64,000 nucleotides of DNA from Paenibacillus assamensis DSM 18201. GTDB lineage: Bacteria > Bacillota > Bacilli > Paenibacillales > Paenibacillaceae. The DNA is taken from positions 62,001 through 126,000 of the forward strand of contig NZ_AULU01000006.1 in the NCBI RefSeq assembly GCF_000422445.1. The letters run 5' to 3'. The notes beneath the pieces were generated by a model that saw only the letters and a list, made by a program, of their open reading frames with translations, was not told the DNA's origin and did not search any database. The position numbers and the translations under genes were made by a program. This document shows positions 1 through 64,000 of this stretch, piece by piece. Position 1 is the stretch's first letter; each line of letters begins with the position of its first letter.

Positions 1-1
1 A

Positions 2-229
2 GTTGTAGGTCTTATGTACTCGTCAGCGAGTCGTTCATTTATCGTTGTAACAGGTGTTCTTCTGTGTAAGGAATGGCTGCTGCAATTGCGTGATAAAGCA
101 ACACTTGTTATGTTATTTGGTACATTATCAACGGCTGATGAATGGTGGATGACCTATGTGATATGTCGTTTCAGTGCATTAGTTGTACTTTATGCGGAGC
201 GGTTTGTTATGTATATGCGTCGGGAATAG
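2..229 (+). CDS. C-terminal part of an unidentified membrane protein (5' truncated by window edge)
   Basis: The reading frame is open from the window edge to a TAG stop at 229, so this is probably the end of a gene that starts upstream. What is visible contains two hydrophobic stretches and a basic tail (MYMRRE), as expected for a small integral membrane protein. Its position just before der matches the membrane-protein genes (YphA or YIEGIA type) that sit between rpsA and der in Bacillales, but I cannot assign it to either family from this fragment. An internal ATG at 14 has no convincing ribosome-binding site, which favours truncation over a complete 71-residue gene. Confidence 0.45.
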   Translation, partial: VVGLMYSSASRSFIVVTGVLLCKEWLLQLRDKATLVMLFGTLSTADEWWMTYVICRFSALVVLYAERFVMYMRRE

Positions 230-302
230 TTAGCCAATCCGTGATTTTTCTGATATGATGTTGTACGTGTATATTGTTTAGGTATATGAAGGAGTGAACT
301 GC

Positions 303-1625
303 ATGGCAAAACCCGTTGTTGCCATCGTCGGAAGGCCGAATGTCGGGAAATCGACCATTTTTAACCGTGTCATCGGCGATCGATTGGCAATTGTGGAAGA
401 CAAGCCCGGCGTTACTAGAGATCGCATTTATGGGTCGGGCGAATGGAACGGGAAGACGTTCAGCATTATTGATACAGGTGGAATCGAGATTGACGGCGTC
501 GATCATATTCTTCGTTCCATTCGTGTACAAGCAGAATTGGCGATTGAAGAAGCGGATGTTATCGTATTTATGTGTGAAGCTAAAAGCGGTGTCACACAAT
601 CGGATGAAGAAGTAGCTCAAATTCTATTCCGTTCTGGTAAACCTGTTATTTTAGCAGTTAACAAGGTAGATAACATGAAACGCATGGATGATATTTACGA
701 ATTCTATTCTCTTGGGTTCGGTGACCCTGTGCCAATATCGGGCTCTCACGGAACAGGAATCGGCGATTTGTTGGACGAAGTTGTTAAAAATCTGCCTGAT
801 CTAACTGAAGATGAGTACGAAGATGATGTCATTAAAGTAGCATTAATCGGCCGTCCGAATGTTGGTAAGTCTTCTCTAGTCAACGCTATTCTAGGTGAAG
901 ATCGAGTTATTGTGAGTGAAGTTGCTGGTACTACACGTGATGCGATTGATACACCGTTTGAAAAAGACGGTCAAAAATATGTCATTATTGATACAGCAGG
1001 TATGCGTAAGCGCGGCAAAGTATATGAGACTACAGAAAAGTATAGTGTAATGCGTTCCCTTAAAGCCATTGAACGAGCAGATGTTGTACTGGTTGTTATT
1101 AATGGTGAAGAAGGCATCATTGAGCAGGACAAGCATATCGCTGGTTATGCTCATGAAGCGGGCAAAGCAGCACTATTCGTTGTGAACAAATGGGATGCGG
1201 TTGAGAAAGATGACAAGACGATGCATCAAAATGAGCAGAGCATTCGTGATAATTTCTTGTTTATGACGTATGCACCAATTGTGTTCTTGTCAGCAAAAAC
1301 GAAGCAGCGCTTACATAAACTGCTGCCAGTTATCCAACATGTAGCGCAACAACATGCTAGACGTATTCCGACCCACTTGCTTAACGACGTGATATCTGAT
1401 GCGGTGGCTTACAACCCGCCTCCAACGGACAAAGGTCGTCGTCTGCGGATTAACTATGCCACTCAAGTGGCGGTCAAACCGCCTACGATGGTTATTTTTG
1501 TGAATGATCCAGAGCTTATGCACTTCTCATACGAGCGTTATCTGGAGAACCGCATTCGCGCTTCGTTTGACTTTGAGGGAACGCCGATGCGATTGTTCAC
1601 GCGCCGCAAATCAGACGAGAGTTAG
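303..1625 (+). CDS. der: GTPase Der (EngA), ribosome assembly factor
   Basis: Der is an essential GTPase needed for maturation of the 50S ribosomal subunit. The 440-residue product has two tandem G domains. Each has an identical P-loop GRPNVGKS (about residues 10-17 and 183-190), a DTxG switch motif (DTGG and DTAG) and an NKxD base-specificity motif (NKVD and NKWD). A C-terminal KH-like domain runs from about residue 350. The start is ATG 303, which has AAGGAG eight bases upstream; a GTG at 294 is in frame but overlaps that ribosome-binding site. Length and architecture are normal for the family. plsY follows after 12 bases, so the two are probably co-transcribed. Confidence 0.98.
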
Positions 1626-1637
1626 GAGCGATCTAAG

Positions 1638-2252
1638 GTGACGTTACCCATACTTTCTATAATCGGCAGCTATTTGATTGGCTCAGTCAGTTTCAGCGTT
1701 CTGTTTGCCAAGTGGCTCCGTGGAATTGATATTCGACATCATGGCAGCGGCAACGCTGGCGCAACGAATACGCTGCGTGTTTTAGGAAAAGGTCCTGCCC
1801 TTTGCGTATTACTGCTTGATGCAGTGAAAGGTATTGCTGCTGTTTTGCTGGGCTACCTTGTATCGGATGACTCATGGGTAGCTGTAGTTTGTGGAATCGC
1901 AGCTATTGCTGGCCACAATTGGCCGATCTTTTTCCGTTTTCGTGGTGGGAAGGGAATTGCTACTACAATTGGGGTTCTCGCCATGTTGGCATTTTGGGCG
2001 GCACTATCAGCGTCTGTGTTTGCAATTTTGACCATCGTATGGAAAAGGTACGTATCCCTTGGTTCGCTAGTATTTGCATTTTTGACACCAGTGTTTATTT
2101 GGTTGTATAAATACGACAATAGTATCTTTTTAGGAAGTGTGCTGCTTTGTCTCTTTGCTTTCTACGCTCATCGCAGTAATATTGTGAAGCTGATGAAGGG
2201 CACAGAGAATCGTCTCGGTGCTAATAAGGGAGGAGAGGCACGTGTCCGTTAA
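1638..2252 (+). CDS. plsY: Glycerol-3-phosphate acyltransferase PlsY
   Basis: PlsY transfers an acyl group from acyl-phosphate to glycerol-3-phosphate, the first step of phospholipid synthesis, in the cytoplasmic membrane. The 204-residue protein is highly hydrophobic with several membrane spans. It carries the family signatures HGSGNAGATNTLR near residue 35, GHNWPIFFRFRGGKGIATT near residue 93, and an ENR motif close to the C-terminus. It starts with GTG behind a GGAG-type site and overlaps the start of gpsA by 11 bases. The pairing of plsY with gpsA puts acyltransferase and supply of its acceptor substrate in one transcript. Confidence 0.97.
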   Translation: MTLPILSIIGSYLIGSVSFSVLFAKWLRGIDIRHHGSGNAGATNTLRVLGKGPALCVLLLDAVKGIAAVLLGYLVSDDSWVAVVCGIAAIAGHNWPIFFRFRGGKGIATTIGVLAMLAFWAALSASVFAILTIVWKRYVSLGSLVFAFLTPVFIWLYKYDNSIFLGSVLLCLFAFYAHRSNIVKLMKGTENRLGANKGGEARVR

Positions 2253-3264
2253 AAAGGTTGCTGTATTTGTAGCTGGGAGTTGGGGAACCGCGTTATGCCA
2301 AGTTTTGGCTGACAATCAACATGAAGTAGTCGTCTGGACACGCAGCGAGCAGCAAGCCGTTGAAATAAATGAACGGCACACGAATCAAAAGTACTTGCCA
2401 AATGCAATGCTAAATTCAGCTATTCGGGCAACTACTTCAATTGAGGATGCGATGAATGGCGCGTATGCATGTGTAATCGTCGCTCCATCATCAGCATTGC
2501 GCAGTGTAGCAGCACAGATGAAGCAGTATTGGCAGCAGCATATGTTTATCGTTCATGCCGTCAAAGGATTTGAAACGGAGACACTTGCAAGAATGTCTGA
2601 AGTGCTAAACGACGAACTTCAATGTGGTGAAGAACGCATTGCTGTTTTATCTGGTCCTAGCCATGCGGAAGAAGTAATTAGTCAGTGTCCAACTACAGTC
2701 GTTGTCGCTTCAGCGTCACAGGAAACGGCTGCGAAGGCACAAGATTTATTTATGAATGATTCTTATTTCCGTGTCTATACGAACTCAGATGTAGTTGGGG
2801 TAGAACTGGCTGGTGCACTTAAAAATATTATAGCATTGGGAGCGGGGCTCTCAGATGGTCTAAAATTCGGTGATAATGGCAAAGCAGCACTTATTACGCG
2901 TGGCTTAGCTGAAATCGTACGTCTTGGAACAGCTATGGGGGCCAATCCATTAACGTTTGCTGGCTTAGCAGGTGTTGGTGACTTGGTTGTAACGTGTACG
3001 AGTCAGCACAGTCGCAACTGGCGTGCTGGATCTATGATCGGTCAAGGGATGCCTATTGATGAAGTGCTTCAGCAGATGGGAATGGTTGTAGAAGGTATTC
3101 GTACAACGAAGGCTGCTCATATATTGGCTGAGAAGCATCATGTACAAATGCCAATCACAGAGCAGTTGTATCGAGTATTGTTCGAACAACTGGAACCCAA
3201 AACCGCTGTTGAGAAATTGATGGGTCGTGTTCGAAAAAACGAGATTGAGGATATTTCGTTTTAA
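2242..3264 (+). CDS. gpsA: NAD(P)+-dependent glycerol-3-phosphate dehydrogenase
   Basis: GpsA reduces dihydroxyacetone phosphate to sn-glycerol-3-phosphate for phospholipid synthesis. The chosen GTG at 2242 is preceded by GGGAGGAG with 6-base spacing and gives a normal 340-residue protein; an earlier in-frame GTG at 2218 lies inside plsY. The Rossmann fold is at the N-terminus, followed by SGPSHAEE near residue 138 and the catalytic-domain segment GALKNIIALGAGLSDGL near residue 192. Oddity: the nucleotide-binding loop, usually GAGSWGTA, reads VAGSWGTA here, with Val10 replacing the first glycine. The rest of the protein is intact, so I regard it as functional. Confidence 0.96.
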   Translation: MSVKKVAVFVAGSWGTALCQVLADNQHEVVVWTRSEQQAVEINERHTNQKYLPNAMLNSAIRATTSIEDAMNGAYACVIVAPSSALRSVAAQMKQYWQQHMFIVHAVKGFETETLARMSEVLNDELQCGEERIAVLSGPSHAEEVISQCPTTVVVASASQETAAKAQDLFMNDSYFRVYTNSDVVGVELAGALKNIIALGAGLSDGLKFGDNGKAALITRGLAEIVRLGTAMGANPLTFAGLAGVGDLVVTCTSQHSRNWRAGSMIGQGMPIDEVLQQMGMVVEGIRTTKAAHILAEKHHVQMPITEQLYRVLFEQLEPKTAVEKLMGRVRKNEIEDISF

Positions 3265-3360
3265 CGGGACATGATTTCAATTGGACATGGTTACGAGCCT
3301 CACCTTCATGCTTGCTCTTTCATACACTATGAAGAGTTCAGTTGAGGAGGTACAGTTGAC

Positions 3361-3639
3361 ATGTCGAAGGGGAAAGTTCCGAAAGATGCACTCCAAGCAA
3401 TTAATAAGAAGATTAACAAGCCTATTACAGAAAATCAGATCAAAAACGTGGCAAGTACTGTAACTCCTGAAACGATGCAGAGCGAGGCTCAGCTTCGACA
3501 GCTCATTAAGCAGGTCGCTATGATGGCGAACGTGCCAGTTACGGAGTCAACGGTAAATGAAATTATTAGTACCGTGAAAAAGAGCGGGATAAATGGAGGC
3601 AGTCTAGAGTCATTAATGAAGCTGATGACGAAGAAGTAG
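3361..3639 (+). CDS. spoVIF: Stage VI sporulation protein F-like
   Basis: This 92-residue protein resembles SpoVIF (YjcC) of Bacillus, a mother-cell protein that supports late coat assembly. The evidence is family recognition: a middle segment with IKQVAMMANVPVTE, and a C-terminus that ends in SLMKLMTKK, both close to the SpoVIF pattern (a QV..MAN.P.. core and an SLM..M.KK end). The start ATG follows GGAGG at normal spacing. In Bacillus subtilis spoVIF is elsewhere; its placement after gpsA and before other small sporulation genes is the Paenibacillus-like arrangement. A strong terminator follows. Confidence 0.75.
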   Translation: MSKGKVPKDALQAINKKINKPITENQIKNVASTVTPETMQSEAQLRQLIKQVAMMANVPVTESTVNEIISTVKKSGINGGSLESLMKLMTKK

Positions 3640-3656
3640 GCGGCTGCTAATCGTTG

Positions 3657-3700
3657 AGACGGCATGTTGGTGAAATCAACCAATATGTCGTCTTTTGTTT
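3657..3700 (+). terminator. Rho-independent terminator after spoVIF
   Basis: A 15-bp stem (3657-3671 with 3679-3693, two G-U pairs) encloses a 7-base loop and runs into a T-rich stretch (TTTTGTTTC). It separates the der-plsY-gpsA-spoVIF group from the following genes, which have their own promoter. Confidence 0.8.
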
Positions 3701-3712
3701 CTTTATGACGGA

Positions 3713-3721
3713 TGTTATAAT
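3713..3721 (+). promoter_or_regulatory. Extended -10 promoter for the DUF2768-ferredoxin group
   Basis: The sequence TGTTATAAT is a perfect extended -10 box (TGnTATAAT). The -35 region is poor (TTTTGT at 17 bp), which is tolerated when the TG extension is present. It lies just after the spoVIF terminator and 33 bp before the next start codon. Confidence 0.55.
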
Positions 3722-3753
3722 AGGGTCAGTTTGGAAGAATGGGAGACGTTGGC

Positions 3754-3933
3754 ATGGATGGTTTAACGAAGATGTGGGTTTCTTTTATCGGAATTGGTCT
3801 CATGGCTTTATCAGCAATCCTCGTTGTGTTTGCCCGATCCAAGACTCGTGGATGGATTAAGGGAATATTAACATTAATTGCTTTCGTAATACTTTTGCTA
3901 GGTATGTTATACAGCTTTATTTCAATTGTATAG
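3754..3933 (+). CDS. DUF2768 family small membrane protein (YphE-like)
   Basis: A 59-residue protein made of two hydrophobic helices (about residues 8-26 and 35-57) with a short basic loop containing ARSKTRGW between them. Size, topology and position between gpsA and the yphF-like lipoprotein match YphE of B. subtilis (DUF2768). ATG 3754 is chosen because GGGAG lies eight bases upstream; the in-frame ATG at 3739 overlaps that site. The biochemical role of the family is unknown. It is probably expressed from the extended -10 promoter at 3713. Confidence 0.7.
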   Translation: MDGLTKMWVSFIGIGLMALSAILVVFARSKTRGWIKGILTLIAFVILLLGMLYSFISIV

Positions 3934-3946
3934 GGGCTCAGCGTAT

Positions 3947-4249
3947 ATGGGAGAACTCAAATTAATGGGTCGAACAAGAGAAGGACAAGCAGAAATTATT
4001 GTAGGTCGAACGTTGCTGCAGTCGGCAATCGAGCTTCAATTGGATTGGCAATATAGATGTGAACGAGGTACGTGTGCGCAGTGCCGCTGTATAATCGAGG
4101 AAGGACATCTCCAGTTGAATGAAATAACAGATGCTGAATGGGACCGTATGGATGAAGATGAACTACGATCAGGTTACCGATTAGCATGTCAGGCTAAAGT
4201 GTTAGATGCTGACACGACAGTGGCAGCGAAGTTTGCACCATATTACTAA
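3947..4249 (+). CDS. 2Fe-2S ferredoxin, plant type
   Basis: A 100-residue electron carrier. Four cysteines are placed as in plant-type ferredoxins: Cys38-x4-Cys43-x2-Cys46, then Cys81 (local sequences RCERGTCAQC and LACQ). A fifth cysteine, Cys48, is extra. The start ATG 3947 follows AGGGG with a long 11-base spacer; a TTG at 3926 would overlap the preceding gene's stop. Redox partner unknown. A second ferredoxin with a different cysteine spacing lies 700 bp downstream, with a nucleotidyltransferase-like gene between them. The acidic stretch near residues 60-72 is typical for a partner-docking surface. Confidence 0.8.
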   Translation: MGELKLMGRTREGQAEIIVGRTLLQSAIELQLDWQYRCERGTCAQCRCIIEEGHLQLNEITDAEWDRMDEDELRSGYRLACQAKVLDADTTVAAKFAPYY

Positions 4250-4271
4250 TGAAATTGTGATGGGGTTTACT

Positions 4272-4895
4272 ATGCATCAACAAATGAGAGAAACGATGGC
4301 TCATGCGATTGAATGGCTTGCAAGTCAGTCGCATGATTCTTCGAAATGGATGATAGGTGGAAGTTGCAGCCTGTTGTTACAAGGAGTGGAGCTACTAGCT
4401 CCGCCAAATGATATTGATGTGTTCGCTGATCAATGTGATGCACAGCTGCTTCATCAATTATGGCGGAGCAAATCTACGGATGACGCGGTTTGGAATGAGA
4501 CAGAAATGTATCGTTCATTGCTAAGTCATTATGAAATAAATAGTTGTTCTGTAGAGCTTGTTGGACAATTCCATGTAAGGAACGAATGGTGTAGTTACCA
4601 GATGGAAGTTAGTGAGGGTTTGTGGAACTATGCTCCATCGGTGACTGTTGGGGAACATTCCATCATATTGACACCACTCATACATGAACTTCTTTTTAAT
4701 ATGCTGAGGGGAAGAGTAGAGCGTGTAGATGCCATTGCAGCGGCAATTCAATGCAATCCCCAGCAGCATAGAGAGGTATTGTCTTATGTATTATCTAAAT
4801 GTGAGCCATCCTCTAGTGCATATGTAAATATTCGACGTATATTGCCTGAATTATGCCTAGATGCGTATGAGAATAGCGCGCACAGCAAGGATTAA
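4272..4895 (+). CDS. Nucleotidyltransferase-fold protein, function unknown
   Basis: The 207-residue protein shows the beginning of a Pol-beta/MNT-type nucleotidyltransferase fold: MIGGSCSLLLQG (residues 27-38) resembles the GG(S) loop, and NDIDVF (46-51) supplies a DxD pair. The rest matches no family I recognise. Start choice is uncertain: ATG 4272 has GGGG six bases upstream, while ATG 4260 and GTG 4257 are in frame with weaker sites, and the longer frame from 4206 overlaps the ferredoxin gene. Such proteins may transfer nucleotides, act as a toxin/antitoxin member or be degenerate. Here the neighbours are two ferredoxins, and no antitoxin-like gene is seen. Confidence 0.55.
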   Translation: MHQQMRETMAHAIEWLASQSHDSSKWMIGGSCSLLLQGVELLAPPNDIDVFADQCDAQLLHQLWRSKSTDDAVWNETEMYRSLLSHYEINSCSVELVGQFHVRNEWCSYQMEVSEGLWNYAPSVTVGEHSIILTPLIHELLFNMLRGRVERVDAIAAAIQCNPQQHREVLSYVLSKCEPSSSAYVNIRRILPELCLDAYENSAHSKD

Positions 4896-4958
4896 AGGAG
4901 TATTCTACACCGTGTTGTTGGATTAACTCTACTAGCATCCGCATAAAGGAGGTGCTGT

Positions 4959-5318
4959 ATGAGCATTAGTATTCAGTTTGAACCTGATGGCAAACAGATT
5001 GAAATTAAGCAAGGCATGACCGTTTTGGAGGCTGCGCGTAAAGCTCGTATTTCCATACGAACTCGTTGTGATGGCAAAGCGGGCTGTCTACAATGCAAAG
5101 TGTCGATTGAGGCTGATGAGGGGATGATGAACTCCCCGACTGAGGCTGAGCAGCGTAAGATGGGTTATTTTTCAACTTGTGGAGAACGATTAGCCTGTCA
5201 GACTCGTATTATTGGCTCGGCACATGGTAAAGCGGTCATTCATGTGCCAGAAGATCCTTTAAAGGCGGCAGTTCGTAAACGACTGTTGGAGCAGCAAGAG
5301 GAGGACCGCCTATGGTAG
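4959..5318 (+). CDS. 2Fe-2S ferredoxin, adrenodoxin-like spacing
   Basis: A 119-residue 2Fe-2S protein. The cluster cysteines are spaced Cys37-x5-Cys43-x2-Cys46 with the fourth at Cys80 (local sequences RCDGKAGCLQC and LACQT). This x5 spacing is the adrenodoxin/vertebrate type and differs from the x4 spacing of the ferredoxin encoded at 3947. A basic-acidic C-terminal tail (KRLLEQQEEDRLW) extends beyond the usual fold. A strong site, AAAGGAGGTG, precedes the ATG. It probably shares a transcript with the yphF-like gene 19 bases downstream. Confidence 0.82.
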   Translation: MSISIQFEPDGKQIEIKQGMTVLEAARKARISIRTRCDGKAGCLQCKVSIEADEGMMNSPTEAEQRKMGYFSTCGERLACQTRIIGSAHGKAVIHVPEDPLKAAVRKRLLEQQEEDRLW

Positions 5319-5337
5319 GTGGGGGAGGAGAATCGGA

Positions 5338-6069
5338 TTGAGTCGCACTAAATTCGTAGTCAGCTTACTTCTAGTTGTTTGTTTGCTTCTGCAGGGATGT
5401 ATGTACCCTAATGAACTGCGAAAAGAGAATCAAGCTTCTGCAAAAGATGGAATTTTGCTCGTTCAGCATGCAGTTGACGAATATCAGAAACGAAATTCAT
5501 TACTTCCGATTGTTACTGCAGACCAATCTGTGCCGAGATACGAGAAATTCAAAGTTGATTTTGAAGCTCTACTGACAAATCAAGTGCTTAGCGCAATTCC
5601 TGCGAATGCATTTGAAAATGGTGGGACTGGGGTTTATCTCATTGTTAATGAAGAGATTAAACCTACTGTTCGTTTAATGCACCTTCCGACGGCTCAGAGA
5701 GTAAATGATTTGCAGCGAGCGGTTACGATGTACATAGAGAAGCATGAAGGTCAATTGCCGAGCAAAGAACAAATTTATCCTGGATTTTTTGAAATATCGT
5801 TAGAAAAGATAGGTGCTCGCCCTGTTGATATCAGGAGTCCGTATAGCGGTGATTCACTCCCTTTTATTATGGATGAGCAAGGAAACGTATTTGCAGACTA
5901 TGCTCCAGACATCATGAAGGCTGTTGAGAAGTCGGGTAAGAAACCTGCTGACCACACAGATCAGGTTCAGGAATTGCTCGTAACGGAAGGTTTATTTGTA
6001 CCCGTTAAATCTCCTGTTTATGAATGGAGAGAGAATGCGCCTTGGCCTAAGCAAAGCGTCAGGATATGA
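5338..6069 (+). CDS. yphF: YphF-like lipoprotein upstream of spoIVA
   Basis: A 243-residue exported lipoprotein. The N-terminus has a basic start, a hydrophobic core and a lipobox LLQGC with Cys21 as the lipidated residue. No catalytic motif is recognised in the mature part. Length (YphF is about 244 residues) and position directly before spoIVA match B. subtilis YphF, whose function is unknown. It begins with TTG 5338, preceded by GGAGGAG at 7-base spacing; there is no alternative ATG before the signal peptide. The gene ends at a strong terminator. Confidence 0.75.
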   Translation: MSRTKFVVSLLLVVCLLLQGCMYPNELRKENQASAKDGILLVQHAVDEYQKRNSLLPIVTADQSVPRYEKFKVDFEALLTNQVLSAIPANAFENGGTGVYLIVNEEIKPTVRLMHLPTAQRVNDLQRAVTMYIEKHEGQLPSKEQIYPGFFEISLEKIGARPVDIRSPYSGDSLPFIMDEQGNVFADYAPDIMKAVEKSGKKPADHTDQVQELLVTEGLFVPVKSPVYEWRENAPWPKQSVRI

Positions 6070-6101
6070 TTAGAATGTGGAGCCATATCTATAGCAAGTA
6101 G

Positions 6102-6139
6102 AAGCAAGTGCAGGTAAGAGACTGCACTTGCTTTTTTTT
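6102..6139 (+). terminator. Rho-independent terminator after yphF
   Basis: A perfect 12-bp stem (6102-6113 with 6122-6133) with an 8-base loop leads into an eight-T run. It isolates the ferredoxin-lipoprotein group from spoIVA. Confidence 0.92.
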
Positions 6140-6295
6140 ATGTATAAATTTTTTAAGTAGAAATACATAATGGTTGTCATATATTTGAACAAAACACATA
6201 TACCTGTGTAGGAAGGCGTCGCTCTGCTGAAGAGCCCCTCATAGTTATTTACTAACGTTATGAGCAGCGATAGTAAAAAAAAGTGTGGATGATCG

Positions 6296-6323
6296 TCATA
6301 TTTATGACGTTCTATCATATGAT
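6296..6323 (+). promoter_or_regulatory. Sigma-E type promoter of spoIVA
   Basis: The -35 element TCATATT (6296-6302) matches the sigma-E consensus KMATATT exactly. Thirteen bases later, CATATGAT (6316-6323) matches CATACAHT at six of eight positions. spoIVA of B. subtilis is transcribed by sigma-E in the mother cell, so element, spacing and gene agree. The rest of the 435-bp gap between yphF and spoIVA shows no gene; a frame that stays open from 6365 into spoIVA lacks a ribosome-binding site and extends beyond the family N-terminus. Confidence 0.65.
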
Positions 6324-6505
6324 CTTACTAGTCCAAAGCATGTACAGGTTGCATCGCTTGCTCATTGCTGCATATGAACCGGGCGGCGAACACTAGCGAC
6401 AACGGCAACAGCTCAATTCCAGCAACGGTGCTAATTGTTTCTGAAGGGCGGAAGGCGGACGCTGCCTTCATGTCCGTCGGGAATTATTTGAGGAGGGGAT
6501 ATCAA

Positions 6506-7984
6506 TTGGAGAAAGTAGACATTTTTAAGGACATTGCCGAGCGTACCGGCGGGGATATTTACCTCGGGGTCGTTGGTGCGGTCCGCACGGGTAAATCAAC
6601 ATTTATAAAACGTTTCATGGAAACGGTCGTGCTGCCGAATATTACGAACGAATCCGATCGCATTCGTGCCGTGGATGAACTTCCACAAAGTGCGGCTGGC
6701 AAGACGATTATGACAACAGAGCCTAAGTTCGTTCCGAACAATGCGGTTCAGATTAAAGTAGCAGAGGGTCTTGACGTAAATGTAAGGTTGGTAGACTGTG
6801 TCGGCTATGCCGTTGAAGGTGCCAAAGGTTACGAGGATGAAAGTGGACCACGTATGATTAATACACCTTGGTTTGAGGATCCAATTCCTTTCCAGGAAGC
6901 AGCGGAGATAGGGACACGCAAGGTGATACAGGAACACTCAACATTAGGTGTAGTCGTAACAACAGATGGTACGATTGCCGAAATCCCACGTCGTTCTTAT
7001 GTGGAATCAGAAGAGCGGGTTATTAATGAGTTGAAGGAAGTTGGCAAGCCATTTGTGCTTATCATCAACTCTACGAAGCCGCGCAGCGAAGAGACACAGG
7101 CGCTCCGTAATGAATTACAAGCGAAGTATGATATTCCAGTGCTGGCGCTTAGTGCTGCGACGATGGGTGAAGAAGATGTTATCGGCGTATTGCGCGAAGT
7201 ATTGTACGAATTCCCGGTTCATGAGGTGAATGTGAATCTACCTAGCTGGGTAATGGTACTGAATGAACAGCACTGGCTCCGATCCAGCTATGAAAGTTCA
7301 GTTCGTGATACTGTGAAAGATATTCGTCGCTTGCGTGATGTGGACCGTATCGTACAACAATTCACCGAATATGACTTCATCGCACGTGCTGGCTTGAGCG
7401 GTATGGATATGGGGCAAGGCGTTGCGGAGATTGATTTGTATGCACCGGATGAGCTGTATGATCAAATTTTGATGGAAGTGGTTGGCGTTGAAATTCGAGG
7501 CAAAGACCATCTACTTCAATTGATGCAGCAGTTTGCGCATGCGAAGAAAGAGTTTGATCGCTTCGAAGAGGCGTTAGAAATGGTTAAAACAACGGGCTAT
7601 GGCATTGCGGCGCCTACTCTTGCAGAGATGGCACTGGATGAGCCAGAACTTATCCGTCAAGGCTCTCGCTTTGGTGTTCGCCTGAAAGCAACTGCTCCGT
7701 CGATACATATGATACGTGTCGATGTGGAATCAGAATTTGCTCCGATTATTGGTACGGAGAGACAGAGTGAAGAACTTATGCGCTATTTGATGCAGGACTT
7801 CGAGAATGATCCTACGAAGATTTGGGAGTCCGACATATTTGGTCGTTCGCTTCATTCGATTGTGCGTGAAGGCATTCAAGGCAAGATTGCGATGATGCCA
7901 GACAATGCTCGATACAAGCTGCAAGAAACGCTGGGTCGTATTATTAACGAAGGATCTGGTGGCTTGATAGCTATTATATTGTAA
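6506..7984 (+). CDS. spoIVA: Stage IV sporulation protein A, coat morphogenetic ATPase
   Basis: SpoIVA polymerises in an ATP-dependent way on the forespore surface and forms the base on which the spore coat assembles. The start is TTG 6506, preceded by AGGAGGGG with 7-base spacing. It gives exactly 492 residues, the B. subtilis length, and the characteristic N-terminus MEKVDIFKDIAERTGGD. The Walker A motif GAVRTGKST is at residues 24-32, in the TRAFAC-like GTPase fold that in this protein uses ATP. The C-terminus GGLIAIIL is the family end that targets the protein to the forespore membrane via SpoVM. A terminator-like hairpin follows. Confidence 0.98.
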   Translation: MEKVDIFKDIAERTGGDIYLGVVGAVRTGKSTFIKRFMETVVLPNITNESDRIRAVDELPQSAAGKTIMTTEPKFVPNNAVQIKVAEGLDVNVRLVDCVGYAVEGAKGYEDESGPRMINTPWFEDPIPFQEAAEIGTRKVIQEHSTLGVVVTTDGTIAEIPRRSYVESEERVINELKEVGKPFVLIINSTKPRSEETQALRNELQAKYDIPVLALSAATMGEEDVIGVLREVLYEFPVHEVNVNLPSWVMVLNEQHWLRSSYESSVRDTVKDIRRLRDVDRIVQQFTEYDFIARAGLSGMDMGQGVAEIDLYAPDELYDQILMEVVGVEIRGKDHLLQLMQQFAHAKKEFDRFEEALEMVKTTGYGIAAPTLAEMALDEPELIRQGSRFGVRLKATAPSIHMIRVDVESEFAPIIGTERQSEELMRYLMQDFENDPTKIWESDIFGRSLHSIVREGIQGKIAMMPDNARYKLQETLGRIINEGSGGLIAIIL

Positions 7985-8026
7985 TGGCGTTGTACATTTG
8001 TTTGATGTTCTAAATAAGCTAAGCAA

Positions 8027-8088
8027 CCCCCTTCAATTGGTAGACAGCTCTGTTGAGAGCTTCTCTACAATGAAGGGGGTGTTTGTTT
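8027..8088 (+). terminator. Probable terminator between spoIVA and the convergent MFS gene
   Basis: CCCCCTTCA (8027-8035) pairs with TGAAGGGGG (8071-8079), with further pairing inside (GGTAGA with TCTAC). The T tract is interrupted (TGTTTGTTT), so efficiency is uncertain. Confidence 0.6.
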
Positions 8089-8153
8089 ACCAGAGCATAA
8101 AAATATTTACTTTATGTATCTATTTCGCACGAAGGACTCGGATTGAAGTTCAC

Positions 8154-9425
8154 TCATAAAGATTGTGCCAGCTTATTTTGTTCCATTTCCATAGAAAGCG
8201 GATGAGGATTGACTTGTAATTTGGCGATCCGATAAGCGACTGTAATTGCGAGCAGGAAGACGATACATCCTGTTCCAATAAACAAATAGCTAATCGAAAC
8301 GGCTGGATACAGCTGGCCGACTATAAGTGACATAAGCAGCATAGGTCCCATCCATGCTAATTGAATGAAGGTGCTCACTCTACCTTGAAAATCTATTTCA
8401 ACATGAGTTTGTATGAGAGATGCGGTTGTGATGTTATAGGCTACGATACCGGAAAAGAATAGGACAGTTGCAGCAATGACCCAGATAACACTTGGGAAAA
8501 TAGTCATTCCTCCTAATCCGCATGCAAGAAGGAAGACAGATATCGTTAACAGACGTTCCGGTTTGCATTTTATTTTCGGAATTGCTAACGAACCAATAAG
8601 CATAGTTACTCCGATAATAGGGGTAAACCAAGCCAAGGATTCTTTAGGCAGCCCTAAATATTCAGTAATGAGGAACATCTGCATTACATTATATACGCCT
8701 GCTACTAATCCGAACGCCAAATTACTAAGTGTAACGATCTTGACGATTTTATGGCTCAGCGCAAATTGAAAACCAAGTTTTAAATCGCTCCAAATGGAGT
8801 GGAATGTTAGTGATTTTGTGTTGATGCTCGCAGATAATTCATTGTTTTGTTGTTCATTCGGAATTCGAATAATAGTAGTAGCAGCACCAATAAAGAGGAC
8901 TGTAGCAATGACGATCATGAAACTTGACCCAATCGCGCCGTACAACATGATGGCAACTACAGGTCCAATAATGTTAGTAAAGCTGATGGACATTTGACGA
9001 TAGCTTGCAGCAATAAGTCTATCATCATTGTGCACAAGACTCATCGTAAAAGCAGGCTGTGAAGCTCGAAAGACAAGCGTAGAAATAGCGGATAAAAAGG
9101 AACCTATGTAGATCATTAGTACGGAGTTCACTGCGATCGCTCCGATAAATAGCAGCATAACTACGGCTCTAAACAATAATGCACTAGACAAGGATGTCTT
9201 ACGATCAAAGCGATCTGCAAATACGCCAATAATAGGGCCTAGTAAAAAAATCGGGGCGTACTCTAATATGAGATTGATGGATATAGCTGCTGCGGCTTTA
9301 TCGGCGAATTGTTCTAAAATAACGAATAAAAGTGCGGTATTGCGAATGTTATCACCAAATTCAGAAGACCATGCAGCAAGCCAGAAGCGAAGAAACTTTG
9401 GGTTGCGTCGTAAAAAGTTTTTCAT
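8154..9425 (-). CDS. Major facilitator superfamily transporter
   Basis: A 423-residue membrane protein with about twelve hydrophobic segments. The loop between helices 2 and 3 carries the MFS motif A variant GVFADRFDRK (about residues 62-71). It resembles MFS_3/enterobactin-exporter or drug-efflux proteins, but the substrate cannot be read from sequence. The ATG is preceded by AAAGGTGG. It lies downstream of, and in the same direction as, an ArsR-type regulator gene. A terminator separates them, so the transporter probably uses its own promoter in the 90-bp gap, where a copy of a shared operator-like motif is found (9467-9483). Confidence 0.88.
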   Translation of the reverse strand: MKNFLRRNPKFLRFWLAAWSSEFGDNIRNTALLFVILEQFADKAAAAISINLILEYAPIFLLGPIIGVFADRFDRKTSLSSALLFRAVVMLLFIGAIAVNSVLMIYIGSFLSAISTLVFRASQPAFTMSLVHNDDRLIAASYRQMSISFTNIIGPVVAIMLYGAIGSSFMIVIATVLFIGAATTIIRIPNEQQNNELSASINTKSLTFHSIWSDLKLGFQFALSHKIVKIVTLSNLAFGLVAGVYNVMQMFLITEYLGLPKESLAWFTPIIGVTMLIGSLAIPKIKCKPERLLTISVFLLACGLGGMTIFPSVIWVIAATVLFFSGIVAYNITTASLIQTHVEIDFQGRVSTFIQLAWMGPMLLMSLIVGQLYPAVSISYLFIGTGCIVFLLAITVAYRIAKLQVNPHPLSMEMEQNKLAQSL

Positions 9426-9466
9426 GATTAACCACCTTTTTTATATTTTTATATAAAATGACTTTA

Positions 9467-9483
9467 GATGAATATCGAATGTT
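9467..9483 (-). promoter_or_regulatory. Operator-like motif upstream of the MFS gene
   Basis: Read on the minus strand this 17-mer is AACATTCGATATTCATC. It matches a site at 10706-10722 at 15 of 17 positions and a looser copy at 10584-10600. All three lie in regulatory regions of the exporter and its adjacent ArsR-type regulator, which suggests binding sites for that regulator. This is inference from the repetition. Confidence 0.45.
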
Positions 9484-9484
9484 G

Positions 9485-9522
9485 TTTCAAAAGAATAACA
9501 CAGCGATAAAGCTGTGTTATTC
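9485..9522 (-). terminator. Terminator of the ArsR-type regulator gene
   Basis: A perfect 12-bp inverted repeat (9493-9504 with 9511-9522) with a 6-base loop overlaps the regulator's stop codon. On the minus strand it is followed by TTTTGAAAC, a short T run. Confidence 0.75.
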
Positions 9523-10566
9523 GGTTAACATCTGCGTTAAATGTTGAAGTACTTCTGCGATGCGTTCTTTATCCGTATGGTAATAAACTTTATTTTCTTG
9601 CCGGATGGCTTTGACAATCCCTGTCGTCGTTAATGCGTTGAGATGATGGGATATTGTAGAGTTAGTCAGGTTTAGTTCTTTGGCAAGCTCATGTCCATAA
9701 CGTGGTGCTCGGTTCAATAGTTGAATGATATGAATCCGCTTCTCATCTGACAGTACTTTGAGAGAATCGCTAATTTGTTGATGATTAATATCGTGTTTGC
9801 TTATCATGTCCAGACGATTAATGCCCAACAAGCATATAAATCCATCTTCATTATCATAAATGAACGCTGCTGTGTTCATAAAATAAGAAGGGAATACATG
9901 AATCGGAAGATCGTTCGTCGAAACAGGAACAATGTCTGTTCTTAAAGCTTTGTTCAACTGCTTAACGCCATTCTCTTGAATAAGCTGATTAAGCTGTAGC
10001 AAGCTTTGCTCTAATCGCGCAGTTAGCTCCTCTTCCCATAGCTTAAAAATATTTTCGTAAAATACGCGAAGCAGTTCTAGATATTTGCTCTTCATGCGTT
10101 CTGTATCTGCGTGAAAGTAGAGCATTTTCCAACGTTCTTTTTCAGGTAATGACGTTTGTTCTAAGCGTTCAAGTATATTGCTTGTGGTGAGTTCTGGAAT
10201 GGTGCTTATTTCTGGATCTATACTATAGTTCAAAAATTGAAGGAAAAGCTCATTGGACGGCAATTGCTCTATCCAGTGAAACAAATCTTCAATGGACATG
10301 TCATTTTGAATAATAGTCGGCAGAACAGATATGCCGCAGGAATTATCATGGTGGAAAAACAATTGTATTTGTTCCAAAGTATCTTTTGACAGTTTAAGCC
10401 GAGCTTCTTGAACGTATTGGTTGAGTTGGTTATCTTGGTGCAACTGCATGGAAGGTTGCTGCGGTACCAGTTGGTCATGGTTCGTTAGTCGGAACATTGC
10501 TGCAAGTAGCTCAACGGTAATAGAGCTGCTCGTATTTAGTGGGATCGATGCTAGATTATTCACCAA
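9517..10566 (-). CDS. ArsR-family transcriptional regulator with a long N-terminal domain
   Basis: The last ~75 residues form an ArsR-type winged helix: SLKVLSDEKRIHIIQLLNR, then HELAKELNLTNSTISHHLNAL as the helix-turn-helix and a beta wing (IVKAIRQENKVYYH). About 270 residues precede it and match no family I recognise; they may sense a ligand. I place the start at TTG 10566 because AAAAGGAG lies eight bases upstream, giving 349 residues. The longer frame from ATG 10599 lacks a ribosome-binding site and would cover an operator-like repeat. No paired metal-binding cysteines are visible. The likely target is the adjacent MFS gene and itself. Confidence 0.8.
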   Translation of the reverse strand: MVNNLASIPLNTSSSITVELLAAMFRLTNHDQLVPQQPSMQLHQDNQLNQYVQEARLKLSKDTLEQIQLFFHHDNSCGISVLPTIIQNDMSIEDLFHWIEQLPSNELFLQFLNYSIDPEISTIPELTTSNILERLEQTSLPEKERWKMLYFHADTERMKSKYLELLRVFYENIFKLWEEELTARLEQSLLQLNQLIQENGVKQLNKALRTDIVPVSTNDLPIHVFPSYFMNTAAFIYDNEDGFICLLGINRLDMISKHDINHQQISDSLKVLSDEKRIHIIQLLNRAPRYGHELAKELNLTNSTISHHLNALTTTGIVKAIRQENKVYYHTDKERIAEVLQHLTQMLTE

Positions 10567-10583
10567 TTTCGAATCTCCTTTTA

Positions 10584-10627
10584 GATAATCATCGAACATA
10601 TCTTTAGATTACAATATAATGGTAATC
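10584..10627 (-). promoter_or_regulatory. Operator region of the ArsR-type regulator
   Basis: Two elements lie just upstream of the chosen start. One is a loose copy of the shared motif (minus strand TATGTTCGATGATTATC, 10584-10600). The other is an inverted repeat GATTAC-9 bases-GTAATC (10607-10627). Position and symmetry suggest autoregulation. Confidence 0.4.
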
Positions 10628-11066
10628 GATGAAACAGTCAATTGTTTTATTTGTCCTTACTTTTTACAAGAAGTTGAATATCCATTATATTCGTAACTGA
10701 TGTTTGATTATTATCGAATGTTACCTCAGATTAGAATACATCGTTAGGGTAATTCTTGCTACTGTCAAGTGTTCAGTTCGTGCAGATTCAGATTGTTTTG
10801 ATTTCTTATCACTAAATAGCTTGTTTAGAGTAGTGATTGGTAACACACGTCTATTTGCTTTGAAAAAAATCGATTTAAAAGGTTTGATCATAATAACACC
10901 CCTCTTCGTTGTTCGTCTAATGTCTGTTTCGATAATTGTGATAATTAATTTAATGGTAATTCCTGTATCTGTCAAGTGGCTTTTATGAAGTTTATTTAAG
11001 AAAATGGTATACTCATAGTAAGTCCCTATTTTTGGGGAGTAGGATAAGAAGAGCGAGGGATTTTTG
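10628..11066. other. Intergenic region with one further operator-like copy
   Basis: About 440 bp without a supportable gene. A 94-codon frame at 10704-10988 has no ribosome-binding site, and its composition looks like AT-rich noise. The best copy of the shared motif is at 10706-10722 (minus strand AACATTCGATAATAATC). A TATACT at 11008-11013 could be a -10 box for the next gene, but its -35 region is poor. Confidence 0.4.
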
Positions 11067-11348
11067 ATGAGCGTGCAAAATGAAGTACATATTGTGTCAG
11101 CGCAAATGAAAACAGATGAGGAAGGTGCGTACCTTGGAACGGTTGTTTTCAAGCTTGAAGGCTACCAGCATCCGTACGAGTTGACGGTCTACAGTAAGAA
11201 GGGGAAAGAATGGGATTATAGTCTACATTACACGTCTGAAAGTGGAGTAGAAGAAGAGTTGCTGAAGTTAGATGAAAGATTAGAAGAAGATGACGATTTA
11301 TTTGATACGCTTTTGGAGGCTGCACAACAAGCAGGCGAAACAATATAA
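11067..11348 (+). CDS. Small acidic protein of unknown function
   Basis: A 94-residue acidic protein with no family I can name. The first half reads as alternating beta strands (YLGTVVFKLEGYQHPYEL, ELTVYSKKGKEWDYSLHY). The second half is a strongly acidic helix (LLKLDERLEEDDDLFDTLLEAA). No signal peptide or membrane segment is present, so it should be cytoplasmic. The ATG follows GAGGGA at 7 bases; an in-frame TTG precedes it by one codon. It is a single-gene unit, with a terminator directly after it. Good coding character, unknown role. Confidence 0.7.
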   Translation: MSVQNEVHIVSAQMKTDEEGAYLGTVVFKLEGYQHPYELTVYSKKGKEWDYSLHYTSESGVEEELLKLDERLEEDDDLFDTLLEAAQQAGETI

Positions 11349-11359
11349 TTATAACTCAA

Positions 11360-11397
11360 GGGTTGCTTACCGTTTAGAGGGTAAGTACCCTTTTTTT
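11360..11397 (+). terminator. Rho-independent terminator
   Basis: GGGT and CTTACC pair with GGTAAG and ACCC across a 7-base loop, with a small internal mismatch, followed by seven T residues. Confidence 0.85.
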
Positions 11398-11450
11398 ATG
11401 TGATTTTGATTGAATTTTAATGGAAATATCATTAAATACCTTAAAACCGA

Positions 11451-11479
11451 TTTACATACTAGGAAATAACGTATATATT
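11451..11479 (+). promoter_or_regulatory. Sigma-A promoter of the sugar ABC transporter operon
   Basis: TTTACA (11451-11456) and TATATT (11474-11479) are separated by exactly 17 bp; each differs from consensus at one base. The start codon of the binding-protein gene is about 67 bp downstream. Confidence 0.7.
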
Positions 11480-11546
11480 ATTGTCTAATAGTTGTGCGGA
11501 AAATGTTGGTTATAAGCACGCTAAATATACAATAGGGGATGTTGAG

Positions 11547-12650
11547 ATGGGGACAACGTTGAGACGAGGGCGCATATGGGGAATGTTTTCTGCTATTTTA
11601 TGTTTTTCAATTCTTTTATCTGCATGTGGAATTAAGTCAGCGGGACAGTCGACAACCGCAAATCATCAGGAAGAAAATAAAGTTGAGAACGAGAAGGATC
11701 TAAAAGGCAAGCGGATCGCGCTAGTCATGGAATTAAATACAGGAACGTTCTCGCAGCAGTATGCTGAAGGCGTTAAGGAAGAAGTAGAGCGATTTGGTGG
11801 AGAGCTGACGGTGTTCGTCGCTGAACGAGATAAATCTAAGATGGCTACATACGTAAATATGGCTGTGAACCAGAACTTCGATGGTATTTTAACGGATCAT
11901 GGAACACCAGAGGCATTAACGAAAGGGATTAAAAAGGCACAGGAAAATAAGATTCCCGTCGTCGCCTTTGATGCACTACTAGATATTCCGGGTGTAACTG
12001 TCCTCGAACAAGGGGATGAGAGAATGGCTGAGTTGACATTAGAGCAGTTGGCAGCCGATGCGGGTGGAAAAGGAAATATCGTGAAAATTTGGGTAGCTGG
12101 ATTTGCTCCGATGGAACGTCGTCAGACGGCGTATGCAGCTTTCCAACAAAAGTATCCGGATATTAAAGAAATTGCGGCATTTGGTGCTGCATCCAGCAGT
12201 ACAGCATTGGATACACAGGCTAAAATGGAAGCTATTTTGAAGCAGTATCCTAATAAAGGTGACATTACGGCAGTATGGGCTGCTTGGGATGAGTTCGCTA
12301 AAGGTGCTTCGCGAGCGATTAAGCAAGCAGGCCGTGACGAAATCAAAGTATATGGCATCGACATGAGTGATGAGGATTTGCAAATGCTTCAAGACCCGAC
12401 TAGTCCATGGATTGCAACAGCTGCTGTTGATCCGAAAGACATCGGTCGTGTACAAGTTCGCTATTTATATCAAAAATTGTACGGTGAACAAACAGAAGAT
12501 CGTGTTGTTCTTGAGCCGGTATTTGTAAAGCGTGAAGACTTACCCAAAGACAAACAAGTATCAACAAATGAACTTGGACAGTATGTTCAAGGTTGGAGTG
12601 GCAGCAAGCAGGGGGAGAAAGAGTGGATGAAATCGTATCCATATAAATAA
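11547..12650 (+). CDS. Sugar-type ABC transporter substrate-binding lipoprotein
   Basis: A 367-residue lipoprotein that should capture substrate outside the membrane. The signal peptide ends in the lipobox LLSAC (Cys27). The mature part is a periplasmic-binding-protein type 1 domain of the ribose/galactose class: GKRIALVMELNTGTFSQQYAEG at its start, later VNQNFDGILTDHG and AVWAAWDEFAKGA, typical of the D-ribose/autoinducer-2 group. ATG 11547 has AGGGG eight bases upstream. ATPase and permease genes follow in the same direction. The ligand cannot be read from sequence; no catabolic sugar genes lie nearby to suggest it. Confidence 0.88.
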   Translation: MGTTLRRGRIWGMFSAILCFSILLSACGIKSAGQSTTANHQEENKVENEKDLKGKRIALVMELNTGTFSQQYAEGVKEEVERFGGELTVFVAERDKSKMATYVNMAVNQNFDGILTDHGTPEALTKGIKKAQENKIPVVAFDALLDIPGVTVLEQGDERMAELTLEQLAADAGGKGNIVKIWVAGFAPMERRQTAYAAFQQKYPDIKEIAAFGAASSSTALDTQAKMEAILKQYPNKGDITAVWAAWDEFAKGASRAIKQAGRDEIKVYGIDMSDEDLQMLQDPTSPWIATAAVDPKDIGRVQVRYLYQKLYGEQTEDRVVLEPVFVKREDLPKDKQVSTNELGQYVQGWSGSKQGEKEWMKSYPYK

Positions 12651-12680
12651 GTTGCAACATCCAGCAAAGGTGGGGTTGAT

Positions 12681-14276
12681 ATGACGCTGACAACACGATA
12701 CGCAGCAGAATCTTCTCCCACGATCGTAAATAAGGAGCCGGGAAGTGAGTGTGCTATGAATATTTCTCGCTCCTTATTGCGCATGGTGGGTATAGAAAAG
12801 AGTTTTAATGGGGTACCGACACTTAAGGAAGTTGATTTTGAAGCATATAGCGGTGAAATCCATGCACTCTTGGGAGCAAATGGGGCTGGGAAAAGTACGC
12901 TTATGAAAGTGCTCTCTGGCGCCTATTCATCGGACGCAGGCCAGATCGAACTGCACGGAATGAAGCTGCAAATTGAGCAGCCGAAAGACGCGCGTAGTGT
13001 GGGGATTTACTGTGTTTATCAAGAAGTAGATACCGCGCTTGTCCCACAGTTAACGGTCGCAGAAAATATTATGTTGGATCAGATGGCGCAAGTCACAGCA
13101 TCTTGGTGGGTTAGTCCTGCGCAGCAGCAGCGGCAGGCGGCTGTTGCATGTGCCAAGCTTGGGGTGGAGCTGCCACTAACAAAGTTCGTGTCAGAGCTAT
13201 CATTGGCAGAAAAGCAGATGGTTCTCATTGCAAGAACACTTATTGGGCAGGCGAAAGTGGTTATTTTTGATGAACCTACAGCACCGCTTAGTCAGGAGGA
13301 GGCTGCAAGGCTGTTTGCTGTAATGCAGCTGATGAAAGAGCAAGGACTCGTCGTCATTTTTATATCGCATCGCTTACCTGAAGTATTTGCTATTTGTGAT
13401 CGTATTACGATTATGAGAGATGGGGTTAGGGTTCATACAGACCATGTTTCAAAGCTATCGATACAGGATGTCGTCAGTCATATGCTGGGACGCACGCTTG
13501 AGGAGCGGGTGCAAAAGGAAGATGTCCCGATCGGTGAAGTTGTTTTGGAAGCGAAAAATCTCTTATCTGGTCATCGAGTTCGCGGTGTTGATTTTTCCGT
13601 ACATAGCGGCGAAATTGTGGCCGTGGTTGGTATCGTTGGTGCAGGGAAAACGGAGACAACAAGGTTATTAACGGGTGTGGAACAGCCCGAAGCGGGTTCC
13701 ATTTATATTAGAGGCCAGTCGGTTCGGTTCAAGGAGCCAGCGGATGCGATTGCAAAGGGAGTTGTACTAGTACCGGAAGAGCGACGCAAACAAGGGCTTA
13801 TTGTACATGAATCGGTGGAAACCAATGTGAGTCTCCCCCTATTAAAACAACTATCAAGCTGGATTGGGTGGATTAACGCTAAGAAAGAACGTCAACTTGC
13901 GGCGGAAATCGTCGAAAAACTTCGAATTAAAACAGCATCAGTACAGACGCTGGTACAATATTTAAGCGGTGGTAATCAACAAAAAATAGCAATTGGAAAA
14001 TGGCTGGAATCCGATGCGGATGTATATGTATTTGATGAGCCTACCAAAGGTGTTGATGTCGGTGCGAAAGAGGATATATTTCAAATTATCGGTGATTTAG
14101 CGAAGCAGGGACATGCCATTCTGTACTTTACTTGCGAATTTGCAGAAGCGATAGGGATAGCAGATCGAATTCTTGTGATGTGTGACGGGAAGATAGTTCA
14201 AGAATTTAATCGACATGCAGCTACCCAAGAACAGCTTTTGTTCTACGCTAGCGCCGGCAAAGAAGGGGAGCTATAA
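12681..14276 (+). CDS. Sugar ABC transporter ATP-binding protein (RbsA/MglA type)
   Basis: A 531-residue protein with two fused nucleotide-binding domains, the RbsA/MglA layout. Domain 1 has Walker A GANGAGKST, signature LSLAEKQM and Walker B VVIFDEPTAPLS. Domain 2 has P-loop GIVGAGKTE, signature LSGGNQQK and VYVFDEPTKGVD. In many homologues the second P-loop reads GAGRTE and is degenerate; here the lysine is present. About 26 residues before the first domain are unusual, and ATG 12756 or another internal start is possible, but ATG 12681 has a good GGTGGGG site. It powers the importer encoded with its neighbours. Confidence 0.92.
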   Translation: MTLTTRYAAESSPTIVNKEPGSECAMNISRSLLRMVGIEKSFNGVPTLKEVDFEAYSGEIHALLGANGAGKSTLMKVLSGAYSSDAGQIELHGMKLQIEQPKDARSVGIYCVYQEVDTALVPQLTVAENIMLDQMAQVTASWWVSPAQQQRQAAVACAKLGVELPLTKFVSELSLAEKQMVLIARTLIGQAKVVIFDEPTAPLSQEEAARLFAVMQLMKEQGLVVIFISHRLPEVFAICDRITIMRDGVRVHTDHVSKLSIQDVVSHMLGRTLEERVQKEDVPIGEVVLEAKNLLSGHRVRGVDFSVHSGEIVAVVGIVGAGKTETTRLLTGVEQPEAGSIYIRGQSVRFKEPADAIAKGVVLVPEERRKQGLIVHESVETNVSLPLLKQLSSWIGWINAKKERQLAAEIVEKLRIKTASVQTLVQYLSGGNQQKIAIGKWLESDADVYVFDEPTKGVDVGAKEDIFQIIGDLAKQGHAILYFTCEFAEAIGIADRILVMCDGKIVQEFNRHAATQEQLLFYASAGKEGEL

Positions 14277-14278
14277 GT

Positions 14279-15298
14279 ATGGAAGCAGGTATTAAGCATA
14301 AACTATTGCACTTTTTATTCCGTTATGGAGCTATTTTTGTAGTCATTGGCGTATTTGTTTATTTTTCGCTGCGGTTAGAACATTTTTTGACGGCCTCCAA
14401 TATTGGAGATATTATGGCTTCCATATCGATCGTAACCTTTGTTGCGCTGGGTGTTACTTTCTCATTGATTGTGGATGGATTTGATTTGTCAGTAGGCTCT
14501 ACCGTTTCACTTACGACCGTCGTAACCGCCTCAATGATGGTGTGGTATGAAATGCCGATGATCGTTGTCATTGGAGTGCCACTTTTAATTGGTGCTTTAG
14601 TAGGTTTACTGAACGCCCTTTTTATTATCAAATTTCGTATTCCTGATCTATTAGCGACGCTAGCTGTTATGTACATAATTGCGGGTATTCACAAGACATA
14701 TACGAAAGGCTACTCTATTAATGACCATATGTTATTCCCTGACGGCACCAAGGCTCCAGGTGTTATTACAACATCATTTCAGACGATTGGTCAAGGAGAG
14801 TTCTATATTGGCAGTCTTAGCGTGCCTATCCCTGTACTGTTCATGGTGCTGGCCATTGTAGCTGCACATCTGCTGTTGCGTTATACTCGTTTTGGCAGAC
14901 AGCTGTACATGACTGGTGGAAATCGTGAGGCTGCACGTTTGTCTGGTATCCGAGTGAATCGAATTCGGACACTGGCTTATGTTATCTCAGGGGTTTGCGC
15001 TGCAATTGGTGGTATTTTATTCACATCAAGAGTAGGGACGGGAGAAATTGATGCGGGTGCGCCGCTTTTGATGGAGGCAGTAGCGGCTGTATTTGTTGGC
15101 TTCTCTGTTTTTGGAGCGGGCAAACCCAATGTATTCGGTACTTTTATTGGTGCGCTGCTTATAGGTGTGCTGGTCAATGGATTGACGATGATGAACTTGC
15201 AATATTACACACATGATATTATTAAAGGGACGGTTCTTGTGTTGGCACTTTCGATTACGTTTTATGTGGTGAATCGAGGGCGTTCTTCTTCTTCATAA
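14279..15298 (+). CDS. Sugar ABC transporter permease (RbsC type)
   Basis: A 339-residue integral membrane protein of the BPD_transp_2 family, with about eight to ten hydrophobic spans. Family signatures are VDGFDLSVGS near residue 63, TRFGRQLYMTGGNREAARLSG near residue 204, and VGFSVFGAGKPNVFGTFIGA near residue 272. The start lies two bases after the ATPase stop and has GGGGAG at 8-base spacing, so translation is probably coupled. Together with the two genes upstream it forms a complete three-component importer without a local regulator. Confidence 0.93.
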   Translation: MEAGIKHKLLHFLFRYGAIFVVIGVFVYFSLRLEHFLTASNIGDIMASISIVTFVALGVTFSLIVDGFDLSVGSTVSLTTVVTASMMVWYEMPMIVVIGVPLLIGALVGLLNALFIIKFRIPDLLATLAVMYIIAGIHKTYTKGYSINDHMLFPDGTKAPGVITTSFQTIGQGEFYIGSLSVPIPVLFMVLAIVAAHLLLRYTRFGRQLYMTGGNREAARLSGIRVNRIRTLAYVISGVCAAIGGILFTSRVGTGEIDAGAPLLMEAVAAVFVGFSVFGAGKPNVFGTFIGALLIGVLVNGLTMMNLQYYTHDIIKGTVLVLALSITFYVVNRGRSSSS

Positions 15299-15477
15299 TT
15301 TGTAAGCTGGCAGACATATCGCTACTTGCATTTGATCTGAGGGTATATTACTATAAATTTGTTCCAGAAGTACGATTACATGCTAAGGGACTCCATATTG
15401 ATATACTCATGTATATTTTTATAGGAACTAGTGTAAACAATGGATAACCACATACTTGAATCGGGAGGTGAGCATAC

Positions 15478-15750
15478 ATGAACAAGTCCGAATTGATTAC
15501 GCAAGTCGTTGAGTCAACTGAACTTCCTAAGAAAGATGTAACAAAAGTTGTAGACGCAGTATTCGAAGCGATTTCCACTGCACTGCAAGAGGGCGATAAG
15601 GTTCAGTTGGTAGGCTTCGGTAACTTCGAGGTTCGTGAGCGTTCCGCTCGTAAGGGCCGTAACCCGCAAACGGGTGAAGAGATCGAGATCCCTGCTAGCA
15701 AGATCCCTGCGTTCAAACCAGGCAAAGCGTTGAAAGAAGGCATCAAATAA
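15478..15750 (+). CDS. hup: DNA-binding protein HU
   Basis: HU is the small abundant dimeric nucleoid protein that bends DNA. The 90 residues begin MNKSELI and contain the DNA-binding arm with [18 protein letters not shown] and the RNPQTGE motif, ending in [13 protein letters not shown]. Length and sequence are typical. A strong GGGAGGTG site precedes the ATG. In B. subtilis hbs lies directly after spoIVA; here 7.4 kb of accessory genes separates the two. A clear terminator follows the gene. Confidence 0.98.
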
Positions 15751-15777
15751 GCTTTTACATAGGACTGTCTTTGCTCA

Positions 15778-15805
15778 GCCGTGACGAATGTCACGGCTTA
15801 CTTTA
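15778..15805 (+). terminator. Terminator after hup
   Basis: A perfect 8-bp stem GCCGTGAC/GTCACGGC with the tetraloop GAAT is followed by TTACTTTAT. The T run is imperfect, so some read-through into mtrB is possible. Confidence 0.65.
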
Positions 15806-15838
15806 TGTGTTACACTTATGTAAGAAGGAGGGGTTGGC

Positions 15839-16060
15839 GTGGAACAAACGGATTTTGTTGTAATTAAGGCGAAAGAACAAGGCGTACAAGTTATCGGATT
15901 GACAAGAGGGCAAGATACAAGATTTCATCACACCGAAAAATTAGACAAGAATGAGGTCCTCATTGCACAATTCACGGATCATACATCTGCAATCAAGATT
16001 CGCGGCAAAGCTATGATTATGAGCAAGCATGGTACGGTTCATACGGATAAAGACGAATAG
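15839..16060 (+). CDS. mtrB: Trp RNA-binding attenuation protein (TRAP)
   Basis: TRAP forms an 11-subunit ring that, when loaded with tryptophan, wraps RNA containing eleven (G/U)AG triplets and so represses trp genes. The 73-residue product aligns closely with B. subtilis [27 protein letters not shown] and TSAIKIRG. The three RNA-contact residues known in B. subtilis (Lys37, Lys56, Arg58) correspond to Lys34, Lys53 and Arg55 here and are all kept. It starts with GTG behind AAGGAGGGG. In B. subtilis mtrB follows folE (mtrA); folE is missing here. The matching RNA target is at 26337-26389 in this window. Confidence 0.97.
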
Positions 16061-16065
16061 AATAA

Positions 16066-16089
16066 AGGCAGGCATAGCCTGCTTTTTTT
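16066..16089 (+). terminator. Rho-independent terminator after mtrB
   Basis: A 6-bp GC-rich stem GCAGGC/GCCTGC with a 3-base loop is followed by seven T residues. Confidence 0.85.
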
Positions 16090-16176
16090 CATTATAGAAT
16101 GAGGTATGGACATAAGTTCGTCCGTCGACACTGGTAGTATGTCTTTGTGATGACTTAGTGGAAGGCGAAAGGGTGT

Positions 16177-16749
16177 GTGAAGTTGCGTAGATGGCAGAAA
16201 GCACTCCGTATAACTACGTTTTACATACTGAGCGTTACGATAGTAGTCTATGCTCTAGGAATGTTGTCCTCAGGGCGCAGCTTGCATCGCAGTGAGCTGA
16301 AAGCAATGCCAATGATGAGTACGATTAATCCCGCTATGCACATAGAGGATGATAAGCTTGTAGATGCGCTGCTCTCTTTGCCTACTCAATTGCCTATTAG
16401 CCGTGTGAAATGGAGTGATTCAGGCGTACTATCATTGGACATCCGTGTAGCTGCCAGTATCCATCGCCCGAGAATCATTTATGAAGAATTGTACCGCTGG
16501 CTTCACTATAGTTTTTATGAGACGGACAATATTAATCGTTTGGAACTTAGAGTCGTTATTGAAAATAAAGAACGCCGCCAAAAACACGTCCTGCTCGCCT
16601 TGGACTCACTTCGCGATCAAGTTACCGCATCTGTCTTGAATGAGCTGGTCCAAAATGGACATCCTCCATCTGTTCAAGCGATACGAGCCATGCGATTGAG
16701 TTATACAACATTGTGGACTGAACAATTTGGAGCACGTGTTGGGCTATAA
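16177..16749 (+). CDS. Membrane-anchored protein of unknown function
   Basis: A 190-residue protein with one N-terminal hydrophobic helix (about residues 12-30) after a basic start (MKLRRWQKALR), which suggests an N-in signal anchor with the rest outside the membrane. The soluble part has a mixed pattern (SRVKWSDSGVLSLDIRV, INRLELRVVIENKERR) and no catalytic motif that I recognise. It starts with GTG 16177 behind a purine-rich stretch (AAAGGG) at short spacing. It lies alone between the mtrB terminator and the hepS promoter. In B. subtilis nothing lies here, so it may be a lineage gene. Confidence 0.65.
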   Translation: MKLRRWQKALRITTFYILSVTIVVYALGMLSSGRSLHRSELKAMPMMSTINPAMHIEDDKLVDALLSLPTQLPISRVKWSDSGVLSLDIRVAASIHRPRIIYEELYRWLHYSFYETDNINRLELRVVIENKERRQKHVLLALDSLRDQVTASVLNELVQNGHPPSVQAIRAMRLSYTTLWTEQFGARVGL

Positions 16750-16775
16750 AAAATATCACCGTCTTACTGACAATA

Positions 16776-16784
16776 TGCTATAAT
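16776..16784 (+). promoter_or_regulatory. Extended -10 promoter of the hepS-hepT menaquinone operon
   Basis: TGCTATAAT is a perfect extended -10 box, 50 bp before the hepS start codon. The -35 region is not recognisable. Confidence 0.55.
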
Positions 16785-16833
16785 AATCAAGATCACGACA
16801 TCCAGATGGATGATTGCATTCGGAGGCACGAGG

Positions 16834-17664
16834 ATGAAAGGATATGCTATTCCGCAAGAAGTAAAGCGTTATGTCGGACACGACATGATTCAGGCGCACA
16901 CGAAGCTGCCATCGTTCGCGAATGAGCGGATAGCTTTGCTGTACGCCTTTTTGAAGCGGAACGAAGACAACCAACAGACTACGGAACGTATGACAGCTGT
17001 AACGTTACTCATTCAGCTTGGAATCGATACGCATCATACGGTTGAGTATGCGAGTAGTTCCACCAGTGATCGGAATATGCGTTCTCGACAGCTGAAAGTG
17101 TTGGCAGGAGACTATTTCAGCAGCCGCTTTTATCAAATGTTAGCCGAAGTGGGGCAAATTGAAGCGATTCAGCTGCTTAGTCGAGCAGTTTGTGAAGTAA
17201 ATCGCTTGAAGATGACCGTAGCTGCTAGTGTGCGTGATGGATCTATGAATCACAGCCGCTATTATGAGCATGCAGTGAAAATAAAACAATGTCTGTTCCA
17301 CGCTTTTAATGAATGGCTCAATCGTGCTGATGTTGAATTATACGAACAATTGCTTGATTTAATTAGTGAACGAGAAGTAATTCAAGAAGAGTTAGAGATT
17401 GTGAAGCAGCAAGCTGTGGAGTCTCATAGTTGGACATATTGGTTCGTTATGGCACATGCTTCATCCTCTCAACTTCATCGTTGGCAGCATGAAGTAATTA
17501 TCGAGCAGGAATGGGATGAATTGCTGCAGCAATGCAAGCCAGAGTTGATTTTGCATGAGAGAATGAAGTCTGTTGAAGAGCGGTTGTCAACCATTTTAGG
17601 TGCAAGTGTGAGCGACACGCAATCTTCTTTTGTGGAGTCAATTGTTTCTGAACTTGCGATATAG
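16834..17664 (+). CDS. hepS: Heptaprenyl diphosphate synthase component 1
   Basis: HepS is the non-catalytic small subunit of heptaprenyl diphosphate synthase, which makes the C35 side chain of menaquinone-7; HepT (20834) is the catalytic subunit. The 276-residue protein is mostly helical and shows the HEPPP_synt_1 features ALLYAFLKRN, the central LAGDYFSSRFYQMLAEVGQ and the IQLLSRAVCEVNRLKM segment. It has no DDxxD motif, as expected. ATG 16834 is chosen because GGAGG lies 7 bases upstream; the frame stays open from 16810. It is first in an operon that ends with hepT. Confidence 0.9.
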   Translation: MKGYAIPQEVKRYVGHDMIQAHTKLPSFANERIALLYAFLKRNEDNQQTTERMTAVTLLIQLGIDTHHTVEYASSSTSDRNMRSRQLKVLAGDYFSSRFYQMLAEVGQIEAIQLLSRAVCEVNRLKMTVAASVRDGSMNHSRYYEHAVKIKQCLFHAFNEWLNRADVELYEQLLDLISEREVIQEELEIVKQQAVESHSWTYWFVMAHASSSQLHRWQHEVIIEQEWDELLQQCKPELILHERMKSVEERLSTILGASVSDTQSSFVESIVSELAI

Positions 17665-17752
17665 GTTTGTATTTGCGTACAAGCTGTATCTCAACGCCGA
17701 TAAGTGACGAACCAGTTGTTAAATAGGCGATGAAAGGACTAGGTGACGTGAC

Positions 17753-18490
17753 GTGAAGACACATTCGCCGAAGGAAGGCAAAGCTAAAGAGCAACATGTA
17801 CACGCGGTATTTGAAAATATCGCACCGAAATACGATGTGATGAACGACATCATAAGCTTCCGTCGCCACAAAGCATGGAGAGCGTTCACGATGAAGAAGA
17901 TGAACGTTCAACGAGGGCAGACGGCTCTCGATTTATGCTGCGGTACTTGTGATTGGACGATTCAGCTTGCACAAGCAACGGAAACGGGAGCTGTTTACGG
18001 CTTGGATTTCAGTGCGAATATGCTAGCACATGGAAAGACCAAAGTAGACAAGCTTGGCTTGGACAAGCAAATAACGCTTGTACAAGGAAATGCGATGGAA
18101 CTTCCGTTTGAGGACAATACGTTCGATTATGTGACGATTGGATTTGGCTTGCGGAATGTGCCTGACTACATGCAGGTTATTCGTGAGATGCGTCGAGTCG
18201 TCAAACCAGGTGGAAAAGTCGTTTGCTTAGAGACTTCCAAGCCTTCAACACAGCCTTTTAAAGGTATTTATAATTTCTACTTCCAGAAATTGATGCCGAT
18301 GATGGGCAAAATGGTTGCGAAGCGATTTGAGCAATACCAGTGGTTGTCTGAATCTCAGGCTTCATTCCCTGATCATATACAATTGGCCCGTATGTTTGAG
18401 GAAGCGGGATTGGAACGAGTTGATGTGAAGCCATTCTTTATGGGTGTAGCTGCGCTTCATATGGGGACGAAGGGGAACGGACATGTTTAA
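17753..18490 (+). CDS. menG: Demethylmenaquinone methyltransferase
   Basis: MenG methylates demethylmenaquinone with S-adenosylmethionine in the last step of menaquinone synthesis. The 245-residue protein has the UbiE/MenG signatures: [17 protein letters not shown] near residue 28, the SAM-binding segment [16 protein letters not shown] near residue 58, and the motif [13 protein letters not shown] near residue 123. It starts at GTG 17753 with AGGTGA upstream and overlaps the next gene by 8 bases. This step is common to both the classical and futalosine menaquinone routes. Confidence 0.96.
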
Positions 18491-19352
18491 TAAAATAAAA
18501 GTATTTCTTGAAATGATCAAGTTTGAACATACGCTTTTTGCACTGCCATTTGCATTTATGGGATCCATTCTAGGTGCAATAACGTTGCAAGGCAGAATGC
18601 CGAGCTGGACGGAGATTGGGTGGATTTTAGTTGCTATGGTTGGTGCACGCAGTGCTGCTATGGCATTGAATAGAGTTATTGACGCAGCATATGATGCAAA
18701 AAATCCTCGTACAGCTAATCGAGCGATTCCAGCAGGGTTGTTGAAGTTTGGTGAAGTAATTGTGTTTACGATTGTTTCATTTGGATTATTAATATGGGCG
18801 GCATCAAAGTTACAGCCATTATCTTTTTTATTATTACCTATTGCTGTGTTTATGCTCGTATTTTATTCATTTACGAAACGCTTCACTTGGCTCTGTCATG
18901 TTATTCTCGGTTTAACCATCGCGCTTGCTCCACTAGGTGGATGGGTAGCTGTAACGAATGTCGTTGATTGGACTGCAATGGTCTTCTTCTTGACCGTAGC
19001 CTTATGGACGGCAGGGTTTGATATTGTGTATGCATGTCAAGACTATGAATTCGATAAGAAAGAAGGCTTGCACTCCATTCCCGTTCGTTTTGGTATTGCA
19101 AAATCGCTTATGATAGCTCGCGGTTTTCATATTGTGACAGCAGTTGGTTTTATATCATTAACGTTTATGACAGAGTTAAGCTGGCTGTATCTTATTGGAA
19201 CATTAATTGCTGCAGGCTTGATGATTTATGAGCATCTTATCGTGAAACCGAATGATTTGACACGCTTGAACACTGCATTTTTCACCATGAATGGAGTGCT
19301 TAGCGTCGTAGTATTTGTATTTAGTTTACTTGACTTGGTGGTGCTGCGCTAA
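18483..19352 (+). CDS. mqnP: UbiA-family prenyltransferase of the futalosine pathway (MqnP-like)
   Basis: A 289-residue polytopic membrane protein that attaches the polyprenyl chain to an aromatic acid. Two Asp-rich motifs typical of UbiA enzymes are present: NRVIDAAYD (about residues 63-71) and DYEFDKKEG (about 187-195). Its position beside mqnA and a UbiX-type gene, and the absence of men genes, suggests that the substrate is dihydroxynaphthoic acid from the futalosine route (MqnP). On sequence alone it could be annotated 4-hydroxybenzoate polyprenyltransferase. Start and stop overlap with both neighbours (8 bases and 1 base), so translation is tightly coupled. Confidence 0.85.
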
Positions 19353-20005
19353 TGAGTGGCTCTGAACGTTGGATCGTAGGCATTACAGGAGCAAGCGGAG
19401 CTGTATATGGTGTTCGTCTTGTTCAATCTTTGCTCGCTGCTGGTCATTTCGTTCATTTGCTCATTTCTGACGCTGGCTGGCGTGTACTTAAAGAAGAGCT
19501 GGATTGGCAAGTGACCAGAAGGCAGGAAGCGATTGAGAATGCTTTTGGCGATGCTGCTGAACGCATTCAATATCATCCTATACAAGATATAGGCGCGAGT
19601 ATTGCGAGTGGATCATTCCGCGTTAAAGGAATGATCATTATGCCATGTTCAATGGGGACACTGTCTGCTATTGCTCATGGTACATCTGATAATTTGATGG
19701 CGCGTGCGGCTGATGTCATGATTAAAGAAGGAAGGCCGCTCGTCTTAGTTCCTCGTGAAACGCCAATGCATGCTATACACCTTGAGAATATGCTCAAGTT
19801 GTCCCGATTAGGTATCAAAATAGTCCCTGCGATGCCTGCCTTTTATTATCGTCCACAGACATTGGATGACATCGTAAACTTCCTTGTTGGAAAGGTATTG
19901 GATAGCTTGGATATCGATCATCAGCTGTTTACAAGGTGGGGAGAGCAGACGAATGAGCATTCCGTTGGATCCACAGAAGAGAACGATACGAATCGGTCAA
20001 ATTGA
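19352..20005 (+). CDS. UbiX-family flavin prenyltransferase
   Basis: A 217-residue UbiX-type flavoprotein. UbiX makes prenylated FMN for UbiD-type decarboxylases; family members are also found in futalosine-pathway operons. Seen here: N-terminal GITGASGAVYGVRLV for flavin binding, the MPCSMGTLSAIAHG segment near residue 98, and PLVLVPRETPMHAIHLENM near residue 129. A partner UbiD gene is not in the window, so its decarboxylase target is unknown; a role in menaquinone synthesis is inferred from the operon. The start overlaps the previous stop (TAATG) and the tail overlaps mqnA by 53 bases. Confidence 0.88.
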   Translation: MSGSERWIVGITGASGAVYGVRLVQSLLAAGHFVHLLISDAGWRVLKEELDWQVTRRQEAIENAFGDAAERIQYHPIQDIGASIASGSFRVKGMIIMPCSMGTLSAIAHGTSDNLMARAADVMIKEGRPLVLVPRETPMHAIHLENMLKLSRLGIKIVPAMPAFYYRPQTLDDIVNFLVGKVLDSLDIDHQLFTRWGEQTNEHSVGSTEENDTNRSN

Positions 20006-20825
20006 TTATACGAATGTTTGGCCGATTTTCTTTCACTTTAAGCCGGAACAAACGCTATCACCTGTCGAATTAATTCCTGCCGTTCCTTCGACCTTGAATA
20101 AGTCGATGAAGGAAGGGAATATCGATATGGGACCTATATCAGCGTTTGCGTATGGCGAATCCAGTGAAGACTACGTGTTATTCCCTGATTTGTCGGTTAG
20201 TGCCTATGGAGCAGTCAATTCCATTCTGCTATTTTTGAATAAACCATTAATTGAAGCCTTAGAAGGTACGGTTGCATTAACGACCTCATCTGCTACCTCC
20301 ATTAATTTATTCAAAATAATAGCTGAGAAGCGCTATGGCGCTCACCCTAGCTATATTTCGATGGACCCTCAACTTGATCGAATGATGGAAAAAGCGGATG
20401 CTGCCTTATTGATAGGGGATCATGCGATTCGTGCTTATTGGGACAATGAGCGGCATGGGCGCTATCAAGTGCTGGATTTAGGGCAAATGTGGCAAGAATG
20501 GACAGGGCATTGGATGACATTTGCTGTATGGGCTGTTCGCAAGCAGGCACTCGTTAGTCATCCTTCTGACATTGGCCGCATCGTCGATGCATTTGAACGA
20601 AGTAAGTACAAAAGCATTCACAACCCTGATCCCCTTATTCAATCGGCTGTACAACGAGTCGGAGGTACAGAGAAGTTTTGGCGTAACTATTTTGCAAACT
20701 TGAACTATGATTTTGGTCCAAGGCAGCAGCAAGGATTGCAGTTGTATTTTAAATACGCATATGAGCTAGGTCTTATTGATCATCATGTTCAACTCGATAT
20801 ATGGTCTGAAAATAAGGTTGGTTAG
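19953..20825 (+). CDS. mqnA: Chorismate dehydratase MqnA
   Basis: MqnA removes water from chorismate to give 3-enolpyruvoylbenzoate, the first committed step of the futalosine menaquinone pathway. The 290-residue protein has the family start IRIGQIDYTNVWPIFFHF, then the VPSTLNKSMKEGNIDMGPIS segment, and a middle ALTTSSATSINLFK, in a periplasmic-binding-protein type 2 fold. ATG 19953 follows GGTGGGGAG. Its presence implies that this organism uses futalosine chemistry, unlike B. subtilis, which uses the men genes. It draws on the same chorismate pool that feeds the aromatic supraoperon downstream. Confidence 0.92.
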   Translation: MSIPLDPQKRTIRIGQIDYTNVWPIFFHFKPEQTLSPVELIPAVPSTLNKSMKEGNIDMGPISAFAYGESSEDYVLFPDLSVSAYGAVNSILLFLNKPLIEALEGTVALTTSSATSINLFKIIAEKRYGAHPSYISMDPQLDRMMEKADAALLIGDHAIRAYWDNERHGRYQVLDLGQMWQEWTGHWMTFAVWAVRKQALVSHPSDIGRIVDAFERSKYKSIHNPDPLIQSAVQRVGGTEKFWRNYFANLNYDFGPRQQQGLQLYFKYAYELGLIDHHVQLDIWSENKVG

Positions 20826-20833
20826 GTGACGGT

Positions 20834-21808
20834 ATGAAATTGTGGGATATTTATGCAAAAATGAAAAATGACGTGTCCTATATTGAGCGTGAGCTGGAGC
20901 GTACGGTCGTCTCTGATCACGAACTGCTTAATGAAACGACACTGCATTTGTTAAAGGCTGGCGGCAAGCGCATACGACCAGTATTTGTTCTGCTTGCGGG
21001 TAAGTTTGGCACATACGATTTGGAGCAGCTCAAAAAAATTGCTGTGCCGCTAGAATTAATTCATATGGCTTCCCTCGTGCATGATGATGTCATTGATGAC
21101 GCGAATACACGTCGAGGCAGCATGACGGTGAAGTCAAAATGGGACAATCGAATTGCTATGTATACGGGCGATTTTATTTATGGTAAAGCATTGACCCTCG
21201 TGACGGAATTGAAAAATCCAGATATCCATCTTATTCTCTCCAAAGCTATGGTTGAGATGTGTCTAGGAGAAATGGAACAGATCCGTGATTTCTTTAATAC
21301 GAATCAATCTGTTCGTCAGTACTTGCTGCGTATCCGGAGAAAGACGGCACTCCTAATCGCCATCAGTTGTCAATTAGGAGCTTTAGCAGCAGGTGCCGAT
21401 CGTAATGTAAGTCGTCTATTGTATCGCTATGGATACAACGTTGGGATGGCATTCCAAATCCGGGATGATGTGCTTGACTTGATTGGCACGGAATCACAGT
21501 TGGGCAAACCTCCTGGTAATGATATTTTACAAGGGAACATTACACTTCCTGTTTTGTACGCACTGCAAGAATCTCGTTTGCAAGAGCCATTGCTTAAGCA
21601 TATTAACGAAATACGTTTGAACAATGGTCATTCGGATGCGACAGAAGCACTTGATTTAATTCGATACAGCGATGGAATTAAGATTGCGGAGAAGTTAGCA
21701 GATCGCTACATACAAAAGGCAATGGATGCGCTCGCGCAGCTGCCCAACCAACGAGCGAAGCGTAATTTAAAAGATATTGCACATTTCATCGCAAATCGAA
21801 ATCACTAA
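20834..21808 (+). CDS. hepT: Heptaprenyl diphosphate synthase component 2
   Basis: The catalytic subunit of heptaprenyl diphosphate synthase adds isopentenyl units to make the menaquinone side chain. The 324-residue protein has the two Asp-rich motifs of trans-prenyl transferases: DDVIDDANTRRG from residue 84 and IRDDVLDLIG near residue 210. The N-terminal GGKRIRP motif is near residue 43. It starts 8 bases after mqnA with GGTGACGGT upstream. The operon therefore runs from tail synthase component 1 to component 2 with ring-synthesis genes between them. Confidence 0.96.
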   Translation: MKLWDIYAKMKNDVSYIERELERTVVSDHELLNETTLHLLKAGGKRIRPVFVLLAGKFGTYDLEQLKKIAVPLELIHMASLVHDDVIDDANTRRGSMTVKSKWDNRIAMYTGDFIYGKALTLVTELKNPDIHLILSKAMVEMCLGEMEQIRDFFNTNQSVRQYLLRIRRKTALLIAISCQLGALAAGADRNVSRLLYRYGYNVGMAFQIRDDVLDLIGTESQLGKPPGNDILQGNITLPVLYALQESRLQEPLLKHINEIRLNNGHSDATEALDLIRYSDGIKIAEKLADRYIQKAMDALAQLPNQRAKRNLKDIAHFIANRNH

Positions 21809-21897
21809 AAATAGAGCTTATGCAATAGCAATACATTCGTTATGCTATAAATGCATAGGCTATATTTTTTGAAAAGGATGCGCTTACAAACAATATC

Positions 21898-21906
21898 TGG
21901 TATAAT
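21898..21906 (+). promoter_or_regulatory. Extended -10 promoter of ndk
   Basis: TGGTATAAT is an exact extended -10 box, about 44 bp before the ndk start codon. No good -35 element is present at 16-18 bp. Confidence 0.6.
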
Positions 21907-21949
21907 CTCTGTGTTGGACAACTTCACATAGGTATCAAGGAGTGAACGT

Positions 21950-22393
21950 ATGGAACGCACATTCATCATGGTTAAACCAGACGGCGTGCAGCGTGGCCTG
22001 ATTGGTGAGATCGTAAGCCGGTTTGAACGCAAGGGATTTAAGCTAGTCGCAGGTAAGTTGATGATTATTGAGCGTGGTCAAGCAGAGCGTCATTACGCCG
22101 AGCATGCAGAAAAGCCATTTTTCGGAGAATTGGTAGACTTCATCACTTCTGGTCCAGTGTTCGCTATGGTGTGGGAAGGTGACGATGTCATTTCGCTGTC
22201 TCGTCTTATGATTGGCAAGACAAAGGTTGCTGATGCATTACCAGGAACGATTCGTGGTGATTATGCTGCACATACGAACTTCAATCTTGTGCATGGTTCT
22301 GATGCACCTGAAAGTGCTGAGCGTGAGATTGCTAATATGTTCAGTGATAGCGAGTTGCTTGGATATACTCGTACAATTGAACCTTGGATTTAA
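21950..22393 (+). CDS. ndk: Nucleoside diphosphate kinase
   Basis: Ndk moves the gamma phosphate from ATP to other nucleoside diphosphates through a phosphohistidine. The 147-residue sequence has [14 protein letters not shown] at the start and the active-site segment [16 protein letters not shown], with His115 as the phosphorylated residue. AAGGAG precedes the ATG. It is a single-gene unit between its own extended -10 promoter and a strong terminator, in the hepT-ndk-cheR order of B. subtilis. Confidence 0.98.
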
Positions 22394-22417
22394 GTCGAAT
22401 AATGTTGTAATACGAAC

Positions 22418-22453
22418 AGGCATGACGAATTTTTTTCGTCATGCCTTTTTTAA
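22418..22453 (+). terminator. Rho-independent terminator after ndk
   Basis: A perfect 12-bp stem (22418-22429 with 22435-22446) with a 5-base T loop and a T tail. Confidence 0.93.
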
Positions 22454-22528
22454 TTGGTGCATAGTCCTTGCTAGTATGATATAAGTGAAGAAACAGTACT
22501 TTATGAAAAATGATGGGAGAAGCAGCAA

Positions 22529-23395
22529 ATGGAGAGACCTACATACAATGAACAGACAAAAGCCGAAAAGTTGGCTGCGCTAGCCGATATGCCTACACGC
22601 ACAATCGTATATTCAAAAGAAGAGGATGTAGATTATACGACATTTATACAGCTCATTAAACAAAAGACAGGAATTGATTTATCGCAATACAAAGAAGCAC
22701 AGATGCGACGTCGACTTACGACGCTGCGAGTAAAGAACGGTTATGCGACCTTCGAGCAATTTGCGCATGCTATGAATGCAGACAAGAAGCTATTTTATGA
22801 GTTTTTGGACCGCATGACGATCAACGTATCTGAATTTTGGCGGAATCCGAACCGTTGGGAAGTGTTGAAAGATCGTGTGCTTCCTGCATTATTGACGGAA
22901 AATAAACAGCTACGTTGTTGGAGTGCTGCATGTTCGACAGGTGAAGAGCCGTATACGCTAGCGATGATTCTGGATGATAAACATTGTCTTAAGCAAACAA
23001 CCCTCTATGCATCGGATATTGATGAGAATGCATTGCAGCGTGCAAAGGATGGTATTTATATTGAGCGTGCATTGAAAGATGTGCCGCCTGCTTTTCAACA
23101 AAAATATTATAAGCAAGATGGGGATATGTATCGCATTCATGATATGTTGAAGCCGCATATTCAATTTCGAAAGCAAAACTTATTGTTGGACAAGTTCGAA
23201 TCGAATCTGGATTTGATCATTTGCCGCAACGTTATGATCTATTTCACGGAAGAAGCAAAGCATGAACTTTATAAAAAGTTCGCTCAAGCGCTTCGACCAG
23301 GTGGAATGCTGTTTGTAGGCAGTACAGAACAAATCTTTAATCCTGCACAATATGGATTAGAAACACAGGAGACGTTTTTCTATCGTAAATTATAG
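22529..23395 (+). CDS. cheR: Chemotaxis protein methyltransferase CheR
   Basis: CheR methylates glutamates on chemoreceptors with S-adenosylmethionine, setting adaptation. The 288-residue protein has an N-terminal all-helical domain with QYKEAQMRRRL and the MTINVSEFWRNPNRWE segment, then the catalytic domain with WSAACSTGEEPYTLAM, and later LDLIICRNVMIYF and VGSTEQIFNP. It is about 30 residues longer at the N-terminus than B. subtilis CheR; a GGGAG site supports ATG 22529. No other chemotaxis gene lies nearby; the position after ndk matches B. subtilis. Confidence 0.96.
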   Translation: MERPTYNEQTKAEKLAALADMPTRTIVYSKEEDVDYTTFIQLIKQKTGIDLSQYKEAQMRRRLTTLRVKNGYATFEQFAHAMNADKKLFYEFLDRMTINVSEFWRNPNRWEVLKDRVLPALLTENKQLRCWSAACSTGEEPYTLAMILDDKHCLKQTTLYASDIDENALQRAKDGIYIERALKDVPPAFQQKYYKQDGDMYRIHDMLKPHIQFRKQNLLLDKFESNLDLIICRNVMIYFTEEAKHELYKKFAQALRPGGMLFVGSTEQIFNPAQYGLETQETFFYRKL

Positions 23396-23503
23396 TTCGA
23401 GCCTCGGAATAATGAGGGATATATGGTTGCAATCGCTAGATGTACATAGATGTAATCTTTGCTTCTTCCTGCTAGAGGATTGATGTATGCAGTTGATGCT
23501 TTC

Positions 23504-23532
23504 TTGTCAAACCATGTCACCTATACTATAAT
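23504..23532 (+). promoter_or_regulatory. Sigma-A promoter of the aromatic supraoperon
   Basis: TTGTCA (23504-23509) and a perfect TATAAT (23527-23532) are spaced by 17 bp. aroC starts 61 bp downstream. This is the start of the aroC-aroB-aroH transcript, which can read on into the trp genes. Confidence 0.8.
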
Positions 23533-23592
23533 GAGCAAAGAGTCTGAGATTTTAGTCATTCACAGCATCACAGCTTAAAGGAGGAACAGTAA

Positions 23593-24762
23593 ATGAGTCT
23601 ACGATTTTTGACAGCTGGTGAAACCCACGGTCCGCAACTAACCGCTATTATAGAAGGAATGCCTAGTAATATGAGTGTAGATTTTGAACAGTTGAACAAT
23701 CATTTGCTACGTCGTCAAAAAGGTTATGGACGTGGTCGTCGCATGCAAATTGAAACAGATACTGCGCAAATCGTAGGCGGTGTTCGCCATGGACGTACAA
23801 CGGGGGCGCCAATTGCGTTAGTCGTTGAAAATAAAGACTGGAAGCATTGGACGTCCATTATGAATGTAGAGCCAATCGAAGGAACAGACGAAGAGAAGCG
23901 CCGCGTGCATCGTCCGCGCCCTGGACATGCGGATTTGAACGGCGGATTAAAATATAACTTGAAAGATTTGCGCAATGTATTGGAGCGTTCAAGTGCACGT
24001 GAAACTGCTGCAAGAGTAGCTTGCGGTGCTTTGGCTCGCCAACTTCTTGAGCAATTTGGAATCAAAATTGCAGGTCACGTTATTCGTATTGGTGAGATTG
24101 AGGCGCCTCCTGTAGGAGATATTTCCATTGATGAATTAATCGAGCGTACAGAACAGTCTTCTGTGCGTGTAGTTGATGGAGAGACTGAGAAGAAAATGGA
24201 AGCTTATATCGATCAGATAAAAAAAGAAGGCGATTCTATCGGCGGCATTGTCGAGTGTATCGTGGAAGGGTTGCCTGTAGGGTTAGGAAGTCATGTTCAA
24301 TACGATCGTAAGCTGGATGGCCGTATTGCACAAGGAGTTATGTCCATTAATGCTTTCAAAGGCGTTGAGATTGGAATCGGCTTTGAAGCAGGTATTCTTC
24401 GTGGCTCACAGGTCCATGATGAAATAGAGCACGGTGAACATGGATATACACGTTCATCGAATCGCTTAGGCGGCTTTGAAGGTGGCATGACGAATGGCAT
24501 GCCTGTTGTTGTCCGTGGTGTTATGAAGCCGATACCAACTTTGTACAAGCCGTTGCGCAGTGTTGATATTGATACAAAAGAAGCATTTACCGCTCAAGTA
24601 GAGCGTTCAGATGCTTGTGCAGTACCTGCTGCAAGTGTAGTGATGGAGCATGTCGTGGCGTGGGAAATTGCTAAGGCATTTTTAGAGAAGTTTGGCGGGG
24701 ACTCCATGGAAGAAATTCGTTCTAACTACGATAATTACTTGAATCAACTAACGCAGTACTAA
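23593..24762 (+). CDS. aroC: Chorismate synthase
   Basis: AroC (named AroF in B. subtilis) converts 5-enolpyruvylshikimate-3-phosphate to chorismate, using reduced FMN. The 389-residue protein starts [14 protein letters not shown] and shows [15 protein letters not shown] near residue 41, [10 protein letters not shown] near residue 109 and [13 protein letters not shown] near residue 134, all family signatures. AAAGGAGGAA precedes the ATG. It opens the supraoperon; its product supplies tryptophan, tyrosine and phenylalanine synthesis here and the mqn menaquinone route upstream. Confidence 0.98.
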
Positions 24763-24772
24763 GGTGATAGAT

Positions 24773-25888
24773 ATGGATACTAATGAATCTTTGGGATGTC
24801 GTGAACTTGTCGTCTCTTTGGAGGATCGCTCCTATCCGATATGGATAGGGAGTGGTCTGCTCCCTCGCTTAAGTACGTTACTGCTTGAACGTAGCATATC
24901 AAATAAGAGTCCGCTTTTGCTAGTATCCGATGAACAGGTTGCTAAGCATCATCTAGAGACTGTACTACAAGCTTTGCAAGAAGGCGGCCATAACACGGTT
25001 GTACATATTGTTCCATCGGGCGAATCTTCAAAATCTTTATCGCATTATGAAGCATGTATGACAACTGCCATTGAGGCGGGCTTGGATCGGAAATCTACTG
25101 TGCTTGCGCTTGGTGGCGGTGTAGTCGGAGATTTGGCAGGCTTTGTAGCAGCTACGTACATGAGAGGCGTTCGATTTATTCAACTTCCTACTACTATTTT
25201 AGCTCATGATAGCAGCGTAGGCGGTAAAGTAGCTGTGAATCATCCGTTGGCCAAAAATATGATTGGTGCTTTCCATCAGCCTGAGGCGGTTATTTTTGAT
25301 TTGGATACGCTTCATACACTTCCAATTAGAGAAGTACGTGCTGGTCTTGCTGAGATGATTAAGCATGGTTTGATTTGGGATCAAGCATTTTCGGATTGGT
25401 GTTTAGAGCATGCCGATGATTTAGTTGCTCTAGATCAGGAGAAGGTAGCATATGGCATTTATATGGGCTGCAATGTGAAAGCGCAGGTCGTTTCTAAAGA
25501 TGAGCGTGAACAAAATTTACGCGCCATTTTGAATTTAGGGCACACGATTGGTCATGCGCTTGAAGCAGTAGGCCATTATGGCGAACTGCTTCATGGTGAG
25601 GCAATTTCTATTGGTATGGTGGGATCAGCTGAGTTGGCCGTACTACTCGGTGAAGATTCACAACTTGTCACATATACTCGTTGCATAATCGAAGCATTCG
25701 GCTTGCCAACTTCCATTCCGTCACATTATGAAACAGACGCTATAATGGCGGCTATGATGCATGATAAGAAATTTAGTGGCGGCAGAACGACATTTGTCAT
25801 TCCAACTGCAGTGGGCCAAGTAGATATTAGGCATGATATATCTATTGAGCTTGTGCGCAGCGTAGTGGATAAATTGAAAGGAGAGTAG
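24773..25888 (+). CDS. aroB: 3-dehydroquinate synthase
   Basis: AroB closes DAHP into 3-dehydroquinate, the second shikimate-pathway step, using NAD+ and a divalent metal. The 371-residue protein has the dinucleotide motif LALGGGVVGDLAGFVAATY, the DSSVGGKVAVNH segment and metal-binding histidines in LNLGHTIGHALE and LLHGEAISIGM. ATG 24773 is preferred because AAGGTGA ends five bases upstream; GTG 24764 is in frame but sits in that site. The gap to aroC is only ten bases. Confidence 0.97.
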   Translation: MDTNESLGCRELVVSLEDRSYPIWIGSGLLPRLSTLLLERSISNKSPLLLVSDEQVAKHHLETVLQALQEGGHNTVVHIVPSGESSKSLSHYEACMTTAIEAGLDRKSTVLALGGGVVGDLAGFVAATYMRGVRFIQLPTTILAHDSSVGGKVAVNHPLAKNMIGAFHQPEAVIFDLDTLHTLPIREVRAGLAEMIKHGLIWDQAFSDWCLEHADDLVALDQEKVAYGIYMGCNVKAQVVSKDEREQNLRAILNLGHTIGHALEAVGHYGELLHGEAISIGMVGSAELAVLLGEDSQLVTYTRCIIEAFGLPTSIPSHYETDAIMAAMMHDKKFSGGRTTFVIPTAVGQVDIRHDISIELVRSVVDKLKGE

Positions 25889-25896
25889 GCTTAACG

Positions 25897-26271
25897 ATGT
25901 GGGTGAGGGGAATACGTGGAGCAACAACCGTGCAAGCAAATGATGCAGATGAAATTTTACAAGCAACATCAGAGCTGTTAGACGAAATCGTTCAACGTAA
26001 TGGCGTTGAGCCAGAATCCATTTCAAGTGTTTGGATTACTATGACAGAAGATTTAAATGCAACGTTCCCGGCTCGTGCGATCCGTACTTTGCCGAATTGG
26101 GAGCTCGTTCCTATTATGTGTGCATTGGAAATACCTGTGGAGGGTAGTTTGCCTAAATGTATACGATTAATGGTTCATATTAATACTGAAAAATCACAAG
26201 AGGCTATCCAGCATGTGTATTTAAAGGAGTCGGCACAGCTACGCCCTGATTTGGCTGGACCGACTTCGTAG
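25897..26271 (+). CDS. aroH: Chorismate mutase, AroH class
   Basis: AroH rearranges chorismate to prephenate for tyrosine and phenylalanine. The 124-residue protein belongs to the trimeric AroH class: MWVRGIRGATTV at the start with the active-site arginine, ATFPARAIR in the middle with another substrate-binding arginine, and CALEIPVEGSLPKCIR near the end. AAAGGAGAG precedes the ATG. In B. subtilis trpE follows immediately; here a 447-base leader region follows and trpE is absent. Confidence 0.97.
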   Translation: MWVRGIRGATTVQANDADEILQATSELLDEIVQRNGVEPESISSVWITMTEDLNATFPARAIRTLPNWELVPIMCALEIPVEGSLPKCIRLMVHINTEKSQEAIQHVYLKESAQLRPDLAGPTS

Positions 26272-26284
26272 CGGAATAGCTATG

Positions 26285-26330
26285 AGCATGTGATTCCGTC
26301 ATTGACGACTTCCACATGCTAGTGTATAGT
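26285..26330 (+). promoter_or_regulatory. Sigma-A promoter of the trp leader with flanking inverted repeat
   Basis: TTGACG (26302-26307) and TATAGT (26325-26330) stand 17 bp apart; each is one base off consensus. An 8-bp perfect inverted repeat, AGCATGTG (26285-26292) and CACATGCT (26313-26320), encloses the -35 box and could be an operator or the end of the aroH transcript. The expected transcription start is near 26337. Confidence 0.78.
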
Positions 26331-26336
26331 TGGCAT

Positions 26337-26389
26337 TAGCAGAGTTGAGTATAGTGTAGTTGAGATGAGATTAGATGAGTAGAGTTGAG
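26337..26389 (+). promoter_or_regulatory. TRAP binding site: eleven (G/T)AG triplets in the trp leader
   Basis: TAG or GAG triplets begin at 26337, 26342, 26347, 26352, 26357, 26362, 26367, 26372, 26377, 26382 and 26387. These are eleven triplets, each separated by exactly two bases. This equals the number of subunits in the TRAP ring encoded by mtrB at 15839. Known B. subtilis sites have eleven triplets with 2-3 base spacers. The promoter above predicts transcription starting at or near the first triplet, so the site would lie at the very 5' end of the RNA. Confidence 0.93.
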
Positions 26390-26627
26390 TTTAAGCGTGT
26401 TTTTGATTATCAGATCAGATTTCGATATATGGAGATAAGAAGAGTTCTCAGTGCTATGTGTCCATAGTCTTGTTTGTGTAACAAGGGTGGAACATTAATA
26501 TTGGTATATCTTCTATATGTCCATACTTATGCATGGATAGATGATGTATGGGCATCGTTGTCTTTACTTCATGTACCTTGCGTTCTGATAACAACACCAC
26601 CTTTTATTTCTTCAATTTTATCATCGC
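26390..26627 (+). other. trp leader RNA between the TRAP site and the terminator
   Basis: About 240 bases of leader without a supported gene. Visible elements are a hairpin CTTGTT/AACAAG (26469-26485) followed by AAGGGTGG, which can pair with CCACCTTT (26597-26604). Such pairing would form a long-range structure over the leader. The distance from TRAP site to terminator is about ten times the B. subtilis spacing. A reading frame at 26474-26722 has no ribosome-binding site and runs through the terminator. Confidence 0.5.
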
Positions 26628-26672
26628 GTTCAACACACCTCTGCGGAAGCAGAGGTTTTTTTGTTGTTGAAC
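26628..26672 (+). terminator. trp leader terminator (attenuator)
   Basis: ACCTCTGC (26637-26644) and GCAGAGGT (26649-26656) form an 8-bp stem with a GGAA loop, then T residues to 26662. An outer pair GTTCAAC (26628-26634) and GTTGAAC (26666-26672) can lengthen the stem. GTTCAAC can instead pair with GTTGAGT in the TRAP site, which offers a simple antiterminator. The position before the trp coding region fits transcription attenuation. Confidence 0.85.
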
Positions 26673-26718
26673 ACCTATCTATCCCTACAAATGCAAGTAA
26701 GGGAAAGGAGTGTGCGCG

Positions 26719-26844
26719 ATGATTCCTCCAATGATTGAGCGCAGGAATGATCCCACGAGTTCAGTATCTTCTCTTTTTCGTTTCTCACACATACCGAATT
26801 ACCGATTAGAAGATTGGCGAACGTTATGCAGTACAACTCGCTGA
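26719..26844 (+). CDS. Short reading frame with a strong ribosome-binding site at the place of trpE
   Basis: ATG 26719 lies eight bases after AAAGGAG, an excellent initiation site just downstream of the attenuator, exactly where trpE would begin. The frame encodes only 41 residues (start MIPPMIERRND, end CSTTR) before TGA. It has no clear similarity to the start of TrpE. Two other frames over 26760-26900 are also open for 30-50 codons. It may be a remnant left by loss of trpE, or a small leader or regulatory peptide. No trpE or trpG is found anywhere in the window. About 125 bases of non-coding sequence follow before trpD. Confidence 0.45.
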   Translation: MIPPMIERRNDPTSSVSSLFRFSHIPNYRLEDWRTLCSTTR

Positions 26845-26968
26845 TAAGAAGCTATTTGCAAGTAATTCAATTAGGAAACTTAGAAGCTTCATTGCATCAT
26901 AAACGAGTTTAGATGTCACGAAGGACATAGTTGCTTATTAAATTAAGAAACGAAAAGGAGAGGATCAT

Positions 26969-28009
26969 ATGATAAATGATTATCGTGTGAAGGAAGCTTT
27001 AAGTAAGTTGTTAAGCGGAGACAGCTTAACAAGAGAAGAAGCTAGGCATGTCATGGAAGATATTATGCGCGGTGATGTAACACCTGCTCAGATTGGCGCC
27101 TTACTTGCTGGTCTTCGCTTTAAAGGTGAAACGGTCGATGAGATCACGGGGTTGGCTGAAGGGATGCGAAATGCTGCGAAACAGGTAATTACGTCTCGTG
27201 AACAATTGCTTGATACATGTGGTACTGGCGGATCAGGAATCCATAAGCTCAACGTATCGACTGTATCTGCTATTATTGCGGCGTCTGCATCTGTCCGCGT
27301 AGCAAAGCATGGAAATCGTTCAGCATCCAGTCGTTCAGGCAGTGCAGATGTGTTAGAAGCATTAGGTGTGAACATCCATCTTTCTAGTGAGAGTGCTGCC
27401 GAGTGTTTGGATCGCATTGGAATCTGCTTTATGTTCGCTCAAATGTTCCATCCTGCAATGAAATATGCAGCAGCACCCCGTAGAGAGCTTGGCATACGTA
27501 CCGTATTTAATATGTTAGGACCATTGACCAATCCAGCTGGGGCTGATCGACAACTGTTAGGCATTTATGACAAATCGAAAACGGATACTGTTGCAGCGGT
27601 ACTGCGAGAGTTAGGACTGAAGCGGGCTATGGTTGTGTCCAGTCTTGATGGATTAGATGAGATTGGCTTGTCTGCACCAACTCGTATAAGCGAATTGCGA
27701 AATGGAGATTTGCGGACGTATGAACTCACACCTGAAGATATGGGTTTGCGAACTCAGTCATTGAGTGACGTACTTGGCGGCGAAGCGGCAGATAATGCAA
27801 AAATTATCGTGAATATTTTAAATGGCGAGCGCGGGGCGCATCGAGATATCGTACTAGCAAACGCAGGTGCTTGCATTTATGTCTCAGGTCAAGCAGATTC
27901 CATACGCGAAGGGGTACAAATTGCTGCTGATATGATAGATACTGGAAAGGCAAACAGTAAGCTGCAACAATTGATCGAGACAACTGGAGGGATGAGTCAT
28001 GTTTCTTAA
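26969..28009 (+). CDS. trpD: Anthranilate phosphoribosyltransferase
   Basis: TrpD joins anthranilate to PRPP. The 346-residue protein has the PRPP-binding loop DTCGTGGSGIHKLNVST near residue 75, the KHGNRSASSRSGSADVLEALG segment near residue 113 and MKYAAAPRREL near residue 163, all typical. AAAAGGAGAGG precedes the ATG. It is the first complete gene after the trp leader and overlaps trpC by 11 bases. Its substrate anthranilate would normally come from TrpE/TrpG, which are not encoded here. Confidence 0.98.
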   Translation: MINDYRVKEALSKLLSGDSLTREEARHVMEDIMRGDVTPAQIGALLAGLRFKGETVDEITGLAEGMRNAAKQVITSREQLLDTCGTGGSGIHKLNVSTVSAIIAASASVRVAKHGNRSASSRSGSADVLEALGVNIHLSSESAAECLDRIGICFMFAQMFHPAMKYAAAPRRELGIRTVFNMLGPLTNPAGADRQLLGIYDKSKTDTVAAVLRELGLKRAMVVSSLDGLDEIGLSAPTRISELRNGDLRTYELTPEDMGLRTQSLSDVLGGEAADNAKIIVNILNGERGAHRDIVLANAGACIYVSGQADSIREGVQIAADMIDTGKANSKLQQLIETTGGMSHVS

Positions 28010-28823
28010 TCGTATTGTAGAAACGAAGAAGGCAGAAGTCGAACAACTGCAGAAGCATTTGAATGTTGCTCAAGCAGAAGCAGATATATCTACGTTAATG
28101 CCAGTGCGCTCACTACGAGAAGCGATTACGACGAAGCGCAGTCGTGGAGTAGGATTAATCGCCGAAGTGAAAAAAGCATCTCCTTCTAAAGGGATCATAC
28201 GAGAGCAATTTAATCCGGTAGAAATCGCGCAAAGCTACGTTCAAGCGGGTGCTGATGCACTGTCGGTATTGACCGATGTTTCCTATTTTCAGGGCGGAAT
28301 CGATATATTTAAGCAAGTTCGGGCTCAAGTAGATGTTCCTATGCTGCGCAAAGATTTTATCATCAGTCGTGAGCAACTGCTCGAAGCAAGATTAATAGGA
28401 GCGGACGCGGTTTTGCTCATTGCTGCCATTTTAGATGATGTACAGCTGAAGGAATTATTCGAGCAAAGCAAAGAGCTGGGAATGGAAGCATTAATTGAAG
28501 TGCATGAAGAAAGTGAACTGCACCGTGTGTTGAACTTGGAGCATGTTCAATTAATTGGCATTAACAATCGTAACCTACACACCTTTGTTACAGACTTGGC
28601 TCAAACGGATCAATTGCGCAAATTGGTGCCTAGTCACTGCACATTAGTGAGTGAGAGTGGTATCCATTTGCCCGAACATATTGCTCATCTATATGAGTCC
28701 AGTGTCGATGCAGTGCTTATAGGCGAGCATTTTATGCGAAATGACAACATTGGAGAGGCTGTGCACGATCTGATGAAGCCCGCTGAGCAGGTGTCATCTA
28801 CCACAGGAAGTGTGAGTTCATGA
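27999..28823 (+). CDS. trpC: Indole-3-glycerol phosphate synthase
   Basis: TrpC closes the indole ring from carboxyphenylamino-deoxyribulose phosphate. The 274-residue TIM barrel carries the signature IAEVKKASPSKGIIRE near residue 54, then LRKDFIISREQLLEARLIGADAVLLI as the catalytic Lys segment split over strands, and IGINNRNLHTF and VSESGI near the end. It overlaps trpD by 11 and trpF by 4 bases, so the genes are translationally coupled. Confidence 0.98.
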   Translation: MFLNRIVETKKAEVEQLQKHLNVAQAEADISTLMPVRSLREAITTKRSRGVGLIAEVKKASPSKGIIREQFNPVEIAQSYVQAGADALSVLTDVSYFQGGIDIFKQVRAQVDVPMLRKDFIISREQLLEARLIGADAVLLIAAILDDVQLKELFEQSKELGMEALIEVHEESELHRVLNLEHVQLIGINNRNLHTFVTDLAQTDQLRKLVPSHCTLVSESGIHLPEHIAHLYESSVDAVLIGEHFMRNDNIGEAVHDLMKPAEQVSSTTGSVSS

Positions 28824-29527
28824 ACGTTAAAATATGCGGGATGACGTCTTTGGAGATGACTAGAGGCGTCATTGCATGCAATCCTGATCATATCGGATTT
28901 GTATTTGCGAAAAGTCGCAGGCAAGTGTCACCTGACACCGTTCAATCCATTCTGAATCAATTAGAGAATGAGCAAGTTCACATTCCTCATACAGTGGGTG
29001 TATTTGCAAATGCTGATATTCAAAGTTTAAAGGCTGTCATGAAATCCTGCTCGGTTCAGGCGCTGCAATTTCATGGCAATGAACAGCTGGACATTTGTCG
29101 ATGGGTGAAAGAAAATAGTAATATGGATGTTTGGTTAACATTACCAATATCAAACGTTAAAAAAATAGATTTTGAGGATAAATTGAATGATCAGTTTGAG
29201 CGCTTAGCGAAAGCAGTTCCTTACATTGACTTATTGTTGCTCGACACTCATGATTCAGTTCAGGGTGGGGGCTCAGGGAAAGTGTTTCAATGGGATGTGA
29301 TCCCATCTTACCAATCTCGTGCCCAGCAATTAGGTATGCCGCTGTATGTGGCTGGCGGATTGAATCCGGACAACATTGGTAGTTTACTAACAAGCTATAA
29401 GCTTGATGGGGTTGATGTTTCCAGCGGTGTCGAGACAGACGGAATGAAAGACATGAGTAAAGTAGACACATTTATAGGAAGGGTGAGACAGCATGTCGAT
29501 ACAAGAACAAGTTTACCGTTATCCTGA
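28820..29527 (+). CDS. trpF: Phosphoribosylanthranilate isomerase
   Basis: TrpF performs the Amadori rearrangement of phosphoribosylanthranilate. The 235-residue TIM barrel begins [13 protein letters not shown], with Cys6 as the general base, and ends with the family pattern [17 protein letters not shown] and [10 protein letters not shown] second acid-base residue is expected at the Asp in LLLLDTHD. It overlaps trpB by 35 bases, an unusually long overlap with the trpB ribosome-binding site inside the trpF end. Confidence 0.97.
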
Positions 29528-30710
29528 TGCGAACGGACGTTATGGTCAGTTTGGTGGAAAGTATGTCCCTGAAACATTAATGAATGCATTAATTGAGCTA
29601 GAGCAAGCTTATGAAACATACCGAAATGATGAGCAGTTTCAGGCGGAGTACAAGCAGCTGTTGCAAAGCTATTCAGGTCGTCCGACATCACTTTATTATG
29701 CGGAGCGCATGACAAAGGAGCTCTGCGGTGCGAAGATTTATTTAAAACGAGAAGACTTGAACCATACAGGGGCTCACAAAATAAACAATACCATTGGTCA
29801 GGCTTTACTGGCCAAACGAATGGGCAAAAAAAAGGTAATCGCAGAGACTGGAGCGGGACAACATGGTGTAGCTACAGCTACCGTATGTGCACTGCTTGGC
29901 TTAGAGTGCAAAGTATTTATGGGTGAGGAAGATATGAGACGTCAACGGCTGAATGTGTTCCGGATGGAGCTGCTCGGTGCTGAGGTGGTGCCAGTTATTT
30001 CTGGTACAAGAACACTGAAGGATGCCGGAAATGAAGCATTGCGTTATTGGGTTTCTAACGTGACGGATACCTTCTATATTTTGGGTTCTGTAGTAGGACC
30101 TCATCCTTATCCGATGATCGTTCGTGATTTTCAACGTATTATCGGGGACGAGACGAAACGACAAATACAAGAGTTAGAGGGAAGATTGCCAGATGTATGT
30201 GTTGCCGCTGTTGGCGGTGGAAGCAATGCGATGGGAATGTTCTATCCATTTATAAATGACCTCAGTGTCAATCTTGTAGGCGTGGAAGCTGCAGGACGAG
30301 GTGTTGACACGAAAGAGCATGCCGCTACGATGACTTTGGGTACACCAGGGGTGTTTCAGGGTTCATTAAGCTATTTGTTGCAAGATGAGTTTGGTCAAGT
30401 ACAGCCAGCTCATTCCATTTCGGCAGGTCTTGATTACCCAGGTGTTGGGCCAGAGCATGCTCACTTACATGCATCCGGAAGAGCAACCTACGCACCAATT
30501 ACAGATAACGAAGCACTAGATGCTCTTCAATTTATGTGTCGTACAGAAGGGATTATCCCTGCCTTGGAATCTTCTCATGCTGTAGCCCAAGCGATAAAGC
30601 TTGCTCCTACGATGAGGCAAGATGAGTTGTTAGTAATCTGTTTGTCTGGTCGCGGGGATAAGGATGTTGGTACGATCATGGAAGTACTAGGGGGAAATAA
30701 ACATGAATAA
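29493..30710 (+). CDS. trpB: Tryptophan synthase beta chain
   Basis: TrpB condenses indole with serine using pyridoxal phosphate. The 405-residue protein begins with a [16 protein letters not shown] motif. The PLP lysine is in [15 protein letters not shown], and the phosphate-binding loop is [14 protein letters not shown]. The C-terminal [13 protein letters not shown] is also typical. It forms an alpha2beta2 complex with TrpA, whose gene starts 8 bases before this one ends. Confidence 0.98.
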
Positions 30711-31524
30711 CACCGTCATGAATCGTATGGATGCAGCATTCGAAAAATTAAAGTCAGAAGGAAAAACGGCACTTATTCCGTTTATTACGGTTGGAGACCC
30801 TCATATCGATGTTACGTTAGAATTGTTGCTTGGTATGGAACAGTCAGGAGCGGATATGATTGAGTTAGGTGTACCTTACTCAGATCCGCTTGCCGATGGG
30901 CCTGTTATCGAACGTGCTTCAGCCCGTGCGTTGCAAAACGATATTACGCTTCGGGACAGTTTACAAGTAGCGAAAAAAGCTAGAGAACGTGGTGCAAACA
31001 TTCCATATGTGCTGTTTACGTACTACAATCCTGTGTTTCAATATGGAGCAGAGAAATTATTTAAGGAAATGGTAGACTCCGAGATCAGCGGCATTATTAT
31101 CCCTGATTTGCCTCTTGAAGAGAGTACACCTATTCGAGAAATAGCGGATCGCTACTCGATCCATCTTGTGCCGCTAGTTGCGCCAACTTCGAAGGAGCGG
31201 GTCCAACAAATCGCACAGCATGGCCGAGGGTTTATTTATTGTGTGTCTTCATTAGGTGTAACAGGCGTTCGGAGTTCATTTGCCGCTAATATCGAACAGT
31301 TTTTGCAAGAAGTTCGTACAGCTACGAATCTGCCAATTGCGATCGGATTTGGTATTTCCAATGCAGAGCATGTACGCCGATTCTCTTCACACTGTGATGG
31401 AGTTGTTGTTGGGAGTGCTATTGTTCGTCAAATTGAAGAGGCACTGCCATTACTCCAATCACCACAGACGGCTCAAGATGGGGTATTGCAAATTTGTAAA
31501 TTTGTGCGAGAATTAAAATCATAG
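30703..31524 (+). CDS. trpA: Tryptophan synthase alpha chain
   Basis: TrpA cleaves indole-3-glycerol phosphate and channels indole to TrpB. The 273-residue TIM barrel has the signature [20 protein letters not shown] near residue 46 with the catalytic Asp, a tyrosine-containing segment [13 protein letters not shown], and the IIPDLPLEE segment. The phosphate-binding end [13 protein letters not shown] is present. It overlaps trpB by 8 bases and ends the tryptophan part of the operon. Confidence 0.98.
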
Positions 31525-31565
31525 CTTTAGCAAGTTGATACCCTGAAGTGGAGAGGTGTGATTGG

Positions 31566-32669
31566 ATGCGTATCAAAACGAAAGACATCGTCGCGAAGCT
31601 TCCTGTCTATCAGCCTGGTTTATCTGCTGAGGATGTGAAGCGTGAATACGGCATTGAAAAGGTCGTTAAGCTAGCATCCAACGAAAATCCGTACGGTTGT
31701 TCGGTTCAAGTCAAGCAGGCGCTTGAAGCAGAAATGAGCAAGCTGAGTTTATATCCTGATGGAGCTTCTCTTAAGCTGAAGCAGGCAGTTGCAGAACAAT
31801 TGCAAGTTAGCAGTGAACAGCTTATTTTTGGAGCAGGCTCAGATGATATTATACTGATGATATGTCGTGCATTTTTAACTGTGAATGATGAGTCTATTGT
31901 AGCGGATCAAACCTTTCCTCAATACAAGCACAATGCTGACATTGAGGGAGCCCGTACGATTGAAGTCCCTTTAAAAGAAGGCAAACATGATTTAGAAGGT
32001 ATGCTCGCTGCTATTACTGATCGAACGAAAATAGTCTGGATATGCAACCCGAACAATCCAACTGGAACGATAGTTACGAAAGAAGAGCTTATTACATTTA
32101 TGAGTCAGGTTCCTACTCATGTACTAGTAGCTCTAGATGAAGCGTATTGTGAATATGTGACGGATGCAAGCTATCCTAATTCACTCGAATTAATTGCAAA
32201 GTATCCAAATTTGGTTGCACTCCGCACGTTTTCCAAAATTCATGGCTTAGCATCATTGCGGCTTGGCTATGGTATCGGCCAACCTGAGGTGATTCGGTCG
32301 ATTAATCAAGTTAGAGAGCCATTTAATACGTCGCGCTTTGCACAGGCGGCAGGAATCGCTGCGATTCAAGATCAAGAGTATGTATCACAATGTAAGCAAT
32401 GGAACGCGGAAGGCTTGAGGTATTTACAAGAGCAGTGTGAGCGGTTAGAATTACGTACAATGCCAGCACATGGTAACTTCATTATGATCGAAGTTCCAAC
32501 GCTTGGTAAGGTCATGTTCGAACAATTGGTTAGCAAAGGGATTATCGTTCGAGCAGGATTCCGTCATTATCCAAATGCGATACGTGTCACGGTAGGAAGT
32601 CGTGAGCAGAATGAAGCATTTATTCAAGCTATAGAACAAATTTTATCAGAATGTAAGGTGGATCTATGA
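31566..32669 (+). CDS. hisC: Histidinol-phosphate / aromatic aminotransferase
   Basis: HisC is a class I/II PLP aminotransferase; in B. subtilis this copy serves histidine, tyrosine and phenylalanine synthesis. The 367-residue protein has ASNENPYGCS near the start, ICNPNNPTGT in the middle, and the PLP lysine in TFSKIHGLASLRLGYG. ATG 31566 is supported by GAGAGGTG; GTG 31548 is in frame but lies in the spacer. It overlaps tyrA by 4 bases, which fits a role in the last transamination of the aromatic branch. Confidence 0.95.
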   Translation: MRIKTKDIVAKLPVYQPGLSAEDVKREYGIEKVVKLASNENPYGCSVQVKQALEAEMSKLSLYPDGASLKLKQAVAEQLQVSSEQLIFGAGSDDIILMICRAFLTVNDESIVADQTFPQYKHNADIEGARTIEVPLKEGKHDLEGMLAAITDRTKIVWICNPNNPTGTIVTKEELITFMSQVPTHVLVALDEAYCEYVTDASYPNSLELIAKYPNLVALRTFSKIHGLASLRLGYGIGQPEVIRSINQVREPFNTSRFAQAAGIAAIQDQEYVSQCKQWNAEGLRYLQEQCERLELRTMPAHGNFIMIEVPTLGKVMFEQLVSKGIIVRAGFRHYPNAIRVTVGSREQNEAFIQAIEQILSECKVDL

Positions 32670-33766
32670 CTACGACTACAAAGATTGCCATTCTTGGAGT
32701 GGGCCTCATCGGAGGCTCGCTTGCATTATGTTTTAAGGGAAAACCAGGGCTTCATGTCATTGGATATTCCCCCCGTGCATCATCAGCTGAGAAATACGTA
32801 GAGCGCGGTGTCGTTGATGAAGCAACGACAAATCTGGAAGAAGCAGTGAAAGATGCGCACTATATATTTATTTGTTCTCCTGTAGGTATGCTAGAAGAAA
32901 CTATTTCGCACCTGAATACTTTAACGCTTAGACGCGGTTGTGTCATTACGGATGTTGGCAGTACAAAGGCCTCGGTAACCGCATGCGCAAGTAAATTGAA
33001 TTGGAATGAGGTTTACTTCGTTGGTGGTCATCCGATGGCAGGATCTGAGCGTTCTGGTGTGGAAGCGGCGTCCTTATTGTTATTTGAGAATGCATACTAT
33101 GTACTGACACCTACTAGTGATTGTCCAGACAATGTGATACAAGAACTTCGTCAACTGCTTCAATATACACGCGCACATATTATTCAAATGGATGCAGAAG
33201 AGCATGATCGAGTGGTTGGAGCGATTAGTCATCTGCCGCATATTGTGGCAACTGCACTAGTCAACCAAGTACGCCAGTACAATGATTCTAATGAGCTGCA
33301 TCTTGTACTTGCTGCTGGCGGTTTCCGAGATATTACTCGGATTGCATCCAGTGATCCTACTGTTTGGCGAGACATTTTGATTAACAATCGCCAAGTCATG
33401 CTGGATTTACTTCAGGATTGGCAGGATAAAGTGGAGGAATGGAAAGATGTTTTGCTGCGAGAAGATGGTGAGTGGATAGAAGAGTCTTTCCGTCTTTCGG
33501 GACATTTCCGCAATCAAATGCCTGAACGACGTAAAGGTGCCATTCATGCCCTTTATGATGTATATATGGATATACCTGATACGCCAGGTGTTATTGGCCG
33601 CATTGCAACCCAATTGGGACAAGAAGAGATTAATCTTAGCAATCTTCAGATTATTGAAAGTAGAGAAGATGTTCCAGGCGTGCTTCGACTTTCATTCCGA
33701 GAAGAGCAGAACTGGGAGCGTGCGCAGGCGTGCTTGCGTACTTTGGGTTATGAAGTATACGTGTAG
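32666..33766 (+). CDS. tyrA: Prephenate dehydrogenase with ACT domain
   Basis: TyrA oxidatively decarboxylates prephenate to hydroxyphenylpyruvate on the way to tyrosine. The 366-residue protein has an N-terminal NAD-binding motif LGVGLIGGSLAL, the substrate motif VGGHPMAGSERSG near residue 118, and the helical dimer domain with ISHLPHIVATAL. The last ~75 residues form an ACT domain (DIPDTPGVIGRIATQL) that usually senses tyrosine. In B. subtilis aroE (EPSP synthase) follows; here a terminator ends the operon. Confidence 0.97.
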   Translation: MTTTTKIAILGVGLIGGSLALCFKGKPGLHVIGYSPRASSAEKYVERGVVDEATTNLEEAVKDAHYIFICSPVGMLEETISHLNTLTLRRGCVITDVGSTKASVTACASKLNWNEVYFVGGHPMAGSERSGVEAASLLLFENAYYVLTPTSDCPDNVIQELRQLLQYTRAHIIQMDAEEHDRVVGAISHLPHIVATALVNQVRQYNDSNELHLVLAAGGFRDITRIASSDPTVWRDILINNRQVMLDLLQDWQDKVEEWKDVLLREDGEWIEESFRLSGHFRNQMPERRKGAIHALYDVYMDIPDTPGVIGRIATQLGQEEINLSNLQIIESREDVPGVLRLSFREEQNWERAQACLRTLGYEVYV

Positions 33767-33798
33767 GTAAAAAAGCCCTTGTGAAAGGGCTTTTTTAC
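33767..33798 (+). terminator. Rho-independent terminator of the aro-trp supraoperon
   Basis: A perfect 14-bp stem (33767-33780 with 33785-33798) with loop GTGA contains A6 and T6 tracts, so it can work in both directions. It starts directly after the tyrA stop codon. Confidence 0.95.
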
Positions 33799-33848
33799 GT
33801 GGAAACGGAAAAAATTGATAAGACATGAAATTTTTTCGGTAGAAGTTA

Positions 33849-33961
33849 TTGACAGAATGAAAACGTATACATTATACTATAACTACAGTATGGTTTCTCT
33901 CCACTCCTATCCAAATATGCACTTTGTGCAACCACTCCATTATGGAGTGGTTCTTTTTTTT
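33849..33961 (+). ncRNA. Candidate small RNA unit: strong promoter followed by a terminator
   Basis: A consensus TTGACA (33849-33854) and TATACT (33873-33878), 18 bp apart, predict a start near 33885. A terminator follows at once: AACCACTCC (33930-33938) pairs with GGAGTGG TT (33944-33952), then nine T residues after one C. The predicted RNA is about 75 bases with no reading frame. A second copy of CCACTCC at 33901-33907 could pair with the same GGAGTGG, so two structures compete. The unit is separate from both neighbours. Confidence 0.5.
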
Positions 33962-34143
33962 ATCTTCATCCAGAATAATGGAGCTTCCATCGTAAAGGAA
34001 GCGGATGCATTTTTTATAAATTATTGTGCAAGGTGACAAAGCCAAGGTACGAATCAAAAGCTTAAAGAAACATTAATTACCATGCTCGCAATTCTCCAAT
34101 TCTGTGCTACAGATGTATAATATGTGTTATTATGTAAGAGCTG

Positions 34144-34175
34144 GAGCCGCTTCAATACGAAGAGGTTCTTTTTTG
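34144..34175 (+). terminator. Isolated terminator hairpin in the tyrA-sigma factor gap
   Basis: GAGCC and CTTC pair with GAAG and GGTTC (one mismatch) around loop AATAC, followed by six T residues. A TATAAT at 34117-34122 lies just upstream, but its -35 is poor. It might end a second short transcript of about 50 bases. Confidence 0.5.
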
Positions 34176-34190
34176 TGCAAATGTCTAACC

Positions 34191-34244
34191 TTAAAAGATT
34201 CTTAAGAAAAATTAACATTATGCGGGCAGGTCTTATGCTAAAAT
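34191..34244 (+). promoter_or_regulatory. Direct repeats resembling a Pho box with an extended -10 box
   Basis: TTAAAA (34191), TTAAGA (34202) and TTAACA (34212) are spaced 10-11 bp apart, as in PhoP-binding sites built from TTAACA-like repeats. An extended -10 box TGCTAAAAT (34236-34244) follows at a distance that would suit an activated promoter. A separate TATAAT at 34364-34369 is another possible start for the sigma-factor gene. The region is AT-rich, so chance is a serious alternative. The remaining sequence of this 658-bp gap shows nothing else. Confidence 0.35.
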
Positions 34245-34424
34245 AGCAATGTAGTAAACAAAGATGTCAAATCATAGGATTTATTGTCGTATCGTTGGAA
34301 ATTAATTATCGTTTTATAAATATAAGTAGTATCCGATTCGCAACTTTTTATTGTTTCTTGATGTATAATATCGTTAAAGGTAGCGCATCGGGGACGAAAT
34401 GGAAAGCAAGGAGGATCGCAATCC

Positions 34425-35000
34425 ATGACAGACTCCCTAATTATCCGTGAAATCAAGGAAGGAAATACCGACTTGTATGCGGATTTGATGAATCGTTATC
34501 ACCGCAAAGTTTTAGCTTTTATTTATCACATGCTTCGTAATTCTCAGTTGGAATTGCTTGCAGAGGACTTGTGTGCAGAGACCTTCTATAAGGCATACCG
34601 CAGCTTACATACGTTTAGAGAAGCAGAAGCTTCATTCTCTACATGGCTCTATACGATAGCTCGTAATACGGTGTTAAGTGAACTTCGTAAGCAACGAAGC
34701 CTTCAAGTATCACTAGATGAAGATAATAGCATTGTACCTGAAGCTCCAAAGGAACTAACACCTGAGTATACAGCTCTTCGTAATGAGAAAGTACAGCTCG
34801 TTAGGGAAGCGATTAACAATTTGCCTGATAAACAGCGTTCTGCCATCATCCTGCGTGAATATGACCAACTGGATTACCAAGAGATAGCTAATCAGCTAGG
34901 ACAGACGGTAAGCTCAGTAAAATCATTGTTGTTCCGGGCTCGCACAAGTATTAAATGTCAAATGGAAGGATACATAACTGACCCGGGATTGAAGGGATGA
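34425..35000 (+). CDS. ECF-type RNA polymerase sigma factor
   Basis: A 191-residue sigma-70 family protein of the extracytoplasmic-function type. Region 2 includes RNSQLELLAEDLCAETFYKAYR and the -10 recognition part FSTWLYTIARN. Region 4 includes LPDKQRSAIILREYDQLDYQEIANQL and an HTH with VSSVKSLLFRAR. Regions 1.1, 3 and an N-terminal extension are missing, as expected. AAGGAGG precedes the ATG. A zinc-finger, membrane-anchored anti-sigma factor gene follows 7 bases later. I cannot tell which B. subtilis ECF factor it corresponds to. Confidence 0.92.
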   Translation: MTDSLIIREIKEGNTDLYADLMNRYHRKVLAFIYHMLRNSQLELLAEDLCAETFYKAYRSLHTFREAEASFSTWLYTIARNTVLSELRKQRSLQVSLDEDNSIVPEAPKELTPEYTALRNEKVQLVREAINNLPDKQRSAIILREYDQLDYQEIANQLGQTVSSVKSLLFRARTSIKCQMEGYITDPGLKG

Positions 35001-35007
35001 ACGGAAA

Positions 35008-35616
35008 ATGAAATGTGCGGAAGCGCTCGAATGGATATCGGTTTACAGCGATATGCCAGAAGACGATCCGCAACGTCTTAGCATTCAAAGTCATTTGTCA
35101 GTTTGTGAAGGCTGTGCGGAAGAGTATCTGATTTGGGCGGCAAGTGAGGCATGGACAGATGACTTAGTAGAGTCAAGCTTGGCAGAGGCGGAGATAAACG
35201 GGCCTATTACGTTTGACTCCTCTCTGGTGATGGACCGCATATACAGTGAACAAGAATGGCTTATGCCGGTCCATAGACGTTCTCATGTGATGTCGCTTAA
35301 GATGCGTAACATTTTGGTTGGGGTAATGTCTTTTTGTATCGTAGTATTTATGAGCAGTCTGATTGTGATGGCTGTTTACCCAAACAAAGCGGAAACGGGT
35401 CCTTCTGATCAGAGTGGCATTATACCAACCGCAATAGCAGGCAGCAATTCAACAGAATTGGACATTACCATCGGAGATGTTCCTTATTCTGAAACAAGTG
35501 AACCGCTAATTCTACAAGTCGTCCCGACTATTCCAGAGTACTGGATTGTTTATTCCCTAGTAGGGATCATCATAGCCTCCTTACTGTATCATTATTTAGC
35601 GCGTATGAGGCGTTAA
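35008..35616 (+). CDS. Anti-sigma factor with zinc-finger and two membrane segments
   Basis: A 202-residue protein with an N-terminal anti-sigma domain carrying an HLSVCEGC motif (His-x3-Cys-x2-Cys, about residues 29-36), the ZAS-type zinc-binding signature. A first membrane helix spans about residues 97-120 (MRNILVGVMSFCIVVFMSS) and a second about 175-195 near the C-terminus (WIVYSLVGIIIASLLYHYL), with an outside loop of ~50 residues between them. It should hold the cognate sigma factor at the membrane until a signal is received. It is in one operon with the sigma gene. Confidence 0.85.
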   Translation: MKCAEALEWISVYSDMPEDDPQRLSIQSHLSVCEGCAEEYLIWAASEAWTDDLVESSLAEAEINGPITFDSSLVMDRIYSEQEWLMPVHRRSHVMSLKMRNILVGVMSFCIVVFMSSLIVMAVYPNKAETGPSDQSGIIPTAIAGSNSTELDITIGDVPYSETSEPLILQVVPTIPEYWIVYSLVGIIIASLLYHYLARMRR

Positions 35617-35664
35617 TATGGTAATATTGATGATATCATCAATTGGAACAGGTAGGAGTATCTA

Positions 35665-36270
35665 ATGAGTAGACAACAGATAGGATTAGTAAGACATGGA
35701 CAGACTGATTGGAATGCGCATGGTCGTATTCAAGGTCAGACTGACATTCCACTTAATGATATCGGTAGAGATCAAGCGATGAAGCTTGCTGCACGATTAG
35801 TGCACGAGCCTTATCGCTTTGATGCCGTTATTTCAAGTGGTCTGCAACGTGCCGAAGAAACGGCTGCTATCATTGCATCACATTTACAGATTCCGTTATT
35901 AGAGCCGCATGCTGGTTTGCTAGAGAGGGCATTTGGACTTGCGGAAGGAACCACTCTAGAAGAAAGAACTTCTAGATGGGGAGTGGATTGGAAAGCTCAA
36001 GATGTTGGTCAAGAGAAAGATCATGCTATTAGGTTGAGAGCGGTAGAAGCAGTGAGCTTTATTGCCAATCAATGGCCTGATCGCAACATACTCATTATTA
36101 GCCATGGAAGCTGGCTAGCTCAGTTGTTCTACACTTGGTTCGGAGAAGAGTGTACAAGTCATATTGGAAACTTGTCATTTACGGTTGTAGAGAGGAATGA
36201 GCAGCAGTGGGAGTCTTTGTTGTTAAACTGTTCTCGTCATATGGAAGAGCCGACTGTTGAGGTTCGGTAA
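35665..36270 (+). CDS. Histidine phosphatase family protein
   Basis: A 201-residue phosphoglycerate-mutase-like phosphatase. The catalytic motif LVRHGQTDWNAHGRIQG is at residues 8-24, with the phosphorylated histidine in RHG. The second arginine lies in SSGLQRAEETA and the second catalytic histidine in IISHGSWLAQL. Substrate unknown; family members include cofactor-dependent mutases and small-molecule phosphatases. TAGGAG precedes the ATG 48 bases after the anti-sigma gene, so it could be transcribed with it. A strong terminator follows. Confidence 0.88.
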   Translation: MSRQQIGLVRHGQTDWNAHGRIQGQTDIPLNDIGRDQAMKLAARLVHEPYRFDAVISSGLQRAEETAAIIASHLQIPLLEPHAGLLERAFGLAEGTTLEERTSRWGVDWKAQDVGQEKDHAIRLRAVEAVSFIANQWPDRNILIISHGSWLAQLFYTWFGEECTSHIGNLSFTVVERNEQQWESLLLNCSRHMEEPTVEVR

Positions 36271-36299
36271 ATTGAATTAAATAGGTTTGAGAGTTTTAT

Positions 36300-36350
36300 A
36301 AAAAAGGTTGTTCCACAGGCTGCACACCAGCTTCGGAACAACCTTTTTTA
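36300..36350 (+). terminator. Rho-independent terminator after the histidine phosphatase gene
   Basis: A perfect 15-bp stem (36300-36314 with 36335-36349) contains A6 and T6 tracts and an inner small hairpin. It can act in both directions. Confidence 0.93.
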
Positions 36351-36496
36351 TTTTTAGATAAGTGTAATCATGAGGTTACAATCCGGCTTATTATTATATT
36401 TTTTCAGATCATTCGTATAAACAAGCAGAATTGTCCAATAATGGATTCTAGACAACGAGAATCGGCGATGGATGAAGGGACAATTGGAGGTGGCTC

Positions 36497-37618
36497 ATGA
36501 ACTTAGCCGATATGCTTAGCTATGCAGATATTCAACAGCTCGTCAGCATTGCGAAAAGATATGATTGCGAGTGTGATGCCCATTCGAAGCGTGAATTGAT
36601 TCAATCCATTTTGACGAAAATTGGTCGCAAAGATTGGTTTGAGCAATTCATTAATGAGATGAGCGTAGAGGAGCTTCGTTTCATAAACTCTTTACTGTTT
36701 GAGCAGCGAACGTTGTTCAGTTTGGAAGAGTTAATTGCGAGAGTTCAACAAACTCGATTTGAACGAGATGAACAAACGCAAACGTCTAGCCCGCGCGATA
36801 TGATTGTGAAAATGCGGCAGAGTGGTTGGTTGTTCAATGGTGCTAGCCAGCAAACCAAATATCTCTTTCAAGTTCCAGAAGATCTTAAAGAGCGCTTCAA
36901 ACTTGTTATGAAAAGACGAATGGAGCAAGAACTTGTATCTGTTCAAGAGCCGGAGGCATATCGGGATGAAGATGGTCGAATTGGTGACGATATCATTACC
37001 ATGCTTCGATATTTTCATGAAGCAGGCAGCGTGCCGCTTAATCCTGAAGGAGTCATGTACAAGAAGACACAGCAATTGCTTATTGAAAAAATGTCTGTGA
37101 TGGAAGAAACCGTATCCAAAGGAGAATGGCGCTTCGGTTATGGAAGACGGTTTCATAATTACCCGAATCGTTTATCTCTATTGTACGATTATGTGTTCTA
37201 TCAAGGATGGATCGAAGAACATGCAGGTAAGCTAATTGTTTCATCGTCGGGACTTGAACGGTTGGAAAAAGGTGCAGCTTATGAGCCGATACAGCCAATT
37301 TACCGGTTTTGGTTGAAACTGTATAAAAATGCAATCCCTAATTTGTCAGCTATCGTTCATTGGATTCACTTATGTACGGCAAGATGGACGACCGTTGAAT
37401 CAATGGAACAAGCATTGATTCCTTATGTGAAGCCTTTTTTCTACGATGAACCACAGTCTATCATTAGGCAGCGGATCATTCAGATGCTAGTTCATCTTGG
37501 CTTGATGAGAATAGGTGAAGATGCACAGACGGGTACATCCGTTCAAATGTCAAAACGGGGAAATCTTCTAGTTAAAGGTGTAAATATCACACATGAGGAT
37601 AAAATTAAGCTAGGTTGA
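36497..37618 (+). CDS. Uncharacterised protein, possibly with winged-helix segments
   Basis: A 373-residue, mostly helical cytoplasmic protein without a signal peptide. I see no catalytic motif. Several segments read like winged-helix units, for example SVEELRFINSLLFEQRTLFSLEELI near residue 55 and IIRQRIIQMLVHLGLMRIGED near residue 331, and the whole has a resemblance in feel to helicase-associated (XPB N-terminal-like) proteins found in Paenibacillus; I cannot confirm that. GGAGGTG precedes the ATG. The gene stands alone between a terminator and the carbonic anhydrase gene, where B. subtilis has aroE and ypiA. Confidence 0.75.
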   Translation: MNLADMLSYADIQQLVSIAKRYDCECDAHSKRELIQSILTKIGRKDWFEQFINEMSVEELRFINSLLFEQRTLFSLEELIARVQQTRFERDEQTQTSSPRDMIVKMRQSGWLFNGASQQTKYLFQVPEDLKERFKLVMKRRMEQELVSVQEPEAYRDEDGRIGDDIITMLRYFHEAGSVPLNPEGVMYKKTQQLLIEKMSVMEETVSKGEWRFGYGRRFHNYPNRLSLLYDYVFYQGWIEEHAGKLIVSSSGLERLEKGAAYEPIQPIYRFWLKLYKNAIPNLSAIVHWIHLCTARWTTVESMEQALIPYVKPFFYDEPQSIIRQRIIQMLVHLGLMRIGEDAQTGTSVQMSKRGNLLVKGVNITHEDKIKLG

Positions 37619-37706
37619 CAATAAAATGCAGCATTGTTACGATGAACCCAAATTGAACGGCTATGCTTACAGTAAAGCTATTTATGCCGACTTGGAGGGG
37701 AAAGCG

Positions 37707-38213
37707 ATGCTCATTCCTTACAATCATATTATGCCGACTATTCATCAATCGGTATATGTTGCAGATGGAGCTAAAATAATTGGAGACGTAACGGTTGGAG
37801 CGCAGTCGACCATATGGTTTAATGCGGTACTGCGAGGGGATTTGGCACCTATTATCATTGGAGAATCCGCTAATATTCAAGATGGAGTCATCGGTCACGT
37901 GAATGCAAATCAACCTTTAATTGTAGGCTCGGAAGTGTCTGTAGGACACGGGGCGATCATCCACGGTTGTACACTAGGCAAGGGTACATTAATTGGGATG
38001 GGGGCGATTGTACTGAACGGGGCAGACATCGGTGAATATGCTTTAATAGGGGCAGGATCGGTTGTAACCGAAAACAAATCAATCCCGGCCTATACTCTTT
38101 CCATCGGTTCACCCGCCCGAGTTATTCGAGAACTGACGGAAGAAGATTTACAACGTATGAAGCGAACAACCGAAAGCTATGTGGTGAAAGGAAAGGAATA
38201 TAGGGGCTCTTAA
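37707..38213 (+). CDS. Gamma-class carbonic anhydrase-like protein
   Basis: A 168-residue left-handed beta-helix protein built of hexapeptide repeats (IIGDVTVG, LIGMGAIV, LIGAGSVV). The three zinc ligands of gamma carbonic anhydrases are present with the right spacing: His64 (GVIGHVN), His81 (VGHGA) and His86 (IHGC). Whether it hydrates CO2 is unproven; many family members show no activity. ATG 37707 is chosen from GGAGGGG at 7 bases; the frame is open from 37626, but nothing supports an earlier start. It forms a short unit with the IDEAL-domain gene. Confidence 0.9.
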   Translation: MLIPYNHIMPTIHQSVYVADGAKIIGDVTVGAQSTIWFNAVLRGDLAPIIIGESANIQDGVIGHVNANQPLIVGSEVSVGHGAIIHGCTLGKGTLIGMGAIVLNGADIGEYALIGAGSVVTENKSIPAYTLSIGSPARVIRELTEEDLQRMKRTTESYVVKGKEYRGS

Positions 38214-38237
38214 TCGTTATGGTTGGAGGTGCATCCT

Positions 38238-38417
38238 ATGGACAAAATGAAAGTAACGTATGAAGCAATGCTGAGTCTGACTGCTGAAATGGTGTGGGAC
38301 GAAGCGATTAAAAAGCATCGAACTTTACGAATTTACGAAGAAATTGATAAAGCGCTCGCTGCGGGGGATGAAAACACCTTTCATCAACTCACAAATGAAC
38401 TAAAGACGCTTCAATGA
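38238..38417 (+). CDS. IDEAL-domain protein (YpiB-like short form)
   Basis: A 59-residue protein with the short IDEAL-type domain near the C-terminus (RIYEEIDKALAAGDENTFHQLTNEL). In B. subtilis, YpiB with such a domain lies before ypiF and qcrABC, the same order as here, but YpiB is longer; this is only the C-terminal half. GGAGGTG precedes ATG 38238 at 7 bases. Function of the domain is unknown, with some members reported as adaptor or regulatory proteins. Confidence 0.75.
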   Translation: MDKMKVTYEAMLSLTAEMVWDEAIKKHRTLRIYEEIDKALAAGDENTFHQLTNELKTLQ

Positions 38418-38447
38418 AGAACGCATTTTGCAGTTCTTCATTTTTTT
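38413..38447 (+). terminator. Rho-independent terminator after the IDEAL-domain gene
   Basis: ATGAAGAAC (38413-38421) pairs with GTTCTTCAT (38432-38440) and runs into eight T residues. The stem overlaps the stop codon. Confidence 0.9.
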
Positions 38448-38501
38448 GTTTGTACAGGTATAATGGAATAGGAACAACTTGGCAATGATGGAGGGGTAAT
38501 G

Positions 38502-38954
38502 ATGAAATTTAGTGATTTGACTAGAGAACAATGGACAGAGTGGAGGCCATATCTAGATACTTGCCTTTTACCGATTACAGGGTTAACTGGACTGGAGTCT
38601 CCTGTGGAGGCGGCAGAAAGATTAGAAGAGTTACGAGATTGGTTGGACTTAGTTGAAACTCCTTTTCACGGGAGGGTTGTCACTTATCCTGCTTATCATT
38701 ATAGCAGTTTCGGAATGAATGATAGGGATGATGCGTGGTTTGCTTTACAAGAGGTTGTACGTATGGTGAAACGCATCGGGTTCAAATATGTCATTATTAT
38801 GTCCTGTCAGCCTCATATTTCTAAAGAGAATCTATCTGAGGCTGATTTAATACTAACTCCATATTCTGTAGGAGTGGAAAATGAGAAAAGTATAGCTAAA
38901 ATGATAGAAATTAAAGTGAGTGAAATGTGGAATCCGTCACAAACTGATCACTAA
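38502..38954 (+). CDS. ypiF: DUF2487 family protein (YpiF)
   Basis: A 150-residue cytoplasmic protein of the DUF2487 family, recognised by its segments LDTCLLPITGL near residue 19, RVVTYPAYHY near residue 59 and VIIMSCQPH near residue 103, and by its position before qcrA as in B. subtilis. Function unknown; conserved linkage to the cytochrome bc complex suggests a link to respiration. GGAGGGG precedes two adjacent ATG codons; the second (38502) has the better spacing. Confidence 0.8.
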   Translation: MKFSDLTREQWTEWRPYLDTCLLPITGLTGLESPVEAAERLEELRDWLDLVETPFHGRVVTYPAYHYSSFGMNDRDDAWFALQEVVRMVKRIGFKYVIIMSCQPHISKENLSEADLILTPYSVGVENEKSIAKMIEIKVSEMWNPSQTDH

Positions 38955-39021
38955 ATGTGACAAATTATCAACAATTAATGAAGTATTAATGGTTGATAGT
39001 TCCAATTAATCTGGTAAATTA

Positions 39022-39050
39022 TTGACGCTTACATAGTGCTGGGATATTAT
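39022..39050 (+). promoter_or_regulatory. Sigma-A promoter of qcrABC
   Basis: TTGACG (39022-39027) and TATTAT (39045-39050) are 17 bp apart. The start codon of qcrA lies 75 bp after the -10 box, leaving room for a short leader. Confidence 0.72.
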
Positions 39051-39124
39051 AGGGATGTCTTAGTTAGATGGTAATAAATCTCATAATTAGCTGTAACAAC
39101 GGTTGGTAAAGGGGGTTAGAGAGG

Positions 39125-39661
39125 ATGAGTCAACCGCTTGAGAACAAGCAACCTCACAAACCGGCAACTCGTAAAGAAATGTCCCGTCGACAATTTCTTT
39201 CCTACACGCTAGGTGGGGCTGGCGCGTTTATGATGGGTGGTGCGGCACTACCGATGGTTCGCTTCGCTGTTGATCCTTTGCTTCAAGAAAAGGGAGCGAG
39301 CGAGTATATTAAGGTAGTGGAAGAGAGTAAATTGACCGCTGAGCCGCAAGAATTTTCCTTTAAGAAACTGCAAGTTGATGGATGGTACGAAAGCGAAGTT
39401 AAGATGAAAGCTTGGATTACGAAGGATGAGAATGGAGTTCTAGCTTTGTCCCCAGTATGCAAGCATTTAGGTTGTACTGTTGGCTGGAATAATAGTGCCG
39501 CTCATAAAGACCAATATTTTTGTCCGTGTCATGGAGCGTTTTACACTAAAGACGGCAAACAAATGGCAGTTGCACGTGCTCCATTGGACGAATACGACGT
39601 AAAAGTTGACAATGGTATTGTTTATTTAGGAGCAATCAAACCAAATACACGCGTGAAATAA
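39125..39661 (+). CDS. qcrA: Menaquinol:cytochrome c reductase, Rieske iron-sulfur subunit
   Basis: QcrA carries the Rieske 2Fe-2S cluster that accepts electrons from menaquinol. The 178-residue protein has a twin-arginine export motif SRRQFL (residues 20-25) and one membrane helix after it. The cluster motifs are CKHLGC (112-117) and CPCHGAFY (133-140): Cys112, His114, Cys133 and His136 as ligands, with Cys117 and Cys135 as the expected disulphide. AAAGGGGG precedes the ATG. It is first in qcrABC. Confidence 0.97.
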   Translation: MSQPLENKQPHKPATRKEMSRRQFLSYTLGGAGAFMMGGAALPMVRFAVDPLLQEKGASEYIKVVEESKLTAEPQEFSFKKLQVDGWYESEVKMKAWITKDENGVLALSPVCKHLGCTVGWNNSAAHKDQYFCPCHGAFYTKDGKQMAVARAPLDEYDVKVDNGIVYLGAIKPNTRVK

Positions 39662-39676
39662 GGAGGCGCATGACAG

Positions 39677-40348
39677 ATGTTTAAAGGTGTTTACAACTGG
39701 ATAGACGAACGTCTGGACATCACTCCGATATGGCGTGATGTAGCCGATCATGAAGTGCCGGAACACGTTAACCCAGCACATCATTTTTCAGCGTTCGTGT
39801 ATTGCTTTGGTGGATTGACGTTTTTCATAACGGTAATTCAAATTTTGTCGGGTATGTTTCTTACGATGAGTTATGTGCCAGATATTCAAAATGCATATTA
39901 CAGCGTAGAGTACTTACAACAACGAGTTGCATTCGGTGGTATCGTTCGAGGAATGCATCACTGGGGAGCATCACTAGTCATTGTTATGATGTTCTTACAT
40001 ACACTCCGTGTTTTCTTCACAGGCTCATACAAAGCTCCACGTGAGATGAACTGGGTAGTTGGTATGCTTATCTTCTTTGTCATGCTAGGACTCGGTTTCA
40101 CAGGCTACTTACTTCCTTGGGATAACAAAGCTTATTTTGCAACAAAAGTTGGTATGGAGATTGCCGATACGGTTCCATATATCGGGCCATACTTAAAAGA
40201 ATTAATGCAAGGCGGCGAAATTGTTGGTGCGCAGACACTAACTAGATTTTTTGCTATACACGTTTTCTTCTTACCTGCAGCTCTATTAGGATTGCTAGGA
40301 GCACATTTCTTCATGATACGCCGTCAAGGCATATCAGGGCCGCTATAA
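39677..40348 (+). CDS. qcrB: Menaquinol:cytochrome c reductase, cytochrome b6 subunit
   Basis: The 223-residue membrane protein carries the two b hemes of the bc complex. It has four membrane helices, histidine ligands in RGMHHWGASLV, FLHTLRVFFTG and FFAIHVFFLP, and the conserved loop GFTGYLLPWD. Cys43 in the first helix is placed like the residue that binds an extra heme covalently in b6-type proteins. AAGGAGG precedes the ATG 15 bases after qcrA. Confidence 0.97.
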   Translation: MFKGVYNWIDERLDITPIWRDVADHEVPEHVNPAHHFSAFVYCFGGLTFFITVIQILSGMFLTMSYVPDIQNAYYSVEYLQQRVAFGGIVRGMHHWGASLVIVMMFLHTLRVFFTGSYKAPREMNWVVGMLIFFVMLGLGFTGYLLPWDNKAYFATKVGMEIADTVPYIGPYLKELMQGGEIVGAQTLTRFFAIHVFFLPAALLGLLGAHFFMIRRQGISGPL

Positions 40349-40364
40349 GAGAGGGGGAGAAGAG

Positions 40365-41234
40365 ATGGCACATGGTTCTAAAGATGAAAAAGTCGTATAC
40401 GTAGGAGACTCCCGCGTCAAGAAGAAGAGTTCGCAACCGCTTCAGCCGGACTATTCTTCCTATCCAGGTAAATCGGAAGCCTTCATTCCTAACTTTCTAT
40501 TAAAAGAATGGATGGTAGGTGCGGTTGTACTTGTTGGGTTTCTCGTTTTAACGATTTCGGAGGCTCCACCGTTAGGTTATCCGGCTGATCCGAACAATGC
40601 AGCGTTTATTCCAATACCGGACTGGTACTTCTTATTTTTGTATCAATTACTCAAATATCCGTATGCTGCCGGTGATTATGTACTCATTGGTACTGTGCTT
40701 ATACCAGGTATTGCCTTTGGTGGATTAATGCTTGCTCCATTCTTGGACACTGGCAAAGAACGCCGCTTCTATAAACGTCCAATTGCTACTTCACTTATGC
40801 TTGTTTCTTTGGCTGCTTGTGTCTATTTAACAGTAGTTTCATGGGATCAATACCAACATGAGCTTGAAGTGCAAAAGATTGAGCCAGAACATCATAAGCG
40901 TGTCCGTGAGGCAGAAAAGAATGCGCTTGCAGGCAAGCCGTACAATCATCCGAAGCCTAACGATTCGGTTGCGTTAGTAGCTGCAGATGATCCAGCTATG
41001 GAAACGTACAAGAAAGCTACTTGTATCGCGTGTCATGGTGGGGAACTTGAAGGTGGCGGAGCTCCTGCCTTGCTTGGTGTAGGTGACCGTTTGTCCAAGG
41101 AAGAAATATTGACTGTCATTAAAGATGGTCGTGGTGCGATGCCGCCGATGTTGGATACATCTAAGTCAGCAGGCGTGACCGAAGAAGAGTTAGATAAGCT
41201 TGCTGATTGGCTTGCGAAGCAGAAGAAAGAATAG
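40365..41234 (+). CDS. qcrC: Menaquinol:cytochrome c reductase, fused subunit IV-cytochrome c
   Basis: The 289-residue protein fuses the subunit-IV-like part of cytochrome b with a c-type cytochrome, the Bacillus-type arrangement. Three hydrophobic segments lie in the first ~180 residues, with IPIPDWYFLFLYQLLKYP near residue 83 as the quinol-site motif. The C-terminal domain has the heme-attachment motif CIACH near residue 219 and a methionine ligand in GAMPPM near residue 260. It completes the reductase that passes electrons from menaquinol to cytochrome c oxidase. Confidence 0.97.
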   Translation: MAHGSKDEKVVYVGDSRVKKKSSQPLQPDYSSYPGKSEAFIPNFLLKEWMVGAVVLVGFLVLTISEAPPLGYPADPNNAAFIPIPDWYFLFLYQLLKYPYAAGDYVLIGTVLIPGIAFGGLMLAPFLDTGKERRFYKRPIATSLMLVSLAACVYLTVVSWDQYQHELEVQKIEPEHHKRVREAEKNALAGKPYNHPKPNDSVALVAADDPAMETYKKATCIACHGGELEGGGAPALLGVGDRLSKEEILTVIKDGRGAMPPMLDTSKSAGVTEEELDKLADWLAKQKKE

Positions 41235-41254
41235 TAGAATGATCCACAATGCAG

Positions 41255-41300
41255 GCCTGATCGCAATCTTGCGGTCAGGCTTTCTGCGATCATTTTTCTG
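41255..41300 (+). terminator. Terminator after qcrC
   Basis: An 11-bp stem (41255-41265 with 41270-41280, one G-T pair) with a 4-base loop, followed by TTTCTG and later TTTTT. Confidence 0.7.
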
Positions 41301-41314
41301 TTTGGAGGCATAGT

Positions 41315-41953
41315 ATGGCAATTTCATTAGGTAATCAAGCTTTTTTCACAAAGCGCTGGGTATTGTGGGCGTTATTTTGGTCTAATGCGATAGGTACAAT
41401 ATACGGTTATTATTGGTACAAAGAACAGCTTGTTTACACTTGGATGAATCGTCCGCTATGGCAAATTGTATTTGTGCCGGACAGCCCTACTGCGAGCTTG
41501 TTTTTCACGCTATCTCTTCTATTCTTGTTATTTCCTCCTAAAGGGACGGGAATTGCGATAATTGCATTCAGGGGAATCATTGATGCATTAGCCGTGGTTA
41601 CCTCAATTAAATATGGGATATGGGCATGCGTAATGATTTTTAGCGCGACCTATCAAGGGCAGGACATGGTCTGGCAGGACTGGATGTTAATTTCCTCTCA
41701 CTTGGCCATGGCAATCGAGGCCTTAATATTTGCCAAATGGTTCCGCTATGGGGCGATTAGTCTTATGGTGGCAGCTGGCTGGACTTGGCTCAATGATACT
41801 GTTGATTACATGTTCGGTGTATTTCCTAGTTTATCTCGATTATTAATGGATGACTTGACCATCATTTGTATTTTTACATTTATACTTACCGGCGTCAGTG
41901 TTGCTGCTGCACGATTGGCATTTGTAGGGAAAGATAAGAATCGATGGCTCTAA
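41315..41953 (+). CDS. ypjA: DUF1405 family membrane protein (YpjA)
   Basis: A 212-residue polytopic membrane protein with about six hydrophobic helices. It belongs to DUF1405, recognised from NAIGTIYGYYWYKEQL near residue 25, FVPDSPTASLFFTLSLLFL near residue 53 and TWLNDTVDYMFG near residue 165. In B. subtilis ypjA follows qcrC, as here. Function unknown. TTGGAGG precedes the ATG. Confidence 0.85.
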   Translation: MAISLGNQAFFTKRWVLWALFWSNAIGTIYGYYWYKEQLVYTWMNRPLWQIVFVPDSPTASLFFTLSLLFLLFPPKGTGIAIIAFRGIIDALAVVTSIKYGIWACVMIFSATYQGQDMVWQDWMLISSHLAMAIEALIFAKWFRYGAISLMVAAGWTWLNDTVDYMFGVFPSLSRLLMDDLTIICIFTFILTGVSVAAARLAFVGKDKNRWL

Positions 41954-41999
41954 TCAGTTTCAGTTTTATACATACAACTAGCGCATACGGAGGCATAGC

Positions 42000-42755
42000 A
42001 TGGATCATAATCTACAAGAATATGCAGATGTTATACGTTATGATGAAGAGAACAAAGGTACTCATGAACTTGAAACTATTTTGAAAATGTGTCATTTGTC
42101 AGCAGGTCCTGTGTTAGATGCAGCGACAGGAACAGGTCGAATTGCGATACCTTTAGCACAACAAGGGTATGAAGTTGTAGGTGTTGATCTTCATCAAGGT
42201 ATGCTCGATCATGCTGCTCAAAAGGCAGCTGAGCTGAATTTGGACATTGTTTGGCAACAAGCTGACTGTGAAGATCTACCTTGGGACAATCAATTCCAGC
42301 TCGTTTCTATGGTGGGGAATGCATTTCAGCATTTTATGACAAATGAAGCCCAGAACCGTTTGCTGCAATCTTTTCATCGAGCACTGAAGCCAGGAGGCAT
42401 TTGTATATTTGACACGAGATTCCCGTTGGCAGAAGAAATATTTCAGCCAGATGAGCTGCTCGTCGATCATAAATATACATGTGCAGATGGGCGTCTATGT
42501 GAAGTTGCTTATCAAAGCAGCTATGATGCGGTTAGCCAAATTCAACGGTATAAGACGGTTAGGTCCTATTATGTGAATGAAACATTAGATAGTGAGGATA
42601 CAACCTATATTGATTTACGTTATACCTTCCCTCAAGAGCTAGTTCGTTTAATTAAGGATAGTGGATTTGAGCTGCTTCATATGTGGGGTGGTTGGAAAGA
42701 GCAGCCTTTGACAGGGGATTCGATTAGTATTGTTATTGCTGCAAGAAAAAGATAG
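42000..42755 (+). CDS. Class I SAM-dependent methyltransferase
   Basis: A 251-residue methyltransferase. Motif I is PVLDAATGTGRIAIPLAQ near residue 37, followed by VVGVDLHQGML and QADCEDLPW for SAM binding, and LKPGGICIFDTRFP for motif III. The substrate cannot be read; the fold resembles small-molecule methyltransferases. It has no counterpart between ypjA and ypjB in B. subtilis, so it is an inserted gene. CGGAGG precedes the ATG. Confidence 0.85.
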   Translation: MDHNLQEYADVIRYDEENKGTHELETILKMCHLSAGPVLDAATGTGRIAIPLAQQGYEVVGVDLHQGMLDHAAQKAAELNLDIVWQQADCEDLPWDNQFQLVSMVGNAFQHFMTNEAQNRLLQSFHRALKPGGICIFDTRFPLAEEIFQPDELLVDHKYTCADGRLCEVAYQSSYDAVSQIQRYKTVRSYYVNETLDSEDTTYIDLRYTFPQELVRLIKDSGFELLHMWGGWKEQPLTGDSISIVIAARKR

Positions 42756-42821
42756 GTTGTCTGTTTGAATTGTTCTACATTTCTCTTCTTCCCCATAGGT
42801 TAGTGAAGGGGAGGGGTGTAC

Positions 42822-43655
42822 ATGCATGCACTTCGTATCGTTATTTGTTTCGTACTTGTATGGGCCATAATGTCCATGCCTCCGTACGTACAAGCTGCCG
42901 TTGAGAAACAATCGGATGTCAACATCCTGAATTGGAAAGAGGCAGACCGAATTGCTGCCGCGATGTATAAAGATAGCGTGAATGGAAACATGACAAATAT
43001 ACATGCCAATATGAAAAACTTTACCACGGTACTATCAGCACCAGGCATGTTCGATCATATGACCTACGAGCAAATGAAGGCGATTACCGATAGTGTGATC
43101 CGCTTTAAGCAGACGTTCGTTGCTGCACAGCAAGATGAACAGAAGCTTGAACGTGCGGCTGCTCGATTACGATTAGTTATTGACGCTGTCACACATGAAC
43201 AAGATGCGATGTGGCGACAGTATGCAACGGTCATTATGGATGAGATGCAGCAGATGGCGGATGCCAAATCTGCTGCTGAATGGAAGCAAGTATCCTTACA
43301 ATGGTTGGAACATATGGATAGGTTGCTTCCTGCTGCTTCCATGGATCGATCACCGGAAGTTATTGAAATGGCATCTTCGATGGTTGCACTTGTTAATAAA
43401 GGCATTCGTGGTGAAGTGAAGCATGAAGATGTACAGCGAGCTTTAAAAGATTATGAATCCATCATTTTAGATAACTTGTTCGGATCAACGAAGGAATTAG
43501 AGACAATTGCGCCACTAGTTGAAGAACCGATTCCGATGCAAGTGCTAATATGGTTAGGGTGTATGGTTACGGTTACATTAGCATATGTGGCGTATCAAAA
43601 ATATCGCTATGATCGAGATGGTATTCACAATAGTCCATGGGCTCGTTATAAATGA
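42822..43655 (+). CDS. ypjB: Sporulation protein YpjB-like
   Basis: A 277-residue exported membrane protein: a cleavable-type signal at the N-terminus (ending near YVQAA), a helical outside domain of about 210 residues, and a C-terminal membrane helix (about residues 241-258, VLIWLGCMVTVTLAYVAY) with a basic tail. This topology and the position between ypjA and the mazG-like gene match YpjB of B. subtilis, a protein linked to sporulation. ATG 42822 is used; GTG 42816 in the ribosome-binding site is in frame but less likely. Confidence 0.78.
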   Translation: MHALRIVICFVLVWAIMSMPPYVQAAVEKQSDVNILNWKEADRIAAAMYKDSVNGNMTNIHANMKNFTTVLSAPGMFDHMTYEQMKAITDSVIRFKQTFVAAQQDEQKLERAAARLRLVIDAVTHEQDAMWRQYATVIMDEMQQMADAKSAAEWKQVSLQWLEHMDRLLPAASMDRSPEVIEMASSMVALVNKGIRGEVKHEDVQRALKDYESIILDNLFGSTKELETIAPLVEEPIPMQVLIWLGCMVTVTLAYVAYQKYRYDRDGIHNSPWARYK

Positions 43656-43662
43656 AAGTTAG

Positions 43663-43694
43663 GGCGACTTCTGAAAGTAGAAGTCGTCTTTTTT
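43663..43694 (+). terminator. Rho-independent terminator after ypjB
   Basis: GGCGACTTCT (43663-43672) pairs with AGAAGTCGTC (43679-43688, one G-T pair) and is followed by six T residues. Confidence 0.88.
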
Positions 43695-43857
43695 ATCATT
43701 TGGTGAAATTGGTGCCTGTTAGCATGCTTCAATCCTGTACAGCAACAATAAATGGGCTTAAAAAGCATTTGTTTTCCATCATGCTTTGCGATAACATATT
43801 AGCTATATTAGGCATCGTGCAGGCATACAACATGTGCATGTACAGAAAGGATTGACC

Positions 43858-44271
43858 ATGTCGGATCATCAACAACCATTTTCTTCATTAAAAGACCTTC
43901 GTGACAAACCATTGGCTGAAATGCAGCGCGAAGTGGATCAATACATATCTCAGTTTAAAGAAGGATACTTCAGCCCATTAGCGATGCTTGCTAGATTAAC
44001 GGAGGAAGCGGGAGAATTAGCTCGTGAGGTGAATCATTTCTATGGTGAAAAACCGAAGAAATCATCAGAAGCTGATAACTCCATTGAAATGGAGCTTGGG
44101 GATGTTCTCTTTATTCTAATATGCTTTGCCAATTCCTTAGGAATTGATTTGACAGAAGCTCATGATAAAGTAATGGATAAATTCAATACGCGTGATGCGA
44201 ATCGATGGACTCGAATTGACGAAACATCGAACGTGGAACAGGCTGATAACGGAAAGGTTGATGAAAATTGA
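43858..44271 (+). CDS. MazG-like nucleotide pyrophosphohydrolase (YpjD-like)
   Basis: A 137-residue all-alpha NTP pyrophosphatase of the MazG/dUTPase-like superfamily. Metal-binding residues are in LTEEAGELAREV (EExxE) and EMELGDVLFILI (ExxD). Such enzymes hydrolyse nucleoside triphosphates, often aberrant ones, to monophosphate and pyrophosphate. ATG 43858 has a weak AAAGG site; a longer frame from 43834 is less likely. The stop overlaps dapB by 4 bases, the order seen in B. subtilis (ypjD-dapB). Confidence 0.85.
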   Translation: MSDHQQPFSSLKDLRDKPLAEMQREVDQYISQFKEGYFSPLAMLARLTEEAGELAREVNHFYGEKPKKSSEADNSIEMELGDVLFILICFANSLGIDLTEAHDKVMDKFNTRDANRWTRIDETSNVEQADNGKVDEN

Positions 44272-45068
44272 AAAAGATAAGAGTGGCTGTGACTGGAGCG
44301 GGTGGTCGTATGGGCCGCGAAGTTGTAAAGATGGTTCTAGAAGATGAAACGCTGGAACTGGCAGCAGCAATCGATAGATCTTCTGGCTCCATAGATGCTG
44401 CACAATTAGTTGGCTTGCCAGCAAGTGGTGTTATCGTGACAAATGATTTGGAACGAGCATTGGAACAGACAAGCCCTGATGTACTTGTTGACTTCACTAC
44501 TCCTCACGTAGTTATGGATAATACATTACTTGCTATTCGATATGGTGTAAGGCCTGTTGTAGGAGCAACTGGTTTTACGACAGAACAGATTGAAGAGTTA
44601 CAGCAGCTATGCAGTGAGAAGAAGCTGGGAGGCTTAATTGCACCAAACTTCTCTATTGGAGCTATTTTAATGATGAAATTTGCCCAACAGGCTTCTAAAT
44701 ACTTCCCTGATCTCGAAATTATTGAGTATCATGGTGATCAAAAGTTGGATGCACCATCAGGTACTGCTGTTAAAACGGCGGAGTTGATTTCTCAAGTTCG
44801 TAAAGAGCATCGTCAAGGCAATCCGAATGAGGAAGAGACCATCGAAGGATCTCGTGGCGGATACTACAATGGATTCCGAATTCACAGTGTTCGACTACCT
44901 GGTGTGTTTGCACAGCAAGAAGTTATTTTCGGCGGATATGGCCAATCACTAAAAATTCGTCATGATTCTTACGAGCGAGCAGGCTATATGCCTGGTGTTA
45001 ATGTTGCGATAAAGAAAGTCATGGAAATAGAAGAATTAATTTATGGTTTTGAGCACATGATGGACTAA
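44268..45068 (+). CDS. dapB: 4-hydroxy-tetrahydrodipicolinate reductase
   Basis: DapB reduces the tetrahydrodipicolinate precursor in lysine and diaminopimelate synthesis. The 266-residue protein begins with the NAD(P) motif VAVTGAGGRMGREV, has the central FTTPHVVMDN and GATGFT segments, and the substrate-binding EYHGDQKLDAPSGTA near residue 153 with the catalytic His-Lys pair. The start is TTG 44268, coupled to the preceding stop codon. Confidence 0.97.
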   Translation: MKKIRVAVTGAGGRMGREVVKMVLEDETLELAAAIDRSSGSIDAAQLVGLPASGVIVTNDLERALEQTSPDVLVDFTTPHVVMDNTLLAIRYGVRPVVGATGFTTEQIEELQQLCSEKKLGGLIAPNFSIGAILMMKFAQQASKYFPDLEIIEYHGDQKLDAPSGTAVKTAELISQVRKEHRQGNPNEEETIEGSRGGYYNGFRIHSVRLPGVFAQQEVIFGGYGQSLKIRHDSYERAGYMPGVNVAIKKVMEIEELIYGFEHMMD

Positions 45069-45142
45069 TAGACTTATTAGATACATGCTATTCACGATAA
45101 CTAAACTAATACACATCGCAGATAGACGGAGGGTAATTAACT

Positions 45143-45568
45143 ATGCTAAACATCGCATTCATTTCACATGACCGCAAAAAAGATGAAATGGTCAACTTTG
45201 TCATTGCTTACGAATATGTATTTCACGGGCATAAGCTTTACTCGACGGGTACGACAGGAAGCCGTATTATGGCTGCTACTAACTTAGACATTCGTCGCTT
45301 CCAATCTGGACCGCTTGGTGGAGATCAACAAATTGGAGCTCTAGTTGCTGAAAATGAAATGGATCTTATTATCTTCTTGCGTGATCCACTTATGGCACAA
45401 CCTCACGAGCCGGATATTATCGCACTTCTTCGTCTATGCGATGTGCAAGGTATTCCGGTGGCGACGAATATTGCTACAGCTGAGCTGCTTGTACGTGCAT
45501 TAGAGCGTGGAGATTTTGCTTGGAGAGAGTTAACGGACAAATATAAACCGGGAGTCGATGAAGCTTAA
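45143..45568 (+). CDS. mgsA: Methylglyoxal synthase
   Basis: MgsA converts dihydroxyacetone phosphate to methylglyoxal, a bypass when phosphorylated sugars accumulate. The 141-residue protein has [13 protein letters not shown] at the start, the phosphate-binding GTTGSRI segment, and the catalytic [11 protein letters not shown] with the key aspartate. Its neighbours make bacillithiol, the thiol used to detoxify methylglyoxal, so the order mgsA-bshB1-bshA is functionally sensible. Its stop overlaps the bshB1 start by one base. Confidence 0.97.
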
Positions 45569-46278
45569 TGAATCAGGTGGATTTATTGGCATTCGGGGCT
45601 CATCCTGATGATGTAGAGATTGGGATGGGGGGTACACTGGCCAAACATCAGCAAGCAGGCTTTAGCATTGGCATTGTCGATATGACTTATGCTGAAATGT
45701 CTTCTAATGGAACGGTAGAAATACGTCAACTGGAAGCCAAGGCAGCTGATGAAGTTTTGGGAGTTGCCTTTCGTTTGAACTTGGGGTTGCCTGACCGCGG
45801 ATTGAAACTGGATAAGTCGCATGTTGATGAAGTTGTTAAGGCGATTCGTACCTATCGGCCGCGTATTGTGTTCGTGCCTTATTGGGAAGATAGGCATCCT
45901 GATCACGTCATGTGTAGTCGTATTGTTCAGGAAGCACTATTTAATGCGAAGTTACGTCGATATATGCCTGAGTTGGCTGCTCATCAGCCTGAACATGTAT
46001 ATTTCTATTTCATTAATGATTTAGCACCAGCTGATCTTATTGTCGATGTAACAGAAGTTTATGAACAGAAGCAAGCAGCACTCCATGCTTATAAGTCTCA
46101 GTTCACAAGTGCCAAGCGTGGAGAAGATATCGTTGTTACCCCATTGAATCAAGGTTACGTTGAACGGGTTGCTGCTCGCGATGCGCTTATAGGACAGGCA
46201 AGAGGAATTGGTTTCGCAGAAGGCTTTATTTATAAGGGACCGTATCATGTTGCATATTTGTTAGACCGGGAATTATAA
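45568..46278 (+). CDS. bshB1: Bacillithiol biosynthesis deacetylase BshB1
   Basis: BshB1 removes the acetyl group from GlcNAc-malate in bacillithiol synthesis. The 236-residue PIG-L/LmbE-type zinc deacetylase starts LAFGAHPDDVEIGMGGTL, with the metal-binding His-Pro-Asp-Asp, and has YWEDRHPDHVMCSRIV near residue 110 with the other zinc ligands. It directly follows mgsA (TAATG) and precedes bshA, the enzyme that makes its substrate. Confidence 0.95.
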   Translation: MNQVDLLAFGAHPDDVEIGMGGTLAKHQQAGFSIGIVDMTYAEMSSNGTVEIRQLEAKAADEVLGVAFRLNLGLPDRGLKLDKSHVDEVVKAIRTYRPRIVFVPYWEDRHPDHVMCSRIVQEALFNAKLRRYMPELAAHQPEHVYFYFINDLAPADLIVDVTEVYEQKQAALHAYKSQFTSAKRGEDIVVTPLNQGYVERVAARDALIGQARGIGFAEGFIYKGPYHVAYLLDREL

Positions 46279-46372
46279 ATAAGTAAATACTATAGAAGGC
46301 ATAGAATCCTTCATTGATGCAGCAGCAGGAAACCGTTGTTGTAAAAAGCAGCAGTGTAAGGGAGGTCGGGGT

Positions 46373-47539
46373 ATGACACAGGAGCCTTTAAAAATAGGGA
46401 TAACATGCTACCCTTCACTTGGTGGGTCAGGTGTTGTTGCAACGGAGCTTGGCAAACTGTTGGCTGAGCGTGGACATCAAGTTCATTTTATTACACACAA
46501 TATTCCGTTTCGGTTAGGGACTTCTTTTCAAAAAAATATTTATTATCATGAGGTGGATGTAAACGATTATTATGTGTTCCGATATCCGCCTTATGACTTG
46601 TCATTAGCCAGCAAGATGGCACAGGTGGCAAAAATGCAGCAATTGGATCTGCTCCATGTTCATTATGCGGTACCACATGCTGTGTGCGCCTATTTGGCGA
46701 AACAAATGAGCACTTCCGATCTTAAAGTAGTCACTACGCTTCATGGTACAGATATTACCGTGTTGGCGCAGGATGAAACATTAAAGGATATGATTCGATT
46801 TGCGATTAATCAAAGTGATGCTGTTACGGCAGTTTCCCAAGACTTGATTGCTGAAACAAGAGATCTTCTCGATATTAATCGTCATATTGATTTGACTTAT
46901 AACTTTATCGATAAGCGTGTGTATTATCCGCGTGATATTTCTCACTTGCGTTCAGAATTTGCCTATCCAGATGAGAAAATCGTTATGCATATTTCTAATT
47001 TCCGTCCTGTGAAGCGGGTATGTGATGTAGTTGATACGTTTGCAAAAATGGCGGAAAAAGTGCCTTCACGACTTGTTTTTGTAGGGGAAGGGCCTGATAT
47101 GCCAAAAGTGCAGCATAAAATTATGGCGATGGGTTTGGAAAACCGGGTTCATTTCCTTGGAAAGCAGGATGAGATCGCTCAAGTCATTTCCTTGGCTGAT
47201 GTGCTGCTATTGCCTTCGGAAAAAGAAAGCTTTGGCTTAGTTGCGTTAGAAGCAATGGCTTGTGGAGTTCCGACTATCGGTTCCATTGCCGGCGGAATTC
47301 CTGAGCTCGTTACGCATGAAGAGACGGGATTTTTGGCGCCAGTGGGGGATACCGACGCGATGGCGTCTTATGCGGTTCGCTTGTTATCGGATGATGCTTT
47401 GGCAGCACGAATGCGTGAAGCGTGCTTGCATAGAGCTCGTCATGTATTCTGTAATGATCTTATTACACATGAGTATGAGAAAATTTATTATCGTGTATTG
47501 AATCGGGAAGTGAATTTAGAGCAACCGGTGTGCACGTAA
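46373..47539 (+). CDS. bshA: N-acetyl-alpha-D-glucosaminyl L-malate synthase BshA
   Basis: BshA joins UDP-GlcNAc and malate in the first step of bacillithiol synthesis. The 388-residue GT-B glycosyltransferase (family 4 type) has the N-terminal CYPSLGGSGVVATELG with glycine loop, HVHYAVPHAVCAYLA near residue 97, and the C-terminal nucleotide-sugar motif PSEKESFGLVALEAMACG. GGGAGGTC precedes the ATG. bshC is not in the window. Confidence 0.95.
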   Translation: MTQEPLKIGITCYPSLGGSGVVATELGKLLAERGHQVHFITHNIPFRLGTSFQKNIYYHEVDVNDYYVFRYPPYDLSLASKMAQVAKMQQLDLLHVHYAVPHAVCAYLAKQMSTSDLKVVTTLHGTDITVLAQDETLKDMIRFAINQSDAVTAVSQDLIAETRDLLDINRHIDLTYNFIDKRVYYPRDISHLRSEFAYPDEKIVMHISNFRPVKRVCDVVDTFAKMAEKVPSRLVFVGEGPDMPKVQHKIMAMGLENRVHFLGKQDEIAQVISLADVLLLPSEKESFGLVALEAMACGVPTIGSIAGGIPELVTHEETGFLAPVGDTDAMASYAVRLLSDDALAARMREACLHRARHVFCNDLITHEYEKIYYRVLNREVNLEQPVCT

Positions 47540-47617
47540 GTGTAAGGGACGATATACATTTGGTTATTGTCGGCATCCTTACATGAAGCAAATGTCCAAA
47601 TGTCAAGAAAGGCCTGA

Positions 47618-49015
47618 ATGAATATGCTTCGACTACAGTTGAATAGTGAACTGGCTGAGGGAGCGCGAGAAATCATTCGCGCAATAGAGCAGCAGGGTCA
47701 TCAAGCTTATATGGTAGGCGGATGTGTACGTGATACGATACTCGGGCAACCGATTCACGATATCGATATTGCTACTTCCGCAGAGCCTGATCAAGTAATT
47801 GCGTGGTTTGAGCGTGTTATACCGACAGGCTTGCAGCATGGGACGGTTACAGTTGTCATGAAAAATGGTACCTATGAAGTGACGACATTCCGACATGAGG
47901 GCGGCTATGTGGATAATCGTCGTCCGGCATCTGTGGCATTTATTATGGATGTGACGGAAGATTTACGTCGCAGAGACTTTACGATGAATGCAATGGCAGT
48001 TGATGCTGACGGCACGTTGCTGGATCCATTTGCTGGACAAGTCGATTTGCAAGCTCGTCGTATTCGGACGGTTGGTGTTGCAGAGGAGCGATTCAGCGAG
48101 GATGCATTACGTATGCTGCGAGCGCTTCGCTTCGCATCTGTGTTACAGATGCGGATCGCAAAGGGGACATGGCGCGCATTGGTGAAGATGCGTGCTGGAT
48201 TGGCTCCTGTTGCGATGGAACGCGTGCGTGAGGAGCTGTGGAAGCTTACTGCTGGGCCAGATCCTGCTAGAGGCTGGGCATTCGTCGTGCGTAGCGGCAT
48301 ACTCGCATATGCAAAAGAGCCGCTTCTGTTCTTGGCGCATCCATGGAGCGCCACTTGGCGAAGTGCCTTGCTCGTGTTGGGGCAGGTCGAGACGCCCGAG
48401 CTGCGCTTTGCGCTGCTTGCGCTTGTGCATGGCGCAAGCACAGAAGAGGCGCAGGCTGTATGCCTGGCACTGCGCCTCTCAGGCGCGCAGCAGGACGGCA
48501 TATTGCCCGTCCTGCGCGCCCATGCGCAGCTCGCTGCTGCGGCGCAGGCGGCATCCGCCGACGCAGCAGCGCAAGGCGCCGCTAGCGCTGGCGAAGCTGC
48601 GCTGCGCCGCGCGTTCGCGCAAGCCGTGCTCGCCTATGGCGAAACGGCTGTGCGCGGAGCTCTCGCTTGCCGCCAAGCGATGCTAGGCGTAAGCGAGGGC
48701 AAGCAGCCTGCGGCAGTGCAGCAGGCATACATGCAGCCGCAGGCCGCAGCTGATCTACCGCATGAATGCGCGGTGGCGCATGCTGCTTGCACGCTGCTGC
48801 GCATGGGACCGCAATGGCTTAGCACCATGCCGGTCCGTCAGCTGTCAGACCTCGCTATTAAGGGTCGAGACATTCTAGAAGCGAGCGAGCGTCCTGCTGG
48901 CCCTTGGGTACGAGCTAGTCTTGAACATATCTGGCTCCAGGTGGCAATTGACACGCTTCCGAATGAGCACGATGCCCTAATGAATGTCGTAAGGAAAGGT
49001 GGGGATACGACGTGA
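47618..49015 (+). CDS. cca: CCA tRNA nucleotidyltransferase
   Basis: This enzyme adds or repairs the 3' CCA of tRNAs. The 465-residue protein has the class II head motif VGGCVRDTILGQPIHDIDIATSA with the metal-binding DxD, then TFRHEGGYVDNRRP and VTEDLRRRDFTMNAMAV, and RFSEDALRMLRALRFAS as the neck motif. The second half is odd: from about 48,400 to 48,730 the DNA is about 70% GC against about 40-50% around it and encodes an alanine-rich segment (roughly residues 268-370). The reading frame stays intact to the normal end and overlaps birA by 4 bases, so the gene should be functional. Confidence 0.94.
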   Translation: MNMLRLQLNSELAEGAREIIRAIEQQGHQAYMVGGCVRDTILGQPIHDIDIATSAEPDQVIAWFERVIPTGLQHGTVTVVMKNGTYEVTTFRHEGGYVDNRRPASVAFIMDVTEDLRRRDFTMNAMAVDADGTLLDPFAGQVDLQARRIRTVGVAEERFSEDALRMLRALRFASVLQMRIAKGTWRALVKMRAGLAPVAMERVREELWKLTAGPDPARGWAFVVRSGILAYAKEPLLFLAHPWSATWRSALLVLGQVETPELRFALLALVHGASTEEAQAVCLALRLSGAQQDGILPVLRAHAQLAAAAQAASADAAAQGAASAGEAALRRAFAQAVLAYGETAVRGALACRQAMLGVSEGKQPAAVQQAYMQPQAAADLPHECAVAHAACTLLRMGPQWLSTMPVRQLSDLAIKGRDILEASERPAGPWVRASLEHIWLQVAIDTLPNEHDALMNVVRKGGDTT

Positions 49016-49983
49016 GCGATCCACTTTTAGGATGGTTCCAATCCCATCAAGATCAATATATTTCTGGCGAAGAGATAAGTAGGGAGCTGTCCATATCGCG
49101 TACAGCGGTATGGAAGCAAATTAATCGTTTGCGCAACAAAGGTTATCAGTTCGAAGCGGTTCCAAAGCTCGGTTATCGTTTAATTGGTCAGCCTACCAAG
49201 CTCGATGAAGCTTCGATTAGAGAGCATCTGAAGACAAGCAGCTTTGGCCAGCAGCTAAAGCTGCTTGAACGAACAGATTCGACTCAGAATGTGGCACTTG
49301 CTTGGGCTTTGGAAGGGGCAGAAGAGGGAGCGATTGTCATTGCTGAAGAACAAGGGGGAGGTCGCGGTCGTCGTGGACGAGCGTGGCATTCCCCTGCGGG
49401 TAAAGGGATTTGGATGAGTCTCGTGCTTAAGCCGCGTATACCACTTCACTTCACGCCTCATTTAACGCTTCTGACCGCTGTAGCGATTTGTCGTGCTATT
49501 AAACGAATGGTTTCTTTGCCGATTGGTATAAAATGGCCGAACGATTTACTCGTGGGCGAGCGGAAAGTATGCGGTATTTTGCTGGAGTCCCAAGCAGAGG
49601 ACGAGCGATTACTTAGTGTAATAGCTGGTGTAGGCATCAGCGTTAATTTAGAAGAAGAAGACTTCCCAGAGGAACTTCGACAAGTGGTGACTTCGCTGCG
49701 ACATGAAAGTGGTCGAGAAGTAGACCGAGCTGCACTGCTTGCCGAAGTATTATTCGAATGGGAGCAATTGTATCGACTCTATGAAGAGCAAGGTTTCGGC
49801 CCGATTCGCTCGTTATGGGAAGCGCAAAGCATTACAATTGGTCGTTCGGTCAACGTAGATACGCCTTTCGGACAGGTTAGCGGTGTCGCACAAGGATTGG
49901 ATGAATCCGGTGCGCTCGTACTGCTTGATACGGATGGCTGCTATAAGAAAGTATTTTCAGGAGACGTGCAATTTAGCACATGA
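49012..49983 (+). CDS. birA: Bifunctional biotin ligase/biotin operon repressor
   Basis: BirA biotinylates carboxylases and, when loaded with biotinyl-AMP, represses biotin genes. The 323-residue protein has an N-terminal winged helix (SGEEISRELSISRTAVWKQINRLR) and the catalytic domain with the biotinyl-AMP loop GGGRGRRGRAW, then KWPNDLLVGERKVCGIL, and an SH3-like C-terminal end. It starts at GTG 49012, coupled to the cca stop codon. The gene order cca-birA-pan matches B. subtilis. Confidence 0.96.
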   Translation: MSDPLLGWFQSHQDQYISGEEISRELSISRTAVWKQINRLRNKGYQFEAVPKLGYRLIGQPTKLDEASIREHLKTSSFGQQLKLLERTDSTQNVALAWALEGAEEGAIVIAEEQGGGRGRRGRAWHSPAGKGIWMSLVLKPRIPLHFTPHLTLLTAVAICRAIKRMVSLPIGIKWPNDLLVGERKVCGILLESQAEDERLLSVIAGVGISVNLEEEDFPEELRQVVTSLRHESGREVDRAALLAEVLFEWEQLYRLYEEQGFGPIRSLWEAQSITIGRSVNVDTPFGQVSGVAQGLDESGALVLLDTDGCYKKVFSGDVQFST

Positions 49984-49999
49984 TTTGAAGGCGCATTTC

Positions 50000-50196
50000 T
50001 GGTATACTAGCTGTGTAGGCGGTATCCATGATTGGAACCGCACTCGCAAAGCAACGGAATTGTGCCTTTAATTGCATAGTAGCTGTGCTGCACATTTCTG
50101 CTCTGAGCCGAAGGGACCGAGACAGAAAGACGTCCGCATGTGACTTCTTTTTTGCTTTGGGACCTTTTTAGTGGAAACGCTAAAAGGTTTTTTTTG
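50000..50196 (+). ncRNA. Structured leader/attenuator upstream of panBCD
   Basis: An extended -10 box TGGTATACT (50000-50008) predicts a transcript starting near 50015. The RNA has several hairpins: GCGGT/ACCGC around CCA/TGG with unpaired A residues (50020-50041), and TTTCTG/CAGAAA (50096-50128 area). It then meets an intrinsic terminator with a GAAA tetraloop (ACC..TAGTG with CGCTAAAAGGT, 50162-50188) and eight or more T residues. panB starts 44 bases later. A terminator between promoter and gene indicates attenuation. Pantothenate genes of Firmicutes are known to carry the pan RNA motif with bulged adenosines; I could not verify a match. Confidence 0.55.
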
Positions 50197-50239
50197 TTTT
50201 GCGTAAACTAAAAAGGAAAAACCAAAGGAGTTGACTTAC

Positions 50240-51112
50240 ATGTCAGTAGTCAAAAAACAGCCTGTAAGCATTATTAAATTGAAAAATATGAAAGAAAATA
50301 AAGATCCTATTACGATGGTGACTGCTTATGATTATCCAACTGCAGCACTTGTGGAACAAGCTGGTGTAGATATGATTCTTGTCGGAGACTCACTTGGAAA
50401 TGTCGTACTTGGATACGATTCCACACTGCCAGTCACCGTTGATGACATGGTTTACCATACACGCGCTGCACGCCGTGGAGCGCCTCATACATTTATCGTT
50501 GCAGATATGCCGTTCATGACTTATCACAGCACGGTTGCAGAGACGTTGAATGATGTTCGTCGACTTATGCAAGAAGGTCATGCAAACGCTGTTAAAATGG
50601 AAGGCGGCGCGGAAATTACGCTTATGGTGGATGCATGCGTTAAGGCAGGAGTGCCTGTACTAGGTCATATCGGACTAACGCCTCAATCTGTACATCAACT
50701 TGGTGGTTATCGCATTCAAGGGAAAACGAAAGAAGATGCAGATCGATTGTTGCAAGATGCACTTGCATTGGAGCGAGCGGGTGCATTCGGAATTGTACTT
50801 GAGCTAGTAACCGATCAAGTGGCTGCGTATATTAGCGAACGACTCAGCATCCCTACTATTGGAATAGGTGCAGGTGCTGGTTGTGATGGCCAAGTGCTTG
50901 TATTCCATGATATTGTCCGATACTCTCCAGATTACCGTGAGAAGCGTTTTGTTAAGACATATGCCGATATCGGAACGACGATAAGAGAAAGCATTCAATC
51001 TTATGTACAAGATGTCAAGACGCGTTCATTCCCAGCAGAGGCGAATAGCTTCCGTGCAGAAGATGATGTAGTTGATCATTTGTATGGCCCAGGAAAGGTG
51101 GAAGTACGTTGA
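50240..51112 (+). CDS. panB: 3-methyl-2-oxobutanoate hydroxymethyltransferase
   Basis: PanB makes ketopantoate from 2-oxoisovalerate and methylenetetrahydrofolate. The 290-residue TIM-barrel protein shows MVTAYDYPTAALVEQAGVD, then LVGDSLGNVVLGYDSTLPVT with metal ligands, ADMPFMTY, and GHIGLTPQS. ATG 50240 follows AAAGGAG at 9 bases; a TTG in the spacer is less likely. First gene of panBCD, behind a leader with a terminator. Confidence 0.97.
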   Translation: MSVVKKQPVSIIKLKNMKENKDPITMVTAYDYPTAALVEQAGVDMILVGDSLGNVVLGYDSTLPVTVDDMVYHTRAARRGAPHTFIVADMPFMTYHSTVAETLNDVRRLMQEGHANAVKMEGGAEITLMVDACVKAGVPVLGHIGLTPQSVHQLGGYRIQGKTKEDADRLLQDALALERAGAFGIVLELVTDQVAAYISERLSIPTIGIGAGAGCDGQVLVFHDIVRYSPDYREKRFVKTYADIGTTIRESIQSYVQDVKTRSFPAEANSFRAEDDVVDHLYGPGKVEVR

Positions 51113-51987
51113 TCGTAGCACGTACGGTTGAAGAAATAAGAGCAGCAGTGCAGCAATTGCGTGGCAATCGCCCTAATAGTACGGTTGGTTTCGTCCCGAC
51201 AATGGGATATTTGCATGAAGGACACGCAAGTCTAATGCGCAAGTCGGTTGAACAAAATGACATTTCGGTGCTTAGCATTTTTGTGAATCCCATTCAATTT
51301 GGACCTAATGAAGATTTGGATCGCTATCCAAGAAATGAATCAGGTGATCTGCAATTGGCTGGACAATGTGGTATTGATATCGTATTTTTACCATCCGTTG
51401 AAGTTATGTATCCACAAGCAACAAAGACTAAAATCAGAGTTGCTGAAGTAACGGAAGGTTTATGCGGTGCTTCTAGACCAGGTCATTTTGACGGAGTAAC
51501 AACAGTTGTAGCCAAATTATTTAATATGGTAAAGCCAGATCGTGCTTATTTTGGTCTAAAGGATGCTCAGCAAGTGGCTGTTATTCAGCAGATGGTAAAT
51601 GATCTTAATATCGACGTGGACGTTGTTCCTTGTCCGATTGTAAGAGAAGCAGATGGTCTAGCTCTTAGTTCGCGTAATGTCTATTTGTCGGATGAAGAAC
51701 GTCGTCAGGCGCTTGTATTATCAGAGTCATTACAAATGGCTCATTCACTATTTCGCGAACAAGCTGCCATTTCAGCAGGAGAATTGATGGATATAATCGT
51801 AAAACATATCCATGCAATGCCACTTGCAAATATGGATTATGTGGAAATTGTTCAGTATCCAAGTATGGAGCGATTTGCTGGTTCTGCGAAGTTGCCAGAA
51901 CAAAAGTCGGACATACTAATCGCGCTTGCTGTAAGATTTGGCAAAACGAGATTGATTGATAACTTATATTTGCCGTATCAATCATAA
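51109..51987 (+). CDS. panC: Pantothenate synthetase
   Basis: PanC joins pantoate and beta-alanine with ATP. The 292-residue protein has the nucleotide-binding PTMGYLHEGHASLM (with HxGH-type motif HEGH), then SIFVNPIQFGPNEDLDRYPR near residue 61, FGLKDAQQVAVI near residue 149 and ALSSRNVYLS. It starts with TTG 51109, coupled to the panB stop codon by a 4-base overlap. Confidence 0.97.
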   Translation: MIVARTVEEIRAAVQQLRGNRPNSTVGFVPTMGYLHEGHASLMRKSVEQNDISVLSIFVNPIQFGPNEDLDRYPRNESGDLQLAGQCGIDIVFLPSVEVMYPQATKTKIRVAEVTEGLCGASRPGHFDGVTTVVAKLFNMVKPDRAYFGLKDAQQVAVIQQMVNDLNIDVDVVPCPIVREADGLALSSRNVYLSDEERRQALVLSESLQMAHSLFREQAAISAGELMDIIVKHIHAMPLANMDYVEIVQYPSMERFAGSAKLPEQKSDILIALAVRFGKTRLIDNLYLPYQS

Positions 51988-52066
51988 GTTTGGAATTTAG
52001 TTTCTGCGTTTCTATATTATTTACGTTTTACAAATATATGAATCATAAAGAAATGGGGATTATGCC

Positions 52067-52450
52067 GTGATTCGTGAAATGATGAAGTCGAAAATTCATC
52101 GTGCGACGGTAACAGAAGCAAATTTGAACTACGTTGGAAGCATTACGATTGATGAGCATCTTATGGAGCTTGCTGATCTGCTGCCGAATGAGAAAGTTCA
52201 AATCGTTAATAATAACAATGGTGCTCGTCTAGAGACCTATGTCATTCGTGGAGCGCGCCATTCTGGCGTTATTTGCTTGAATGGGGCTGCAGCTCGACTT
52301 GTTCAACCAGGAGATAACGTCATTATTATATCCTACGCTGGCATGACGAATGAAGAAGCGCGTCAATATGAGCCTCGTATCGTCTTTGTAGATGAGCGCA
52401 ATCGCCCTACTGAAACAGCGGGTGTTGAAATTCATGCTACAATTCGATAA
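52067..52450 (+). CDS. panD: Aspartate 1-decarboxylase (pyruvoyl enzyme)
   Basis: PanD makes beta-alanine from aspartate. The 127-residue pro-enzyme cleaves itself between Gly24 and Ser25 (YVGSITID) to form the pyruvoyl cofactor. The conserved catalytic Lys9 ([12 protein letters not shown]) and Arg (ETYVIRG) regions are intact. It starts with GTG behind GGGGA. It completes the pan operon started at panB. Confidence 0.97.
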
Positions 52451-52576
52451 TTAGATAACAGCATGAGGCAGCATTGTTGAATCAATGCCATCTCGCATGA
52501 AAAGCATCGTTGATACACACAATGAACGTGAGCCAAACAACAACGCACAGCATCACATGTAGAGGTGGGATGAATC

Positions 52577-53263
52577 GTGTTGCAGCACATGTTCGCGACG
52601 ATGAATGATCAGTTGGATGACATCTTGAAGCATTATCCGAAAGCGAAGGGGCAGATACGTGAAGAGCTGAATCAGCAAATTCAACTGCTTACTTCGATGA
52701 GTGACCATTTTCTAGAAGAATGGCTCCGATTTGAAGAAAAACTGGCATTACTTCGTAAGCAAAATGAAGGCGAGCATAACAGCCAAAGCAACAGTCTAAC
52801 AAGTATTGTTTCCCAAAAACAGACTTCAACTTCTGTACAGAAGTCAATGCTGGACTTGGATTACAGTGATCCTTTTCAACGGGGGCAAGGTTACTTTACG
52901 CTACTGATGTATCATCAAGCGGCCAATCATTTTGAAGAGGCTGCTTTACAGCAACCTGAACGATTATTAGCAAGAGCCTATTTGGGATTGTCTTATTTGC
53001 ATCTCGGTCGCAAGCAGGAAGCATGCCGTCATTTTCATTTTATTATTCCGTTGACGGAGGATGCAATGTTGAAGGCATTGGCATACAATGCACTAGGTTG
53101 TATTCAAGCGATGGATCGAAATACGGAGAAAGCGCAGCATTATTTTCACCAAGCGCATGTTGCTGATCCGACGATTCCGGAACCAATTGCTAATTTACAA
53201 GTGTGTTTAGACAATCAGGGCTGTCTCCAATTAGGGGAAAAGCGAATGGTTCATATGGGATGA
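52577..53263 (+). CDS. Tetratricopeptide-repeat protein
   Basis: A 228-residue cytoplasmic protein. The N-terminal half is helical and hydrophilic, with a polar linker rich in Ser, Gln and Asn (about residues 68-90). The C-terminal half has about three TPR-like helical pairs: GYFTLLMYHQAANHFEEAALQQPE, RAYLGLSYLHLGRKQEACRHF and LAYNALGCIQAMDRNTEKAQHYF. It probably holds a protein partner; which one is unknown. GTG start behind GGTGGGATG. It lies between panD and dinG. Confidence 0.8.
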   Translation: MLQHMFATMNDQLDDILKHYPKAKGQIREELNQQIQLLTSMSDHFLEEWLRFEEKLALLRKQNEGEHNSQSNSLTSIVSQKQTSTSVQKSMLDLDYSDPFQRGQGYFTLLMYHQAANHFEEAALQQPERLLARAYLGLSYLHLGRKQEACRHFHFIIPLTEDAMLKALAYNALGCIQAMDRNTEKAQHYFHQAHVADPTIPEPIANLQVCLDNQGCLQLGEKRMVHMG

Positions 53264-53270
53264 AATTACA

Positions 53271-53305
53271 AGAGGGGAACATCTTTTCGTAAGATGTACC
53301 CCTCT
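53271..53305 (+). terminator. Hairpin after the TPR gene, probable terminator
   Basis: A 15-bp stem (53271-53285 with 53291-53305, one A-A mismatch) with loop TTCGT. The downstream sequence ACTCATTTCC has no real T run, so termination is likely but not certain. Confidence 0.55.
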
Positions 53306-53372
53306 ACTCATTTCCAAACAACCGAACATCTGTTATGCTATATAAACAGAATTGGGCGAGAGGAATATGTAA

Positions 53373-56231
53373 ATGATGAGATTTGCCGTATTGGACTTTG
53401 AAACGACAGGCAATCAGCCTGGCGATGAAATTATACAGATTGGCTTCGTTGTGCTAAATGAACAGCTAGCGATTGAACAGCAGTATCATACTCTTGTCCG
53501 TCCTTCCATCCCGATTCCTGCGTTTATTACACAATTAACAGGAATTACTGATGAAATGGTTGCCGATGCGCCTGACTTGGATGAGGCGATGACAGGTCTT
53601 GTGCCATTATTAAGTGATGTGGCGTTGGTGGGGCATCATGTAGCATTTGATTATCAATTTCTACGGAATGCACTTGAGCAGACAGGCTATTTACCTTTTA
53701 CTGGTCGCATATTGGATACGATCGAAATGCTGCGAATTTTGTTCCCATCATTAACGTCTTATCAATTAGGCTCTGTTGCACAGACATTTGGAGTCGAACA
53801 CGAACGACCGCATCAGGCAGATAGTGATGCACTTGCAACCGCGCACATATTTGTTCGCTGTATAGAAGCTATTCGAGATCTTCCCCTTTTGACGCTGCAG
53901 CGTATCGTTGAATTGTTTGCGAACGAAGATAATGACCTTGCTTGGTTGTTGCAATCTGAGTTAACACGCATTGAACAAGATGCAACCAGATTTAATGATC
54001 GTCATGACCAGCATTCGTACCGTCAACTTAGCTTTAAGATGGATGAATGGACAGATGAGCTGCCACCGCGCGAAGGAATGGAGGATAAGGCGTTAGAAGG
54101 TGTTTCCTTCCGTTCTTTTATGGATCAAGTGAAAGACAATCTCAAACAGCGATTCAGCAACTATGAGCCTCGTTCTGCACAAGAACAGATGTTTGAGGAA
54201 GTTATGGAATGCTTGGATGAAGACAAGCACTTGCTGATTGAAGCAGGCACGGGAACAGGAAAGTCACTTGGATATTTACTCCCAGCTTTGTATCACAGCG
54301 TAAAGAACGAAAAGAAAGTAATTGTTAGTACACATACAATTAACTTGCAGGAGCAGTTGCGTCAACGAGACTTGCCTTTGCTAGACATGATTATGCCTGT
54401 GCCATTTAAAGCTTCGGTATTAAAAGGACGCAGTCATTATTTGTGTTTGAGAAAGTTTGAACATAAAATAAATCATAGAGAGTTTGTACATGCTCGTGAC
54501 GATCTCATCACAGCTGCACAGATGGTTGTTTGGTTGAGTCAATCGGAGCATGGTGATGACGAAGAGCTTCATTTGGTGCATAAAGGACCTGATTTTTGGG
54601 ATACGGTGTCAAGCGACAGTGATTCTTGCTTGAATCGTGCCTGTCCGTGGTTCCGCCGCTGTTATTATCATCGTGCGAAGAACAGTGCGAATTTATCGGA
54701 TGTAATCATTACGAATCACTCTCTATTGTTTACGGATGTGATTGCGGAGCATCGTTTACTGCCTGCATATGAGCATTTGGTCATTGACGAGGCACATCAT
54801 TTCGAAGAGACGGCCGGAAAGCATCTTGGTGTTCATGTGCAATATTTCTCATTGGTACATCCGCTCGTGCGTTTGTATAAAGACAGTAAAAATGGTTCCC
54901 TTGTTCTGCTTCAAACCCGGTTGCGATTATCTGGAAGCGAGAAATCATTGGTGTGGGCAGAAGGCATCGATAAACTTATGAATCAGATTGTTGAGATTAA
55001 GGATAGTTGGGATCGATTGCATGAAGCTATGTATCAATTGCTGCCAGCTCCAGAAGCTGGTCAAGCTGAAGTAGGACAGGCTGTATTACGATTGCAATCT
55101 TCTAATAAGCCCGAGGCATGGTCGACCGTTTCTGAAATGGAACAAGAAATTCATACAAGATTAAATGATATCGTGCGTTCCGGAGAGAAATTGACTCAAG
55201 AATGGAAAGATGCAGATGACGAGGAATTACAGGGTGTTATTACTGATGTAACAGGACTGCTCAAAGATTTGGCGAATGTTAAAGATGAATTCCGTATGTT
55301 TGTCCAGGTGAATGATCCTGAGACCGTATATTGGATGGAAGGTAATCCGCAGTATAAACATAAATCAATGAATATGTATGCTGTACCAGTAGATGTTAGT
55401 GAAGCGCTTAATCGGTACTTCTTTGAACCGAAGAAAAGTGTCATTCTTACCTCTGCGACCTTGTCTGTTGACAAATCTTTCAGTTTCGTTGAAGAACAGA
55501 TTGGTTTGAAAGATGCTGCAAGGGATGGACGGTTAAATACCGTCATTTTGCCTTCTCCGTTTAACTATCGTGAACAGGCTTTAGTCATTATACCGCGTGA
55601 TTTTCCGACAGTAAGAGGTTCAAGCGATCCTCACTTTAACTCTAACTTGACAACTTCCTTAGCGGACATTGCCAAAGTGACAAAAGGCAGAATGCTTGTA
55701 CTGTTTACTTCTTATCGTATGCTCAAGGACGTATATGAGCCCCTGAAAGAACAGTTGAAGGTTCATGGCATTCAAGTTCTTGGACAAGGTATGGACAGCG
55801 GTAATCGAAGCAAGCTTACACGTCGTTTTCAAGAGCAATCAGCATCGGTGCTTTTAGGCACAAGCAGCTTCTGGGAAGGTGTAGATATTCCAGGGGACGC
55901 ATTGACCTGTTTGGCCATTGTTCGGTTGCCATTCCAGCCGCCGAATCATCCGCTGGTGGAAGCAAAGTGCGATTTGTTGAAGCGGCGCAAGCAGAATCCG
56001 TTTCGTAAATATTCGGTTCCGCAAGCGGTTATCCGATTCAAGCAAGGGTTTGGTCGACTTATTCGAACGACACAAGACAAAGGAATTGTGCTTATATACG
56101 ACACAAGAGTGATTGAAACAAGCTACGGGAAGCATTTTCTGTATTCACTGCCTGGACCTAAAATGGAACATATGGCAACGGAGCATGTTGTTCCGAGAGT
56201 TGAAACGTGGCTCAAAGAGGAACAGCAGTAA
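53373..56231 (+). CDS. dinG: ATP-dependent helicase DinG with N-terminal exonuclease domain
   Basis: A 952-residue two-domain protein. The first ~170 residues are a DEDD-type 3'-5' exonuclease like the DNA polymerase III epsilon subunit (VLDFETTGNQPGDEIIQIG and later HQADSDALATAHI). The remainder is a superfamily 2 helicase of the DinG/XPD type: Walker A EAGTGTGKS near residue 290, DEAH box VIDEAHHFEE near residue 470, and C-terminal motifs GTSSFWEGVDIPG and FKQGFGRLIRTT. Four cysteines between Walker A and DEAH (one in HYLC, then CLNRACPWFRRC) are placed like the iron-sulfur cluster ligands of XPD. Normal length for the Bacillus-type fusion. Confidence 0.95.
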   Translation: MMRFAVLDFETTGNQPGDEIIQIGFVVLNEQLAIEQQYHTLVRPSIPIPAFITQLTGITDEMVADAPDLDEAMTGLVPLLSDVALVGHHVAFDYQFLRNALEQTGYLPFTGRILDTIEMLRILFPSLTSYQLGSVAQTFGVEHERPHQADSDALATAHIFVRCIEAIRDLPLLTLQRIVELFANEDNDLAWLLQSELTRIEQDATRFNDRHDQHSYRQLSFKMDEWTDELPPREGMEDKALEGVSFRSFMDQVKDNLKQRFSNYEPRSAQEQMFEEVMECLDEDKHLLIEAGTGTGKSLGYLLPALYHSVKNEKKVIVSTHTINLQEQLRQRDLPLLDMIMPVPFKASVLKGRSHYLCLRKFEHKINHREFVHARDDLITAAQMVVWLSQSEHGDDEELHLVHKGPDFWDTVSSDSDSCLNRACPWFRRCYYHRAKNSANLSDVIITNHSLLFTDVIAEHRLLPAYEHLVIDEAHHFEETAGKHLGVHVQYFSLVHPLVRLYKDSKNGSLVLLQTRLRLSGSEKSLVWAEGIDKLMNQIVEIKDSWDRLHEAMYQLLPAPEAGQAEVGQAVLRLQSSNKPEAWSTVSEMEQEIHTRLNDIVRSGEKLTQEWKDADDEELQGVITDVTGLLKDLANVKDEFRMFVQVNDPETVYWMEGNPQYKHKSMNMYAVPVDVSEALNRYFFEPKKSVILTSATLSVDKSFSFVEEQIGLKDAARDGRLNTVILPSPFNYREQALVIIPRDFPTVRGSSDPHFNSNLTTSLADIAKVTKGRMLVLFTSYRMLKDVYEPLKEQLKVHGIQVLGQGMDSGNRSKLTRRFQEQSASVLLGTSSFWEGVDIPGDALTCLAIVRLPFQPPNHPLVEAKCDLLKRRKQNPFRKYSVPQAVIRFKQGFGRLIRTTQDKGIVLIYDTRVIETSYGKHFLYSLPGPKMEHMATEHVVPRVETWLKEEQQ

Positions 56232-56308
56232 CCAGTAGAGGAAATGCAAAAGGTTTATTATAATAATAGTTGGTATGTTGATAGGGAGAACGAAAGGGGG
56301 ACTGGTAT

Positions 56309-56977
56309 ATGAAAACACTAAAAATTTCTGAAGCTGTCGTACGCAGGCTGCCTGTTTATTTGCGACATCTAAAAGAATTAAAACAAAGTGAAGTACTAAC
56401 GATATCGTCTCAAGATTTGGGACAGAAACTAGATCTTAACCCAGCCCAAATTCGTAAGGATTTAGCCTATTTCGGAGACTTTGGACGTAAAGGTATCGGT
56501 TATGACGTTTCTTATCTAATTGAGCAGATTCGACATATACTTAAGTTGGACCAGCAAATTCATGTAGCGCTGGTTGGAGCAGGTAAGCTTGGACAAGCAT
56601 TGTGCAACTATTCTGGCTTTTTCAATGACAATATGAAAATTGTTGCTGTATTTGATGCATTTCCAGCGAAGATAGAGACTGCTATTCGTAATCTACAAGT
56701 TCAGCCTATGGAGGAACTAAAAGAAAGTGTAGAGGCCAATAACATTCGTATCGGCATTATTACTGTGCCTGCATTAGAGGCGCAGCAAGTAGCTGATCGC
56801 TTTGTTGAGGCTGGTGTAGAGGCTATTCTTAACTTTGCTCCGGTTATTTTGAAGGTTCCTGCACATGTACGTGTGCATACAGCTGACTTCTCAACCGATT
56901 TGTTTAGCTTGGCTTATTATTTACCTAATGAAGGAAAGGATGTTGTAACGAATGACACAACGATTGATCATACGTAA
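56309..56977 (+). CDS. rex: Redox-sensing transcriptional repressor Rex
   Basis: Rex represses fermentation and respiration genes and leaves DNA when the NADH/NAD+ ratio rises. The 222-residue protein has an N-terminal winged helix (ISSQDLGQKLDLNPAQIRKDLAYFG) and a Rossmann domain with VALVGAGKLGQAL near residue 87, and a C-terminal helix with VHTADFSTDLFSLAYYL, typical of the family. A GGGGGA site precedes the ATG. It overlaps the deaminase gene by 26 bases. Confidence 0.95.
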   Translation: MKTLKISEAVVRRLPVYLRHLKELKQSEVLTISSQDLGQKLDLNPAQIRKDLAYFGDFGRKGIGYDVSYLIEQIRHILKLDQQIHVALVGAGKLGQALCNYSGFFNDNMKIVAVFDAFPAKIETAIRNLQVQPMEELKESVEANNIRIGIITVPALEAQQVADRFVEAGVEAILNFAPVILKVPAHVRVHTADFSTDLFSLAYYLPNEGKDVVTNDTTIDHT

Positions 56978-58262
56978 CGGATTATTTGCACAACTGCAAG
57001 AAGGTGCAGCTCAGACTACGATTAAAGGTTATATGGTTGTAGAACAAGATCGTATTGTTTATATTGGCGAAACACTTCCTGAAGCTTATGAGCAAGGTGA
57101 AGTTGAATATATAGAGGGCAAAGGCCTGTTCTTCATGCCTGGCTTAATTAATACACATGGTCATGCTGCAATGTCACTGCTCCGTGGGTATGGGGACGAT
57201 ATGGTTCTCCAAAGCTGGCTGCAGGAAAAAATGTGGCCTATGGAAGCTAAGTTTACGGGCAGCGATGTATATTGGGGTACAGCATTGTCAGTGATCGAAA
57301 TGCTTAAGGGTGGAACTACGCTCTTCGTTGATATGTATGATCATATGGACCAAGTTGCAAAAGTAAGTGAAGAGTCTGGTATTCGCGCTGCTTTGATGCG
57401 TGGTGCAATTGGATTGTGTAGCGAAGAAGTACAACTTATGAAGTTGAATGAAGCTGTTCAATTTGCGAAAGACTGGAATGGACAAGCAAATGGCAGAATT
57501 ACAACGCTACTTGCGCCGCATGCTCCATATACATGTCCGCCTGCATTTATTGAAAAGTTTGTAGAGGCTGCACATGAGTTAGACTTAATGCTTCATACGC
57601 ATATGTCTGAGACAGCAGCTGAAGTAGAGCAGAACGTGAAAGAATACGGACTACGTCCTGTTGCTCACTTGGAGAAGCTGGGGTTGTTTAGTCGTCCTTC
57701 CTTTATTGCACATGGCGTTCATTTAAATAATGAAGAAATCGCAACATTGGCGAAGTACAACGTCGGTGTTTCTCATAATCCAGGAAGTAATCTCAAATTG
57801 GCAAGCGGTGTTGCCCGTGTCGTTGATTTGCAGCGTGCTGGAGTGGTTGTATCTCTAGGTACCGATGGTGCTGCCAGCAACAACAACTTGGATATGTTCG
57901 AAGAAATGCGTTTAGCTGCCCTTATACATAAAGGGGTGTCTGGTGATCCAACAGCAGTTCCTGCCGCAGATGCAATGAGAATGGCTACTGTGAATGGAGC
58001 TCGTACGCTACATATGAACGATGTAGGTTTGTTGCAAGCTGGGATGAAGGCTGACTTTATTGCAGTCAATATCGACCAGCCGCATCTATATCCGCATACG
58101 GATCTCGTGTCTCATATGGTGTACTCCGCTAGTGCTAAAGACGTTCAGCACGTATGGGTGGACGGCAACCAAGTTGTTAAAAATGGTGAGTGCTTGACAA
58201 TGGATGAAGAGCGCATTAAGCATGAAGCGGAACAATGCTTCCGAAACTTGCTTGAACGCTAG
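56952..58262 (+). CDS. mtaD: 5-methylthioadenosine/S-adenosylhomocysteine deaminase family amidohydrolase
   Basis: A 436-residue metal-dependent amidohydrolase of the TRZ/ATZ (MtaD) type. Metal ligands are in PGLINTHGHAAMSLLRG (His69, His71), HTHMSETAAEVE, FIAHGVHL and the aspartate in LGTDGAASNN. It deaminates adenosine derivatives; some members act on S-adenosylhomocysteine or on aminodeoxyfutalosine. Because mqnA is in this window, a role in futalosine menaquinone synthesis is possible but unproven. ATG 56952 lies inside the end of rex, so the two may be translationally coupled. Confidence 0.88.
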   Translation: MTQRLIIRNGLFAQLQEGAAQTTIKGYMVVEQDRIVYIGETLPEAYEQGEVEYIEGKGLFFMPGLINTHGHAAMSLLRGYGDDMVLQSWLQEKMWPMEAKFTGSDVYWGTALSVIEMLKGGTTLFVDMYDHMDQVAKVSEESGIRAALMRGAIGLCSEEVQLMKLNEAVQFAKDWNGQANGRITTLLAPHAPYTCPPAFIEKFVEAAHELDLMLHTHMSETAAEVEQNVKEYGLRPVAHLEKLGLFSRPSFIAHGVHLNNEEIATLAKYNVGVSHNPGSNLKLASGVARVVDLQRAGVVVSLGTDGAASNNNLDMFEEMRLAALIHKGVSGDPTAVPAADAMRMATVNGARTLHMNDVGLLQAGMKADFIAVNIDQPHLYPHTDLVSHMVYSASAKDVQHVWVDGNQVVKNGECLTMDEERIKHEAEQCFRNLLER

Positions 58263-58272
58263 GAGGCAGTAG

Positions 58273-58812
58273 ATGGATCTTCATATGACTCGAAGTCGAC
58301 CACGACGCAGTCGTAACCCACGTTGGCGTTGGGTTGTATCTGGTGTAATACTAGCGTTGGTGTTGATTATTGGTCTCTTAGTCTATTTTTTGAATTCGGT
58401 CAACCGTGAGGAAGACGCGAAAGAAGCGGCCGCGATACAAAGAGCGAATGAAACGATTCAACTTGCGAGTGTCGACGAAGTAGATAAGTTTGTTTGGTTT
58501 GATACGACTTATGTCATTCAGGGGAAAGATGCTTCTAATGTAGAGCAGATTATCTGGGTAGGCAAGGAAAAGGTAGATGTGAAGAAAGCAGCTGATGGAG
58601 TGGACAAAGCTTATATCGCGAATCAACTCCTGACTACCTATCCGGATGCGGATATTAAGCAGATTACACCTGGTATCAAAGATGGTGAGTTCGTTTACCA
58701 AGCGTTTGTCAACCGAAAAGATGAGGAAGGGAAGAGCCGGCATTATTATCACTTCTTCCGTTTCGATAATGGTCAGCGTATAGGTGAAGGATATCCGATG
58801 CCTAACCAATAG
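58273..58812 (+). CDS. ypmB: YpmB-like membrane-anchored protein (DUF5590)
   Basis: A 179-residue protein with a very basic N-terminus (TRSRPRRSRNPRWRW), one membrane helix (about residues 22-44) and an outside domain. The domain has the YpmB/peptidase-propeptide-like pattern VVxxxTYVIQG, IIWVGKEKVDVKKA and ITPGIKDGEFVYQAFV, seen in DUF5590 proteins. In B. subtilis ypmB follows dinG and ypmA, and precedes aspB. Function unknown. TAGGAGG precedes the ATG. Confidence 0.8.
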   Translation: MDLHMTRSRPRRSRNPRWRWVVSGVILALVLIIGLLVYFLNSVNREEDAKEAAAIQRANETIQLASVDEVDKFVWFDTTYVIQGKDASNVEQIIWVGKEKVDVKKAADGVDKAYIANQLLTTYPDADIKQITPGIKDGEFVYQAFVNRKDEEGKSRHYYHFFRFDNGQRIGEGYPMPNQ

Positions 58813-58814
58813 CC

Positions 58815-58857
58815 AAAAGCGTAAGTGTTCATGTGAGTGAACGCTTACGCTTTTTTG
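58815..58857 (+). terminator. Rho-independent terminator after ypmB
   Basis: A 15-bp stem (58817-58831 with 58838-58852, one G-T pair) with a 6-base loop, followed by T residues to 58856. Confidence 0.92.
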
Positions 58858-58862
58858 CTGTG

Positions 58863-58888
58863 AAAAAGGAGGGCTGTTAGCCCTCCTT
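58863..58888 (-). terminator. Rho-independent terminator of the LPMO gene
   Basis: A perfect 10-bp stem (58866-58875 with 58879-58888), read on the minus strand, ends in a five-T run. It lies 21 bases after the LPMO stop codon and back-to-back with the ypmB terminator. Confidence 0.88.
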
Positions 58889-58909
58889 TGTTCAATAGCT
58901 CGTATTGAA

Positions 58910-60268
58910 TTATTTTACTTGCCATAATGCTGGTGTATTTGTTGGCTCCCAGCCATTAAGGGAAGTGTGTGCAAGGCGGCAAACATAAGTAACATTGTTG
59001 TACGTTACTTCTGCACCTACCGCATAAGCAGTGTTAGCTGCCCACGCAGGTGCAGTACCTGGAGTTCCAGTGCCAGCAGAAGTCGTAACCGTTAAAATGT
59101 TGCTATCAGCGGAAACGTTTCCAGCTGCATCGATAGCACGAACTTTGAAAGAGTATGCTGTATTTGCAGTTAGTCCTGTTACGTTGTACTCGATTGCAGT
59201 GCCAGGAACTGTTGCAACTAGTGTGTTGCCATTGTAGATTTGGTAGCCAGTTACACCTACGTTGTCAGTGGATTCTGTCCACATCAAGGATACACTATTA
59301 GTTGTAACAGCCATTTTGTGTAAATAAGTTGGAGCAGTTGGAGCAGTTGTATCATTTGCAACAGGAGCCGTTGTTGCACTTACAGCATTGCTAGCTCCAG
59401 ATACATTGCCTGCAGCGTCAACAGCTTTCACTGTAAATGTGTAAGCTGTATTCGAAGTTAATCCAGCAGCTGTGTAATTCAACGTAGTGCCAGATACAGA
59501 ACCGATCAAAGTAGAGCCGTTAAAAATTTGGTAACCAGTTACGCCAACATTGTCTGAAGCTGCATTCCAAGCAAGAGATACGCTAGTTGTCGTTGTGCCA
59601 GTAGCGCTTAAGCTTGCAGGTGCAGTAGGTGCAACTGTATCTGTTGGTGCTTGTCCACCGAAGTTTACATCGATAACGTTATAGAATGCGTTAGGTGTAT
59701 CAGCGATTTCCCAAACAGCAAGGATTACATGGTATCCAGTGCGATCTGTTGGAACGTTACAGCTGTGAGAGAAATCTTTTGGTGGTTGTTTGCCGCCGCC
59801 ATCAGCTGTACAGAAAGGAGTTAAGTTAAAGGAATCACGAGTCAATGCTGCGTTTGGATTCCAGTTCGGTTTAGTAAGGTAGTATTTCCAGTTCGTTGTT
59901 GCATGGTTAGCAGTCTTTTTCCAAGCGAAAGTTGTTGGACCACCAGTCAAATTAACTTTGGACCAACGAGTAGCAGATTGCTCGTCCAGTTTAGGGAATG
60001 CTCCAGCAGCACTTGCGATTTTTCCATCAGCAGGGCCAGCCGCTGGGAAACCTTTTGTTGCTTCAAGGCTTTGTGGCTCATATACGATGGCACCGCAATC
60101 TGTATTTACACCTTGAGCACATTGGTAGGCACGGCTCTTCGGATCTAGAACATAACCATGAGCGGAAACTTTGTCAGCGAACATAAGTGTACAAGCCGTT
60201 ACTAACACGGTAACACCAGTAGCAACCAATAGCTTGCTAAGTACAGGATTGGATAAGCGTAATTGCAT
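58910..60268 (-). CDS. Secreted AA10 lytic polysaccharide monooxygenase with two FN3 domains and a chitin-binding module
   Basis: A 452-residue exported enzyme. The signal peptide ends KVSA, so mature protein starts with His37 (HGYVLDP); His37 and His122 (ANHATTNW) form the copper histidine brace of AA10 enzymes that oxidatively cut chitin or cellulose. The AA10 domain covers about residues 37-203. Two fibronectin type III domains follow (about 212-302 and 307-395). The last ~45 residues form a CBM5/12-type chitin-binding domain ([20 protein letters not shown], then SLNGWEP). AGGAGG precedes the ATG. It is the only minus-strand gene for nearly 50 kb and an insertion relative to B. subtilis. 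Confidence 0.94.
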
Positions 60269-60407
60269 GATAAATTACCTCCTATAATGTGTGTTTGCAT
60301 TTTTCGATACAGCTACATCATCCGAAACAGAACGTCAGAACCTCCTCACTAGATGCTTGGCAATCCAATATGGTTTTTCTCTCGGTTTATCGCTATCAAC
60401 TCCCCTA

Positions 60408-60435
60408 TGTATAAGTGTAATCTATATAAACTCAA
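60408..60435 (-). promoter_or_regulatory. Candidate promoter of the LPMO gene
   Basis: On the minus strand TTGAGT (60435-60430) and TATACA (60413-60408) are 16 bp apart. Both are moderate matches. It would give a 5' leader of about 130 bases. Confidence 0.35.
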
Positions 60436-60713
60436 TGTGAGCTTATACCGTATCCAACAGCTGGTCGTGAAAATAGAGTACTGAACAACGAATCGAAATT
60501 AAAAGTGATTTGGAAATAGAAATGAGTGTTGTGATCGTAGGTGTGAGAACTCGTGTTAAAATTTGAGGAAATATGTAATGTGATCAACTTCATTGTCAAT
60601 CTATTACATTTGGTAAGATGAAGTATAAACGAAAGTTCGACGATTGTAAACGATTTCAGATAGATTTTGACAAAAGCATGTTAAATCGAAGATCCAATCA
60701 TTACATTCAAATG

Positions 60714-60734
60714 ATGATATATCATTATGATATA
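60714..60734. promoter_or_regulatory. Overlapping palindromes in the LPMO-protease divergent region
   Basis: A perfect 12-bp palindrome ATGATATATCAT (60714-60725) overlaps a 17-bp inverted repeat TATATCAT-T-ATGATATA (60718-60734), so the octamer ATGATATA occurs twice direct and once inverted. It lies 75 bp before the start codon of the + strand module and may be an operator. Elsewhere in the 539-bp gap (60269-60807), ATGTAAT and ATTACAT form a wide inverted repeat near 60574-60610. No gene was found in it. Confidence 0.35.
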
Positions 60735-60807
60735 CTTTTACCTATACACTTTGTATAACAAGTAGTACCGTCGAAGGTTTATCAATCCCTATCAAGGAGT
60801 GAAGATC

Positions 60808-61371
60808 ATGCAAAATAAACGTTGGACAGCCTTGGTTGCGACAATGGCGGTCAGTTCGATTGTTTTGTTCGGCGGTTGGTCTTTTTATCGTCATCAAATG
60901 ATCGAGACACCGTTACAATCAACCATTCAACAAATAGATACGGTTCAACAAGCCAAAGTCGTATGGGGTCCTAAGCAAGTTACTATAGAACTTTCTTTAG
61001 AGCCAGGTGCAGACGTTCGGACTGTTGTACAAGATGTGAAACGACAGGCTAATCGTGAACAAGATAAGCGTAATATTTCTATAAAAATAAACAATGAGCA
61101 TACAACTCCAGAACTTGAACGATGGTGGTCACAAGCGCTATTTCCCGTGACGGAGGCGATGGCGCATCGCAGCTATGGTGATATCCCTATTCAGTTGAAT
61201 AAACTAGCAGAGGGAAGCGGTGTAGCTGTAAAGACAGAAATGGATAATGAATATGTATATGTGACACTGACAGCAGAGAAGGGAAAAGGAAGTAAAGTGC
61301 TGCTGCTGCCGCTCAATGGGGAGTCTATGGGGGTGTGGCCAAATGAACAATCGAACAAAACGATGGCTTGA
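60808..61371 (+). CDS. Membrane-anchored protein coupled to the FtsH-like protease gene
   Basis: A 187-residue protein with a basic N-terminus and one membrane helix (about residues 7-26), so the remaining ~160 residues should be outside the cytoplasm. That part contains beta-rich segments (AKVVWGPKQVTIELSL, NEYVYVTLTAEKGKGSKVLLLPL) and no motif I recognise. ATG 60808 follows AAGGAG at 8 bases; GTG 60799 in the site is discarded. It overlaps the following AAA+ protease gene by 29 bases. Since that protease lacks the extracytoplasmic domain normal in FtsH, this protein may provide it. That is inference. Confidence 0.75.
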   Translation: MQNKRWTALVATMAVSSIVLFGGWSFYRHQMIETPLQSTIQQIDTVQQAKVVWGPKQVTIELSLEPGADVRTVVQDVKRQANREQDKRNISIKINNEHTTPELERWWSQALFPVTEAMAHRSYGDIPIQLNKLAEGSGVAVKTEMDNEYVYVTLTAEKGKGSKVLLLPLNGESMGVWPNEQSNKTMA

Positions 61372-62863
61372 GATCGGAGTTGGCATATTCGTTCCGTTAC
61401 TAGCACTTTTGGCTTACATTGGAGTTAATGTGTGGCCTGTTGTCTTTGCTGCTGCTGTGCTTGGAATACTAGCAGTCGTTGCGAAGCGCAGAGGTCAAGC
61501 AATGAACAGATATGAGGGAAGTGCTCCTCGCGCAAAGTCAGGTCGGTTAACAGATAAGTCTATTGACTTTCAACATATTGGTGGACAGGATCGTGCCAAG
61601 CAAGAGCTTATTGAAGCGTTGGATTTTCTCGTGAAAAGGGAGGACATACGCAAGTTTGGAATTCGCCCCCTTAAAGGGCTGTTGTTAACAGGTCCACCGG
61701 GGACAGGGAAAACGTTAATGGCAAAGGCTGCTGCAAACTATGCAGATGCTGTATTTTTAGGTGCATCAGGAAGTGAATTCGTCGAGATGTACGTCGGTGT
61801 TGGCGCAGGGCGTATTCGCGAATTATTCAAGGAAGCACGACAGCAAGCTAAGAAAGCGAAAAAAGAAAGTGCCGTCATATTTATTGATGAAATTGACGTC
61901 ATTGGAGGTAAGCGAGACGGTGGGCAGCAGCGGGAATACGATCAAACGTTGAATCAGCTTTTGACTGAGATGGATGGATTGTACGGCAGTGAGAATCCAC
62001 AAATCTTGATTATTGCAGCAACGAATCGCAAGGAAATGCTAGATTCAGCTTTGTTACGCCCAGGTCGGTTTGACCGACATATTCAAGTGGATCTGCCTGA
62101 TAAAAGTGGCCGTACACATATTTTGCAGCTGCATGCAAAAAATAAACCGATGGCTGATGATGTCAATTTAGAACGTATTGCTGAAGAAACTTTCGGTTTC
62201 TCTGGAGCACAATTGGAAAGCGTTCTGAATGAAGGTGCGATCTATGCTATGCGTGAAGCGGATGTGCAAATTCAGATGAGGCACCTTACACAAGCGATTG
62301 ATAAAGTCATGATGGGTGAAAAAACAGATCGTGAAACAGCGCAGGATGAACGGTTCCGAGTAGCTGTACATGAACTTGGACATGCGATTGCAGCCGAGGC
62401 AGTACGCCCAGGGAGTGTTTCTCAAATTTCACTAAGTCCGCGTGGTCAAGCGCTTGGTTATGTGCGACATCAACCACAGCAAGATCGTTATATTTATACA
62501 AAACCTTTTTTGGAAGAGCAGATAATGATTGCTTTAGGTGGAGCTGTAGCAGAAGAAATGTTTTATGGAGATCGCTCTACCGGTTCTCAAGGGGACTTCG
62601 ACCAAGCTTTGAATATTGTAGAAACGATGGTTAATGCAGGGCTCACGGAGCTGGGAATTGTGCGACTAAAGCATGTATCCAATGAAAAGCTAACAACGGA
62701 AATAAATCGCATATTAGACGAGCTTCATCGTAAAGTTCGTCAACAGTTGGAACAGAATAGAGACGTGTTTGATCAAGCTATTTTGCCACTGCTACAAGAC
62801 GAAAGACTTGATGGCAATGCATTTAGGTGTCTATTTTGTGACAGTAAGAAAATACCAGTGTGA
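61343..62863 (+). CDS. FtsH-like AAA+ membrane metalloprotease
   Basis: A 506-residue AAA+ protease. Two membrane helices at residues 10-28 and 30-47 are nearly contiguous, so the ~70-residue outside domain of classical FtsH is missing. The ATPase domain has Walker A GPPGTGKT (117-124), pore motif MYVG (149-152), Walker B VIFIDEID (178-185) and the arginine-finger segment RPGRFDR (239-245). The M41 peptidase has HELGH (343-347) and the third zinc ligand in GSQGDFDQA near residue 418, so catalysis should be intact. ATG 61343 lies within the preceding gene. The B. subtilis FtsH gene is elsewhere, so this is probably a paralogue. Confidence 0.9.
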   Translation: MNNRTKRWLEIGVGIFVPLLALLAYIGVNVWPVVFAAAVLGILAVVAKRRGQAMNRYEGSAPRAKSGRLTDKSIDFQHIGGQDRAKQELIEALDFLVKREDIRKFGIRPLKGLLLTGPPGTGKTLMAKAAANYADAVFLGASGSEFVEMYVGVGAGRIRELFKEARQQAKKAKKESAVIFIDEIDVIGGKRDGGQQREYDQTLNQLLTEMDGLYGSENPQILIIAATNRKEMLDSALLRPGRFDRHIQVDLPDKSGRTHILQLHAKNKPMADDVNLERIAEETFGFSGAQLESVLNEGAIYAMREADVQIQMRHLTQAIDKVMMGEKTDRETAQDERFRVAVHELGHAIAAEAVRPGSVSQISLSPRGQALGYVRHQPQQDRYIYTKPFLEEQIMIALGGAVAEEMFYGDRSTGSQGDFDQALNIVETMVNAGLTELGIVRLKHVSNEKLTTEINRILDELHRKVRQQLEQNRDVFDQAILPLLQDERLDGNAFRCLFCDSKKIPV

Positions 62864-62879
62864 AAATCACTGGTTTTTT
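62854..62879 (+). terminator. Rho-independent terminator after the FtsH-like gene
   Basis: ACCAGTG (62854-62860) pairs with CACTGGT (62868-62874) and is followed by T residues. The stem overlaps the stop codon. Confidence 0.85.
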
Positions 62880-63003
62880 CACTTCATATTCATGAAAAAT
62901 GATAAGATATGGTTAGTTACCTATGCAATTTGTGCTGATAACGATACCTGTCCTTCGGGTACAATATCGGGAGAGCATAGCAACATGAAAGGTGGAAGAG
63001 ACC

Positions 63004-63876
63004 ATGTTTTTCAAAAAGATAGGCGTCATTGGCGGCGGTACTATGGGCCAAGGCATTGCAGAAATGCTTGCTGTTAAAGGTCTAGATGTATTGCTTGTTG
63101 AGCAGACGCCAGAGAAGTTAGACCATGCTTACTCAATGATCGAACTGAGCTTGGACAAGCAGTTGGAGAAATGGGCAATTACCCAAGCAGAAAAAAAACT
63201 AATCTTGTCCCGCATTAATAAGGTTACTCACTTGGCAGAGCTAAGTGCTTGCGATATGGTTATCGAGACCATTTCTGAAGATCTTGAAGCAAAGAAAGCT
63301 GTATTTGCAGAGCTTGATCGCGTTTGCCCAAGTAATATTATTTTAGCGAGCAATACTTCTACATTATCCCTTACTGAGTTGGCAAGCACGACGAAATACC
63401 CGTCTCGTGTAATCGGTATGCACTTTATTTATCCGGTATCCAAAATTGACTTGGTTGAAATTATCCGTGGTTTGAAAACGTCTGAAGAAACATTCTCTGA
63501 GACAAAGCGTTTCGTGGAAGAAGTTGTTCAGAAGAAGGGCGTAATGGTTTATGAATCGCCTGGTTTCGTAACTACACGGCTTATTTGCGTGCTTATTAAT
63601 GAAGCACTTCACGTTCTTCAAGAAGGTGTTGCTACACCAGAAGACGTCGACAATGCGATGAAGATCGGTTATAATTTCCAGTATGGTCCGCTTGAAATGG
63701 CTGATCACTTTGGACTTGATTCGGTATTGGCAGCGATGGAAGGCATGTTCCGTGAATTCGGGGATATCAAGTATCGTCCGTCTGTGTTGTTGAAAAAAAT
63801 GGTGCGTGCAAATCAACTAGGCGTTAAGACTGGCGCTGGATTTTTCAAGTATGACAAGGATGGGGATAGACTATGA
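63004..63876 (+). CDS. 3-hydroxyacyl-CoA (3-hydroxybutyryl-CoA) dehydrogenase
   Basis: A 290-residue NAD-dependent dehydrogenase of the HBDH/FadB type. The N-terminal NAD loop is [17 protein letters not shown], followed by [12 protein letters not shown] and the catalytic-site segments GMHFIYPV (His) and [17 protein letters not shown] (Asn). The C-terminal helical domain has [23 protein letters not shown] 63004 follows AAAGGTGG at 8 bases; GTG 62992 overlaps that site. It interconverts 3-hydroxybutyryl-CoA and acetoacetyl-CoA, in butyrate-type or fatty-acid metabolism. It overlaps ackA by 4 bases. Confidence 0.92.
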
Positions 63877-64000
63877 AAATTCTCGTAATAAACGCAGGAA
63901 GCTCGTCGTTGAAATACCAAGTATACGATATGTCAAGTGAAACAGCTCTAGCGAGTGGTCGCGTTGAGCGTATTGGCATGGATTCATCTATTCTCGTTCA
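63873..64000 (+). CDS. ackA: Acetate kinase, N-terminal part (cut by window edge)
   Basis: Only the first 42 codons are present. The N-terminus [20 protein letters not shown] followed by VERIGMDSS is the acetate kinase family start, with the conserved Asn-Ala-Gly-Ser-Ser-Ser-Leu-Lys segment near the active site. AckA makes ATP and acetate from acetyl phosphate. The ATG is coupled to the preceding stop codon (ATGA). Butyrate kinase also begins similarly, but the VERIG segment favours acetate kinase. The frame is open at the window end, so the gene continues. Confidence 0.9.

Follow-up and report, generated by a model that had tools for sequence, protein, structure and literature searches.

Apparent replacement of trpE by an unlinked trpE-trpG fusion with a TRAP-type leader in a Paenibacillus genome

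The tryptophan operon in the window, by which we mean the whole 64-kb stretch of contig C4 analysed here, begins with trpD, and its missing trpE has very likely been replaced by a self-regulated trpE-trpG fusion gene, trpE(G), with TRAP joining two unlinked loci of the pathway, and tryptophan synthesis very probably continues in this cell. On this account, an ancestor would have gained trpE(G), whose single polypeptide would combine anthranilate synthase with its own glutaminase, together with a TRAP-type leader, after which the native trpE would have been redundant and could have been lost by deletion from its place between aroH and trpD, the TRAP leader staying behind in front of trpD. At high tryptophan, TRAP with bound Trp would terminate trpDCFBA-hisC-tyrA transcripts at the attenuator and would help a hairpin to hide the trpE(G) ribosome-binding site, with one regulator thereby keeping the unlinked pathway halves in step. 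A pathway entry enzyme would in this manner have been exchanged for another subtype, with, by the sequence signs, the same RNA-binding regulator over both loci, and the before, during, and after states of the swap are visible in living species.

Within the 5.03 Mb genome to which the window belongs, aroH (25897..26271, forward strand), encoding chorismate mutase (TIGR01796, 168 bits for a cut-off of 82), precedes the operon leader. Here, a promoter-like TTGACG-17-TATAGT (26302..26330, forward) is a consensus match only, with two matches of this type in the stretch versus a shuffle mean of 2.3, and so not above chance. This is followed by a TRAP-type array of 11 (G/T)AG triplets with 2-nt spacers (26337..26389, forward), which is kept in three sister genomes; the triple pattern KAGNNKAGNNKAG has 11 matches in the window versus 2.9 expected, nine of them inside 26337-26389. 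Further downstream lies an intrinsic terminator, the putative attenuator (26637..26662, forward; stem 26637-26656 plus a T run), where the search found one terminator in the window versus a shuffle mean of 0.3. A ribosome-binding site, AAAGGAG (26704..26710, forward), occupies the place where trpE begins in relatives, and a 41-codon ORF from the ATG at 26719 (26719..26844, forward), open in four genomes, stands in place of trpE. The first full gene is now trpD (26969..28009, forward; TIGR01245, 416.9 bits for a cut-off of 199), which has its own AAAAGGAGA site upstream, and this is followed by trpC, putative trpF, trpB, trpA, hisC, and tyrA (27999..33766, forward). For trpF, we take the 235-aa ORF between trpC and trpB, named from its position; at the 1e-60 cut, no family was reached by this ORF. 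The canonical trpEDCFBA order with trpE first is not found at this operon, and the array-to-trpD distance is about 0.58 kb, versus about 1.85 kb in G009, a genome of the same genus with trpE present. Searched for a T-box, the window trp leader gave none at gathering, and other families match it at chance level only (E up to 1). Elsewhere in the window, an Rfam pan motif (RF01749, 42.9 bits for a cut-off of 36.2) is located at 50016-50129; such motifs are ordinary before pantothenate genes. An identical aroH-leader-trpD layout is present in three close relatives, and in two of these the contig exceeds 2.7 Mb; thus the trpE gap is not an assembly fault. The sequence-only reading of this stretch, that trpE is missing from a trp operon whose TRAP leader is kept, with 11 triplets, a terminator, and a ribosome-binding site before trpD, was therefore right.

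A trpE coding relic is not proven in the 41-codon ORF, and none is claimed here. By local similarity, four peptides were compared with four TrpE tails, and one of the 16 comparisons fell below 0.05 (0.0175); in a split N- and C-terminal test against three TrpE proteins, 26, 11, and 26 of 200 shuffles were at or above the observed value; and a DNA comparison found nothing. Among the four genomes with the ORF open, its dN/dS is 0.85-1.46, and this value, together with a deletion common to four species (the window group), makes the recent loss proposed earlier doubtful.

Across the whole genome, three chorismate-binding genes were detected (E <= 0.001), none of them in the window, and these encode DhbC on contig C5, a 373-aa PabB on C9, and, just before pabB, a 722-aa TrpE-TrpG fusion. 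The fusion passes TIGR01815 (1006.7 bits for a cut-off of 739.15, over the stretch 17-719 of 722) and NF010081, and to judge by these matches would be an active anthranilate synthase. A single open frame encodes both domains. Its amidotransferase Cys/His/Glu motifs, GVCLGLQG and QFHPES, do not vary among 13 fusions and would form the glutaminase triad. The fusion is the only anthranilate synthase candidate in the genome, which keeps trpD, trpC, trpB, and trpA. Against a canonical TrpE of the same genus it has 37% identity over 398 aa, and, as another enzyme type at this identity, it is not the old trpE moved. The fusion is 95% identical in Paenibacillus sp. SC116 (G007), the nearest named relative, and 98% identical in the nearer G013, and its neighbours whiA, HPr, pabB, SIMPL, and pot genes (named by eye) are common to the three sisters. 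The earlier statement that neither trpE nor trpG is encoded in the 64 kb is borne out, and a full-genome search for trpE, trpG, and pabB, which the sequence-only reading had suggested, finds the fusion and pabB on C9. The same reading had held that a trpE elsewhere under its own TRAP or T-box control would point to relocation and not loss; in substance this is what was found as regards function, in the form of a fusion with its own TRAP-type array, though the 37% identity speaks against simple relocation. Tryptophan auxotrophy, which had been put forward as one outcome, is not supported: it would require that the sole anthranilate synthase candidate be inactive in a genome that is 99.99% complete. 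The lack of trpE in a TRAP-type operon does not by itself imply auxotrophy.

The folate loci offer a side observation. In G000 (L209, C19) and G007 (L210), these are without a pabB-size ORF before pabA, such an ORF of 513-574 aa being present in the 14 other folate loci compared, and both genomes have instead the shorter PabB (373 aa) behind the trpE(G) fusion. Among 19 pabA/TrpG-like loci in 19 genomes (three being second copies outside the folate locus, and G036 left out), TRAP-like triplets near pabA are absent in G000, G007, and also several fusion-less relatives, and are present in some genomes only, most clearly G025 and G054. We considered whether pabA had lost TRAP control as a result, and from these loci we draw no conclusion.

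A full-length fusion is found in 13 of 60 relatives and in 29 of 392 genomes of the order. Across the phylum the fusion is rare, at 6 of 299 genomes with the window's own counted. Using a canonical TrpE query from G001 and counting trpE as absent or decayed when the best E is above 1e-130, this is the case in 18 of the 29 genomes with the fusion versus two of the 363 without a full-length one (the partial fusion of G195 is counted among the latter), an association with a Fisher value of 1.2e-21, genome relatedness ignored. Three of these 18 genomes belong to the window group and ten to genus g7 (Saccharibacillus, as L122 equals G264 in the fusion tree); the remaining five are G048, G056, G046, and two with a decayed trpE. 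In the two fusion-less genomes without trpE, trpD is odd too, as G232 has a partial trpD match (residues 87-346) and the trpD of G061 is 40% identical. Loci with aroH, a gap, and trpD occur in four window-group genomes (one of these, G005, lies outside the 392), G048, G056, and the ten g7 genomes. In the ten g7 trp operons without trpE, leftover triplets are not above shuffles (16 to 195 of 200), and hence a kept TRAP leader is not shown in this genus, and in G046 aroH and trpD are nearly adjacent with no array between. One genome without the fusion, G010 (L087, C530), has trpE broken into two frames, of 197 and 316 aa, which may be a frameshift or a sequencing error. Comparison with related species had been proposed as a check, and it reveals the trpE gap in three sisters, which also have the fusion.

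A second TRAP-type array is located on C9 (L005:6290-6354), ending 73 nt before the fusion start codon, and comprises 12 (G/T)AG triplets and one CAG, with spacers mostly of 2 nt and one each of 1, 3, and 4 nt. Eight of the triplets come in a row, which none of 200 shuffles reaches, and the single promoter-like match ahead of the fusion does not exceed chance (shuffle mean of 2.1). When the whole genome was searched with a strict pattern of five regular triplets and no mismatch, the only matches were the trp array, the trpE(G) array, and one GGAGA repeat on C6, with the same pattern reversed giving no forward and five reverse matches; setting the simple repeat aside, this leaves two regular arrays at two loci of one pathway. 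The TRAP gene, mtrB (15839..16060, forward; 73 aa; PF02081, 131.9 bits; NF009724 MtrB, 136.3 bits for a cut-off of 117), is present in the same genome as the trpE(G) locus and in 59 of 60 relatives, with G046 being the one without it. We infer that TRAP would bind both arrays, with the direction of control as set out above.

Among the 18 genomes with canonical trpE absent or decayed, 16 have an array score of at least 8 upstream of the fusion, as do four of the 11 that keep trpE too; the background for this score is 0.5% of 20,000 random windows, an upper bound as the pool held real sites. By a looser triplet count, 16 of the same 18 genomes are matched by at most 9 of 200 shuffles. The arrays of G003 and G009 are missed by the strict score through one wide spacer, and have eight triplets by the looser count (1 and 0 of 200 shuffles). 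Moreover, G046, without trpE and mtrB, has no array at its fusion, the array of G181 does not stand out from shuffles (91 of 200), and the looser count is not above shuffles in several other leaders, G100, G321, G021, L115, L118, and L120 among them. In G020 (L027) and G351 (L206), five GAG triplets lie upstream of the chosen fusion start codon, the last of them ending 11 nt from it, similar to the TRAP sites in the translation start region of Bacillus subtilis trpG. A 77% identical fusion from Cohnella cholangitidis (L169) has the full array and hairpin, and its frame from the match start stops after 253 aa, which may be a frameshift or a sequencing error.

Downstream of the array, the ribosome-binding site is inside a hairpin in the 19 leaders folded, and two pairs of this hairpin, chosen from the folds themselves, show changes on both sides (GC 8, UA 6, AU 3, and unpaired 2 for the first; UA 10, CG 4, UG 1, and unpaired 4 for the second). 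A motif of the array, GAG(A)(A/T)CAGG, and CCTGTT just before the hairpin are both present in 16 and both absent in 28 of 46 leaders, with the array side alone in two (close relatives counted apart, and three duplicate loci dropped). When the triplets are held unpaired in folding, the hairpin gains more than 0.02 in probability in 14 of 17 leaders, with a large predicted gain in G227 (0.11 to 0.96), G312 (0.26 to 0.89), L116 (0.39 to 0.94), and G222 (0.56 to 0.88), and a fall in G100; in the folding of 16 leaders, the ribosome-binding site is mostly paired in both states. On these predictions, we lean slightly towards a hairpin switch at the trpE(G) ribosome-binding site. For this one step, it is possible, if somewhat doubtful, that the array alone acts, with TRAP either obstructing ribosomes or terminating transcription and the hairpin being a stable structure. 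The hairpin of the window group is predicted at 0.92-0.99 free versus 0.99 constrained, and so a switch is not predicted for the trpE(G) leader of the window's own genome, which favours action by the array alone, as do the GAG triplets close to the start codon in G020 and G351, whereas the co-occurrence of the array and pre-site motifs and the large predicted change in four relatives argue for the switch. As for the trp operon itself, the window terminator is predicted in both states (0.97 and 0.98), and a terminator hairpin of similar shape is seen in all 11 trp leaders folded.

Regarding the order of events, both canonical trpE and the fusion are found in 11 of the 29 fusion genomes, and two more, G002 (taken as P. 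aquistagni) and G011, have gutted trpE frames of 476 and 498 aa (L080 and L084) without the segment bearing PIAGT, ERAEH, DLGRND, and SHVMHI, the catalytic core. Between these two genomes, the trpE frames are 45% identical and TrpD is 90% identical, and the stop of the gutted trpE overlaps the trpD start, which suggests that the frame may have been retained because its translation leads into trpD. A tree was built from 58 fusion rows, after removal of two short ones and four duplicates. In it, G002 and G011 group with rows from another family (100/99), all of these falling within a clade of nine rows that takes in the window group (100/100), and the fusions of the same-genus G003 and G009 group with Saccharibacillus (100/96). 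Nine other fusion loci have in common with that of the window's genome only ABC-type matches and one trxB match (26-40% identity), apart from pabB, which matches at 61% in G048 and G056 and at 41% in G020. Taken together, the different loci, the family-crossing tree, and the genomes with both genes or a gutted trpE indicate that the fusion was probably gained before trpE was lost, and several times, and the locus and tree pattern fits repeated transfer of the fusion, leader included, followed by trpE loss. The reverse order, in which trpE loss gave an auxotroph lineage later rescued by gaining trpE(G), would leave the same final state in the window, yet we consider it unlikely in view of the fusion genomes that keep an intact or decayed trpE, and with just two of the 363 others lacking trpE, both of them with an odd trpD. 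Least likely is that the fusion serves some other pathway (e.g., siderophore or antibiotic) in a tryptophan auxotroph fed anthranilate or indole, since, although chorismate enzymes of this superfamily serve secondary metabolism and DhbC is encoded on C5, the fusion gives an equivalog-level anthranilate synthase match, has a TRAP-type array in front and no evident biosynthetic cluster among the neighbouring ORFs (read by eye), and is the sole anthranilate synthase candidate beside the kept trp genes.

Returning to replacement of trpE by trpE(G), we would tentatively propose, with a little less than even confidence, that trpE(G) and its TRAP leader form a portable self-regulating cassette among Paenibacillales and other Bacillota, which would be Trp-controlled on arrival in hosts with mtrB, make the native trpE dispensable and repeatedly deleted, and in two species leave a gutted trpE frame that survives just as a translated stretch leading into trpD. 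Transfer of a gene along with its regulated leader would offer a testable account of how foreign metabolic genes fit in at once.

A TRAP-led trpE(G) fusion that takes over from trpE, repeatedly and with intermediates, seems to be new within the searchable literature, whose titles and abstract beginnings, as searched, include no TRAP-controlled trpE(G) fusion, though the comparative papers of Gutierrez-Preciado and colleagues (cited in PMC11255114) may cover part of this. It also points to an additional class of TRAP target. A trpE-trpG fusion is also found in Rhizobium, and rhizobial trpE(G) is under a leader-peptide attenuator. Such fusions are named in Legionella pneumophila, Rhodopseudomonas palustris, Nostoc, and others in PMC2395257, and these have the same enzyme architecture and differ from the present fusion in its TRAP-type leader. 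In Lederbergia (L114, 9702-9936) and Sporolactobacillus (L120, 9693-9933), the same fused gene likewise stands behind an RNA leader, which there is a T-box (126.7 and 122.8 bits for a cut-off of 93) instead of a TRAP array. In B. subtilis, according to PMC11255114 and PMC2311275, TRAP acts on two separate loci, the trp operon and trpG, and the former source describes translational control of trpE and trpG, in which the trpE ribosome-binding site is accessible when TRAP is absent and becomes enclosed in a hairpin when TRAP is present. The anatomy of the trpE(G) leader resembles this trpE control, though here the switch is predicted in some relatives only. Compared with the B. subtilis trp operon, the TRAP gene, the (G/U)AG array, the attenuator, and the hairpin over a ribosome-binding site are alike, whereas here the second locus encodes the complete anthranilate synthase as one fused protein and trpD is the first gene of the operon.
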